Program-made: the position numbers and the translations under genes
Assembly: GCA_026988015.1 (NCBI GenBank)
Contig: JALSMA010000051.1
Location: 1-43,933 of the forward strand
Origin: Desulfobulbaceae bacterium
GTDB taxonomy: Bacteria > Desulfobacterota > Desulfobulbia > Desulfobulbales > Desulfocapsaceae
Direction: 5' to 3'
Length of the DNA stretch: 43,933 bases
Shown here: positions 1 to 43,933 of the stretch, in pieces
Layout: each line of letters starts with the position of its first letter
Position numbering within the stretch: the stretch's first letter is position 1
The notes under the pieces: model-generated
Databases searched by the model: none
Told to the model about the DNA's origin: nothing
Seen by the model: only the letters and a program-made list of their open reading frames with translations

Positions 1-412
1 TTGTAACGTATCATGTGCAAGCCTTTTGTTGAGTATTGCTCTGTATGCTTGCATATAGTACTACCTTTTTAAAGTCTTTACTCTACAATAACAGTTGGTT
101 GTGACTTTTTGAGGACAATCTAATTACCGACTCAACCACTTAATTTAACAGTATTTATTTTTTCTATTTTTTTTGTTTATTTCTTGCAATATTTCAACGG
201 AACCTCTACCCTGCAATGCCAATCCGGAGGATAGGGCAATGCTGAGGAGCGACCCGAGGGCCGAGGTTGGTGCCATGTGGATGGGGGCCCGGCTGTCAAC
301 AGCAGACCGGGTCTTCCTCTTTATTCTCCATCCATTTGGCTTCAATGCGGTAAACCTCGGGGGTATGGGGACTGGCCCCCCATCCATAACCGACAGGAAC
401 TGGAGGTTATGT

Positions 413-1099
413 TTATTTCTTTTTCCTGCTTCGGTTTTTTGCTTTTTCAAGCCGGTAACTGTCGATATTCACCTCCAGAATAACAGAATGATGAACCAGC
501 CGGTCTATTGCCGCAGCAGTGGCCATCGGGTCTTTAAATATTTTTTTCCACTGGGAAAAAAGAAGATTACTGGTGATCATTACACTGCTGCGTTCATAGC
601 AATGGGTAAGCAGCGTAAAAAGGACCTCCATCTCCTCACGGCTTTGCTGTACATAACCGATATCGTCAATAAGAATGGCGTCATACCTGGAGAATTTCTT
701 CAGGATTTTTGGTAATTCAAGCTCCCGTTTGGCAACAAGCAGCTCCTGAACAAGCATGCTGCAGGGGGTAAAGAAAAAACGTTTATCCCTGTTGATTAAC
801 TCCTGGCTAATGGCGCAGAGCAGATAGGTTTACCCGCTGCCTGGATTGCCAAAAGCAAGGATATTTTCGCACCTGTCCAGAAAGGATCCTTCCAGCAGAC
901 TATTGACCTGCGCGTTGATTCTTGCTGGCAGCCGTGATCGGTCAAAGGAGTCCAGGTTTTTTTCCAAAGGCAGTTTTGATTCCCGCAGATACCTGACAAT
1001 GCGTTTTCTCCGCCGTTCTTCACACTCACGGGCCATGAGCTCCTGAAGACACCTCCATACCGGTAAGAAGCTGGTCATATCCTTTAAGGCATATTCCAT
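413..1099 (-). pseudogene. istB: IstB-type IS21 helper ATPase, one in-frame stop
   Basis: IstB is the AAA+ helper that cooperates with the IstA transposase. The reading frame runs from an ATG at 1099 to a stop at 413, about 228 codons, which is near the usual IstB length. It shows an N-terminal IstB region, a Walker A segment reading GNPGSG, and further on the Walker B-like stretch ending in LIDDIGY. A TAA at 830-832 interrupts it exactly where the conserved Walker A lysine codon should be; the same frame continues after it (TYLLCAISQEL). The gene is therefore one base change (AAA to TAA) from intact. The nucleotide-binding lysine is lost even if the stop is read through, so I call it a pseudogene. 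Confidence 0.8.
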
Positions 1100-1108
1100 C
1101 TATTTCCA

Positions 1109-1139
1109 CGATGGCGTCGCGCTGCGCGCGACGCCATCG
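1109..1139. repeat. Perfect 14-bp hairpin between istA and istB remnants
   Basis: The arms CGATGGCGTCGCGC and GCGCGACGCCATCG are perfect reverse complements separated by the 3-nt loop TGC. It lies 10 bp upstream of the istB start on the minus strand, so it would fold over the istB ribosome-binding region in an istAB transcript. It is much more GC-rich than its surroundings. Function unknown. Confidence 0.7.
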
Positions 1140-1189
1140 GCCCGAGCTGAGCGGAAACCGCTCCAACGCCATGATGGCTGACTTCTTTT

Positions 1190-1407
1190 AATGAACAATG
1201 GTGGGCAAAAAGAGCTCAGTCCCAATAGATGCCTGCTTGCTGATTCGCGGCCGCCATCAAGTCGCTGGAACGGAACCCAGCAGTGCTGTCACCCTGTACT
1301 TTCAGGCTGTTTTCTCGTCCATCCCGGATCTAGCTGCAGATCTTTCCCAGAGTCTTCCCCTGGCTTTAATATTTCTTCAATTCCTTCACCTGATTATCTG
1401 TGATCAT
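1190..1407 (-). pseudogene. istA: IstA transposase N-terminal remnant
   Basis: Behind a strong Shine-Dalgarno (GGAGGAAAAGG), an ATG at 1407 opens MITDNQVKELKKY and then meets TAA. Further along, in another frame, near 1322-1303, is MDEKTA-stop-KYR, which matches the start of the IstA helix-turn-helix region (MDEKTARKYR in relatives). Several stops and frameshifts follow, and the catalytic DDE core is absent: only about 90 bp separate this remnant from istB, so most of istA has been deleted. It is non-functional. Confidence 0.6.
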
Positions 1408-1506
1408 TCCTTTTCCTCCTTGGAGAAACAGGAATAATCATTTCACAATTATCTGAGAAAAATAATTGTCGCTGATCATACGGAGCTCGACAACCGAACT
1501 TTTCAC

Positions 1507-1996
1507 CTAGTGTCGATAAAAGGTAGACTTGGGAATGAGCATGGCATCACAAGCAGCCTTTTTGCCAACTATTTCGCTCAAAGAAACTGTGGCTGAAATC
1601 AGCTCGTTTCTCCGTTGTTGTTTTGAGGTATCCCCAGGATCTCGGAGATTTTTTTGAAAGTCTATGATGATCTCGGCCTGCTGTAACTTGTGGGAGAGTT
1701 GCTTGTTTTCCCTTTCAAGACGGGTTACTTCCCTGGCAAGAGGGCTGACCTTCTTAGGCTCTCTCCCTAGTTTCTTCAATGTAAGCCCGTCTAATACCCC
1801 TCCATCACGTTGACGGAGCCATGTATTGATATTGGAATGATAAAGGCCTTCCCGGCGCAACAAAGCAGCGATCTCTCCGAGAACAGAGCAGGCATCATAT
1901 TCCTTGAGGATTCGAAGTTTATAGGCGACCGTATACTTCCTGCGAGGTTTTTTTCTCCGGCACTTCAGGATCCGGCGGCGATGAGTTGCCGGCCAT
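1507..1996 (-). pseudogene. IS3-family transposase OrfA fragment, frameshifted
   Basis: The frame 1863-1507 encodes a helix-turn-helix/coiled-coil OrfA type (LLRREGLYHSNINTWLRQ, then ARLERENKQL-like heptads: VTRLERENKQLSHKLQQAE). It runs into KAACDAMLIPKSTFYRH, the region normally at the start of OrfB, and then hits TAG next to the IS21 boundary. The upstream part continues in homology (EKK-PRRKYTVAYKLRILKEYDAC) from an ATG at 1996, but in another frame. The frame changes at a run of seven A residues (minus strand) at 1948-1954. The DDE integrase domain of OrfB is missing, so this is a truncated copy. Confidence 0.7.
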
Positions 1997-2157
1997 TGAT
2001 TTAACTCCAGTCGACCTACACTAATTTCACAAGGGGTAGGCGTTTCACTTACATTGACACAGGGGGTTATGAGTGCTGGTTTTTAGCGCACTGATTACAA
2101 GCTTCGCAAAACAAAAAAATGCATAAATGAGAATCCCAAGTACTCGATTCAGTTTAC

Positions 2158-3573
2158 TTATTGTTGTTTTGCAGCCACAGGACTCTCTTCAAAACTCCCA
2201 CCAAGTGCAAGGTGGAGATTAACTCGATTCACCAGACGCTGACCGGCAACATCCATCTCAGCAATGCGCGACGCAATCCATTTGTTTTCAATAGTTAAGA
2301 CGTCAAGCAGAGTAATCTGACCAATCTCATGCTGCGCCATGGTCTGGTCGTACGCTATTTTATTTTCCCTCACCTCAACCTTCAGATATTCTTCCCGTTT
2401 AAGAAGATGTTCTTCAGTAGCAAGTGACTCTTCAACCTCTTTAAAGGCTCTAAGGGCTGCCTCGGCATAAGCAGCAATGGCGCCCTGCTGTACTGCCGTT
2501 GCTTTATCAACTTCAGCTTCAATGGCGCCTCCGGTATAAAGGGGGCCAAAAAGACCTGCACTTAAACCAGCAATGGCATCATTTATGGTGTTTAATCCTA
2601 CTCCAAGGGTGAAATTGAAACGAGGGAGGTGGAGAAGCTCGGCCTCTTTCTGTTTAAAAAAAGCAGATGCAACCCGATGCTCGGCAGCAATAAGGTCAGG
2701 CCTGCGCTCCAGTATGGCAGAGGGAATTCCTGCTGGAATTGGCGGTGGCACAGCAACGAGTTTATCAGCTGTTTGCAGATCCGCATAGGGGTAACGCCCA
2801 AGCAACAGTTCAAGACTGCGCAGAGCTTTTTCAGAAGCAGATAATGCGTCCCGGGCAGCTTCTCCTGCAGATGCAGCAGCGCCACGAGCCAAGTGAACAT
2901 CCCGTTTCGTTCCCTTACCGATATCCTCCATGGCAACGGCTACCTCAACTCGTTTTTGCTGGAGTTTCACCACATCTTCTGCAAACTGGTGCTGAAACTT
3001 TGCTGTGTTTGCCATAAACCAGCCATTGGCTACAGATGCTGCCAGAGATTGTCTGGCAAACTGATAATCAGCTATGGTTGCAGCTGTCTCCTGCTTGCTA
3101 CCAGCAATATCAGTGGCAATGCGCCCCCAGACATCAGCTTCCCAGGAGATATCAAGCCCACCGCCGCTTCCTCCTTTACCGGTGCCAGAGCCTTTATATT
3201 CAGTATCAGCGTACCCGCCGGCATATCCAACCGTGGGTTTAAGACCGGCTTCTGCCTGCCTGGTCAGACTATTGGCCTGATCAACTTTGGCTCTGGCAAT
3301 TTGCAAACCCGGATTTGCAGCAAGCGCCTCGTCTGTAAGCGTAATCAATGTCGGATCATTAAAGCTCCTGATCCAGCCATCATCAACCTTATCCTGCTCT
3401 GCCTTTGCGACAAAGCTGTTCGGTACCCGTTTTTCCACAACCTCACCTTTAATAGATGCGGTTGCTTCCCCCTGGGTTGCGACAGGCCCGGCACAACCAT
3501 TGAGAAAAAGTATCGTAATTCCTGCCGCCACACTACTGACAAAAAAAATCTTATTATTTTTGGTTATTAGCAT
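2158..3573 (-). CDS. Outer-membrane efflux lipoprotein, TolC/NodT family
   Basis: This is the outer-membrane channel of a tripartite efflux or secretion system. The 471-residue length and the repeated OEP-type helical pattern fit the NodT/OprM branch. The N-terminus has a hydrophobic stretch ending in the lipobox LNGC, which predicts lipid attachment at Cys27. Near residues 285-300, IPSAILERRPDLIAAEHRV is the hallmark of the family, and the C-terminal part has the LLDVLTIENKW helix. It is the last gene of a minus-strand set, 17 bp after the membrane-fusion gene, so it probably supplies the exit duct for the YibH-like adaptor. Substrate unknown. Confidence 0.88.
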   Translation of the reverse strand: MLITKNNKIFFVSSVAAGITILFLNGCAGPVATQGEATASIKGEVVEKRVPNSFVAKAEQDKVDDGWIRSFNDPTLITLTDEALAANPGLQIARAKVDQANSLTRQAEAGLKPTVGYAGGYADTEYKGSGTGKGGSGGGLDISWEADVWGRIATDIAGSKQETAATIADYQFARQSLAASVANGWFMANTAKFQHQFAEDVVKLQQKRVEVAVAMEDIGKGTKRDVHLARGAAASAGEAARDALSASEKALRSLELLLGRYPYADLQTADKLVAVPPPIPAGIPSAILERRPDLIAAEHRVASAFFKQKEAELLHLPRFNFTLGVGLNTINDAIAGLSAGLFGPLYTGGAIEAEVDKATAVQQGAIAAYAEAALRAFKEVEESLATEEHLLKREEYLKVEVRENKIAYDQTMAQHEIGQITLLDVLTIENKWIASRIAEMDVAGQRLVNRVNLHLALGGSFEESPVAAKQQ

Positions 3574-3590
3574 TTTTTAAGTCCGATTAA

Positions 3591-4538
3591 TTAATGAAAA
3601 TGTATAAAGTTCCGCCAGCTTTCTACCCGTAGTAACATTCTTCTCAATATTTGAATATGGTGAGCGCGATCACTGTATAAGGCCACAACAGCATCACTCC
3701 CCATGGGAATATAAAACGTGCTCATATCTTCTTCAAACTCCAGGATAACAGGTACCAGTCCCTTGGGCATTTGTTCCGACAGAGAGTATAGATTTCTTTT
3801 AGCAGAAAGCTCACCTTCTGCTAGGACAGGCATAAGTTGAACCACCTTAGCCTTAAACACCCTTCCTGGTATTCCAGGATAGATCACCTCTGCCTCATTA
3901 CCAACTTTAATGTTTTGCATAGGCTCCTGACTGAAACCTGCTATAAACATCTCAGTATCCGCATTTACAAAAATCATCACAGGAGATACTGGTAATGGCA
4001 CGGCCATTTGCCCGGGACGCATCAGAAGCTGGGTAACAAAACCAGGTCCTGGCGCGCGAACAGTACAGCTATCCAGATTAAACTGAGCCATTTCCAGTTG
4101 ACCTTCGAGGCTTTTTACTTCTTTGTCATAAAGATCAATATCAAATTTGGCGCCACCTGCGACCTTGACAAGTCTGCGGGAGTCTTCCAGGCGCTTTTTG
4201 GAAAAATCGAGTTGAGCCTGAAGTGAATTCACTTTACCCTGAAAGGGGACGGGGTCAATTCTAAACAGAATGTCCCCCTCCTTCAGGGGGACATTGGTCT
4301 GTACCGGTATTTCGATCACCTTGCCGCGTACATTGGCCACAATACCGGTTGATATAAAATAACTTTTTGCAACTTTAGAGGCTGGATGAAAATAAGCCAT
4401 AAGCATCAGCATGCTGCCCATCATAATCACAGCACCGAGGAAGACTGTGGTTATTGTCCACTGGTTTACTGGAATCTTGAAAATCTTAATAATGGCCCAG
4501 CAGAAGGAAAAATAGATCGTTAAAAGTAACAGTTCCAT
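3591..4538 (-). CDS. yibH: YibH-like HlyD-family membrane-fusion protein
   Basis: A periplasmic adaptor anchored in the inner membrane. Residues 1-50 hold a transmembrane segment and the motif KIFKIPVNQWT, which closely resembles the E. coli YibH N-terminus. A biotinyl-lipoyl-like half follows (IPVQTNVPLKEGDILFRIDPVPF, residues 95-117), then a coiled coil and the second half (TVRAPGPGFVTQLLMRPGQMA). The C-terminus ILRRMLLRVESW also matches YibH. At 315 residues it is shorter than E. coli YibH, mainly in the coiled coil. It starts 2 bp after the DUF3302 gene, the same pairing as yibI-yibH in E. coli, but here an outer-membrane factor follows. No inner-membrane pump is encoded nearby. Confidence 0.88.
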   Translation of the reverse strand: MELLLLTIYFSFCWAIIKIFKIPVNQWTITTVFLGAVIMMGSMLMLMAYFHPASKVAKSYFISTGIVANVRGKVIEIPVQTNVPLKEGDILFRIDPVPFQGKVNSLQAQLDFSKKRLEDSRRLVKVAGGAKFDIDLYDKEVKSLEGQLEMAQFNLDSCTVRAPGPGFVTQLLMRPGQMAVPLPVSPVMIFVNADTEMFIAGFSQEPMQNIKVGNEAEVIYPGIPGRVFKAKVVQLMPVLAEGELSAKRNLYSLSEQMPKGLVPVILEFEEDMSTFYIPMGSDAVVALYSDRAHHIQILRRMLLRVESWRNFIHFH

Positions 4539-4540
4539 TC

Positions 4541-4933
4541 TTATGCCTCCTTAGCTGCTGCTTTTGATTTTTGCACAGGAGACGCTGGGTTTTGCTTCTG
4601 TTCCAGATCAGATATCCGTGCCTGTAAAGCCAGAAGCGTTGCCTCGTGTTCCGCCAAAACATCTGCTTCTGTTTTGTTGCTGCCAGTCGAAGACATTCCA
4701 AAGCCTTTTCCCGGTACATATAGTGTCGCCCATATCCATAAGAAGGGCCACAGGGCATGCATCAGAAAGAGACTGACCCAGCCTGCTGTATGAATCGCAT
4801 GCACATGGGGGTGATTACGTTTTTTTGCTATGTTATATGGGATATCATGTATATAGACAACCGCATACAGAATAATTATTACAACAGATACCAAGATACC
4901 CAGTGCGATAAAATCAAGAACTCTGCCTTCCAT
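4541..4933 (-). CDS. yibI: DUF3302 family inner-membrane protein (YibI-like)
   Basis: A 130-residue protein with two membrane segments (about residues 8-28 and 50-72). Between them is the conserved block HDIPYNIAKKRNHPHVHAIH and then the tract GWVSLFLMHALWPFLWIW, nearly identical in style to E. coli YibI. The C-terminal third is a charged coiled coil rich in Ala/Lys. A Shine-Dalgarno (GGAG, 9 bases upstream) supports the ATG at 4933. It is the first gene of a three-gene minus-strand operon with the YibH-like adaptor and the outer-membrane lipoprotein. The family's molecular role is not established; the context says it belongs to an export system. Confidence 0.88.
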   Translation of the reverse strand: MEGRVLDFIALGILVSVVIIILYAVVYIHDIPYNIAKKRNHPHVHAIHTAGWVSLFLMHALWPFLWIWATLYVPGKGFGMSSTGSNKTEADVLAEHEATLLALQARISDLEQKQNPASPVQKSKAAAKEA

Positions 4934-5059
4934 TTTTAAACTCCTTTAAAACAAAACCAATTGAGAGATAAACCAGCATGGCTGGATTAGTTTGTACAGG
5001 TCATAGCCACAACCAACAATGAAAATAGTCTGGATCAACAAGGCGGTGTGGCCTATTTT

Positions 5060-5126
5060 CTGATAAATTATGAATTGTATTCTTGAATATTTTGATGTTC
5101 TTCTTCAACTTACTATAATTTATCAG
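5060..5126. repeat. 12-bp perfect inverted repeat upstream of the efflux operon
   Basis: CTGATAAATTAT (5060-5071) and ATAATTTATCAG (5115-5126) are perfect reverse complements 43 bp apart. They lie about 130 bp before the DUF3302 start. They could be the ends of a tiny mobile repeat or paired operator half-sites. The rest of 4934-5290 holds only A/T-rich sequence and possible transposon debris (a minus-strand frame reading GKAPGEWFDKLFK near 5215-5260). Confidence 0.5.
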
Positions 5127-5290
5127 TAGTGTCCAGTTCTAAGATTTCACAACCCTAATAATTACATGGACTTATCGAATCTCACCTCAAAACATTGTAC
5201 AAGAAGAATTACTTTGTCTCCTTATTTAAACAACTTATCAAACCATTCCCCTGGTGCCTTTCCATAAATGGCCTTTTCGCCCGATTGACC

Positions 5291-5540
5291 TGGTCAAGTA
5301 AAGGTGGACATTTTGTTAAGCAGCCTTTTGTAAAGCTGTCTCCTTTTCCCAATCCACTGGACTCATTTATCCCAGATGATAGTGAAGCCGTCAGCTGTTG
5401 TAAAACATCTCTATGTAATCCACGATGTCTCCCTTAGCATGAACAATGGTGTATAACCCTCCCCGTTAACCAGCTCGATCTTGAGTGTGCCGAAAAAACT
5501 TTCCGCTACGGCATTATCCAGGCAGCCCTGGGGGCTTCTT
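5291..5540 (-). pseudogene. IS3-family transposase OrfB C-terminal fragment (left copy)
   Basis: On the minus strand the sequence reads CLDNAVAESFFGTLKIELVNGEGY, the conserved end of the IS3 OrfB integrase core, followed after frame breaks by DYIEMFYNS. The element end is at 5291-5310, TGGTCAAGTAAAGGTGGACA. A related end with two mismatches occurs at 16018-16037. Everything upstream of the last third of OrfB is missing. The fragment directly abuts the truncated methyltransferase, so the insertion or a later deletion probably removed that gene's start. Confidence 0.7.
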
Positions 5541-5935
5541 TTGATAAATAATCCGCCAGACAACATAGATGATGGCAGGTTCGGGGAAATTAAATATATT
5601 GCAAGGGAGGAGACTTTGGGGAAAAATTGTCAGCTTCAGTTTCTGGCAGCAGACGCTACTGATCCTCCATTTATAGGAGCAGTCTTCGATGCGGTTGTTT
5701 GTCGCAATCTGCTTTGGACTTTGCCCGACCCGGCTCTGGCCTTGCAGCGGTGGCAGCAGGTCTTAAAACCCGGTGGCAAGCTGGTTGTCTCCGATGGAAT
5801 CTGGAGGGCTAAAGGGATAAAAGAAAGGATCAGGCAATATTTTCGTCTAATGGTTTCGGTTATGCAAAAAGGCTTGACCAATTCCACTTCGATGCAGTTT
5901 TTCCTTACTTAAAATCGGCTTCGGGACAGACTCCC
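5540..5935 (+). pseudogene. Class I SAM-dependent methyltransferase, truncated and frameshifted
   Basis: The C-terminal half of a class I methyltransferase can be read: FLAADATDPPFIGAVFDAVVCRNLLWTLPDPALALQRWQQVLKPGG-KLVVSDG. These are motifs II-VI, with the typical acidic D near 'AADATDPPF' and the post-motif LKPGG loop. The glycine-rich SAM-binding motif I and everything before it are missing, replaced by IS3-type debris. Near 5850-5870 the homologous frame appears to shift: one frame ends NSTSMQFFLT-stop at 5912, while another continues GYAKRLDQFHFDAVFPYLKS to a stop near 5946. Methyltransferases of this type often sit next to metal-complex ABC importers, which fits the neighbours. I judge it non-functional. 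Confidence 0.6.
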
Positions 5936-5946
5936 ATGTTCCAATA

Positions 5947-6240
5947 GTATCCATGCAGAATCAGCAAGGAAACTTTTGCTCAATACCGATTTCACGCAAC
6001 CGATGCAACACGAGAAAATGTTTTCTCATCATCCTTATCCGATATTTTACGGTTCTCATTTTTTCGTTATTAGCTGCACACGACCATAGTTCATCCTTTT
6101 CTGCCCACACTTCCTGGTCTGCTCCGGGAACAGAGGGCTCGTTGCGGCCTCACCTTCCTCATTTATTCACACCGTTTCGAAGGGAGCCACAACATCGTTT
6201 TTTAAGTTGTTGACAAAAAACCGATTCCTTACTACCACAC
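5947..6240. other. Intergenic stretch with no supported gene
   Basis: About 290 bp between the methyltransferase remnant and the first NikR-like site. The open frames here are short, low in recognisable motifs, and without a good ribosome-binding site. It may be further gene debris; I see no RNA gene. Confidence 0.4.
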
Positions 6241-6242
6241 GA

Positions 6243-6269
6243 GTAATACGAAATTGATTAACGTGTTAC
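6243..6269. promoter_or_regulatory. NikR-like operator 1
   Basis: GTAATAC (6243-6249), 13 bp, GTGTTAC (6263-6269). It has the same architecture and spacing as the two palindromes between the ABC operons and differs by one base in one arm. It lies about 360 bp before the FmdE-like start, the only intact plus-strand gene it could serve. Confidence 0.55.
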
Positions 6270-6456
6270 TTGCCCTCTTATTTACTCTTTCGCCGTAAAG
6301 TGACTGTCTCGCTGTCACGTCACAGGTGAGTAAAGAAACGAACACAGGTTAGATACGTAACAACTACATCCTGCAATTGACAAGTTTACTGGAGAAGCGA
6401 AGTTCAATGACGATGACATATTCGCTACTTCAATCCATAGACAGGGAAGCAGACTG

Positions 6457-6608
6457 GGTGAAATGTCAATCCTGAAGGGAAAAGAAAACGAAAATATGTA
6501 TATTTATCCAGGTAGTGGATAGGCTATCTCAACAAATAATACATAAAACATCGAAATAAAGTGTGAATTTTTTTCATTTTCTGAAGTGCAGGAATTAAGG
6601 ACTACATT
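6457..6608 (+). repeat. Diverged direct repeat, copy A (before the FmdE-like gene)
   Basis: A segment of about 150 bp that aligns by eye, almost without gaps, to 7246-7397 (offset 789 bp). Shared blocks are GGTGARAT/TGTCAAT at the start, ATGTATATT, AGCTAT/GGCTAT, and TTTTCATTTTCTGAAGT near the end. It ends 20 bp before the FmdE-like start codon, so it is that gene's promoter/leader region. Confidence 0.65.
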
Positions 6609-6627
6609 TCCATGACAGGAGAACATA

Positions 6628-7230
6628 ATGATAGTGCCCATGGATTTATACAGCCTGGTTCAAAGAAAAGGATATTTAAGCCCTGAAATGGCCATTGGTT
6701 GGAAAATTGGAACATATGTGGCGGAATATTTCGATGATTTGAGCGATGTGGGAGTAGCAGCAGTTTCTGACAATGATGCTGTTCTGGCTCTTTTACATCT
6801 GATACAGGGAAACGGTTATCCTGGGCGAATAGTTGTGCCCAAGTCCGCCAGACCCTGGGATTTTCTCTTTTACCATCTCACCACTGGAACACAACTGAGC
6901 TTCACACTCATCAGGAAGCGTACTGAGTTGCCACAGAAAATTCGAGAGCTGGAAGCAGAATTGTGTGAGCACAACCACGACGAACTGGAAAGATACCAGG
7001 CAAGTCTTGATTTCCTGATAAAATCGATCCTTCGTGAGCCAGTGACAAGTTTTTCCCTTATCCGTCAGAGCCGTTGTCGACGTTTGCATATACAGAACGA
7101 GGAAGGTCATTTGATTCACTGCCATCATTGTGGTAGCCTGATTCCTCCTGACAGGGCCTGGGATGTTGAAGGTGACATCTGCTGCCTGTCCTGTGCCGGC
7201 CTTGAACCAGTTTGGGGAATCTACCATTGA
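6628..7230 (+). CDS. Divergent FmdE-like protein with C-terminal zinc ribbon
   Basis: A 200-residue protein whose layout matches FmdE-family proteins (PF02663 type). GYLSPEMAIGWKIG (15-28) corresponds to the HGHxCxGxxIG block. AAVSDNDAVLALLHLIQGNGYPGR corresponds to the D-x-C-x-x-D-A-I-Q...TGC-x-x-GK block. The C-terminus carries a zinc ribbon (C165-x2-C168 and C186-x2-C189). The canonical His-Gly-His and Cys ligands of the N-terminal block are replaced (RKGY, S18), and the two later Cys are Ala and Tyr, so the usual ligand site is gone while the ribbon remains. AGGAG seven bases before the ATG at 6628 supports the start. It converges on the FecE-type operon and may act in metal handling; function unproven. 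Confidence 0.7.
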   Translation: MIVPMDLYSLVQRKGYLSPEMAIGWKIGTYVAEYFDDLSDVGVAAVSDNDAVLALLHLIQGNGYPGRIVVPKSARPWDFLFYHLTTGTQLSFTLIRKRTELPQKIRELEAELCEHNHDELERYQASLDFLIKSILREPVTSFSLIRQSRCRRLHIQNEEGHLIHCHHCGSLIPPDRAWDVEGDICCLSCAGLEPVWGIYH

Positions 7231-7245
7231 TAACGAAGAAAATTT

Positions 7246-7397
7246 GGTGAGATTGTCAATTCCACAGGGCAAGAGAATGAAATAATGTATATTCACTCAA
7301 ATAGTGAACAAGCTATTGCGGCGAATAAGGCATAAGTGACGAAATATAGAATGAAAACTCTTTTCATTTTCTGAAGTTCAGGGTTTAAGTCATACTT
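7246..7397 (+). repeat. Diverged direct repeat, copy B (after the FmdE-like gene)
   Basis: Second copy of the segment at 6457-6608, lying in the convergent gap between the FmdE-like gene and the FecE-type gene, 18 bp from the latter's stop. It has no gene behind it. The simplest reading is that a leader-plus-gene unit of about 789 bp was tandemly duplicated and the second gene was lost. Confidence 0.6.
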
Positions 7398-7414
7398 CAT
7401 TCAAGTCATTGTAG

Positions 7415-8185
7415 CTACTGGCCAGTGTCATCCAGCGGATGAATGACGGGGTGTCCGTTCCGGTATTCTATTTCCACATCTACTCCATATACCTCTTCGA
7501 TAACCTCTGGATTTATACTCTCGCATCCGCCACAGGAAATTATTTCACCATTTTTTAAAAAGAGAAACTTGTCTGCATAGCGCATGGCAGTATTGAGATC
7601 ATGCATTGTCATAACGGCCGATACTTGATGGCTCTTCACCACATCCTTTACGGTATTCATAATTTCAAGCTGATTTTTCAGATCAAGATTACTGGTTGGT
7701 TCGTCAAGCAGCAGTATTTCAGGCTCCTGGACAAGTGCTCGACCAATTGATACCTTTTGCAGTTCTCCGCCACTTAGGCGGTCTATATGGCGCAGTGACA
7801 GGTGTTCAAGGGAAAGTCGCCTTATTACAGCATCGACCATGCGAATATCTTTTTCTCTCACCCTCCACCTGATATATGGCTTGCGGCCAAGGAGTATACT
7901 GTCAAAAACAGTCAATCGTGCAGTCTCAAGTCTTTGTGGTACATAGCCAAATAATCGGGCAATTTCATTCTGACTCATTGCAAAAACATTTCTTTCTTCA
8001 ACAAGAACAGTACCACCATCAGGCCTGTGAATGCTATTCATGCATTTCAGCAAAGTGGTTTTACCCGCTCCATTGGGGCCAAGAATGGCCAGCAGCTCCC
8101 CCCGGTTAACATGAAAAGATATTTTTTCAAGGACAGAACAACCATTGTAAGCAAATGAAACGCCATTTACATTCACATTAATCAT
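7415..8185 (-). CDS. FecE/BtuD-type ABC importer ATPase
   Basis: The 256-residue ATP-binding subunit of a siderophore/metal-complex/cobalamin-class importer. Walker A is GPNGAGKTT (36-44), the signature LSGGE (137-141), and Walker B ILLLDEP (157-163); the Q-loop reads YVPQRLE and the switch histidine follows in MTMHDLN. It overlaps the permease gene by 4 bp, so the two are probably translationally coupled, and ends a three-gene minus-strand operon. The paired operators upstream of the operon point to nickel control, but the family also moves iron-siderophore, heme and corrinoid complexes, so the substrate stays open. Confidence 0.9.
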   Translation of the reverse strand: MINVNVNGVSFAYNGCSVLEKISFHVNRGELLAILGPNGAGKTTLLKCMNSIHRPDGGTVLVEERNVFAMSQNEIARLFGYVPQRLETARLTVFDSILLGRKPYIRWRVREKDIRMVDAVIRRLSLEHLSLRHIDRLSGGELQKVSIGRALVQEPEILLLDEPTSNLDLKNQLEIMNTVKDVVKSHQVSAVMTMHDLNTAMRYADKFLFLKNGEIISCGGCESINPEVIEEVYGVDVEIEYRNGHPVIHPLDDTGQ

Positions 8186-9249
8186 CTGTTGCTCCGTATA
8201 ATCAGCCAGATGAACACAGGCGCCCCCATGAAAGCGGTAAGAATTGACACCGGCAGTACATTGGGGGCCAGCATAAGCCTTGCGGCAGTATCAGCAGCAA
8301 GCAGCAATATCCCGCCAACGAGACAAGAGCCTGGAAGAAGAAACCTGTAATCGTCACCTATCAGTCTTCTGCATACATGCGGACAGACAAGACCGACAAA
8401 ACCGATGATTCCAAGAAAGGAAATAATAACAGCAGTAACAAGTGAGGCAATAAGCATACCGATTATGCGAACCTGTTCAACTTTAACCCCAAGACCTTTG
8501 GCCGTCTCATCGCCGGCTTCAATGGCATTAAAATTCCAGCGGTTTAAAAAAAACCACACAGAGGCTCCGCTTACCACGACTGCGATCAGCAGTAATTCTA
8601 TCCATGAGGCTCTGGCTACATCACCAAAAGTCCAGAATACCATTGCCGCCAGTTGGATATCATCCGCAAAATATTGAAGAAACATGGTTCCCGCTGTAAA
8701 AAGGGAGCCAAGGGCAACGCCTGTGAGTATCATTGTCTCCGGCCGAGCCATGCGGAGTCTAGAGATGGCTATAATAATACAAGTGGCAATAAGACTGAAG
8801 GCAAAAGCTATGGCTGTGGTCAGGTAAGGACTGTTCAGGCTGACAGCTCCCACATTGCTGCTGGTCATCGTCCCGAGGTCAAGAATCATCACTGAAAAAG
8901 CCGCCCCAAAGGCAGCTGCATGAGAGATGCCAAGGGTGAATGGAGAGCCCAGAGGATTGCGTAGAATAGCCTGCATCACAGCTCCCGCCACGGCCAGTCC
9001 CATACCTGCAACCACCGCCGTGAGTGCCTGAGGAAGACGAATATTCCATATGATCATATCAAACTGCCTGGAAATGCTCTCACCAGACAGGGTTTTTAAC
9101 ACCTCTAGGGGGGATATTAAAACAGGCCCCATGCCAATGGAAAAGATTAATACAAGCCCGACAAAAAACAGGGAAGAGAGCAGAAATGCTACTCGTACCT
9201 TGATGTGTCTGGAGTATTCAACAGGAATTTGACCTCCACTGAAATGCAT
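8182..9249 (-). CDS. FecCD-family ABC importer permease
   Basis: A 355-residue integral membrane subunit with the roughly ten hydrophobic helices of the FecCD/BtuC family. Family hallmarks are visible: RLPQALTAVVAGMGLAVAGAVMQAILRNPL near residues 72-101 and GIIGFVGLVCPHVCRRLIG near 281-299, the latter being the coupling region that docks on the ATPase. The start at 9249 lies 3 bp after the binding-protein stop. A single permease gene is present, so the transporter would be a homodimer in the membrane. Confidence 0.9.
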   Translation of the reverse strand: MHFSGGQIPVEYSRHIKVRVAFLLSSLFFVGLVLIFSIGMGPVLISPLEVLKTLSGESISRQFDMIIWNIRLPQALTAVVAGMGLAVAGAVMQAILRNPLGSPFTLGISHAAAFGAAFSVMILDLGTMTSSNVGAVSLNSPYLTTAIAFAFSLIATCIIIAISRLRMARPETMILTGVALGSLFTAGTMFLQYFADDIQLAAMVFWTFGDVARASWIELLLIAVVVSGASVWFFLNRWNFNAIEAGDETAKGLGVKVEQVRIIGMLIASLVTAVIISFLGIIGFVGLVCPHVCRRLIGDDYRFLLPGSCLVGGILLLAADTAARLMLAPNVLPVSILTAFMGAPVFIWLIIRSNR

Positions 9250-9252
9250 GGC

Positions 9253-10365
9253 TCAATCCAGGGGAACAGGTTTGAAAACCAGTCCCCCAAAAAACCTATC
9301 CATCAACGACAAAACTGGTTTTCCTACCATAAAGGTGTATATTTCATCGGCCTTTATTTGGGGGTCTATATCTGTAAAGCGTTCCGGATATAACACTTTT
9401 CCAATAAAATACGCATTGGCAATGATTGATCCATAATTCATTGTGTACCAATTATAGGGCAAGACCCCATAAACATTACCCTCCCTTACTGCTGCCAAGC
9501 TTTGATAGGCAGGATCTGTACGGAGTTCATAAACTGCTCCGGCGTTTGTACCGAGTTGGGTAGAGGCAAGATCGACAAAAAGTATATCCGGATTCCAGGA
9601 TACAATCTGCTCTCGAGATACATTGGCATGCTGCAGGGGGTTATTCTTCTTTCCAGAGGAACTGGCAACATTAATTGCGTTAACAAAATAAAAAGGAGGA
9701 TAGCCAGGTTCTGTGGATTGAAAACCATGGGGCCCCTTTTTAGCTATTCCACCGATATAGACAGAATATTGTGTTGACTTTGGAATACCTGCTGCCCGTT
9801 GTTCAAGGTCATTAATATTCTTCTCTATAAAGGTACATATTTCAGTAGCTCTTTCCTTTTTGCCTATAATATCTCCCATCAACATGAGGGAATCGTAGAT
9901 AACCTGTCGCCCGAATACAAGATTGGCATAGGAAAGACAAACAACCGGAATTCCAGTTTTTTTCTGCAGTTCATCGGCATCATATCCCATATTTTTAAAG
10001 GTCTTGAAAATTACTTGAGGTTGCTCCTTAAGCCCAAGGATCAGTTCCGGGTTGTCATGTCCCCTGAAGTCACCAAAAAGAGGCTTTTCCCGAAACTGTG
10101 GATTGGCAAGGGCATAGGGGCGGGCATCAAACCTGTTGAGCCGCTTCTCGATACTGTCGACACCAACTACAAGATTTTGACCTTGAATATACGTCAGATA
10201 GCGCAAACATCCAGGGCCGGAACACAACACCCGGTCAACCACCACCGGAACCTCAACCTGTCTTCCGGTCATATCGTTGATTACACGAGTTTCCGCTGAA
10301 TAGCAGGGAGCAACAGAACAAACACTTAGAGTAAATAACAGCAATACTTTAAAAGAATAATTCAT
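9253..10365 (-). CDS. Periplasmic metal-complex binding protein (FecB/BtuF class)
   Basis: A 370-residue type III solute-binding protein, first gene of the fecBDE-like operon. A signal peptide (MNYSFKVLLLFTLSVCSVAPCYSAE) is followed by the standard opening RVINDMTGRQVEVP and then VDRVLCSGPGCLRYLTYI, a variant seen in a subgroup common in archaea and Desulfobacterota. The middle contains SWNPDILFVD and the C-terminal lobe VREGNVYGVLPYNWYTMNYGS. AGAGGAAA before the ATG supports the start. A NikR-like palindrome lies 51-77 bp upstream. Nickel, or a nickel chelate, is the inferred ligand; other metal complexes are possible. Confidence 0.85.
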   Translation of the reverse strand: MNYSFKVLLLFTLSVCSVAPCYSAETRVINDMTGRQVEVPVVVDRVLCSGPGCLRYLTYIQGQNLVVGVDSIEKRLNRFDARPYALANPQFREKPLFGDFRGHDNPELILGLKEQPQVIFKTFKNMGYDADELQKKTGIPVVCLSYANLVFGRQVIYDSLMLMGDIIGKKERATEICTFIEKNINDLEQRAAGIPKSTQYSVYIGGIAKKGPHGFQSTEPGYPPFYFVNAINVASSSGKKNNPLQHANVSREQIVSWNPDILFVDLASTQLGTNAGAVYELRTDPAYQSLAAVREGNVYGVLPYNWYTMNYGSIIANAYFIGKVLYPERFTDIDPQIKADEIYTFMVGKPVLSLMDRFFGGLVFKPVPLD

Positions 10366-10415
10366 TCATTTTTTCCTCTGGTATCTTGAATAACAGGAGT
10401 TTTGACCGGAACAAA

Positions 10416-10442
10416 GTAACACGTATGCCGAAAAGGTGTTAC
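10416..10442. promoter_or_regulatory. NikR-like operator 2 (FecB-type operon)
   Basis: GTAACAC (10416-10422), 13-bp spacer, GTGTTAC (10436-10442): a perfect palindrome 51 bp upstream of the FecB-type start codon on the minus strand. From memory, half-sites of this kind (GTAACAC/GTGTTAC) have been predicted for NikR in delta-proteobacteria. Confidence 0.7.
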
Positions 10443-10587
10443 TATACAGAGAGAGAGTCTCCTTGTCAATAATCATGGTAGCAGCACCAAAACTAATTCT
10501 TTTCAGACCAATTCAACTGTTTCATTCGACAAAAACAGTCTGTTTTTTATTCTTGACAAGAAAACTGTTATCAGCTATTCATCGCCG

Positions 10588-10614
10588 GTAACACGTTACC
10601 GAAAAACGTGTTAC
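10588..10614. promoter_or_regulatory. NikR-like operator 3 (NikA-type operon)
   Basis: GTAACAC (10588-10594), 13-bp spacer, GTGTTAC (10608-10614), 114 bp before the NikA-type start. It is identical in arms and spacing to operator 2, and the spacers share CCGAAAA. Having one copy per divergent operon in a 362-bp gap argues for a common regulator. Confidence 0.7.
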
Positions 10615-10727
10615 CACTCTTCACTCGTTCTCTTTCTGCTCATAAAGAGAACGAGTTTCCAAAAAATAACGCTGCTCTACAAAGTTTGCCGTGAGGGGAG
10701 TAAATAAACAAATGTTCGGAGGAAAAA

Positions 10728-12302
10728 ATGAACAGAAAACAGTGCTTTCTTGCTCTATGTACAGCTATACTTTTTACCATGATTTTTGGAGCTCTTTCCG
10801 TTACTGCTATGGCCAAAGACACGCTTACCCTGGCTCTACGGGGTGAACCCTCTGACGGTTTCAACCCCCTGATGGGATGGGGCAGGTATGGTAACCCCTT
10901 GTTCCAGAGTACTCTGTTTAAATATGACGATGACCTTAATCCAATCAATGACCTAGCCACTGGCTATATTGTTTCTCAAGATGGACTTCTCTGGACAGTA
11001 AACATTCGTCAGGATGCCAGATTTTCCGACGGAAAGCCTGTTTCTGCTGAAGATGTGGCCTTTACATTTAACAAGACGAAGACATCCAGTGGCAAGGTTG
11101 ATCTTACTCAAATGAAGGAAGCATTTGCCACCGCTGCTAATGTTATAGAATTTCGTTTTGAAAAACCAGACAGCACTTTTATTCACAAACTGCTGACCCT
11201 TGGTATCGTACCAAAACACCTTTATACCATGGATTATGGCAGGAACCCGGTTGGTTCAGGTCCCTTTAAGATGATCTCCTGGGTTGAAGGGGAGCAGATG
11301 AGCGTGGAGCCAAATCCCTATTACTATGGTAAGCCGTCACCTTTTAAAAAGATAACCTTTCTTTATGGCAAGGAAGATACCATGTTTGCTGCTGCCAAGG
11401 CGGGCAAATTGGATATGGTTGTGGTTCCTCCTCATCTGGGTCACCAGAAGGTTAAGGGGATGCATGTGAAAGCGGTGAGAAGTGTTGATAATCGGGGGTT
11501 GATGTTTCCGGTTGTGCCGAATGAGGGGAAAAAGACAGATGATGGTGCTCCCATTGGTAATGATGTCACGGCAGATATTGCTATCCGTAAGGCCATAAAC
11601 ATGGCTCTTGATCGCAACAAATTGGTGGATGGTGTCCTGTATGGTTATGGCAGGCCGGCATACTTTGTCTGTGATGGATTGGCCTGGGATAATCCAGTCA
11701 ATAAAATTAAAGATGGCGATCCCAAGGGAGCGAGAAAACTGCTGGCCGATGCAGGCTGGAAAGATGTTGATGGTGACGGGGTTCTGGAGAAAAATGGTTT
11801 GAAGGCAGAGTTTACCCTGGTGTATCCGGCAGACCGTTCCATTCGTCAAGGTCTGGCTCTGGCCACCTCGGATATGTTGCGTGAGATTGGTATTAAAGCC
11901 AATGTGATAGGTAAGAGCTGGGATGAGATAAAGGGCTTGCGGCACGCCAATGTGATTGTTTATGGCTGGGGCAATCACACTCCCATAGAAATATATAGTC
12001 TTTACTACAGTGAAAGTGACAATAATCGAGGTTTCTACAAAAATCCGAAGGTAGATGAGTATTTGAAAAAGGCCATAACTTCTGTTTCTTTTGCAGACTC
12101 TATGCAGTGGTGGAAAAAGGCACAATGGGATGGTGAAACCGGAGCAGGACCAAAGGGTGATGCTCCCTGGGCCTGGCTGGTGAACCTTGATCATGTATAT
12201 TTTGTCAGTGATAAACTTGATATTGGCAAATCAAGGGTGGAGCCACATGGTCATGGCTGGCCCATTACAGCAAACATAACCGATTGGAAGATATTGGATT
12301 AA
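10728..12302 (+). CDS. nikA: NikA/CntA-type periplasmic binding protein
   Basis: A 524-residue SBP_bac_5 solute-binding protein. A signal peptide ends at AMA (about residue 29). The mature start TLTLALRGEPSDGFNPLMGWGRYG and the block LWTVNIRQDARFSDGKPVSAEDVAFTF are typical of the nickel/opine-metallophore branch; FSDGKPVSAEDVAFTF is the family signature. The C-terminal lobe includes the repeated DVDGDGVLEKNG insert also found in nickel-type members. GGAGGAAAAA directly before the ATG gives a strong start. Operator 3 lies upstream. First gene of nikABCDE; dipeptide transport is the alternative but the operator favours nickel. Confidence 0.85.
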   Translation: MNRKQCFLALCTAILFTMIFGALSVTAMAKDTLTLALRGEPSDGFNPLMGWGRYGNPLFQSTLFKYDDDLNPINDLATGYIVSQDGLLWTVNIRQDARFSDGKPVSAEDVAFTFNKTKTSSGKVDLTQMKEAFATAANVIEFRFEKPDSTFIHKLLTLGIVPKHLYTMDYGRNPVGSGPFKMISWVEGEQMSVEPNPYYYGKPSPFKKITFLYGKEDTMFAAAKAGKLDMVVVPPHLGHQKVKGMHVKAVRSVDNRGLMFPVVPNEGKKTDDGAPIGNDVTADIAIRKAINMALDRNKLVDGVLYGYGRPAYFVCDGLAWDNPVNKIKDGDPKGARKLLADAGWKDVDGDGVLEKNGLKAEFTLVYPADRSIRQGLALATSDMLREIGIKANVIGKSWDEIKGLRHANVIVYGWGNHTPIEIYSLYYSESDNNRGFYKNPKVDEYLKKAITSVSFADSMQWWKKAQWDGETGAGPKGDAPWAWLVNLDHVYFVSDKLDIGKSRVEPHGHGWPITANITDWKILD

Positions 12303-12319
12303 CTTTATATATATCACAA

Positions 12320-12345
12320 ATGGTCGCAAATGGAATTGCGGCCAT
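12320..12345 (+). other. Hairpin after nikA
   Basis: ATGGTCGCAA pairs with TTGCGGCCAT (one wobble pair, 6-nt loop), 18 bp after the nikA stop and directly before the intrinsic terminator. It could protect the 3' end of a nikA-only transcript. Confidence 0.5.
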
Positions 12346-12357
12346 TACTCTAATCCT

Positions 12358-12406
12358 GCAAGCTGTTTTTTTTTGTTCATGGAAAAACAGCTTGCAGCTT
12401 TTTTTT
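12358..12406 (+). terminator. Intrinsic terminator/attenuator between nikA and nikB
   Basis: GCAAGCTGTTTTT (12358-12370) pairs with AAAAACAGCTTGC (12383-12395), and a run of eight T follows (12399-12406). Being inside the operon, it should let most transcripts stop after the binding-protein gene and a fraction read into nikBCDE. Confidence 0.8.
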
Positions 12407-12423
12407 AAAGGGTATCGCCATAA

Positions 12424-13410
12424 ATGAAAACATTCTGTAAATATTTTGCCTCCAAAATGCTACGCCTGAGTATTATCGTTGCTGTGGTTTCGGTTCTCTC
12501 GTTTGTTTTGGTCAGCTTTGCCCCCCTTGATCCAATCACCGCTTACCTCGGGTACGACAGGTTGCAGATTAGCCAGGAGCAGGAAGCGCAGATTATCTCC
12601 CGCTGGGGACTGGATAAATCCCCCCCTGAGCGGTTTCTTTCCTGGGCAGGTAATATTCTTCGGGGTGATTTTGGTAAGTCAGTTATTTTTAACGAACCGG
12701 TGGTTGATGTAATTGGCAAGCGTTTTGTCGCTTCCTTCTGGTTGATGTTTTTTGCCTGGCTCTTTTCAGGACTGCTTGGTTTTATCCTGGGGGCGGTGGC
12801 AGGAACCTTCAGAAATAGTCTTGCCGACCGGGTTATACGCTTCTACGCCTATACCCTGGCTTCGACTCCCACATTCTGGGTGGCCATGATTCTACTGGTT
12901 TTCTTCGCCGTGAAACTGGGTTGGTTTCCGGTTTGCTGTGCGGGCCCTCTTGGTGTTGCCCCTGAAGATGTCAGTTTTGCCGACCGACTGTATCATTTGG
13001 CATTGCCGGTTCTTACACTCTCCCTTGTTGGTATTGCCCAGATAACTCTCCATACCAGGGAAAAGATGATTGATTTCTTCCAGAGTAACCATGCCACATA
13101 CGCTCTGGCCTGTGGTGAAACCCGTAGCAGTACAGCTATTTTTCACGGCTTGAGAAATATCCTCCTGCCGGCAATCACCTTACAATTTGCATCCCTGGGA
13201 GAGTTGTTCAGCGGCTCGGTTCTGGCCGAAGTGGTTTTTTCTTACCCCGGTCTGGGGAAGGCTACTGTTGATGCTGGAATCAGGGGTGATGTTCCCCTGT
13301 TATTGGGAGTCGTCATATTCAGTACCATATTTGTGGTTGTTGGTAACCTTATAGCCGATCTTCTTTATACTCTGGTTGACCCCAGAGTTCGAACGGAGGA
13401 GGCGATATGA
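12424..13410 (+). CDS. nikB: NikB/DppB-type ABC permease
   Basis: A 328-residue BPD_transp_1 permease. The first membrane helix sits at residues 13-33. The periplasmic DKSPPERFLSWAGNILRGDFGKSV block is typical of DppB/NikB. The coupling (EAA) loop region runs through ALACGETRSSTAIFHGLRNILLPAI, followed by SGSVLAEVVFSYPGLGKATVDA, a strong family signature. The stop overlaps the start of nikC by 4 bp. It would pair with NikC to form the inner-membrane channel. Confidence 0.9.
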   Translation: MKTFCKYFASKMLRLSIIVAVVSVLSFVLVSFAPLDPITAYLGYDRLQISQEQEAQIISRWGLDKSPPERFLSWAGNILRGDFGKSVIFNEPVVDVIGKRFVASFWLMFFAWLFSGLLGFILGAVAGTFRNSLADRVIRFYAYTLASTPTFWVAMILLVFFAVKLGWFPVCCAGPLGVAPEDVSFADRLYHLALPVLTLSLVGIAQITLHTREKMIDFFQSNHATYALACGETRSSTAIFHGLRNILLPAITLQFASLGELFSGSVLAEVVFSYPGLGKATVDAGIRGDVPLLLGVVIFSTIFVVVGNLIADLLYTLVDPRVRTEEAI

Positions 13411-14261
13411 CAAATACCATAGTGCAACAGCCTAAGCAGGTATCCTTGTTACAACGGAAAAAAGCGGTTTTGATCTGCCTTTGCTGTGTATTCTTTTTTG
13501 TCGCCCTCTATATTGCCGGTGCGATGATGGGAGATACCGGCTTGCGGACGGATTTTCTGCACCGCAACCTGCCGCCTTCTCTGGATTACCCCTTCGGTAC
13601 CGACTGGCTCGGCAGGGATTTGCTTACCCGAACTGTAAAGGGCCTGTGCATCAGTATTCAGATTGGGATGCTTGCCGCCATGTGTAGTGCCGTACTGGCA
13701 GGACTTCTTGGTGTAGCTGCGGCAACCTTTGGGGGCAAAGTGGACACTGTTATTACCGGAATGATTGATGTGGTCATGTCCACACCCCACCTGGTAATGC
13801 TGATTCTTATCTCTTTTGCCATGGGTGGGGGAGTACAGGGAGTGGTAGTCGCCGTGGCATTGACTCATTGGACCAGGCTGGCAAGAATTTTGCGTGCAGA
13901 GGTCATGCAGTTGAAAAATGCAGACTATCTACAGCTATCGACCCGGCTGGGAAAGAGTAAACTCTGGATTGCCCGTAACCACATTCTTCCTCATCTATTG
14001 CCTCAGTTTGTGATCGGTTTGATTTTGCTTTTTCCCCATGCCATTTTACACTCTGCCGGTCTTTCTTTTCTGGGTTTCGGGCTTACTCCCCATAATCCGT
14101 CCATTGGTATTTTGCTCTCCGAGTCCATGCAGCAACTCTCAACGGGACACTGGTGGCTGGCGGTTATTCCCGGAGTCTGCCTTATTTGCATGGTAAAGGT
14201 GTTTGATATTCTCGGTAACACCCTTCGTTACCTGAGCGATCCGCAAACTTCACAACAATAG
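13407..14261 (+). CDS. nikC: NikC/DppC-type ABC permease
   Basis: A 284-residue second permease. The opening shows one membrane helix, then FGTDWLGRDLLTRTVKGLCISIQIG, the DppC/NikC hallmark. LSTRLGKSKLWIARNHILPHLLPQFVIG is the EAA coupling loop and HSAGLSFLGFGLTPHNPSIGILL is the C-terminal signature. It begins inside the nikB stop (ATGA overlap) and ends 13 bp before nikD. It partners NikB. Confidence 0.9.
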   Translation: MTNTIVQQPKQVSLLQRKKAVLICLCCVFFFVALYIAGAMMGDTGLRTDFLHRNLPPSLDYPFGTDWLGRDLLTRTVKGLCISIQIGMLAAMCSAVLAGLLGVAAATFGGKVDTVITGMIDVVMSTPHLVMLILISFAMGGGVQGVVVAVALTHWTRLARILRAEVMQLKNADYLQLSTRLGKSKLWIARNHILPHLLPQFVIGLILLFPHAILHSAGLSFLGFGLTPHNPSIGILLSESMQQLSTGHWWLAVIPGVCLICMVKVFDILGNTLRYLSDPQTSQQ

Positions 14262-14274
14262 GAAAAATCGCAAT

Positions 14275-15210
14275 ATGCTTGCCATTGAAGATTTACACAT
14301 CTCTTTCCATCGTTACAACAAGGGGCTGGATAGAACAAAACTCACTCCGGTGCATAACCTTAACCTGGAAATTGGTGTAGGTGAGATTATGGCCATTGTG
14401 GGAGAAAGCGGAGGCGGCAAGAGCCTGCTTGCCCACGCCGTACTGGATATTTTACCAGCCAATGCTGAAACCGGTGGGAAGATCTGTTTTTGTGGGCAGG
14501 AACTTGACAGAAAGAAAATAAACAAGCTTCGAGGGCGTAAAATTTCCCTGGTTCCGCAATCGGTCTCTTATCTTAATCCTCTTTTGACAGTTGGAAGACA
14601 GGTCTTTCGTGCTGCGGTTGTAGCTGGCTTAAGCAAGAAAGAGGCAAAAATAGCAAGAGATTCAGCTTTTGATATGGTCAGTCTGGAGGAAGCAAGCATG
14701 AAACTTTATCCCTTTCAACTTTCAGGTGGTATGGCTCAAAGGGTTCTTGTGGCCATGGCAACCGTGGGAGGGGCACCTTTGATTATTGCAGATGAACCAA
14801 CCACAGGGCTGGACCCTGAGTTGCTTGCCGGTTTTCTGGAGTTGTTGCGAGTAACCATTGATAACGGTCGGGCTGCCATGCTGATAACTCATGATCTTAA
14901 TGCCGCGCGTAAGGTAGCAGATAAAATAGCTGTCTTTGCCGGTGGAACCATAGTGGAAATAATAAATAATCGCGAGAACCTGACAAGTGACAAACTGTCT
15001 CATCCCTACTCCAGGGCTCTATGGGATTCTCTGCCGGAGAATGGCTTCAACCTCAGCGAAATAAAACACACATACTCCGCCCGTGAAAACGGCAACCAAC
15101 AGGGTTGCTTGTTTCGGGGAGCCTGTTGCTGCGACAGAGAGCAATGTGAAAAATCTATACCACCACTTATGCCGGTGAAGCATGGCTTGGTAAGGTGTTG
15201 GAATGCTTGA
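14275..15210 (+). CDS. nikD: NikD/DppD-type ABC ATPase
   Basis: A 311-residue ATPase with Walker A GESGGGKSL (43-51), signature LSGGM (149-153) and Walker B LIIADEP (169-175); MLITHDLN carries the switch histidine. The C-terminal tail contains the oligopeptide/dipeptide extension with five Cys (LFRGACCCDREQCEK), the zone that in many DppD/NikD proteins binds an iron-sulfur cluster or metal; that role is not shown here. It overlaps nikE by 8 bp. Confidence 0.9.
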   Translation: MLAIEDLHISFHRYNKGLDRTKLTPVHNLNLEIGVGEIMAIVGESGGGKSLLAHAVLDILPANAETGGKICFCGQELDRKKINKLRGRKISLVPQSVSYLNPLLTVGRQVFRAAVVAGLSKKEAKIARDSAFDMVSLEEASMKLYPFQLSGGMAQRVLVAMATVGGAPLIIADEPTTGLDPELLAGFLELLRVTIDNGRAAMLITHDLNAARKVADKIAVFAGGTIVEIINNRENLTSDKLSHPYSRALWDSLPENGFNLSEIKHTYSARENGNQQGCLFRGACCCDREQCEKSIPPLMPVKHGLVRCWNA

Positions 15211-15826
15211 AGCCAGAAAAGTCACTTTTCATTATCCTGCCTGCGCAAAACCGGTCCTTACAGATATACATATCAGCATAAACTCTGGTGATATTGTAGG
15301 TGTTTATGGTCCAAGCGGCAGCGGAAAAACCACTCTAGCAAGACTTCTTTCCGGCTACCTCATCCCCGATACCGGTAAGGTGATGGTGGATGGTGTCGAA
15401 CTGCCTCAAAGGGGACGATTGCCAGTGCAACTCCTTAACCAACACCCGGAACTCTCCGTCAATCCACGCTGGATGGTTGGTGAGATTCTTGCCGAAGAAG
15501 CGATGCCCGGACGGGAACTGCTGGCTTCTTTGCGAATTAACAAAGATTGGCTTAAGCGGTATCCTCATGAACTGTCCGGTGGTGAAATCCAGCGAGTAAC
15601 CATTGCCCGAGCCCTCGGTACAGAAACCCGGTATATCATTGCCGATGAGATCACGACCATGCTGGATGCCATCACCCAGGTTCAAATCTGGCAGGTTTTG
15701 CTCGAGGCTGCAAGAAATCGTAATATTGGTATTCTGGTCATCAGTCACGATCACCAGCTTCTGAATCGGGTTTGTAATACAGTATTGCAACTTTCTGGTC
15801 AGTCAGGCGGCCTGAAAGCTGCCTAA
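15203..15826 (+). CDS. nikE: NikE/DppF-type ABC ATPase, short
   Basis: A 207-residue second ATPase with Walker A GPSGSGKTT (36-44), signature LSGGE (124-128) and Walker B YIIADEI (144-150), which has Ile where Pro is usual. It is shorter than typical DppF proteins because it lacks the C-terminal extension, as NikE-like subunits often do. The start lies inside the nikD end, indicating coupled translation. Last gene of the operon; no clear terminator follows before the IS debris at 16018. Confidence 0.88.
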   Translation: MLEARKVTFHYPACAKPVLTDIHISINSGDIVGVYGPSGSGKTTLARLLSGYLIPDTGKVMVDGVELPQRGRLPVQLLNQHPELSVNPRWMVGEILAEEAMPGRELLASLRINKDWLKRYPHELSGGEIQRVTIARALGTETRYIIADEITTMLDAITQVQIWQVLLEAARNRNIGILVISHDHQLLNRVCNTVLQLSGQSGGLKAA

Positions 15827-16017
15827 CCCAACAAGTCGGAAAACTTTTTAGATTCGCTGGAGTCTTTTTAGTACCCCTTGAGGAGTGACAGTGCCTTGTC
15901 GGTACCTGTAACATTCTGATACAATCAGCAATCGAGAACTTCTTGTTTTCTGTTGCTGCTTTCATGAAGTAAGGCGCTAAAAGGTGTCCTGCTTTCCTGA
16001 GCCACTGAAATGTGGAT
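15827..16017. other. Gap after nikE, no supported gene
   Basis: About 190 bp of A/T-rich sequence between nikE and the right IS3-type fragment. A minus-strand frame is open through it but has no recognisable domain and merges into the transposase debris. Confidence 0.4.
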
Positions 16018-16205
16018 TGGTCAAGTAAAAGTAGACAGTTTTTTTTATGCGACCTTCTTTTGTGCCTGCCAGTTCTTAACAAATTCCCTGGGGCTTTTAT
16101 TTCCCAAGTAAGAATGCCTCCGAAACTGTTGTACAACATTTCTATATATTCAATTATGTCCGCCTTTGCCTCCTTGGGGAGTGATACGATAGGAAAGGAG
16201 TAGAC
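16018..16205 (-). pseudogene. IS3-family transposase OrfB C-terminal fragment (right copy)
   Basis: The minus strand reads EAKADIIEYIEMLYNS and, in a shifted frame, RRHSYLGNKSPREFVKNW, the typical last 40 residues of an IS3 OrfB. The element end at 16018-16037 matches the end at 5291-5310 with two differences, and both fragments point the same way. Only the final part of the gene is left. It marks the right edge of the metal-uptake island. Confidence 0.65.
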
Positions 16206-16271
16206 CCAAAAGGTGTGCAACTTTCAACATTCACCTAGGAGTGAATGCTCACGGATTCAGAACAACTCCAT

Positions 16272-17792
16272 TCAACCATTACGGCGATACTGCACCGCTT
16301 CGGCTACATGGGACAGTTCAATATTTTCTTTTGTATCCATATCAGCGATGGTTCTGGCAATTTTAAGAATTCGATGGTACCCCCGTGCTGAAAGTCCGAG
16401 TTTCTCAACACTTTTTTCAAGGAGGCGCATGGAAGAGGAGTCAAGCTGACAATATTTTTCTATATCTCCAGGTCCCATCTGCGCATTGCAATGGATTTTC
16501 AAACTCCCGGAGTATCTGGACTGCTGTATGGCTCTTGTCGCATCCACCCTCTTTTTTATTTGAGCAGAGGATTCGCCCCGTCGTTCCTCATTGATTTCCT
16601 TGAACGGAACAGCACCAACCTCGAGATGGAGATCAATTCGATCAAGCAGCGGCCCGGAAATTTTGGCGGCATAACGCTGGATCTGTTGCGGGCTACAGGT
16701 GCATTCGCGCAATTTATCGGAATAATAGCCACAAGGACATGGATTAGATGCTACAATAAGAAGGAACCGGGCTGGAAACTGCAAAGTCTGTAGAGCCCTT
16801 GCGATGGAGACGTCTCCAGCCTCTAGGGGCTGACGCAAAACCTCGAGCACATGCTTCTTGAACTCCGGGAGTTCATCAAGAAATAGAACCCCATTATGGG
16901 CAAGGGAGACCTCCCCTGGCCGTGGAACCTGTCCCCCTCCAATAAGTCCTGCATCTGAAATCGTATGATGGGGTGCCCGAAAGGGACGAACAGAAATTAA
17001 TGGTTCCTCAGGACTGAGTTTTCCCACGATAGAATAAATTTTCGTTGTTTCCAGGGCCTCTTCAAAACTCATCTGGGGCAAAATAGTTGGCAATCTTCTG
17101 GCAAGCATGGTCTTGCCGGAACCAGGCGGGCCTTTTAAGGCAACATTATGTCCTCCTGATGCCGCAATCTCAAAGGCACGTTTCACATGCTCCTGCCCCT
17201 TTACCTCCTGAAAGTCATCCTTGTACCTGGAACAACTGACAAGCAGATCATCCTGATCAAACTGTAGAGGTTCTATCTTTCGCTTACCAGCAAGAAATTC
17301 AACAGCCTGAAAGAGTGTTGCCACCGCAATAACATCAATGCCTTTAACCACAGCTGCTTCCAGTTTATTGGCCTCAGGTACCAATATTCCCTTTAAGCCA
17401 CTGTCCCGCGCACAAAGAGCCACTGGCAAAACACCTGGCACAGAACGGACTGCACCATCAAGGGACAATTCTCCAAGAATCGCATACTGCTCCAGAAGCT
17501 CCGAAGTAAACAGTTCTGTGGCAGCAAGTATCCCAATAGCCATGGGTAGATCAAAGCCGGCACCACCTTTTTTGACATCAGCCGGAGCCAGATTAACGGT
17601 TATACGCTTGGGTGGAAAATCATAACCACAGTTTTTAACTGCAGCCCTTACCCTTTCCTTACTTTCTTTAACTGATCCATCAGGCAGCCCAACAGTGGTA
17701 AAAACAGGTAAGCCGAGGGCAAGATCTACTTCCACAACTACAGGTAAGCCATTCACTCCCTGTACGGTACCACTGTGTACTTTAGCCAGCAT
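16272..17792 (-). CDS. comM: ComM/YifB family Mg-chelatase-like AAA+ ATPase
   Basis: A 506-residue protein with the ComM domain order. First is an N-terminal Lon/S5-like part (residues 10-165, with GLPVFTTVGLPDGSVKESKERVRAA). Then comes the AAA+ Mg-chelatase module (Walker A GPPGSGKTML, 221-230; SLAHNGVLFLDELPEF as Walker B), including the NPCPCGYY Cys motif. Last is the C-terminal Mg_chelatase_C part ending in ARTIADMDTKENIELSHVAEAVQYR. ComM is a hexameric helicase that extends branch migration during natural transformation and recombination. The start MLAKVHSGTVQGV is the normal one. Confidence 0.93.
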   Translation of the reverse strand: MLAKVHSGTVQGVNGLPVVVEVDLALGLPVFTTVGLPDGSVKESKERVRAAVKNCGYDFPPKRITVNLAPADVKKGGAGFDLPMAIGILAATELFTSELLEQYAILGELSLDGAVRSVPGVLPVALCARDSGLKGILVPEANKLEAAVVKGIDVIAVATLFQAVEFLAGKRKIEPLQFDQDDLLVSCSRYKDDFQEVKGQEHVKRAFEIAASGGHNVALKGPPGSGKTMLARRLPTILPQMSFEEALETTKIYSIVGKLSPEEPLISVRPFRAPHHTISDAGLIGGGQVPRPGEVSLAHNGVLFLDELPEFKKHVLEVLRQPLEAGDVSIARALQTLQFPARFLLIVASNPCPCGYYSDKLRECTCSPQQIQRYAAKISGPLLDRIDLHLEVGAVPFKEINEERRGESSAQIKKRVDATRAIQQSRYSGSLKIHCNAQMGPGDIEKYCQLDSSSMRLLEKSVEKLGLSARGYHRILKIARTIADMDTKENIELSHVAEAVQYRRNG

Positions 17793-17813
17793 ACGTTAGT
17801 CTATCCTTTTCTA

Positions 17814-18590
17814 TTAAAATGAGTTAGACCGGTAAAATGCTTGCAGAGGCTGAGTATACGGACCATTCTTACATTCGTAGATATAGAGTGGTGGCAGAAC
17901 TTCCATCCCGGCCCCGCCGTTCTTAACCGCCTCCAACAAAAACACCTTTGCCGCCATTGATTCGTCAGGATACGAATACACCAGTTGCAGCCTTTTGGGA
18001 ATTAATTGTGAATTAGCTGCACGGCCGAGCAAAATTCCAAGCGATTCTGCCGGATATATCAAGTACACCTTCCCCCTGTTTTTAACGCTCACAGCAGCAG
18101 CGATGAGTACATCATCGAGATCACATGCCACTTGGTGTCTGGCAATTTCAGATTCCCTATCCGATGATCGCCTCCCGCTATCTTCCTGATAAAATGGGGG
18201 ATTACAGACAACAGCGGAACAGGACTCCGGCTCGACATATTTTTTTATCTCACGCAGGTCCCCTTCAACAATACGCATCCGATCATTAAAATGATTTACT
18301 CTACTATTTTTATGGATCAGGCGTACCAGACCTTTCTGAAGTTCCAGGGCAATCAATTCCTTTATGCTTTCAACATGGCGATGAAGAAGAATAAGACCGA
18401 TAACACCACAGCCAGCACCTAGATCAAGCACTCGCTCTGCAGTCCCCAGGCGGACAAAATGGGCAAGAAGAACTGGATCAATCGAGAAACGGTAGCCATG
18501 ACGATGCTGTAAACAATACAGTTGACCATCAAAGAGCGTATCTTCAGTTATTTCCGTATCAGTCAAGCCTATCGACTTCCTCACCGGCAA
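17814..18590 (-). CDS. TrmN6-type tRNA1(Val) (adenine-37-N6)-methyltransferase
   Basis: A 258-residue class I SAM methyltransferase. Motif I is VLDLGAGCGVIGL (54-66), motif II LIALELQ, and the catalytic NPPFY sits at 130-134, the adenine-N6 signature. The opening block LYCLQHRHGYRFSIDPVLLAHF is specific for the TrmN6/YfiC group that modifies A37 of tRNA1(Val). Its 5' end overlaps the DUF1015 gene by 32 bp, so the first residues may be over-extended. It lies 22 bp from comM on the same strand. Substrate assignment rests on family likeness. Confidence 0.82.
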   Translation of the reverse strand: MPVRKSIGLTDTEITEDTLFDGQLYCLQHRHGYRFSIDPVLLAHFVRLGTAERVLDLGAGCGVIGLILLHRHVESIKELIALELQKGLVRLIHKNSRVNHFNDRMRIVEGDLREIKKYVEPESCSAVVCNPPFYQEDSGRRSSDRESEIARHQVACDLDDVLIAAAVSVKNRGKVYLIYPAESLGILLGRAANSQLIPKRLQLVYSYPDESMAAKVFLLEAVKNGGAGMEVLPPLYIYECKNGPYTQPLQAFYRSNSF

Positions 18591-19938
18591 CCTGCTGGTT
18601 AAAAAGGAGCCCTGTCATGATTTTGGGATAAAAATAGGTGGATTTATGGGGCATAGTCAGTTTTTCGTCAGCAACGTGTTTCACCTGTTTAACCAAGGTC
18701 GGATTCATCACAAACAGGAGTGGTGTAGCCTCATCAGCTGCATTACATTTTTTCACAGCTTCATCCATTGCCTCATCCGGATCACTGTAATAGTGTATCA
18801 AATTTTCATCTTCACAGCGATGATGGTCAAGTTCCAGAGCACCTTTTATAATAACATCGGACAAAACAACAACATCGAGTTCTTGAAGCTGGATTGGTTT
18901 TTCATTCAGCAGCTGGTAGGCATCTTTTTTGGTAAAGAGCAAAAAGCAACGATCTTCCCCGGGGTGATACACCCCGAAGGTAGTAACAGAATTTTCCGAA
19001 TCCTTATGTTCTTCTTCATCCATACGTGACAACACCTCACACAGCAAAATCTCCCTGGAACCGTTCTTGATCTCTTCTATATCAAAATAATCTGACAAAC
19101 GATTTTTGAGAGTATCCATTGACAGACGGCCTGGCCAGTGGAGAAGACGGTGAGTGGGGAGAACGGACAAACCGGGATCTTCCATGGCACAGAGATACAT
19201 CATAATATGGTTTGCGGGATCTTTATCTGCAAACTCACTGTTTCGCTCTTTCTCAAGTCTTCTGTAAGCAAGGGCAGTAGAATATCTGTGGTGACCGTCG
19301 GCAATATAGAGCGCCTTGTTCATAAAAAATTCTTGAACCTTCATAATAACTGCACCATTACACATCCGATACAGAGAATGGATACAACCATCACTGTCAG
19401 TGATACAGGCCATGGGTTCTTCATCTTTTGCCTCATCGAGCAGAGTCATCACCTCACTGTTTTTATCACTATAGAGAGAGAAAATCTGGCTGAACTGAGC
19501 CTTTGTAGTATCAAGGAGTCGCAACCGGTCACTGATCACAGAATCAAAAGTCTCTTCGTGAGGCTTGACCACCCCTTCCCCAAACTCAGAGAGTCCAACA
19601 AGTGCCACTACACCTTTTCGAGTGAGCATTCTCCCTGAAGGATGCTTATATTGAACTGTGTATACATACAGAGCAGCCTGTCCGTCCCGTTGCAGCACAT
19701 CCTGACTCAGCCATTGCTTGAACAGATCAGCAACATCCTGATAACGGATGTCTGCACCATCGACTCCACCAGGGTTTTTGGTGATATCAAGACGGATCAT
19801 AGAGTAGGTATTTTTGGCCACATAAGAGGCTACTGCATTTTCGTTGATCACGTCATAGGGCGGAGTTACCACATCATCGAGACTGCCCACTTTATCAATA
19901 TTAAAAGATATGCCCCTGAAGGGTGCTATAAAGGCCAT
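18559..19938 (-). CDS. DUF1015 family protein
   Basis: A protein of about 459 residues of the DUF1015 family, widespread in anaerobes and of unknown biochemical role. Hallmarks are the start IAPFRGISFNIDKVGSLDDVVTPPYDVI, the middle IADGHHRYSTALAYR (His-His-Arg-Tyr core), and MYLCAMEDPGLSVLPTHRLLHW. I choose the ATG at 19938 (AGGAG nine bases upstream) over the TTG at 19947. Members often lie near serine/phosphoglycerate genes; none are here. Confidence 0.88.
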   Translation of the reverse strand: MAFIAPFRGISFNIDKVGSLDDVVTPPYDVINENAVASYVAKNTYSMIRLDITKNPGGVDGADIRYQDVADLFKQWLSQDVLQRDGQAALYVYTVQYKHPSGRMLTRKGVVALVGLSEFGEGVVKPHEETFDSVISDRLRLLDTTKAQFSQIFSLYSDKNSEVMTLLDEAKDEEPMACITDSDGCIHSLYRMCNGAVIMKVQEFFMNKALYIADGHHRYSTALAYRRLEKERNSEFADKDPANHIMMYLCAMEDPGLSVLPTHRLLHWPGRLSMDTLKNRLSDYFDIEEIKNGSREILLCEVLSRMDEEEHKDSENSVTTFGVYHPGEDRCFLLFTKKDAYQLLNEKPIQLQELDVVVLSDVIIKGALELDHHRCEDENLIHYYSDPDEAMDEAVKKCNAADEATPLLFVMNPTLVKQVKHVADEKLTMPHKSTYFYPKIMTGLLFNQQVAGEEVDRLD

Positions 19939-20120
19939 GCGTGACAACTCCTTTTTTGCTAGAATGAAATAATTATGAATATCAAAAATTGTGATTTAGT
20001 AGTATAGCACTTATTTGGAAAAAATTTTAAACAGTAACATCTATCACAATAAACTTTCAAGACTTGTGACTGTTTTTCTCATCAACAATGAAACGAAAAA
20101 CAGCTGAGGAGGATACTTTT

Positions 20121-20501
20121 ATGTACGATATCTTTATCAATACCCATTTTGCAGGAGCTCACCACCTTCGCGACTATCCGGGTGACTGCGAGAAACCTCA
20201 CGGCCACAACTGGCGTATTAAAGTAACCGTCAGGGCGACCGCAGTTGATCAACTAGGGATGGGGATTGATTTTAAAATACTAAAAAAAATTGTTAATGCT
20301 GCCGTTGATCAACTTGACCACCGTGACCTCAACGAGCATCCGGCATTTCAAGATCGCAACCCATCATCGGAACACATTGCCGCATTTCTCTATGATACCC
20401 TGAAGCCCGACCTTCAACATGACAGATACAGCCTCCACGGTGTTGAAGTGTGGGAAACAGAAACCTCAGGACTCATCTATTACGGATCTGATGCACAGTA
20501 A
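20121..20501 (+). CDS. queD: 6-carboxytetrahydropterin synthase QueD
   Basis: A 126-residue enzyme of queuosine/7-deazaguanine synthesis that turns dihydroneopterin triphosphate into 6-carboxytetrahydropterin. Zinc ligands are visible as H14 (GAHHL), H27 and H29 (PHGHNW), with catalytic C23 between them. LDHRDLNEH and the ETETSGLIYY end match the family. The ATG at 20121 is preferred because GAGGAGGA lies just ahead; the upstream ATG at 20088 would add 11 non-conserved residues. Followed by queE with an 11-bp overlap. queC and queF are not in the window. Confidence 0.92.
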   Translation: MYDIFINTHFAGAHHLRDYPGDCEKPHGHNWRIKVTVRATAVDQLGMGIDFKILKKIVNAAVDQLDHRDLNEHPAFQDRNPSSEHIAAFLYDTLKPDLQHDRYSLHGVEVWETETSGLIYYGSDAQ

Positions 20502-21159
20502 TTTCAACATTTCTGAAATCTTCTACTCGATCCAGGGGGAATCCAGTTATGCTGGAGGCCCTTGTGTCTTCATACGACTGAGTGGCTGTAATTTACGCTG
20601 TAACTATTGTGATGCCAACTACACCTGGGATGAGGGAGAGAACAAAAGCCTCCAATCTATTCTTCATGCTGTAGAGGCTTACCCCAGCTCACTTGTCGAA
20701 CTGACAGGTGGAGAGCCCCTTTTGCACAAAGACTGTGTTCAGCTCATCCGGAAACTCATCGCTGCAGGTAAAACTGTCCTTGTTGAAACAAACGGCTCCA
20801 TTGCCATAAATAAGATTCCTTACCAGGCAGTGACCATTGTCGATGTGAAATGTCCCGACAGCGGTTCAGCTCAGAGTTTTCATCCTGACAACATCGAGCA
20901 TGTCAAACAACGTCTTGCAAAATCTCCAGGATCCTGTGAGATGAAATTTGTACTCTCGTCAAAAAACGACTACCAATGGGCTAAAGAGTTTTGTGGGGAG
21001 CACTCTCTAACCGGGAAAATGCCTATACATTTCTCCCCTGTCCATGACAGAGTATCCCCACGCAATCTTGCAGAGTGGCTCATGAAAGATGGGCTGAATG
21101 TCAGTTTACAACTGCAACTGCACACCATTCTCTGGCCGGGTATCAGTCGTGGTATCTAG
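20491..21159 (+). CDS. queE: 7-carboxy-7-deazaguanine synthase QueE (radical SAM)
   Basis: A 222-residue radical SAM enzyme that converts carboxytetrahydropterin to 7-carboxy-7-deazaguanine. The cluster motif CNLRCNYC (C33, C37, C40) is preceded by the substrate motif EIFYSIQGESSYAG, and ELTGGEPLLH supplies the GGE SAM-binding motif. The start at 20491 sits inside the end of queD; a longer frame from 20419 lies over queD and is not needed. Acts directly after QueD in the queuosine pathway. Confidence 0.92.
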   Translation: MHSNFNISEIFYSIQGESSYAGGPCVFIRLSGCNLRCNYCDANYTWDEGENKSLQSILHAVEAYPSSLVELTGGEPLLHKDCVQLIRKLIAAGKTVLVETNGSIAINKIPYQAVTIVDVKCPDSGSAQSFHPDNIEHVKQRLAKSPGSCEMKFVLSSKNDYQWAKEFCGEHSLTGKMPIHFSPVHDRVSPRNLAEWLMKDGLNVSLQLQLHTILWPGISRGI

Positions 21160-21177
21160 ATATGTTTTATTTACCTA

Positions 21178-21300
21178 CCTGAATTCATGAGCGTTCGATG
21201 GGAAACGAGTGTTTTTTTCTAACATACCTGATTGCTATATTAACTATTGAATTTCAGTATATTACCAAGAAACAATCACTACGTCCTCAAATATTCAGGC
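21178..21300. repeat. MITE-like intergenic repeat, copy 1
   Basis: About 123 bp, starting CCTGAATTCATGAGCG and ending ATATTCAGG, with imperfect terminal inverted repeats. The inner block TTCTAACATACCTGATTGC...GAATTTCAGTATATTACCAAG matches the copies at 23240 and 36075. It lies between queE and the molybdopterin-binding gene. Confidence 0.6.
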
Positions 21301-21331
21301 ACTTATTCAGATTAAGGAATACCATAGAGCA

Positions 21332-22357
21332 ATGAAGAAAACAGTATCGGTTGACAAAGCCGTAGGAATGGTTCTGCCCCACGATGTAACTGAAATTGTG
21401 AAAGATGAGTTCAAGGGGAGGGCCTTTAAAAAAGGCCATATTATCCAGCCAGAAGACGTTGAGCATCTGAAACGCCTTGGGAAAGAGCATATTTATGTGC
21501 TGAAACTCGGTCCTGGTGAAATCCATGAAAATGAAGCTGCTAAAATTCTGGCAACGGCGCTGGCTGGTCCCGGATCCCGTTTATCATCAGAACCAGTTGA
21601 AGGGAAGATTTCCATACATGCTGCTTTTGATGGCCTCCTCAAGATTGACAAAGAAGCCTTATACCACTTTAATCTCCTCGGTGTTGTAATGTGTTCCACA
21701 CTGCAGAACAACACTCCCGTAAAAAAGGGTGACACCATTGCAGCAACCAGGCTCATTCCACTTGTTTCTGGACGCGACATTGTTGAACAAGCGGCAGACA
21801 TTGCCAGGACTGCAATCCCTGTAATTATGGTAAAAGCATTACGCAAAGCAAAGGCAGGTCTTATCATTACCGGAAATGAGGTCTTTCATGGTAGAATTAA
21901 AGATAAATTTGAGAATGTACTTCGTGAGAAACTCGCTGTAATAGGTTCTACAGTAATTTCTGTAAAATTTGCCCCCGACGATGTAAGCACTATTGCTGAA
22001 GCAATCAAGGAGGCCTTGAAAGGTGGGGCTGATCTAATAATAACCTCAGGTGGTATGTCCGTTGATCCAGACGATGTGACCCGCATGGGAATTGAAAAGG
22101 CTGGCGCAATTGACTGTTTTTATGGAACGCCTGTACTTCCTGGAGCAATGTTTCTCAGTGGCCGTATAGGGGCAGTTCCGGTACTTGGTTTGCCTGCCTG
22201 TGGAATGTTCCATAATATCACTGTATTTGATCTAATTTTACCTCGGATTTTAACAGGCGAAACAATAGGACGAGAAGAATTCGCCCAAATGGGCCACGGC
22301 GGACTCTGCCGCAACTGCAAACGATGCCAATACCCGGTGTGTAACTTTGGAAAATAA
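21332..22357 (+). CDS. MoeA/MogA-like molybdopterin-binding protein
   Basis: A 341-residue protein with the MoCF_biosynth fold. The N-terminal part resembles the MoeA-like start (VDKAVGMVLPHDVTEIVKDEFKGRAFKKGH). The core has GLIITGNEVFHGRIKD (185-200), GADLIITSGGMSVDPDDVTR, and VLPGAMFLSGRIGAVPVLGLPACGMFH. The tail ends with C-x2-C-x2-C-x4-C (LCRNCKRCQYPVC), which may bind a metal or cluster. It is shorter than true MoeA and lacks the C-terminal MoeA domain IV. Likely role: molybdenum cofactor handling or a sensor-like cofactor-binding protein. Confidence 0.82.
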   Translation: MKKTVSVDKAVGMVLPHDVTEIVKDEFKGRAFKKGHIIQPEDVEHLKRLGKEHIYVLKLGPGEIHENEAAKILATALAGPGSRLSSEPVEGKISIHAAFDGLLKIDKEALYHFNLLGVVMCSTLQNNTPVKKGDTIAATRLIPLVSGRDIVEQAADIARTAIPVIMVKALRKAKAGLIITGNEVFHGRIKDKFENVLREKLAVIGSTVISVKFAPDDVSTIAEAIKEALKGGADLIITSGGMSVDPDDVTRMGIEKAGAIDCFYGTPVLPGAMFLSGRIGAVPVLGLPACGMFHNITVFDLILPRILTGETIGREEFAQMGHGGLCRNCKRCQYPVCNFGK

Positions 22358-23252
22358 CAACAAACAACAAAATCAGGAACAGGTCCACTGCAACCTCACC
22401 GTTGAGGCACCTGTAATTGCCAGCCAACTCCTCACGGATGCCAGTGGATTACCAAAAGAACGAATCAAGCACGCCATGGTCAAGGGAGCAGTGTGGCTGA
22501 AACGCCCTGGGAAAAAGGAGAGGCGTTTGCGAAAGGCAAAGTTCAAACTCCTTCCAGGTGATTTCATCCAACTCTTCTATGATCCGACGGTCCTTGCCCA
22601 AACCCCGCCAGAGCCAAAGATTATTGCTGGTCACAAAGACTACAGTGTATGGTTCAAGCCACCCTGGCTCCTCAGCCAGGGTACACGCTATGGAGATCAC
22701 TGTTCCCTGTTGCGTATTGCCGAAAAAAGTGACCATAATATTGATTTCAAACTGATCCACAGGCTAGACCGTGAAGCGTCAGGACTGATGCTGCTGGCAC
22801 ACAATCGTAACGCCGCAATGCTCCTCTCAGAGCTCTTCCAGAAAGATAGAATTGAAAAAAGATATTTTGCGGAGGTTAACGGCTGCCCGGAAATCCCTGC
22901 AAAGGGACTGATGCTTGAAAGTCCACTAGATGGCAAACCAGCCCGCACTGAAGTTCTTGCTGTATTCCCGGGGAAAGCCACTGGAAACAGTGTCCTGGAT
23001 ATCTGGTTGCACAGCGGAAGACTGCACCAGATCAGAAAACATCTTGCTGATTCTGGCTACCCTATCATCGGTGATTGCAGGTATGGGGACCAACAGCGGG
23101 GATACCACGAGTTGCACCTCTGTGCCTGGAAAATACGTTTCCGCTCCCCTCTCACAAAAGAGATGGTTTCTTATCAGGTTCCACGAGAAATGAGGCCTGC
23201 CTTTGCTGCAGAAATCAATCCCGACAACCAAGACGATGCCCTGAATCAGTGA
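22347..23252 (+). CDS. RluA-family pseudouridine synthase
   Basis: A 301-residue rRNA/tRNA pseudouridine synthase. An S4-like RNA-binding segment is at residues 20-80. The catalytic block is KLIHRLDREASGLMLLAHN with the nucleophile Asp141. IWLHSGRLHQIRKHLADSGYPIIGDCRYG is the second RluA signature. The best start is a TTG at 22347, which overlaps the previous stop by 11 bp. The final codons (Leu-Asn-Gln-stop) lie inside the left end of a MITE-like repeat, so the repeat supplies the C-terminus. The target uridine cannot be told from sequence. Confidence 0.88.
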   Translation: MENNNKQQNQEQVHCNLTVEAPVIASQLLTDASGLPKERIKHAMVKGAVWLKRPGKKERRLRKAKFKLLPGDFIQLFYDPTVLAQTPPEPKIIAGHKDYSVWFKPPWLLSQGTRYGDHCSLLRIAEKSDHNIDFKLIHRLDREASGLMLLAHNRNAAMLLSELFQKDRIEKRYFAEVNGCPEIPAKGLMLESPLDGKPARTEVLAVFPGKATGNSVLDIWLHSGRLHQIRKHLADSGYPIIGDCRYGDQQRGYHELHLCAWKIRFRSPLTKEMVSYQVPREMRPAFAAEINPDNQDDALNQ

Positions 23253-23360
23253 GCGTTCTACAGTAATGCAGGCTATTTTTCAAACATGCCTTATTTCATT
23301 TTTTACAATTGAATTTCAGTATGTTACCAAACAACACACCACCAAGTCGTCACGCGCTGT
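23240..23360. repeat. MITE-like intergenic repeat, copy 2
   Basis: Begins CCTGAATCAGTGAGCGTTC at 23240, inside the last codons of the pseudouridine synthase gene, and carries the shared inner block TTCAAACATGCC...GAATTTCAGTATGTTACCAA. The right end is degenerate and stops just short of the lpxB stop codon. It fills the convergent gap between two genes. Confidence 0.55.
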
Positions 23361-23368
23361 TAGGGGAA

Positions 23369-24529
23369 TCAGTCAATCAGGCTCAAGGCAAGAGACGCTG
23401 CTTTTTCAGAAGCACCAGCAACACCCATTCTATTACGAACCAACTCAAGGCTTTGAAGCATTTTCTTACGCCTACCTTTGTCAAAGAGAATGGCGTTGAG
23501 CTCCTCCCCAATTCGTTCCGGTGTGACCTCTTCCTGAAGCAACTCTGGGACGACTTCTCTTTCAGCAATAAGATTTACCAGTGAAAAATACTTCAGATCC
23601 TTGTTCACAAGTATTCTTCCAATCCTGTAAGTGACATTTGACACTTTGTAGATGACCACCATAGGTGTGTTGAGAAGAGCAAGTTCAAGGGTCACTGTGC
23701 CAGAAACAACCACAGCGGCATCACAAACTGCCATCATATCATGACGATTCTCTTTTAGAATTCGAATATCGAGATCTACACCAAAATCATCCAGACCGTG
23801 ACTACGTATTTCCCCTTCGGAAACAGTGGATGCAAGTGGAATGAGAAAAACTAGTTGTTTTTCATGTTGCTTTCTCCCCATTTGTAACCTTCTAGCAGTC
23901 TGCAGTAAAATCGGGAGAAGAGTTGAAATTTCCTTTGCTCTGCTGCCAGGGAGCAGACCAACACAGATACTTTGAGGATCTATATCGTAACTTGCACAGA
24001 AATCATCTCGCCCCATGGTACTTCTCACTGAATCGAGCAGCGGATGCCCGACATATTCAGCAGCAATGCCATGATTCCTGAAAAATGCCTCCTCAAATGG
24101 GAGAATCACCCCAATTCTATCAACTCGGGCAGCAATGGTTTTTACCCTGCCGGTTCGCCAAGCCCACACCTGAGGACTTATATAGTACAACACAGGAATT
24201 CCGAGTTTTTTGGCATATTTGGCCAGCATAAGGTTAAAATCTGGGAAATCAATGAGAATAAGAAGAGCAGGACGATCTTCACACATTGCCTTACGTATAA
24301 CTTTTCTTGCAGCCAAAATATCAGGCAGGTGTGAAAAAACCTCTGCCAATCCAACCACAGCAATTTTTTTTGAGTCAAACAGCAGGTTTACTCCAACTGC
24401 CAGCAACTCCTTACCGCCCATCCCAGAAAAAAGGAGATCCGGTTTCCTGGCAAGCATGGCACTTACCAGCCGTGAGCCATGCAGGTCACCGGAGGCTTCT
24501 CCAGCAAGGATCATTACCTTGTTATTCAT
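23369..24529 (-). CDS. lpxB: Lipid-A-disaccharide synthase LpxB
   Basis: A 386-residue GT19 glycosyltransferase that joins UDP-2,3-diacylglucosamine and lipid X at the inner membrane. The start MNNKVMILAGEASGDLHGSRLV and FSGMGG are diagnostic, as are YISPQVWAWRTGRVKTIA, VGHPLLDSV, LLPGSRAKEI and VSGTVTLELALLNTPMVVIYKVS. Its start overlaps the stop of the oxidoreductase gene, so the two are co-translated. Length is normal. Confidence 0.95.
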   Translation of the reverse strand: MNNKVMILAGEASGDLHGSRLVSAMLARKPDLLFSGMGGKELLAVGVNLLFDSKKIAVVGLAEVFSHLPDILAARKVIRKAMCEDRPALLILIDFPDFNLMLAKYAKKLGIPVLYYISPQVWAWRTGRVKTIAARVDRIGVILPFEEAFFRNHGIAAEYVGHPLLDSVRSTMGRDDFCASYDIDPQSICVGLLPGSRAKEISTLLPILLQTARRLQMGRKQHEKQLVFLIPLASTVSEGEIRSHGLDDFGVDLDIRILKENRHDMMAVCDAAVVVSGTVTLELALLNTPMVVIYKVSNVTYRIGRILVNKDLKYFSLVNLIAEREVVPELLQEEVTPERIGEELNAILFDKGRRKKMLQSLELVRNRMGVAGASEKAASLALSLID

Positions 24530-25500
24530 CAGTTTCCTGACATATCTTCAGCATAGACACCTAATTTCTGATGATCTTTGATCTGCTTAATCACCTGCAG
24601 AGCAACATCAAGGGCACGACGCCCCTCATAGCCGGAAACAAGGGGAGTTGTTCTGTGACGAACATTTTCTATAAAATGCAGAATTTCCGAGTTTAGTGCA
24701 TCACCTTCAGGAAACGAGTGGACTACCACATCCTGCTTTGGCATGCCGTTTTCCTTAAACTGCCCCTTCTTCAAATGCATTGTCATTATTTTTCGATTGG
24801 CAAAATCGACATTAATAAAGGAACCCGGCTGAAAAATACGCATGCGCCGGGTACTACTCTTTGATATTCGAGATACGGTAACATTAGCAGTGGCCCCGTT
24901 TTCAAAGATAAGCCGGGCATTGGCAATATCTGTAAAGTCTGTCACAACAGGTGCACCAACCGTATGGATGGTTTCCAAGGGGGATTTTATGATATTAAGT
25001 ATGATATCAATGTCATGGATCATCAGATCAAGGACCACGTCGACATCCAGCGCACGATTTTTGAACGTTGAAATCCGCTGGGACTCAATAAAAACAGGAA
25101 CGGTGAGGGACGGGAGCATGGCTTCAACGGCCGGATTAAACCTCTCAAGATGCCCCACCTGAAGAACCAGGTCTTTTTCAGCTGCCCTTTTTATAATATC
25201 ATCAGCTTCAGCAACAGTGGTTGTTATGGGTTTTTCCATAAGCATATCCACACCAGCCTCGATACAATCAAGGGCGACAGCATGATGGTAGCTAGTGGGA
25301 ACAACGACGGAAACAGCATCAACCTCCTTCAATAATTCCCTGTAGTCAATAAAAGCACGGCAATCATTTTCTTTTGCTATGTTTTCAGCGGCAACAGGAT
25401 CAATATCGGCAACACCGACAAGTTCCACATCTTTCATGTCCCTGTATTTCTGAGCATGATACCTGCCCAGATACCCAACCCCGATAACGCCTGCTTTCAT
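24529..25500 (-). CDS. Gfo/Idh/MocA-family NAD(P)-dependent oxidoreductase
   Basis: About 323 residues. The N-terminal Rossmann fold is KAGVIGVGYLGRYHAQKY, followed by ELVGVADIDP and the conserved VDMLMEKPITTT with the EKP motif. The C-terminal half has the family beta-sheet domain (VLDLMIHDIDIILN). I choose the ATG at 25500 (AAGGAAG upstream) over 25551. In many delta-proteobacteria a gene of this family sits just before lpxB. One speculative role is oxidation of a UDP-amino sugar for lipid A (GnnA-like), but no aminotransferase partner is present here. Confidence 0.88.
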   Translation of the reverse strand: MKAGVIGVGYLGRYHAQKYRDMKDVELVGVADIDPVAAENIAKENDCRAFIDYRELLKEVDAVSVVVPTSYHHAVALDCIEAGVDMLMEKPITTTVAEADDIIKRAAEKDLVLQVGHLERFNPAVEAMLPSLTVPVFIESQRISTFKNRALDVDVVLDLMIHDIDIILNIIKSPLETIHTVGAPVVTDFTDIANARLIFENGATANVTVSRISKSSTRRMRIFQPGSFINVDFANRKIMTMHLKKGQFKENGMPKQDVVVHSFPEGDALNSEILHFIENVRHRTTPLVSGYEGRRALDVALQVIKQIKDHQKLGVYAEDMSGN

Positions 25501-25547
25501 ATTATTCTTCCTTTTACCTGGTCTTATCAGGTTATCAATACATTCTG

Positions 25548-26261
25548 TCAAACACCCAGATACGCTGCCTGAATGTCCTGATTTTGAAGCAGATTTTCTG
25601 CACTGTCACTGATAGTAATCATGCCATTTTCAATAACATATCCTCGATCAGCTATGTGCAAAGCCTGATTGGCATTTTGTTCCACCAGAAATATAGTCGT
25701 ATTATGGTCTTTATTAATTTTCTTAACAATTTCAAAAATCTGTTTTATAATCAATGGTGCGAGCCCCATGGAAGGTTCATCCAGAAGCAGAAGTTTTGGA
25801 CGAGCCATCAGAGCTCTGGACATTGCAAGCATCTGCTGCTCGCCACCACTTAAGGTGCCACCATCCTGTCCCCTTCTGTCTGCAAGAATTGGAAAAAGAG
25901 AAAAAACATACTCAAGATCCTCTTTAATGCCGCTTGAATCAGTGCGCAGAAAGGCGCCCATATCCAGGTTTTCCTGAACAGTAAGTTCTGGAAAAATATG
26001 CCGTCCTTCAGGCACCTGACAAATACCTTTGGCAACCAGTTTTTCAGGAGAAAGCTTATGGATTATCTCATCTTCAAAGAAAATTTTACCGGAACGAACA
26101 GGTACAATTCCTGAAATTGCCATAAGGGTGGTGGATTTACCAGCACCATTGGCACCAATCAGGGTGATAATTTCACCACTGTTAATGACGATATCAATAT
26201 TGTGCAATACCTGAATATTGCCGTACGCTGCACTGACATTCCGTAACTCAAGCATCGACAT
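25548..26261 (-). CDS. livF: Branched-chain amino-acid ABC ATPase LivF
   Basis: 237 residues, with Walker A GANGAGKST (36-44), the LivF-typical GRHIFPELTVQENLDMGAF, signature LSGGEQQML and Walker B LLLLDEPSMGLAPL. It overlaps livG by 14 bp. Together with LivG it powers the LivHM channel. The following oxidoreductase and lpxB genes continue on the same strand almost without gap. Confidence 0.93.
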   Translation of the reverse strand: MSMLELRNVSAAYGNIQVLHNIDIVINSGEIITLIGANGAGKSTTLMAISGIVPVRSGKIFFEDEIIHKLSPEKLVAKGICQVPEGRHIFPELTVQENLDMGAFLRTDSSGIKEDLEYVFSLFPILADRRGQDGGTLSGGEQQMLAMSRALMARPKLLLLDEPSMGLAPLIIKQIFEIVKKINKDHNTTIFLVEQNANQALHIADRGYVIENGMITISDSAENLLQNQDIQAAYLGV

Positions 26262-27039
26262 CCTCTCCGAGATAGGCTTTTATAACGGCTGGATTGGAAC
26301 GTACCTCTTCAGGGGTTCCCTGCGCAATCTTTTTTCCATAGTCCATAACAAAGATTCTATCAGAAAGGCTCATGACCAGCTTCATATCATGCTCAATTAG
26401 CAGGATAGAGTGCCCTTCACTGCATATTGTCCTGATCAGAGCAACCAGGGCCTCAGTCTCCTGTGGATTCATACCGGCAGCTGGCTCATCGAGCAGGAGT
26501 AAAAATGGTTCTGTTGCAAGAGCACGTCCTATCTCAAGACGACGCTGAGCGCCGTAAGAGAGATTTCTGGCCTCTTCATTCACCTGTCGGTGAAGGCCAA
26601 TCTTTTTTAAGATACCATAACTTACATCTATGATTTCCTCTTCCTCACGCCTGGTGGCCCGGTCTCTAAATATGGCTCCCAGAATATGGGCATGCGTTCG
26701 ACAGTGTCTTCCTATCATCACATTTTCAAGGACACTCATCGTAGGAAAGAGACGAATATTCTGAAAGGTTCTAGCCATACCTTTTTCCGTAATCTTATTA
26801 GGTTTCATCCCGTTGAGGAGAGTCTCTTTTCCATCTTTGGGATCACGCAGCACAATCTGACCTGAACTGGGAGTATAAATCCCTGTCAGACAGTTGAAAA
26901 AAGTTGTTTTCCCTGCTCCATTAGGACCAATAAGGGCTACGATCTCACCAGGCCGAATATCAAGATCAACATTGTCTATGGCTCTGATCCCGCCAAAGTT
27001 CTTTGTCAGACCACTGACGTTTAATATCACTTCACTCAT
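26248..27039 (-). CDS. livG: Branched-chain amino-acid ABC ATPase LivG
   Basis: 263 residues, Walker A GPNGAGKTT (38-46), ARTFQNIRLFPTMSVLENVMIG (the LivG Q-loop block), NLSYGAQRRLEIGRALAT (LivG form of the signature) and LLLLDEPAAGMNPQE. Starts 7 bp after livM. Partner of LivF. Confidence 0.93.
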   Translation of the reverse strand: MSEVILNVSGLTKNFGGIRAIDNVDLDIRPGEIVALIGPNGAGKTTFFNCLTGIYTPSSGQIVLRDPKDGKETLLNGMKPNKITEKGMARTFQNIRLFPTMSVLENVMIGRHCRTHAHILGAIFRDRATRREEEEIIDVSYGILKKIGLHRQVNEEARNLSYGAQRRLEIGRALATEPFLLLLDEPAAGMNPQETEALVALIRTICSEGHSILLIEHDMKLVMSLSDRIFVMDYGKKIAQGTPEEVRSNPAVIKAYLGEDVDA

Positions 27040-27046
27040 TGCTGGT

Positions 27047-28267
27047 TCACTTCGCTGTTGGAGAATGTTTTTTAAACTGATACCTGCGTCTGACGTTGGA
27101 AATAATGCCGTCAGGTTTAAAGACCATCATGACAACAAGTATTCCACCAAAGGCAAGCATACGATACTCTGACAAGGCCCGAAGATATTCCGGCATCAAA
27201 ATAAGGACCAACGCACCGAAAATAACGCCAACAATTGACCCCATGCCACCTAGGACAACGATGGAAAGGATGATTGCAGATTCAAGAAAAGTAAAACTAG
27301 CAGGATTAACAAAGGTTGTCTTGGCTGCGAAAATAACCCCCACAAGTCCTGCCCAGAAGGCTCCCAGACTGAATGCGATGAGTTTGGTTTTGGTCTTGTC
27401 AATTCCCATTGCCTGGCAGGCAATTTCATCTTCTCTTAAAGCCAGCCATGCCCGGCCAAGTCTCGAACTCTGGAGTCTGTTTACAACAAATATGGTAAAC
27501 ACTACCAGCCCTACAATAATATAATAAATATAGGTAATTCCAGAACCAAAATCCATTTCCATTCCAAAAAATCCTGGCCGTGGAATATTGGCAATACCGC
27601 TTGGCCCTTGAGAAAAATCATTCCAGTTTTCAAGAACCAGACGAATAATTTCACCAAAACCAAGAGTTACGATAGCAAGATAATCACCTCGTAGTCTGAG
27701 AACAGGAAACCCGAGAAGAATGCCAAGGAATGCAGCAAAGAGCCCGCCAATAGGCAGTACAGCCCAGAATCCCAAATCAAAATGGAGATTTAGAAGGGCA
27801 TAACTGTATGCCCCTACAGCATAAAAAGCCACATACCCCAGATCAAGGAGCCCCGCTACACCAACAACGATATTCAAACCCAAGCCCAGTACCACGTACA
27901 TCAACGCTGTGGTCATAATATTAGTCTGATAGGTTGAAAAAAAGTAGGGAAATGCAATGGCAAAGATGAGGACCGCAAGACTTAATGGGTAGAGAAAACG
28001 AGGTTCCCGTAAGATACGCTGAACAAAAGGTTCGGTGACAACCTTGTTCACTTTTTTCAGGCGGGCACGTCTCTCCTGCCGGATCATGTACACCTTGGCA
28101 AGGATGGAAATCACAAAACTGCCAAGGGCAATAAAAAACATATTATCCCATCGCCAGTTTACGGTTCGTTCAATGGGGTCAACCTTAATCACCATTATAG
28201 GAAAGGTGAGAAAAGCAAACCAGAGTGAAATTAATGCCGATCGTTTTAGCTCTTTAACAGGAAACAT
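27047..28267 (-). CDS. livM: Branched-chain amino-acid ABC permease LivM
   Basis: 406 residues with an N-terminal extra membrane segment pair (residues 8-55), then the BPD_transp_2 core. Landmarks are LGLNIVVGVAGLLDLGYVAFYAVGAYSYALL, GFPVLRLRGDYLAIVTLGFGEIIRLVLENW, and RLGRAWLALREDEIACQAMGI. The last of these includes the EAA-like loop that contacts LivG/F. Starts 14 bp after livH. Confidence 0.92.
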   Translation of the reverse strand: MFPVKELKRSALISLWFAFLTFPIMVIKVDPIERTVNWRWDNMFFIALGSFVISILAKVYMIRQERRARLKKVNKVVTEPFVQRILREPRFLYPLSLAVLIFAIAFPYFFSTYQTNIMTTALMYVVLGLGLNIVVGVAGLLDLGYVAFYAVGAYSYALLNLHFDLGFWAVLPIGGLFAAFLGILLGFPVLRLRGDYLAIVTLGFGEIIRLVLENWNDFSQGPSGIANIPRPGFFGMEMDFGSGITYIYYIIVGLVVFTIFVVNRLQSSRLGRAWLALREDEIACQAMGIDKTKTKLIAFSLGAFWAGLVGVIFAAKTTFVNPASFTFLESAIILSIVVLGGMGSIVGVIFGALVLILMPEYLRALSEYRMLAFGGILVVMMVFKPDGIISNVRRRYQFKKHSPTAK

Positions 28268-28281
28268 ACATTAATACCCGG

Positions 28282-29184
28282 TTACACTTTCTTGGTTTCA
28301 GCCTTGCCGAGCAGGCCGGAAGGTTTAAAGATAAGGATTAACACCAGTAGTGAAAACGCAAAGACATCCTCATAATCAGAAGAGACATAGCCTGTGGCAA
28401 AACTCTCAGTCAACCCGAGAACAAGACTTCCCAATACGGCCCCCGGAATGGATCCGATCCCACCAAGCACTGCAGCGGTAAATGCCTTGATCCCTGCGAT
28501 AAATCCTATATAAAAATTAATCTGGCCAATATGGGACGCAATAAGCATTCCCCCAATGGCGGCAAGTGCCGAACCAATGACAAAGGTGGCAGAGATCACA
28601 CGGTCAACATTGATCCCGACCAGCACCGCCATAGTTTTGTCCTGGGCTGTGGCCCGCATAGCCTTACCAATTTTTGTAAACTTGATAAGAAAAGTCAGCC
28701 CCAGCATAACCAGTGTAGTTGTCACAAGAATTACCAAATCGGATGATCCAACAATATGGGCCACTGGTTCCATAAAAGCAAATTCCGGAACAAGTGCTGG
28801 AAAAGGGAGGAAATCTGAAGTCTGAGCAAGAAGCACATAGTTCTGCAGAAATATAGACATTCCAATGGCACTGATAAGCGGAGCCAGACGTGGTGCTTTA
28901 CGTAAAGGCCGATAGGCCAGCTTCTCAACTGTATAGCCGTATGCACTGGACCAGACAGCTGCTGCCAGTCCGGCAATAATCACGATGGCAAGCAACGGAA
29001 AGCCATATATGGAAAGTACCGTGGCAATAATGAAAGAGGTGAATGCCCCTATCATATAAATTTCGCCATGTGCAAAATTTATGAGCCCGATTATACCGTA
29101 TACCATTGTATAGCCAAGGGCGATCAATGCATAAATTGAGCCTCTGGTCAGTCCGCCAAAAAGAAGTTCTATAAAGTAATCCAT
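28282..29184 (-). CDS. livH: Branched-chain amino-acid ABC permease LivH
   Basis: About 300 residues. The core start MDYFIELLFGGLTRGSIYALIALGYTMVYGIIGLINFAHGEIYMIGAF is the LivH signature. KIGKAMRATAQDKTMAVLVGINVDRVI is the coupling loop and GGIGSIPGAVLGSLVLGL the C-terminal landmark. An ATG at 29229 would put the start inside the terminator-like hairpin upstream, so I prefer 29184. No strong Shine-Dalgarno is visible there, which leaves the exact start uncertain. Confidence 0.88.
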   Translation of the reverse strand: MDYFIELLFGGLTRGSIYALIALGYTMVYGIIGLINFAHGEIYMIGAFTSFIIATVLSIYGFPLLAIVIIAGLAAAVWSSAYGYTVEKLAYRPLRKAPRLAPLISAIGMSIFLQNYVLLAQTSDFLPFPALVPEFAFMEPVAHIVGSSDLVILVTTTLVMLGLTFLIKFTKIGKAMRATAQDKTMAVLVGINVDRVISATFVIGSALAAIGGMLIASHIGQINFYIGFIAGIKAFTAAVLGGIGSIPGAVLGSLVLGLTESFATGYVSSDYEDVFAFSLLVLILIFKPSGLLGKAETKKV

Positions 29185-29211
29185 ATCGATTTGCGCCACA
29201 GAAAAAAGAAG

Positions 29212-29242
29212 CGCCTGAAACAGAATCATTCTGTTTCAGGCG
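29212..29242 (-). terminator. Hairpin attenuator between livK and livH
   Basis: CGCCTGAAACAGAA and its perfect 14-bp complement with a 3-nt loop. On the minus strand it is followed by a T-rich stretch (CTTCTTTTTTCTG). It fits a partial terminator that gives more binding protein than permease/ATPase transcript. Confidence 0.75.
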
Positions 29243-29270
29243 TGAATCAAGTATTGAATTAACCTGCTTC

Positions 29271-30401
29271 CTATTGTACTTCAACATACTGGCCATTCCG
29301 TACCTGATACATGGCAAAACCAACACCAACGGCATCACCTTTTCCGTCAAAATGAATTCTCCCAACAGGAGTATCAACTTTTTCAGTTTGAAGAGCTTTC
29401 ACCACTGCAGCCATATCAGTAGAATCAGCCTTGTCAATAGCATTCAACAAAGCAAGAGCAGCAGAGTATGCATTCTCAAAGAATGCACCTGGATCTTCGC
29501 CATAAACCTTTTTATGATCCGCAATGGCTTTTGCAGAAAGAGGGTTTTTGGAATTATCCTGAGGACCGGAGGCATATACACCCTCAGCATTCTTGCCAGC
29601 TACCTTGATAAAGGTATCATCCTTAACTCCATCATCAGAAATGAAGGTTATCTTCATACGCTTCTTTTTCATCATGGAAACAATTTTAGAAGCCTCGGGA
29701 TGGTAACCACCAAAAATTACAGTGTCTGCACCTTTGCGTTTAATTTTCTGGACGATGGCTGTGTAATCAACAGCACCAGGAGTGACTCCTTCAAAAAGGA
29801 CAACCTCAGCTTTTCCGGACTCTTCAATAAATTTCTTTGCAAACTCAGCAAGCCCTTTCCCATAATCACCCTTATCATGGATAACTGCAATTTTTTTGGC
29901 ACCAATCACATTAATGGCAAATTCTACCTCTGTTTTTGCCTGGGCATCGTCAGAAGCAATTGTTCTGAAAAAATTAGGATAATCGCCGGACTGGGTAAGG
30001 CCTGGGTTAGTTGCAGAAGGTGACATAACGACAACTCCAGCTTCCTTATAGATGGGAAGGGCAGCTTTTGTTGCACCCGAGCAGATGTGTCCTAGGACGA
30101 CATCCACACCATCTGTAACGAGCTTGGTTGCGGTGTTGGTTGCAACTTCAGGCTTACACACATCATCTTCAATGAGCAACTCTACTTTCTTGCCATTGAT
30201 ACCACCATTGGCATTGTATTGGGCCACAACCAGCTCAGCTGCTTTTACTGTTGGCAGGCCATACGAGGCAAGATCGCCACTCTGAGCGCCAGCAACGCCA
30301 AGTTTAATAGTATCTCCAGCAAATCCGGTGGCAGGAAGAGCAATGGCAAAACCCATTGCAACCGCTGCGACAAACATTTTTTTCTTTAATCCTGAGCGCA
30401 T
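29271..30401 (-). CDS. livK: Branched-chain amino-acid binding protein LivK type
   Basis: About 376 residues of the Peripla_BP_6 family. Signal peptide MRSGLKKKMFVAAVAMGFAIALPATGFAG, then DTIKLGVAGAQSGDLASYG, the classic LivJ/K start. VVMSPSATNPGLTQ, FRTIASDDAQ and IAVIHDKGDYGKGLAEF are family landmarks. GGAG six bases ahead supports the ATG at 30401 over one four codons upstream. First gene of the liv operon. Ligand likely Leu/Ile/Val, but the family also binds other amino acids, amides and urea. Confidence 0.92.
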   Translation of the reverse strand: MRSGLKKKMFVAAVAMGFAIALPATGFAGDTIKLGVAGAQSGDLASYGLPTVKAAELVVAQYNANGGINGKKVELLIEDDVCKPEVATNTATKLVTDGVDVVLGHICSGATKAALPIYKEAGVVVMSPSATNPGLTQSGDYPNFFRTIASDDAQAKTEVEFAINVIGAKKIAVIHDKGDYGKGLAEFAKKFIEESGKAEVVLFEGVTPGAVDYTAIVQKIKRKGADTVIFGGYHPEASKIVSMMKKKRMKITFISDDGVKDDTFIKVAGKNAEGVYASGPQDNSKNPLSAKAIADHKKVYGEDPGAFFENAYSAALALLNAIDKADSTDMAAVVKALQTEKVDTPVGRIHFDGKGDAVGVGFAMYQVRNGQYVEVQ

Positions 30402-30501
30402 TGTTTTCTCCAATAATAATGAAATTTATCTTTACCCTGTTGCAAGCTGTATCAAAAAAGTGGAGCAGGTCACAAAATAGGGCTGAAATACTCTATAAAT
30501 G

Positions 30502-30530
30502 TTAGTATCATTAACGTATAATTAAGTCAA
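30502..30530 (-). promoter_or_regulatory. Possible sigma-70 promoter of the liv operon
   Basis: On the minus strand, TTGACT (30530-30525), 17 bp, TACTAA (30507-30502), about 100 bp before livK. The -35 is good and the -10 is weak. Confidence 0.35.
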
Positions 30531-30627
30531 AAAAAAGAAGTGGATATTAATCACAATCAACGAAAAGTCACGTCTTTTTTGCATGATAAAAACGAAATTA
30601 CCAGCACAATAATCACCTCTCAGGAAT

Positions 30628-31686
30628 ATGTCACAAAATTCTTCAGCTCTCTACTTCCTTGGCCGCCCCTTCAGCCCCATCTATTCTGCTATTATGCGGC
30701 TGAGAGAATCATTCTATCTTAATGGGGTCAAAAAACGCCACAAGCTTGACGTCCCTGTAATTTCAGTAGGAAATCTGACCATGGGAGGGACAGGAAAAAC
30801 ACCGATGGTGGCCCTGCTGGCCTCGGCGCTCCTGGCCAAAAACCTTAAACCTGCTATCATCTCCAGAGGGTATGGTGGGGCCACAGGAGAGAAGGTCAAT
30901 GTTGTCTCTGACGGAGATCGCATTTTTATGGATGCCAGGGTGGCAGGCGATGAACCGTGTTTTCTTGCAAAAAATCTCCCTGGCGTTGCGGTACTCACAG
31001 GAGTTGTGAGAATCCTTCCCTGCAGGTATGCAGTGGAAAAACTTGGTTGTAATGTATTAATTCTAGATGATGGCTTCCAGCATATGGCAGTTGCTCGAGA
31101 TCTTGATCTTGTTCTTTTCAGCGCAGCCTCTCTTGCAGGAAACAGTAGAGTTTTCCCTGGTGGCGACCTGCGTGAACCTGTCAATGCTCTTAAACGATGC
31201 AACGCTTTCGTAATCACAGGTGTAACTGACACCTTGAAGTTGCGTGCCAGAAAATTCGGGGAACTTTTGAAAAACAAATTCCCGGACAAACAGATTTTCT
31301 TCACCGCATATGGGGCAACTGCTGCTCGTTCACTGGCTGGCGGCAAACTGAACCTGCCTGAGCTGCCAGCACCCCTTTACGCCTTCTGCGGCATTGCCCA
31401 ACCAGAACTTTTCGAAAACAGTCTCATGGAAAACAACATCCCCATTTCTGGATTCAAACCTCTGAAAGACCATCAGGTCTTAACTCCATCCCTTATAAAG
31501 TCAATGGAACAGCAGGCCCGCAATAGCGGCGCAAAGGGAATAATGACAACTGAAAAAGACATGATTAAGCTTCAGAAAAACACCTTCTCCCTTCCCTGTT
31601 TCAGTTTGAGAATGAAGGTCACTCCAGATACTGCATTTGAGACCTTTTTTCGAGACTGGATCACGACCACCTTTCCACCCTCCTGA
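30628..31686 (+). CDS. lpxK: Tetraacyldisaccharide 4'-kinase LpxK
   Basis: A 352-residue membrane-associated kinase that phosphorylates the lipid A disaccharide at the 4' position. The N-terminal helix is followed by VPVISVGNLTMGGTGKTPMV (P-loop GGTGKT at 53-58), ISRGYGG, VGDEP-like AGDEPCFLAKNLPGV, ILDDGFQH (Walker B-like) and PGGDLREPVNALKRCNAFVIT. It lies 230 bp upstream of lpxC on the same strand. The 31687-31919 gap has no supported gene. Confidence 0.94.
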   Translation: MSQNSSALYFLGRPFSPIYSAIMRLRESFYLNGVKKRHKLDVPVISVGNLTMGGTGKTPMVALLASALLAKNLKPAIISRGYGGATGEKVNVVSDGDRIFMDARVAGDEPCFLAKNLPGVAVLTGVVRILPCRYAVEKLGCNVLILDDGFQHMAVARDLDLVLFSAASLAGNSRVFPGGDLREPVNALKRCNAFVITGVTDTLKLRARKFGELLKNKFPDKQIFFTAYGATAARSLAGGKLNLPELPAPLYAFCGIAQPELFENSLMENNIPISGFKPLKDHQVLTPSLIKSMEQQARNSGAKGIMTTEKDMIKLQKNTFSLPCFSLRMKVTPDTAFETFFRDWITTTFPPS

Positions 31687-31919
31687 TGTGCATAATTCCT
31701 TAGAAAGATGTCATTTTCAACCCAGTTGTGTCATTGCTGACACAGCAGATACTCTTTTCAAGAAAAATAACTACACCGACCTATTCTCTCGTATTCTCGT
31801 ATTTTTAAAACAGCAGCGGTCAGCCCAGGGAGAAGAAAAAACTTTGGAACAGTTATTGCATGCTACCAATACAAATCAAACGAAGCACACTATTTTATTA
31901 GCATATATAAGGATTCATA

Positions 31920-32930
31920 ATGAGCTCTATTCCACTGGAACCCCATCAGCACACAATAAACACACCTGTCAGTTGCTATGGGGTGGGACTGCATTCTGGT
32001 GACCCCGTAAATCTCACCATCAAACCAGCTCCGGAAAACTCAGGAATTCATTTCTTTCGCACAGACCTTGATGACAAAAATGGTATTCCTGCGCATATGG
32101 ATAAAGTCGTTGACACCAGACTGGCGACCACCATTGCCCATAGGGAAATGTATGTATCAACCACCGAACATCTGATGGCAGCCCTGCAGGGCTTTGGCGT
32201 TGATAATGCTCACATTGAGATAGACAGTGCCGAAGTACCCATCATGGATGGAAGTGCCGGTCCTTTTATGCTTCTTCTTAAAAAGTCTGGCCTTAAAAAA
32301 CAGAAGGCCATGCGCAAAGTTCTGCGTATCACTAAAGAAATTACCTTTAAAGACGGTGATGCCGAGATAACGATACTTCCATACAAAGGTTTTAAGGTAA
32401 GTGGTGAAATCCACTTTGAGGATTCTTTTATCAAAACTCAAACCTATTCCCTTGACCTCAGTGCCGAGAAATTTGCAAAAGAGATCTCCCGGGCCAGAAC
32501 TTTCGGGTATGTTGAACAGGTTGAAGAACTCTGGGCTAACGGTCTTGCCCAAGGTGGGAACCTTGATAACGTCATCGCCATCCACTGGGACAGGACTTCC
32601 GTTCTCAATGAGGGCGGACTACGCTTTTCTGATGAATTTATCCGCCACAAGGTACTGGATCTTATTGGTGACATGGCACTTTTGGGATGTCCCATCCTAG
32701 GCCACATCAAAGCCACACGCTGTGGCCACACTCAACACCTCAAGTTCATGCAGGTACTCGCCCAGGCCACCGACAGCTGGGAAATAGTGGAGCTGGAAAC
32801 AAAAGGTGACCATTCAGTATTTCACCAGGTTGCCTCCACCACCAAAGCAATGGGTCAGCAGATAATTCCCTTCTTAGTTCCTCAGAAGATAGGCCAGGTC
32901 CGCAGCAGGGCTGTGACTGTTCCCTGTTGA
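31920..32930 (+). CDS. lpxC: UDP-3-O-acyl-N-acetylglucosamine deacetylase LpxC
   Basis: A 336-residue zinc enzyme for the committed step of lipid A synthesis. Zinc ligands are H84 (STTEHLMAAL), H243 and D247 (RHKVLDLIGD); H270 (RCGHTQH) is the likely catalytic base. GVGLHSG and IMDGSAGPF are other landmarks. AAGGA before the ATG supports the start. It is about 30 residues longer than the E. coli enzyme, mostly at the C-terminus. Follows lpxK. Confidence 0.95.
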   Translation: MSSIPLEPHQHTINTPVSCYGVGLHSGDPVNLTIKPAPENSGIHFFRTDLDDKNGIPAHMDKVVDTRLATTIAHREMYVSTTEHLMAALQGFGVDNAHIEIDSAEVPIMDGSAGPFMLLLKKSGLKKQKAMRKVLRITKEITFKDGDAEITILPYKGFKVSGEIHFEDSFIKTQTYSLDLSAEKFAKEISRARTFGYVEQVEELWANGLAQGGNLDNVIAIHWDRTSVLNEGGLRFSDEFIRHKVLDLIGDMALLGCPILGHIKATRCGHTQHLKFMQVLAQATDSWEIVELETKGDHSVFHQVASTTKAMGQQIIPFLVPQKIGQVRSRAVTVPC

Positions 32931-33049
32931 ATACACAGATTGCCCCCATGATTACCTGGTTGGAAAATGCAGCTTCGGGGATATTCCGGCACCACATAGC
33001 CACTTCGAGGATTCCTGATTATTCGACACTCCTTGACCAAAAAATTCTC

Positions 33050-33976
33050 TCAATAAAACAAATTCGGGTTCAAGGCCATAGAAAAAAAGAACTTCGGTGG
33101 TCTAACAACTTGGTTCTCCTGAAAAAGATAAGGCTCCCCCTGATCAGTAAGCATAGGGACGTGCAGATTCCTGGTAGCCATCAACTTTTCTGACACAAAA
33201 TACATATCATGCATAACTTTATTCTGTAGCAGATGACGAACCTGTTCAGCATCGACACCCAAACCCACTTGGACCTTCTGATACCCACCGATTACCTTCC
33301 CATACTGCAGACGAAACAATCCGTTACTAAGTTTGCCATAATGAGACTCACTGAGATCCTTATAACCATATCGCCCCGGATAACTGCTGTCTCTTATGCG
33401 CTGAATATCTTTTGATGCATTGCCAGTCCACAGGATGGTATTCACGGCAAACTGCTCATCCTCGTGTTGAAGTGCCAGTCTCAAGGCACCTGTGCGGTAC
33501 TTGTCACCACCCTGAAAACCAAAGGCATCATTCTCAGTAATACAATAAAACTTGTCAATCTGTAATGCGAGAGTACCCGTTGGCTGGCTGGTGCCAATTT
33601 GATCAATGTAATAGTTATAGGCGTACGCCAAGCTGTATTTCCTGCCGGTCTGGTTACTAACTGGATTTATAAATTTATTATTCCAATCCTGCTCATCCCC
33701 CCAGGCAACAACACCCCCGATACTGATTACCAGTTCTGCCCCTGACAATGGCGGCCCAATGCTTGAAATATTATAGTACCATCCAGTATGTGCATTCAGC
33801 TGCGCCCCGTCTCCCGTCACAAAACCGCCCGCTGTCAGCCCCAGCCGATTGATAACCGTACCAAAACGAAAAATGACTCCAACCCGTGCTCCATATCCCT
33901 CATGGTCAAACTCCTGCCCATAACCATATCTGGTGTAAAAAAAAAAGACAGGAACCAGAGCCATAACCAAGAGCAT
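33050..33976 (-). CDS. Polymorphic toxin type 23-like secreted protein
   Basis: About 308 residues from the ATG at 33976, which gives the cleanest signal peptide (MLLVMALVPVFFFYTRYGYGQ). The frame is open to a GTG at 34048. The body resembles the C-terminal 'bacterial toxin 23' domain known mainly from Bacteroidetes. Landmarks: YSLAYAYNYYIDQIGTSQPTG, FYCITENDAFGFQGGDKYRTGA, DSSYPGRYGYKDLSESHYGK, GLGVDAEQVRHLLQNKVMHDM, and an end motif FFFSMALNPNLFY. Alternating short hydrophobic stretches would also fit a small beta-barrel. It follows yjbQ on the same strand. No neighbouring immunity gene is obvious. The call is from remembered family pattern. Confidence 0.5.
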   Translation of the reverse strand: MLLVMALVPVFFFYTRYGYGQEFDHEGYGARVGVIFRFGTVINRLGLTAGGFVTGDGAQLNAHTGWYYNISSIGPPLSGAELVISIGGVVAWGDEQDWNNKFINPVSNQTGRKYSLAYAYNYYIDQIGTSQPTGTLALQIDKFYCITENDAFGFQGGDKYRTGALRLALQHEDEQFAVNTILWTGNASKDIQRIRDSSYPGRYGYKDLSESHYGKLSNGLFRLQYGKVIGGYQKVQVGLGVDAEQVRHLLQNKVMHDMYFVSEKLMATRNLHVPMLTDQGEPYLFQENQVVRPPKFFFSMALNPNLFY

Positions 33977-34037
33977 CTTCACTCTGACAAAATCTGCCAC
34001 GTCGGGAACCACACTAACTACCAAAGCCATAAACGAT

Positions 34038-34454
34038 CTACTCACCAATGATTTTCACCAGTACCCTTTTTCTTCTGCGCCCGTCAAATTCACCATAAAA
34101 AATCTGTTCCCAGGTTCCAAAATCAAGTTGTCCATCTGTTACCGCCACAACGACTTCACGCCCCATAATCTGCCGTTTCATATGAGCATCTGCATTGTCC
34201 TCGTACCCATTATGCCTGTATTGTTCCACAGGAGCATGAGGAGCAAGTTTTTCAAGCCACACCTCATAATCATGGTGCAAACCGGGTTCGTCATCATTGA
34301 TAAATACTGAGGCAGTAATATGCATAGCGTTACAAAGAAGCAAGCCATTCCGTATCCCACTTTCCCGTAAACAAGCCTCGACTTCTGGTGTGATATTAAC
34401 AAACTCCCTTCTCGTCTTTACCTCAAACCATAATTCTTTTCGAAAGTGTTTCAT
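34038..34454 (-). CDS. yjbQ: YjbQ family protein (UPF0047; secondary thiamine-phosphate synthase)
   Basis: A 138-residue small fold protein. Landmarks: [36 protein letters not shown] (with the conserved His/Asp/Glu set), the [49 protein letters not shown] tail. Members can replace thiamine-phosphate synthase weakly; the true role is uncertain. The stop lies just at the beginning of the toxin-23-like frame, so the two may be co-transcribed. Confidence 0.9.
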
Positions 34455-34625
34455 ACTGTCTTCTCGATTAAATTTTTCATCGATGGCTGAAATGTTTCAT
34501 TTTAAAATTTATTTTTCGCAGGTTCTGTCGCAACCCGTCTTGAATAGTAACAAAAGACTATGATATGCTTTTTTATCTCTATTTAAGACTTACCAGTCAA
34601 TACCAATTCCACAAGGAGTTCTTTT

Positions 34626-36059
34626 ATGATCTCATCACTTAAGGCATTATTGCTCTTCACCATGCTTGCCGTATTACTGCCTGGATTCGCATTTGCCTCC
34701 AGTGGGGGCAGTACCGAATATATCCCCCTCACAAACCACTGGGTTGGATACATCTCTCTACTCCTCTTCGGAATAGCATACATGCTGGTAATGACAGAGG
34801 AGGTAACACACCTGCGGAAATCCAAACCGGTCCTGTTTACTGCGGGTATAATTTGGATACTCATAGCTGTTATCTATGCCCGGCATGATATGCCCAATGC
34901 GGTTGGAACTGCCATCCGTCACAATATCCTTGAATATGCTGAGCTGTTTTTCTTTCTTCTTGTTGCCATGACATACATTAATGCAATGGAGGAACGACTG
35001 GTTTTTCAAGCATTGCGTAGTAAACTGGTCAGTGCCGGACTCAATTTTCGGCAACTATTCTGGATCACAGGAGCACTGTCATTTGTCATATCACCAGTTG
35101 CTGACAACTTAACAACTGCTTTGCTTATGTGTGCCGTTGTTATGGCGTTAGGGAAGGATAATAAGAAGTTTGTGCTGCTTGCCTGTATTAATATCGTGGT
35201 CGCAGCAAACGCTGGTGGTGCTTTCAGCCCATTTGGCGATATCACCACCCTCATGGTCTGGCAGAAAGGCATTATCAGTTTCGGAGAATTTTTTGCCCTT
35301 TTCCTCCCGTCACTTGTCAACTGGCTGGTACCTGCCGTCATCATGAACTTTGCTATTGAAAGGAGCCAACCTGAGGGTGATAGCAAGCAGGTGAGCATGA
35401 AACGGGGTGGAGTACCTGTGATGTTCCTCTTCCTCATGACCATTGTCACCGCCGTCAGTTTTCACAACTTCCTCCACCTCCCCCCTATGGCCGGAATGAT
35501 GATGGGTCTCTCCTACCTTAAACTCTACGGTTTCTATTTGAAAAAGACCCATAATAAATATGCTAAAGGAATCGCCTATGATAAAGAAAAAGCTGATCAG
35601 GCTCTCGGCGACACAGTTGCCTTTGATATCTTCAGAAAGGTTGCCAGAGCCGAGTGGGATACTCTCTTCTTTTTCTATGGGATAATTCTCTGCGTGGGTG
35701 GCCTGGGATTCATCGGCTATCTGGGCATGGTTTCTCACCTTATGTACGGTAGCTGGGGAGCTACCTATGCAAATATTACAGTTGGTGTTTTATCCGCCAT
35801 CGTTGACAATATTCCCGTCATGTTTGCTGTCCTTACCATGATGCCTGACATGTCACATGGCCAGTGGCTGCTGGTCACACTCACCGCAGGCGTTGGCGGC
35901 AGCATGCTCTCCATTGGTTCTGCTGCTGGAGTTGCTCTTATGGGCCAGGCACGAGGAATATACACCTTTGGTGGTCACCTCAAATGGACTCCAGTTATTG
36001 CACTGGGTTACGCCGCATCCATTGCAACTCACTTCCTGGTCAATAGTGGCAAATTCTGA
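34626..36059 (+). CDS. nhaD: Na+/H+ antiporter NhaD
   Basis: A 477-residue ion-transporter-superfamily protein. A leader-like hydrophobic start (residues 1-25) precedes about 11 membrane spans. Landmarks: RHNILEYAELFFFLLVAMTYINAMEER, SPVADNLTTALLMCAVV (the conserved helix-break with Asp), NAGGAFSPFGDITTLMVW and IVDNIPVMFAVLTMMPDMSHGQWLL. The two half-repeats SPxxDNLTTAL and IVDNIPVM are the NhaD hallmark. It exports Na+ (or Li+) for H+, typical of salt-exposed bacteria. Monocistronic; a MITE-like repeat and a terminator follow. Confidence 0.93.
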   Translation: MISSLKALLLFTMLAVLLPGFAFASSGGSTEYIPLTNHWVGYISLLLFGIAYMLVMTEEVTHLRKSKPVLFTAGIIWILIAVIYARHDMPNAVGTAIRHNILEYAELFFFLLVAMTYINAMEERLVFQALRSKLVSAGLNFRQLFWITGALSFVISPVADNLTTALLMCAVVMALGKDNKKFVLLACINIVVAANAGGAFSPFGDITTLMVWQKGIISFGEFFALFLPSLVNWLVPAVIMNFAIERSQPEGDSKQVSMKRGGVPVMFLFLMTIVTAVSFHNFLHLPPMAGMMMGLSYLKLYGFYLKKTHNKYAKGIAYDKEKADQALGDTVAFDIFRKVARAEWDTLFFFYGIILCVGGLGFIGYLGMVSHLMYGSWGATYANITVGVLSAIVDNIPVMFAVLTMMPDMSHGQWLLVTLTAGVGGSMLSIGSAAGVALMGQARGIYTFGGHLKWTPVIALGYAASIATHFLVNSGKF

Positions 36060-36074
36060 CCAAGTCAAATGTCA

Positions 36075-36219
36075 TCCTGAATCAGTGCGTATCAGATATC
36101 GATGCAGCATACGTCCCGCAAGGAACAGGTGTTTTTTCAACATACCTGCTTGGCCATAATAGTTAGCATTTCAGGATGTTATCAAGAAAAATATTCACAC
36201 CCTCATCACTGATTCAGGA
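36075..36219. repeat. MITE-like intergenic repeat, copy 3 (perfect 13-bp ends)
   Basis: 145 bp bounded by TCCTGAATCAGTG (36075-36087) and its perfect complement CACTGATTCAGGA (36207-36219). The inside shares TTTTTTCAACATACCTG and CATTTCAGGATGTTATCAAG with the other two copies. It sits 15 bp after nhaD. No open frame; no obvious target duplication. Confidence 0.7.
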
Positions 36220-36223
36220 GTAT

Positions 36224-36275
36224 GGTGCAAAAAAAAGGTCTGGCAGAGTATGTCTGCCAGACCTTTTTTTGCACC
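36224..36275. terminator. Bidirectional intrinsic terminator
   Basis: GGTGC-A8-GGTCTGGCAGA pairs with TCTGCCAGACC-T7-GCACC around a 5-nt loop, with one bulged base. The A and T runs give U-tracts in both directions, so it can end nhaD (plus) and hisHF (minus) transcripts. Confidence 0.92.
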
Positions 36276-36289
36276 AACAACAGAACTTA

Positions 36290-37885
36290 CTACCTTACCT
36301 CAATTCCCGCCTGAAAAAGGGCCTCTTTCACCTCGGCAATAGGCACCTCCCTTCGGTGAAATATTCCAGCAGCAAGTGCAGCTTCAGCACCTGTCTCACG
36401 AAAAACTTCAACAAAATGAGCAGCAGAGCCAGCTCCGGACGAAGCTATAACCGGTATTGTTACCGCACTTTTCACATGATTGATCAACTCAAAATCAAAA
36501 CCGCTGTTGGTCCCATCTTTATCAATACAGTTCAAAAGAATTTCACCAGCCCCAAGGGCCTCACAACTTGATGCAAGCTGGACAGCATCCAGATCACGCC
36601 CTTCCCGACCACCTTTAACTGTACATTGATACCAGCAGTATTTTTCACCATCCGGACCTGGTACCGTGGTCTCAATACAGTTATGATCTGTCTCATCAGG
36701 ACTCCTCACGTAGACACGCCTGGGATCGACAGAAATCACCACTGCCTGGGCTCCATATACCATTGATATCTGCTCAATGGAGCTCTTAGCGCTCTTCTTA
36801 CCGGTTCTCAGATATTCTTCTGCAGCGTAACAGGCATCAGACCCGATCGATATCTTATCAGCACCTGAACGAAAATATTCAGAAGCAACATCAAGAGACG
36901 TGTATTGTCGGCCATTGCTGTCCGTAAATTCACGAATACCACCACCAATCGTCAATGGGACAAAGACCTGTTCTGATGTTTTTTGAAGAACCTCAAGCAT
37001 GGGCTGGTCCTGCATGGGGAAATCCCTAAACCCGGTAATATTCAAAAATGTGATTTCATCGGCACCTTCTTCATAGTATCGTTTGGCGAGCTCAACAGGC
37101 TTCCCAAGATTACGCACCTCACCCTTATCCCTCACATCGTATTGATCACCTTTGGTCACAACCAGATCACCATTGTCATTAGCCCGCACATCAAGGCAGG
37201 CCACTACTCTCCTGGCTATCCTGGTTTCACACTGCTTTTCAACTACCCGGGAGGACGACAACACTATACTTTCATTAGCATCTGACTTCAGGTAGTTACC
37301 AAGAAGATTCAGGCCAGCTGCTCCACTTTTCTCAGGATGAAACTGAAAAGCTGCAATATTCCCCTTCTGAACTCCACTCACAAATTCCCGACCATAATTG
37401 GTAGTTGTGAGCAGCCATTCTTTATCTCTATCTTCCAGGAGTGCACAGTAGGAGTGCACAAAGTAGAGTTTTTCATCATTATAACCGGAGAAAAGGGAAG
37501 ATTCCTTGTGCAGATTCACTCCATTCCAGCCAATCTGCGGAACTGAAAGCGAAGAACCAGGAAATCGTTTTACCTGTCCCTTCAATATTGAAAGGCCTGC
37601 AACCCCTGGTGACTCCTCACTTCCCTCAAAGAGGGCCTGGAGAGCAACACAGATCCCTAAAACCGGCTTGTTGGATTTTATTCGTTCTATAAGCGGCCCA
37701 ACAAAGCCATCACGGTGTAGACGCTCCATCACAGAACCATAGCTACCGACACCCGGAAAGATCAGCCGTTCGGCGTTGAGGATGTCTGCAGGACTGTCAA
37801 CATCCTGAACACTATAACCAAGTTTTGTAATTGCATTCCTGACACTTCGAACATTCCCAGCGCCATAATCAAGTAAGGTTATCAT
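36290..37885 (-). CDS. hisHF: Fused HisH-HisF imidazole glycerol phosphate synthase
   Basis: One 531-residue polypeptide carries both subunits of the histidine-pathway enzyme. Residues 1-200 are the glutaminase: LLDYGAGNVRSVRNA, IFPGVGSYGSV, nucleophile C79 in GICVALQALFEGSEESPG, and H183/E185 in FHPEKSG. Residues 223-531 are the HisF barrel: VVACLDVRANDNGDLVVTKGDQYDVRDKGEVRNLGKPV, TFLNITGFRD, GAQAVVISVDPRRVYV, and GEILLNCIDKDGTNSG. The order and the sequence style resemble eukaryotic HIS7/HISN4 more than usual bacterial two-gene HisH and HisF. I start at the ATG at 37885 (MITLLDYGAG). It is the last gene of the cobalamin-FmdE strand, 8 bp after fmdE. Confidence 0.93.
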   Translation of the reverse strand: MITLLDYGAGNVRSVRNAITKLGYSVQDVDSPADILNAERLIFPGVGSYGSVMERLHRDGFVGPLIERIKSNKPVLGICVALQALFEGSEESPGVAGLSILKGQVKRFPGSSLSVPQIGWNGVNLHKESSLFSGYNDEKLYFVHSYCALLEDRDKEWLLTTTNYGREFVSGVQKGNIAAFQFHPEKSGAAGLNLLGNYLKSDANESIVLSSSRVVEKQCETRIARRVVACLDVRANDNGDLVVTKGDQYDVRDKGEVRNLGKPVELAKRYYEEGADEITFLNITGFRDFPMQDQPMLEVLQKTSEQVFVPLTIGGGIREFTDSNGRQYTSLDVASEYFRSGADKISIGSDACYAAEEYLRTGKKSAKSSIEQISMVYGAQAVVISVDPRRVYVRSPDETDHNCIETTVPGPDGEKYCWYQCTVKGGREGRDLDAVQLASSCEALGAGEILLNCIDKDGTNSGFDFELINHVKSAVTIPVIASSGAGSAAHFVEVFRETGAEAALAAGIFHRREVPIAEVKEALFQAGIEVR

Positions 37886-37893
37886 TATATTTT

Positions 37894-38478
37894 CTATTGT
37901 AAATTCTGGTAATATTTCCCATTTGCACAACCACGGCAGATAGTTTTTCCATCACGTTCAACGTCACGACAATCCTGCACCCAGTCGCCACAGCTCTCAC
38001 ACTGAATCCGTTTCAATGGTCTTCCTGGCATATCTTCTTCCGGGATGTCTACCCGTACTTCATCCACCGTGAACAGCTCATCTTGTGGCATAATCCGATA
38101 GGCATCCAGTTGTCTCTGGTATTTATCCTCAACCTCCGGGCAATATTTTTTTGAAAGTTCCCGGGATTCTTCTCTGGCTACAATACGAATTGCTTTACCG
38201 GTATCAAGATTTACAAAAGTGGCAGCCATAATACCATAATCAATCCAGCGCATTGAACGTTTCCCAAGGCTGCAGCCGGTAACAGACTGAATTGCATCAG
38301 TTGCACAACGATCTATTTCAACCAGAATATAGAGTTTCTTCCTGTCAAGACCTCTTGGGTCAACAATACCAATAGACTCAAGTCCAAGCATGGACATTCG
38401 AACTCCTATAACCTGGCCTGCACAAATGTGTCCATGTACCTTCGTGGATCTCTCCAGCAGAACATCAAAAGATTCCAT
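37894..38478 (-). CDS. FmdE-family protein with canonical ligand residues
   Basis: About 194 residues. The N-terminal block KVHGHICAGQVIGVRM has the full His-Gly-His and Cys set. EIDRCATDAIQSVTGCSLGKRSMRWIDYG carries the other conserved Cys residues. The C-terminus is a zinc ribbon, C-x2-C...C-x2-C (QCESCGDWVQD...ICRGCANG). GGAG before the ATG at 38478 supports the start. Family members accompany formylmethanofuran dehydrogenase in methanogens but are common in anaerobes without it; biochemical role unknown. It lies between cobO and hisHF in the cobalamin strand. Compare the diverged paralogue at 6628. Confidence 0.87.
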   Translation of the reverse strand: MESFDVLLERSTKVHGHICAGQVIGVRMSMLGLESIGIVDPRGLDRKKLYILVEIDRCATDAIQSVTGCSLGKRSMRWIDYGIMAATFVNLDTGKAIRIVAREESRELSKKYCPEVEDKYQRQLDAYRIMPQDELFTVDEVRVDIPEEDMPGRPLKRIQCESCGDWVQDCRDVERDGKTICRGCANGKYYQNLQ

Positions 38479-38592
38479 TATATTCTCCACATATTCCCAC
38501 CTTTCATGATCGGCTTTAACAAGATGCTACAATACTCAGCTGCCATTACAGTGTCAACCGACACAAAACAGCACCACAAATTAAATTCAGAC

Positions 38593-39168
38593 CTAGAACT
38601 CAAAACCCTTCTGAGCCTTGACACCTGACTGATAGGGATGCTTAACCTCTTTCATCTCTGTAACCAGATCAGCGAGCGCCATCAGCTCCTCTGAAGCGTA
38701 GCGACCTGTAATAACCACATGCATTTCCCTGGGCTTATCCTTGAGCACATCAAGAATTTTCTTTTCCTCAATTATTTTATAATAGGGAAGATAGGTCAAC
38801 TCATCTAAAATAACCATTGAGTGATTGTTTTCCTCAATAACTCCCCTCGCAAAATCCCAGGCCTCGCGAGCGACCTGTTTGTCCTTTTCAAGATCATCAG
38901 ATTTCCAGGTGAAACCACGCCCCATAACATGAAAGTCAAGTAGATCAGAAAATTTTCCAGCTGTTTCAAGCTCACCATATTTCCATCTACCCTTTATAAA
39001 CTGGATAACACACACCCGCTGTCCATGTCCCAAAGCACGGAATACAAGCCCTAGAGATGCTGTGGTCTTCCCCTTGCCATTTCCGGTAAATACAGCAATA
39101 AGCCCTTTTGACTTCACCTCTGATTGTTTAACTGGCCTTTCGGGTACCATGACTGAAGCTCCTGTCAT
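38593..39168 (-). CDS. cobO: Corrinoid adenosyltransferase CobO/BtuR
   Basis: 191 residues of the CobA/CobO/BtuR family, which transfers the adenosyl group of ATP to Co(I) corrinoids. P-loop GNGKGKTT (29-36), VIQFIKGRWKYGE, VILDELTYLPYYKII and VVITGRYASEELM are all diagnostic. It overlaps the end of cbiF by 41 bp from the first start; an internal ATG seven codons in is possible. Confidence 0.93.
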   Translation of the reverse strand: MTGASVMVPERPVKQSEVKSKGLIAVFTGNGKGKTTASLGLVFRALGHGQRVCVIQFIKGRWKYGELETAGKFSDLLDFHVMGRGFTWKSDDLEKDKQVAREAWDFARGVIEENNHSMVILDELTYLPYYKIIEEKKILDVLKDKPREMHVVITGRYASEELMALADLVTEMKEVKHPYQSGVKAQKGFEF

Positions 39169-39907
39169 AGAGTTTAGAAACCGCCTTCAGGTCATTGTCA
39201 CCAAAAACCTTTCCAACACAAATAAGAGCGGTCTTACGTATTCCTGCAGCTTCCACCTTTTCAGCTATGGAATCAAGGCTCCCAAGTAAAATATTCTCGC
39301 CTTCCCAAGTAGCCTTTTCAACTATAGCAACTGGTGTTTCAGGTGGGTATCCACCTGAAATCAACTCCAGAACCACCTTGTCAATCATGGAGACAGAGAG
39401 AAAAATAAGCATGGTGGTCTGATGACTGGCAAGGAGACGTAATTTTTCAAACTCTGGCACCGGAGTCCGGCCCTCCTGCCTGGTAATAATGACAGTCTGC
39501 GCAACTTCAGGCAAGGTAAGTTCAGCATTCAGTGATGCTGCCGCCCCAAACGCTGAGCTGACACCGGGAACCACATAATAGGGGATCCTCAAGTCATCAA
39601 GGCACTTCATCTGCTCCTTGATTGCACCAAAAATTGATGGATCACCAGTGTGAAGCCGAACCACACGTTCACCATTGTTCCAGGCAGATGACATCACATC
39701 AACGATTTCCTCTAAGCTCATCCCCTGAGAGTCATAAATTACAGCCTTGCACCCATCAAGGATTTCCTTATTAACAAGACTCCCTGCAAAAACGATACAG
39801 TCCGCATCATCGAGAAGACGTCGTCCCTTCACAGTAATCAGTTCCACATCACCGGGCCCTGCACCAACGATGGCAACAGGGGCCCTGTCATTCTCTTCAT
39901 TGCTCAT
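39128..39907 (-). CDS. cbiF: Precorrin-4/cobalt-precorrin-4 C11-methyltransferase
   Basis: 259 residues of the TP_methylase family. VAIVGAGPGDVELITVKGRRLL is the N-terminal SAM-binding loop, and RLHTGDPSIFGAIKEQM (84-100) plus YYVVPGVSSAFGAAASL identify CbiF/CobM. I choose the ATG at 39907, which overlaps the cbiE-T stop by 11 bp, rather than 39940. Acts on the corrin ring at C-11; the cbiD neighbour argues for the anaerobic (cobalt-first) route. Confidence 0.92.
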   Translation of the reverse strand: MSNEENDRAPVAIVGAGPGDVELITVKGRRLLDDADCIVFAGSLVNKEILDGCKAVIYDSQGMSLEEIVDVMSSAWNNGERVVRLHTGDPSIFGAIKEQMKCLDDLRIPYYVVPGVSSAFGAAASLNAELTLPEVAQTVIITRQEGRTPVPEFEKLRLLASHQTTMLIFLSVSMIDKVVLELISGGYPPETPVAIVEKATWEGENILLGSLDSIAEKVEAAGIRKTALICVGKVFGDNDLKAVSKLYDRSFSHGTRKAS

Positions 39908-41156
39908 TAACGATCTCCTTAAGCGCTCTGCTGGCCACAATGATTGTAATTGGATTAAACTGCTGTCTATCTACTGATGGATACCTGTAACGGCTGACGG
40001 TAACTTCTCTTATCTCGATGGAAAAACCCATTTCAGACAAAACTTTCGGTGCCAGCTGAGCTGTCTTTTCTATAACCGCATTAACCACAATTACCCCACC
40101 ACTCTTAAGCCTTTCAGCACAGTACCCGAGTATAGCTCGAAGATTTCCACCACTGCCACCAACAAAAACACGATCAGGTGCAGCAAGACTATAAAGTGCA
40201 TCGGGAGCCGCGCCCTTGATCAGTGTCATATTTAATGCCTTGAATTTTTTTATGTTCGAATCAATATTTTTCCACTGCTCCTTTTCCTTTTCAATGGACA
40301 ATACAGTAAGCGCTGGAAACATACGGGACACTTCAAGACCAACAGAACCGGACCCGGCACCCACATCCCAGAACACCCCTTCACCTGTGAAACGCAACGC
40401 ATGGATTGCTGCTGCTCGAACCTCATTTTTTGTTAGCAGCCCACGGCTGTGACAAATCTCTTTTTCCTGTAATCCAAACAGGGGCCGTGATTCTTTTCTG
40501 CCAGAATGGTATGCAGGGTTCAATAAGATCATGACATTAGGATCTGAAAATTTACTCTCTGCAACTTCATGAAGGGTCCCGCTGAACAAGCGCTCCTCCG
40601 GCATCCCAAGTCTCTCCCCTATATGACACGTTATTGACTCTGTGATCAAAGTTCCGCACTCTCTACTCAATTTTGCAGCAACTGCAGCAGGATTATTCAC
40701 AGAATCGGTCAAAAGGACAGTTTTGTGATGACTGAGCACCCTCACTGCAAAATCATCCCAATTCCTGCCATGAAGACTGATAAAAACAGCATCGTCCCAA
40801 GGTATAGTAAACCTTGCACATGCCAGTTGCATAGAGGACACCGCAGGAACAACGGAAACTTCGTATTCAGGGAACTCGTCAAGGATTCGTCTTCCTATAC
40901 CGAAAAAAAGCGGGTCACCTGAAGCGAGCACCACAACGTCATCCTCCTTTACAATTGACCGCATGGAGCTGAAACAATCCAAAAGTGGAACCACTGAAAC
41001 ATGGGGGGGAATACGCCTATCCATCATACACTTCTTAAGGCTGTTATACTGATGTCTGCCTGCGACGACTCCACCAGCACGATCAACTGCTGCCAAGAAG
41101 TCAGCATTGAGCCAAACTGTATTATCAAGCCCGAAAATCTGGATTTTACCTGCCAT
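39897..41156 (-). CDS. cbiET: Fused CbiE-CbiT precorrin-6/8 methyltransferase (CobL-type)
   Basis: A 419-residue bifunctional protein. Residues 1-215 are a CbiE-type TP_methylase (VVVLASGDPLFFGIGRRIL, 74-92; VSVVPAVSSMQLACARF). Residues 225-419 are the CbiT class I methyltransferase with decarboxylase activity (LTKNEVRAAAIHALR; VFWDVGAGSGSVGLEVSR, motif I at 264-275; RVFVGGSGGNL). Together they methylate C-5 and C-15 and remove the C-12 acetate carboxyl. The fusion is well known. It begins 11 bp after cbiD. Confidence 0.94.
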   Translation of the reverse strand: MAGKIQIFGLDNTVWLNADFLAAVDRAGGVVAGRHQYNSLKKCMMDRRIPPHVSVVPLLDCFSSMRSIVKEDDVVVLASGDPLFFGIGRRILDEFPEYEVSVVPAVSSMQLACARFTIPWDDAVFISLHGRNWDDFAVRVLSHHKTVLLTDSVNNPAAVAAKLSRECGTLITESITCHIGERLGMPEERLFSGTLHEVAESKFSDPNVMILLNPAYHSGRKESRPLFGLQEKEICHSRGLLTKNEVRAAAIHALRFTGEGVFWDVGAGSGSVGLEVSRMFPALTVLSIEKEKEQWKNIDSNIKKFKALNMTLIKGAAPDALYSLAAPDRVFVGGSGGNLRAILGYCAERLKSGGVIVVNAVIEKTAQLAPKVLSEMGFSIEIREVTVSRYRYPSVDRQQFNPITIIVASRALKEIVNEQ

Positions 41157-41167
41157 AGCTGCTCACC

Positions 41168-42259
41168 TTATCCGGCCTGTGCAACAATTGTTGTTGTGGC
41201 ATCAACCAGGTAAACCGTAACTTCAAGCCCTGAAACTTCCCTAGCATATTCTCTGGCAGCTTCACATACCTGTAAAATCATTTTACCATCACCCTTTTCA
41301 AGGAGGCGACCATAGATTTCTCGAGCCGTATTGGACCCCTGCAAAGCAGTTATCATTTCATCATCTGCGCCAAGCTCGCGTAAAAATTCAAGCGCATCCT
41401 TTACTTCCAGGGCACCATTACGGACATGGGTCTGAGGAATCTTCATTCCCGCCTTCATCACTTTGGCCCACATGGCCGCGAGATGAATATGACGAAACCG
41501 GTGTTCAGCTGCTGCCACAAGGGAAAAACTCAGGTAATCGCCCATCATCACCAGAGCCTCTTCTGGTAGAAGCAGTGCCTCCTCAACTGCTCGCTCAGAG
41601 GTCCTGCCAGTGGACAGGATAATCTCTTTCAAGCCTGCTTCTTTAGCAACATCCATCGATGTTGCAATGGTAGCTGTCCAGGCATCGGCAGATATCGGCC
41701 TGACAATACCGGTTGTCCCAAGTACTGAAAGCCCACCCACAACACCCAATCTGCGGTTGAGGGTTTTTTTTGCAAGTTCTTCACCATCAGGGATTGAAAT
41801 AGTAATATCGAGACAGCATTGATTTTTTTCAGCTGCTGCTTCAATGGCCTCGGTAACTGCTGCCCGTATCATCTTCTGTGGCACAGGATTAATGGCAGGA
41901 TTTCCAACTGCGACGGCTAATCCTCTTTTGGTGACCTTTCCAACACCTATTCCCCCTGAAATCACCAGAGAATCACTACGGGAATCATCAGAAGCAGCAA
42001 AAGATACTGTTGAATCTATCCTTGCCCCATTAGTTACATCAGGATCATCACCAGCATCTTTTATAACAGACGCCATGGCCTGTTTCTGTTTATTGTCAAG
42101 AAATTTTGAGGATATAATCGTAAACATAACCCGTGACCCATCCGGGAAAGGTATTTCAACAGTATCCTGAGCAACACCAGTCATGACATGCAGGGCGGCA
42201 GCCTTTGATGCTGCAGCCGCACAGGCACCGGTGGTATAGCCAGATCGTAATTTTTTCAT
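41168..42259 (-). CDS. cbiD: Cobalt-precorrin-5B C1-methyltransferase CbiD
   Basis: 363 residues, marker of the anaerobic cobalamin route. The N-terminal LRSGYTTGACAAAASKAA is the family hallmark, followed by the GGIGVGKVTKRGLAVAVGNPAINPVPQKMI and GTTGIVRPISADAWTATIATSMDVAK blocks. The start MKKLRSGYTTG is the usual one, but no Shine-Dalgarno is visible: it comes seven bases after a terminator-like stem. First gene of the minus-strand cobalamin set cbiD-cbiET-cbiF-cobO. No cobalamin riboswitch was recognised upstream. Confidence 0.95.
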   Translation of the reverse strand: MKKLRSGYTTGACAAAASKAAALHVMTGVAQDTVEIPFPDGSRVMFTIISSKFLDNKQKQAMASVIKDAGDDPDVTNGARIDSTVSFAASDDSRSDSLVISGGIGVGKVTKRGLAVAVGNPAINPVPQKMIRAAVTEAIEAAAEKNQCCLDITISIPDGEELAKKTLNRRLGVVGGLSVLGTTGIVRPISADAWTATIATSMDVAKEAGLKEIILSTGRTSERAVEEALLLPEEALVMMGDYLSFSLVAAAEHRFRHIHLAAMWAKVMKAGMKIPQTHVRNGALEVKDALEFLRELGADDEMITALQGSNTAREIYGRLLEKGDGKMILQVCEAAREYAREVSGLEVTVYLVDATTTIVAQAG

Positions 42260-42266
42260 AAACGGA

Positions 42267-42296
42267 AAAGGCCAGCCTGCTGACAGGATGGCCTTT
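42267..42296 (-). terminator. Terminator-like hairpin between tRNA-Pro and cbiD
   Basis: AAAGGCCA-G-CCTG pairs with CAGG-A-TGGCCTTT (one mismatch) around a 4-nt loop. On the minus strand it reads into CTTTTCC directly before the cbiD start. It probably ends the tRNA transcript, and any readthrough RNA would place the cbiD start at its base. Confidence 0.7.
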
Positions 42297-42322
42297 CTTC
42301 TATATAGAGCAGTGTCAGATTA

Positions 42323-42399
42323 TGGTCGGGACGAGAGGATTCGAACCTCCGACCCCAGCGTCCCGAACGCTGTGCTCTACCAGACTGAGCCACGTCCCG
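42323..42399 (-). tRNA. tRNA-Pro (anticodon CGG)
   Basis: Minus-strand 77-nt cloverleaf. The acceptor stem is CGGGACG/CGTCCCG, the D arm TGGCTCAGTCTGGTAGAGCA, and the anticodon stem CAGCG/CGCTG with loop TTCGGGA (anticodon CGG). The T arm is GGAGG-TTCGAAT-CCTCT, the discriminator A, and CCA is encoded. It is complete. Confidence 0.95.
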
Positions 42400-42840
42400 A
42401 CCGGGTGTTTCATATGTTTGTTATCTTCAAATATTTTTTGTTATTTGAGAAACTAAAATAACCGATGGCGAAGTAAGTAAGCGTAGACTCCAAAAACCTC
42501 AGTACCCCAAGAGTACTTCCTGCGGCTGCTGGTCGTACATATTTTGTTTAATTTCGTCTTACCAGGGGTAAACTCAATTAGACAGAAAATACAGCAACGT
42601 AGCTGCTGAAGAGTTTCTACGCCGCCCTCTTATTTACGCTTGCTTTGAAATATGCACCATCTCCGGCCATTGCGCAACAGTTTTATGAGCTGACAACCTG
42701 AGGGGAGGAGCAGAGCTGTGCATGAGCATCGCTTCAGACCATTAATCAAGGCGGAGTTGACATTTACTTGGCCATTAACGACAGCCAGTGACACCATTGT
42801 GATATCACAGACAACAATCAACCTTATCGCAGGAGCTGCA
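42400..42840. other. Intergenic region before the AraC-like remnant
   Basis: About 440 bp with no supported gene. The first part should hold the tRNA-Pro promoter on the minus strand. The short open frame that begins at 42718 joins the AraC-like frame, but its extra N-terminal residues show no similarity to that family. Confidence 0.4.
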
Positions 42841-43840
42841 ATGTATCACACAAAACTGGCAAGTGTCCAGCTTGTTCTCTGGAGAATGATAGAAAAGTAC
42901 CATGTCGACCCTGAAGTATTTTTCAGACAACTTCATCTAAATCCTGAGCTTATGCATCAACTAGGGGAGCGCTACTCTCTGCAACAAATCCAACAACTGT
43001 GGGAAGAAATGCGCTCAAGAATAAATGACTCCTGTTTCAGGATTACAACGGCCACCTGCTAGCACCCTTCTGATTTTGGTACATTAACATTAGGCTATGC
43101 TATGCTTGCAAGTAGAACCCTTCGTATCAGTCTTGAACGATTGCTCCGTTTTCACCGGGTCATAACGGAGGTAAATTTGGGAAAAATGTACGATGACCCA
43201 CGGACTCACAGCCTGGTTTTCATCTTCAAACCACATGAATCATTAGGCAGTAACGCAGCAAAAAAAGACGCTTATCTTGCCTGGTTAATGAGCATCCTGC
43301 GTATAAATTTCCAGAATGATCTCGCACCGGTTACTGTCCATCTAACCCATTCCAGGCCAGAATGCAGTCACAAATACTATGAGTTCTTTCAAGCATCTGT
43401 AATATTTAATTCTCCTGATTGTAAGCTTGCACTCTCTCTGGATGCCGTTGACCAGACCTTATCAAGCAGAGCGGTCCACGAAACTGGAAGCTTCATCATT
43501 TTGCAGGAACTGTCAAACTGTTATTGTCCCCCGGCAAAGCCGGGGGGGGGGTACCTAAAAGAAATTAGCTGAATTTAGCGATCAGACCATGAACACATAC
43601 ATAACATGACTTGAAGAGGGAACCAGGCTCACCAACATAAAAAAGATAATAATCGAAAACCTGCCCTCAGGTAATGTAACTGTAGATAAGGTTGCTGAAG
43701 AACTTGGGATGAATACCAGAACACTGCAACGGCAACTGCAGGATAAGGGAACTACATTTCTTTCAATTTTAAATGACACCAGGATGGATATCGCTAAAGA
43801 TTATATCTCAAGTTTCGGACTTAATCGACAGCAGCCATAA
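42841..43840 (+). pseudogene. AraC-family transcriptional regulator, decayed
   Basis: Starts at an ATG with GGAG five bases ahead. The N-terminal arabinose-binding-type domain reads LASVQLVLWRMIEKYHVDPEVFFRQLHLNPEL, then DSCFRIT. An in-frame TAG at 43060-43062 interrupts it. The same frame resumes HPSDFGTLTLGYAMLASRTLRISLERLLR and continues to about 43515. There a short GC-rich hairpin segment intrudes and the frame is lost. The DNA-binding end, LPSGNVTVDKVAEELGMNTRTLQRQLQDKG, follows in another frame (43631-43840) to a TAA. Two lesions and an insertion make it a pseudogene, though the helix-turn-helix is well kept, so the decay is recent. Original target unknown. Confidence 0.8.
43528..43545. 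repeat. GC-rich hairpin interrupting the AraC-like gene
   Basis: CCCCCGGC-AAA-GCCGGGGG, followed by four more G and GTACC. It sits where the regulator's homology breaks off, so it is probably part of a small inserted repeat of about 100 bp (43515-43630). Confidence 0.55.
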
Positions 43841-43933
43841 AAACATGACAACCACCTAAATTAATTACATATTAACGTGAAAAGCCTCTCGCTTTTTGAT
43901 ATATTGGGTTTTGCGAAAAATCTAATAAAATCA

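Follow-up and report, generated by a model that had tools for sequence, protein, structure and literature searches.

Does one regulator control two dissimilar ABC importers and an FmdE-like gene that lie together in a Desulfobulbaceae genome? The genes occupy part of a 43,933-nucleotide stretch of DNA (the window), in which the pattern GTAAYAC-N13-GTGTTAC occurs exactly at positions 6243, 10416 and 10588, with a 13-bp spacer in all three cases, as the first-pass annotation of the sequence had reported. That annotation likened the half-sites to those predicted for NikR in delta-proteobacteria and proposed a nickel regulon. The half-sites and the 13-bp spacer are as published, but their order is reversed, a point on which the annotation was silent: the published consensus is inverted, GTGTTAC-N13/14-GTAACAC (Rodionov et al. 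2004, PMC545781), whereas the window sites are everted. The reversed operator type was itself already predicted. Among the regulons described in that report, it is a minority form, found in Desulfotalea psychrophila and before nikK of D. vulgaris.

We estimate a probability of roughly 0.8 that the three sites are operators of a single NikR, whose half-sites can be read either way while the NikR tetramer fixes the distance between them.

Operators, importers and the FmdE-like gene

Table 1. Coordinates of operators, promoters and genes in the window
Feature	Position	Strand	Evidence or remark
Pseudogene of C46 Nik-operon methyltransferase	5601..6083	+	tblastn 64% over residues 81-241
Everted NikR-type operator GTAATAC-N13-GTGTTAC	6243..6269	none	exact match; most likely that of the FmdE-like gene
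FmdE-like protein, 200 aa	6628..7230	+	FmdE fold; C-terminal C4 zinc finger kept; FHGHxC metal ligands lost
ATPase, FecB-type importer	7415..8185	-	PF00005 E 1e-31
FecCD/BtuC-type permease	8182..9249	-	PF01032 E 2e-87; best NCBIfam model BtuC, below cut-off
FecB-type periplasmic binding protein	9253..10365	-	PF01497 E 8e-15; nearest PDB chain 2etv, E 6e-79
Everted NikR-type operator, FecB operon	10416..10442	none	exact match; overlaps -10 end
Promoter TTGACA-17-TATAGT, FecB operon	10441..10469	-	11/12 consensus by promoter scan
Probable promoter TTGACA-17-TATTCA, NikA/YntA operon	10553..10581	+	read by eye; not listed by promoter scanner
Everted NikR-type operator, NikA/YntA operon	10588..10614	none	exact match
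NikA/YntA-type binding protein (predicted nickel-binding)	10728..12302	+	PF00496; nearest PDB chains 3ry3, 4ofl
NikB-type permease	12424..13410	+	PF00528; Opp2B/NikB models below cut-off
NikC-type permease	13407..14261	+	PF00528
NikD-type ATPase	14275..15210	+	PF00005 and oligo_HPY; best NCBIfam model NikD, below cut-off
NikE-type ATPase	15203..15826	+	PF00005; best NCBIfam model NikE, below cut-off

The operators at 10416 and 10588 were originally assigned one to each of the divergent operons, and this assignment is right, because the former overlaps the FecB-directed promoter (by two bases, at the end of the -10 box) and the latter follows a NikA-directed TTGACA, beginning 35 bp after its start as read by eye. 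The -35 element of this second promoter is conserved in a related genome, G167. A TTGACA also starts 33 bp before the 6243 operator; a promoter scan of positions 6100-6700 returned nothing above the scanner's rule.

The 6243 operator most likely serves the FmdE-like gene, despite the 359 bp between them. In the relatives G167 and G140, operators precede the FmdE-like orthologues at distances of 111 and 114 bp, respectively, and the window carries an extra stretch. Because of these orthologous positions, we rejected the methyltransferase remnant as the target of this operator. In G164, the operator lies between methyltransferase and FmdE-like genes. The remnant itself lacks its N-terminal part and is adjoined by a weak integrase relic.

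Operators are present at all three window places in G167, where the counterparts of 10416 and 10588 have one mismatch each, and at two of the places in G140. Both genomes have FecB, FecC, FmdE-like and NikA genes together with NikR-type sites, and some relatives have tandem nicotianamine-synthase genes in addition.

Of the two importers, the one encoded at 10728-15826 is, judged by sequence, YntA-like: its binding protein matches 3ry3 (E 4e-127) and YpYntA (4ofl, E 4e-125) far better than E. coli NikA (about 1e-19). The other has adjacent Peripla_BP_2, FecCD and ABC subunits, as in FecBCD/BtuCDF-type importers. The name "FmdE-like", given by the first-pass annotation, is right by fold, though the Pfam FmdE score (PF02663; E 0.0066, 17 bits) is below the 22.9-bit gathering cut-off. 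An AF2 model (pLDDT 83.1) retrieved 2glz (E 4e-7), 2gvi and 3d00 as the only Foldseek chains with E <=0.001, with query-normalised TM-scores of 0.43-0.47. The protein shares its fold, its C-terminal zinc finger and a gene location beside metal transporters with the FmdE family, whose genes commonly neighbour such transporters according to the family description consulted (PMC2954224). Unlike that family, it and its five close relatives have lost the FHGHxC metal motif, which the alignment replaces with RKGYLS in the window protein.

Alternatively, NikR might only co-regulate the FecB-type importer and the FmdE-like gene, which would then be devoted to a metal other than nickel, for instance molybdate or iron. 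A distant PDB match of the FecB-type binding protein (E 1e-5) is H. influenzae HI_1472, which we take to be a molybdate protein, and FmdE owes its name to a molybdenum enzyme operon. We nevertheless consider this possibility doubtful, given the joint occurrence of FecB, FecC, FmdE-like and NikA genes with NikR-type sites in two relatives. Moreover, a Fec-type nickel importer exists in Helicobacter pylori (NiuBDE, as presented in PMC5140060). NiuBDE and the window importer are both Fec-type ABC systems of different lineages, and for the latter a nickel role is predicted only.

Sites and nikR in the source genome

The source genome (G000, 3.15 Mb) has a single nikR, identified by one NikR_C match (E 8e-35). 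Its product has ribbon-helix-helix (RHH) and NikR_C domains and matches E. coli NikR (PDB 1q5v) with E 3e-27. Looking for nikR was one of the checks that the first-pass annotation had proposed. Another, a genome-wide motif scan, found five exact sites (GTAAYAC-N13-GTRTTAC, versus none for the reversed control): the three window sites and two more, which precede nikK (DUF4198) and a second NikABCDE operon. A further site, with one mismatch, lies two bases before the likely start of nikR. These six sites are thus at nickel-type genes or window operons, the nickel transport genes being nikR-nikMLQO, nikK and NikABCDE. Both results go against refutations that the first-pass annotation had named, two of its three: a genome lacking nikR, and many hits unrelated to metal genes. 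The scan for an inverted N13 pattern, in contrast to the everted one, found no site in this genome.

Relaxed patterns show where the signal ends. GTRWYAC-N13-GTRWYAC gives six matches versus none in the control, one of which (C41:31255) lies inside a multihaem cytochrome-type frame, and a one-mismatch match (C53:3896) falls within the gene of a sigma-54 response regulator; both are without a nickel link. With up to two mismatches, there are 17 matches versus 15 in the control, and therefore only exact and one-mismatch sites are informative; two-mismatch scans were discarded as noise. For the window sites, a shuffle control at three mismatches was too loose to discriminate (seven matches against a shuffled mean of 4.08, with seven or more in 16 of 100 shuffles).

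Arrangements and spacing across the order

Across 193 genomes of the order, half-sites pair exactly in all three arrangements: everted, inverted and direct. Among pairs with spacers N6-N20, N13 accounts for 30 of 47 everted, 19 of 28 inverted and 27 of 45 direct pairs. Compared with the reversed-pattern control spread over the 15 spacers, these pile-ups have P values of 6e-25, 4e-10 and 3e-15, respectively. It is the clustering at 13 that carries the signal, since over all spacers the inverted and direct totals do not exceed the control (28 versus 44 and 45 versus 54; everted, 47 versus 30). The inverted and direct totals and the two-mismatch counts in the source genome speak for chance palindromes. 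The explanation by chance is refuted by the spacing and by the exact N13 sites, which number five versus none in the source genome and, over the 193 genomes, 55 versus three everted and 34 versus seven inverted.

For further analysis we used 114 N13 sites (108 distinct sequences; related genomes are included in the counts). The set holds 31 of the 34 inverted sites, G020, G083 and G186 having been left out, and 28 direct sites, namely 27 from the order-wide scan and one degenerate pair in fetched DNA (G026). One direct 27-mer, which may not be an operator, recurs unchanged in G008 and G097, two distant genomes. A nikR, nikM, cbiM, nikL, nikK or nikA-type gene is close to 61 of the 114 sites (everted 30/55, inverted 17/31, direct 14/28), versus one of 20 pairs with other spacers (P 4e-5), this control covering 20 of 44 such pairs (17 everted, three inverted, no direct). 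An additional control pair (L267) has a CbiK-like gene (26%) some 2.8 kb away. The remaining 53 sites have no such nickel gene alongside under the neighbour rule, which goes by ORF start and missed L099 (nikR) and L108 (nikK). References to nikM denote matches to CbiM/NikM proteins, and those near 30% may be cobalt transporters. Among 65 loci retrieved solely for their nikR, five N13 pairs occur versus five at all other gaps of 3-30, which is in the right direction with small numbers.

A metal regulator other than NikR could bind these sites and happen to control nickel genes. Consistent with this, nikK of G104 is preceded by an exact site, but neither Pfam nor a protein search finds a NikR in that genome, and a Pfam scan of 20 N13-site neighbours found seven TonB receptors, which are also controlled by other metal regulators, as well as two porin-like proteins and several unrelated to transport. 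However, site presence tracks NikR presence (74 of 173 genomes with NikR have exact N13 sites, versus one of 20 without; Fisher P 5e-4), and exact or one-mismatch sites abut nikR in the source genome and seven relatives (G033, G073, G093, G131, G156, G158 and G160). The half-sites also equal the NikR half-sites predicted in the regulons of PMC545781. A different regulator is therefore quite improbable, and comparison supports well the nickel and NikR reading of the window sites.

It is also conceivable, if unlikely, that the sites are NikR operators but that every arrangement is recognised by a separate NikR version or mode of binding, such as one in a shifted register, orientation being a fixed trait of a lineage. 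Lineages do have preferences: the source genus is mainly everted, g2 inverted and f5/g42 direct. Furthermore, the RFG-type NikR clade contributes 16 rows to the tree, all of them without an everted label, and thus orientation freedom may be incomplete there. Against a fixed trait, two exact arrangements coexist in ten genomes that have only one NikR_C match, and both arrangements are at metal-transport genes in G088, G124, G140, G158 and, in fetched DNA, G026. At one orthologous promoter, everted on C46 of the source genome and inverted in G179, both half-sites have turned in place. The NikR tree (G171 dropped; 25 of the 83 NikR rows without an exact site left out) has at least 11 changes of arrangement. 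Within the main NikR clade, the recognition strand RFSIS is identical in genomes of all three arrangements, and a search there for arrangement-specific recognition strands found none.

Flanks and promoter register argue likewise for one binding mode. The two types of half-site have similar flanks. In the fetched loci, a TTGACA-like box lies exactly 27 bp before 33 operators (25 everted, eight inverted), a register that the FecB-operon promoter and operator share. Overall, TTGACA with at most one mismatch was observed 95 times versus 36 at random positions in the same loci, coding DNA included.

Predicted mechanism and comparison with known systems

The NikR tetramer consists of two ribbon-helix-helix dimers. 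We infer that each two-fold symmetric dimer reads a 7-bp near-palindromic half-site, GT-nnn-AC, in either direction; because the outer GT...AC is self-complementary, reversing the half-site (core GTT or AAC) would keep the outer contacts. The tetramer would fix only the distance, a 13-bp spacer or 20 bp centre to centre, so that everted, inverted and direct arrangements could all be used. This suggests that what NikR gauges is the distance between half-sites and not their direction. With ample nickel, the nickel-loaded protein would presumably cover the three window operators. Since one overlaps the -10 box of the FecB promoter and the other two appear to lie just after -10 regions, NikR would thereby shut off the FecB-type importer, the YntABCDE-type nickel importer and their FmdE-like partner. 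The same regulon in the source genome would include nikR-nikMLQO, nikK and the second NikABCDE-methyltransferase operon.

The predicted regulon shares the half-sites GTGTTAC/GTAACAC, the 13-bp spacer and the nikMQO and nikK targets with the delta-proteobacterial regulons described in PMC545781. It differs in that all N13 sites found in the source genome are everted, and in that the everted form also covers YntA-type and FecB-type importers, nikR and the FmdE-like gene; in the order as a whole, the direct arrangement is a third form. E. coli NikR, of the same family, has another half-site in inverted order (GTATGAT-N13/14-ATCATAC, as quoted in PMC545781). Its importer NikABCDE belongs to the same superfamily as the window importer, whose binding protein is nearer YntA than NikA. 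Yersinia YntABCDE is alike in binding protein and five-gene ABC operon, whereas the window operon follows a NikR-type operator and has a FecB-type importer as its neighbour. Freedom of orientation has a parallel in ParB of pSM19035, a ribbon-helix-helix protein described as binding 7-bp repeats in various orientation combinations with roughly similar affinity (PMC9499535). The repeats of this partition protein are contiguous, whereas NikR-type sites consist of two half-sites with a fixed 13-bp spacer.

The three-arrangement rule was not found in the literature searched. We lean slightly toward a wider proposal for these bacteria, probably Desulfobulbales, in which one and the same NikR accepts any orientation at a fixed distance, operators have flipped in place over evolution, and the regulon of some lineages has taken in tandem nicotianamine synthases, TonB receptors and a YntA-type importer as a metallophore system dedicated to nickel.

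If the rule is true, half-site identity and distance, not polarity, set NikR specificity, and NikR would offer a clean natural case for testing how DNA is read by symmetric ribbon-helix-helix dimers. Motif searches that use only the inverted consensus would miss such regulons, as they would in the source genome. The predicted nickel uptake set would also widen, to YntA-type and FecB-type importers, FmdE-like and methyltransferase partner genes and, in certain relatives, nicotianamine synthases. This would matter for an order to which, according to the NCBI lineage of Desulfocapsa and to PMC11247825, the nickel-demanding cable bacteria also belong.

Predicted operator sites in the genome of origin

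The first-pass annotation had described three palindromes of the type GTAAYAC-N13-GTGTTAC (N13, a 13-bp spacer) in the window and read them as likely NikR operators that tie together two ABC importers and an FmdE-like gene. Each is an exact match, with everted half-sites. A scan of the whole source genome, a 3.15-Mb draft in 91 contigs, found five exact GTAAYAC-N13-GTRTTAC sites, including these three, against none with the reversed-pattern control. With two mismatches allowed, 17 matches were found against 15 in the control, and therefore only exact and one-mismatch sites were used. For the wider pattern GTRWYAC-N13-GTRWYAC the count was six, versus zero for its control. One NikR_C gene is present, and the nickel reading of the palindromes is supported by the neighboring genes and by conservation in relatives.

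In a genome of the same genus (G167), the genes for NikA, FecB, FecC, the ATPase and the FmdE-like protein stand in unchanged order, and the proteins are 82-94% identical; each of the three places has an operator, in two cases with one mismatch. In G140, the FmdE-like gene and NikABCDE are adjacent behind one everted site, and FecB-FecC lie behind another. Half-sites, spacer length and TTGACA boxes are conserved in the alignments. The site at 6243 is 359 bp from the FmdE-like gene because of extra sequence that G167 and G140 lack; portions of this sequence recur elsewhere as a dispersed repeat. This repeat flanks the FmdE-like gene and forms much of its long leader. Also in the window, next to a weak rve_3 integrase relic, is a methyltransferase pseudogene (64% to the methyltransferase of the C46 Nik operon, N-terminal part missing). 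This may be the point at which a former Nik-type operon was cut.

Sites and associated features (C, contig, of the source genome G000 unless another is named; L, fetched locus; G, genome)
Position	Feature	Context
Window 6243	exact site	upstream of FmdE-like gene
Window 10416	exact site	upstream of FecB-FecC-ATPase operon
Window 10588	exact site	upstream of NikA-E operon
C23:16071	exact site	upstream of DUF4198 gene (nikK type)
C46:2316	exact site	upstream of NikABCDE-type operon with methyltransferase
C23:13012	one-mismatch site	ends 2 bases 5' of likely nikR start; nikR, then CbiM-, CbiQ-, CbiO-type genes
C53:3896	one-mismatch site	inside sigma-54 response-regulator gene; no nickel link
C41:31255	sixth wider-pattern site	inside 594-aa multihaem cytochrome-type frame; no nickel link
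Window 5411-6083	methyltransferase pseudogene	
Window 6370-6612, 7224-7389; C57:27346-27462	dispersed repeat	71-75% identical
L017 5102-5806	TrmO gene	divergent from nikR of source genome
G104 C19:182861 (L102 5962)	exact everted site	upstream of nikK
L173 4142-4188 (G046)	three serial half-sites	
L203 5228-6085; L200 5130-5924	Phenol_MetA_deg (PF13557) porin-like genes	adjoin direct-repeat sites
L207 573-599 (G008); L208 5024-5050 (G097)	identical direct 27-mer	near contig ends
L104 6293-7997; L243 5042-6744; L090 3612-5296; L250 9919-11621; L247 13959-15697; L249 997-2735	tandem NAS genes	
G088	NAS pair	nikR-nikMLKQO, one-mismatch site, TonB
G140	NAS	tandem pair; divergent from TonB around everted site
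G164, G148, G150, G153	tandem NAS pair	nickel-type uptake genes

Half-site pairs across the order

According to the available part of PMC545781, the delta-proteobacterial NikR consensus is the inverted GTGTTAC-N13/14-GTAACAC, and the reversed half-site order was reported in Desulfotalea psychrophila and upstream of nikK in D. vulgaris. Among 193 genomes drawn evenly from the order, we found three ARRANGEMENTS of half-site pairs: everted, inverted and direct (tandem). Degenerate N13 patterns gave 55 everted sites in 35 genomes (3 in the control) and 34 inverted sites in 28 genomes (7 in the control). When exact pairs were counted at spacers of 6-20, N13 accounted for 30 of 47 everted, 19 of 28 inverted and 27 of 45 direct pairs, and the remaining 14 spacers together for 17, 9 and 18. 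The reversed-pattern control, summed over the 15 spacers, gave 30, 44 and 54, so inverted and direct pairs do not exceed the control overall; the excess sits at 13. Poisson odds for N13, with relatedness ignored, are 6e-25, 4e-10 and 3e-15 (everted, inverted, direct) if the control is even over spacers, and 4e-31, 1e-21 and 2e-26 if estimated from the other spacers. Among 114 examined sites, 108 are distinct in sequence. In G046, an inverted and a one-mismatch everted site share their middle GTAACAC.

Exact sites occur in 75 genomes, namely 74 of the 173 with NikR and 1 of the 20 without. The single exception, G104, in which a protein search likewise detected no NikR, counts against the NikR reading.

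The neighboring genes favor NikR. Fetched loci contain 114 exact N13 sites (55 everted, 31 inverted, 28 direct), and a gene of the nikR, nikM/cbiM, nikL, nikK or nikA type is near 30, 17 and 14 of these, respectively; two further everted sites with such genes were missed by the ORF-start rule. For pairs at other spacers, the figure is 1 of 20, within about 4 kb. Operons of the nikMLKQO type lie behind everted sites (G056, G184, G188, G128, G109), inverted sites (G183, G187, G177, G166, G172, G146) and direct sites (G178, G192). Twenty further neighbors were scanned: seven TonB receptors, two PF13557 porin-like genes, two TrmO, LysE, PBP_like_2, NAS, FmdE, DUF748, a weak DUF6162 match and three without a family. 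The porin-like genes are a possible outer-membrane route for nickel. TrmO (tRNA methyltransferase O) genes adjoin everted sites in G120 and G182 and, with a start about 60 bp beyond the operator, the nikR site of the source genome.

The predicted minus-strand promoter of the FecB operon, TTGACA-17-TATAGT, matches 11 of 12 consensus positions, and the last GT of its -10 box is the first GT of the 10416 operator. TTGACA-like boxes precede fetched operators in 95 cases, versus 36 for randomly chosen positions, and their distances peak at 27 and 33 bp. The 27-bp register is common to everted (25) and inverted (8) operators, and direct operators favor 33 bp (6). Such a geometry would be expected of a repressor acting by obstruction of RNA polymerase.

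Importers, FmdE-like protein and nicotianamine synthases

The protein encoded at 10728 has 3ry3 and Yersinia YntA (4ofl) as nearest solved structures (E about 1e-125), with E. coli NikA far behind (about 1e-19). For the FecB protein, the nearest structure is 2etv, from a putative iron importer. Because H. pylori has a Fec-type nickel importer (PMC5140060, available part), nickel is a plausible substrate by analogy. The FmdE-like protein scores under the Pfam cut-off and has no PDB sequence match beyond chance, and FmdE structures are the sole matches to its model (pLDDT 83.1) at E up to 0.001. RKGYLS replaces the FHGHxC metal ligands of FmdE and the C4 finger is retained; the protein may act as a sensor or binding partner instead of a metal enzyme. 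The available part of PMC2954224 describes one FmdE with a mixed zinc/nickel site and states that most FmdE-type genes adjoin metal-ion transporter genes.

In the part available of a report on nickel in cable bacteria (PMC11247825), NikR is named in references only, and a Nik/Opp/Dpp importer is said to be confined to cable bacteria within their order. If that order is the one studied here, the Nik operons of the source genome and of related genomes point to a broader distribution.

Nicotianamine synthase (NAS, PF03059) was found by profile search in 8 of the 193 genomes, seven above cut-off, and not in the source genome. Six have a tandem pair, always near nickel-type uptake genes, and several of these neighborhoods also have TonB receptors and NikR-type sites. 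The combination resembles a metallophore system dedicated to nickel and is a lead outside the window. The literature searched, largely at listing level, yielded no report of NikR together with nicotianamine synthase.

Half-site orientation and NikR

The half-site words share a GT...AC shell and differ in three core bases; GTATTAC and GTAATAC differ in the central base alone. Read from outside to inside, the flanks of both half-site types are alike (138 and 90 half-sites), with a purine-rich outer neighbor base and A/T-richness from the second inner base on. An identical recognition strand, RFSIS, occurs in genomes whose sites are everted, inverted or direct.

Ten genomes combine two exact arrangements with one NikR_C match (G088, G097, G124, G133, G134, G140, G150, G153, G158, G183). 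In G088, G124, G140 and G158, both arrangements are at metal-transport genes, as are two in fetched DNA of G026. The G097 case is doubtful, because its direct 27-mer is identical in G008 and has no nickel gene beside it; the two genomes belong to distant families, and the 27-mer is perhaps a shared element, not an operator.

On a NikR tree of 58 rows, built by a quick method and weak at 23 of its 55 inner branches, at least 11 arrangement changes are required among single-arrangement genomes. The cleanest case of half-sites turned in place is the promoter pair of the C46 operon and its G179 counterpart (NikA 81% identical): the two are near-identical from TTGACA through the -10 box, and beyond it each half-site is reversed while the spacer is unchanged. 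The G179 NikR is 60% identical to that of the source genome and begins MLKRFSIS, versus MLKRFTVS; G179 also has a second, remote NikR-like match (26%). The RFG-type NikR clade has 16 rows, with no everted label among them, which argues against full orientation freedom.

A precedent for tolerance of orientation is a ribbon-helix-helix ParB, whose affinity for 7-bp repeats is broadly comparable across several orientations (PMC9499535, available part). In the proposed rule, NikR dimers would be placed symmetrically on each half-site. In the literature searched, largely at listing level, reversed NikR sites were reported only in PMC545781 (available part), and no report of direct-repeat NikR operators was found. 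Judged from sequence comparison, we give slightly better than even odds (about 0.55) to the new element of this analysis, an operator rule in which orientation would be free and distance fixed.
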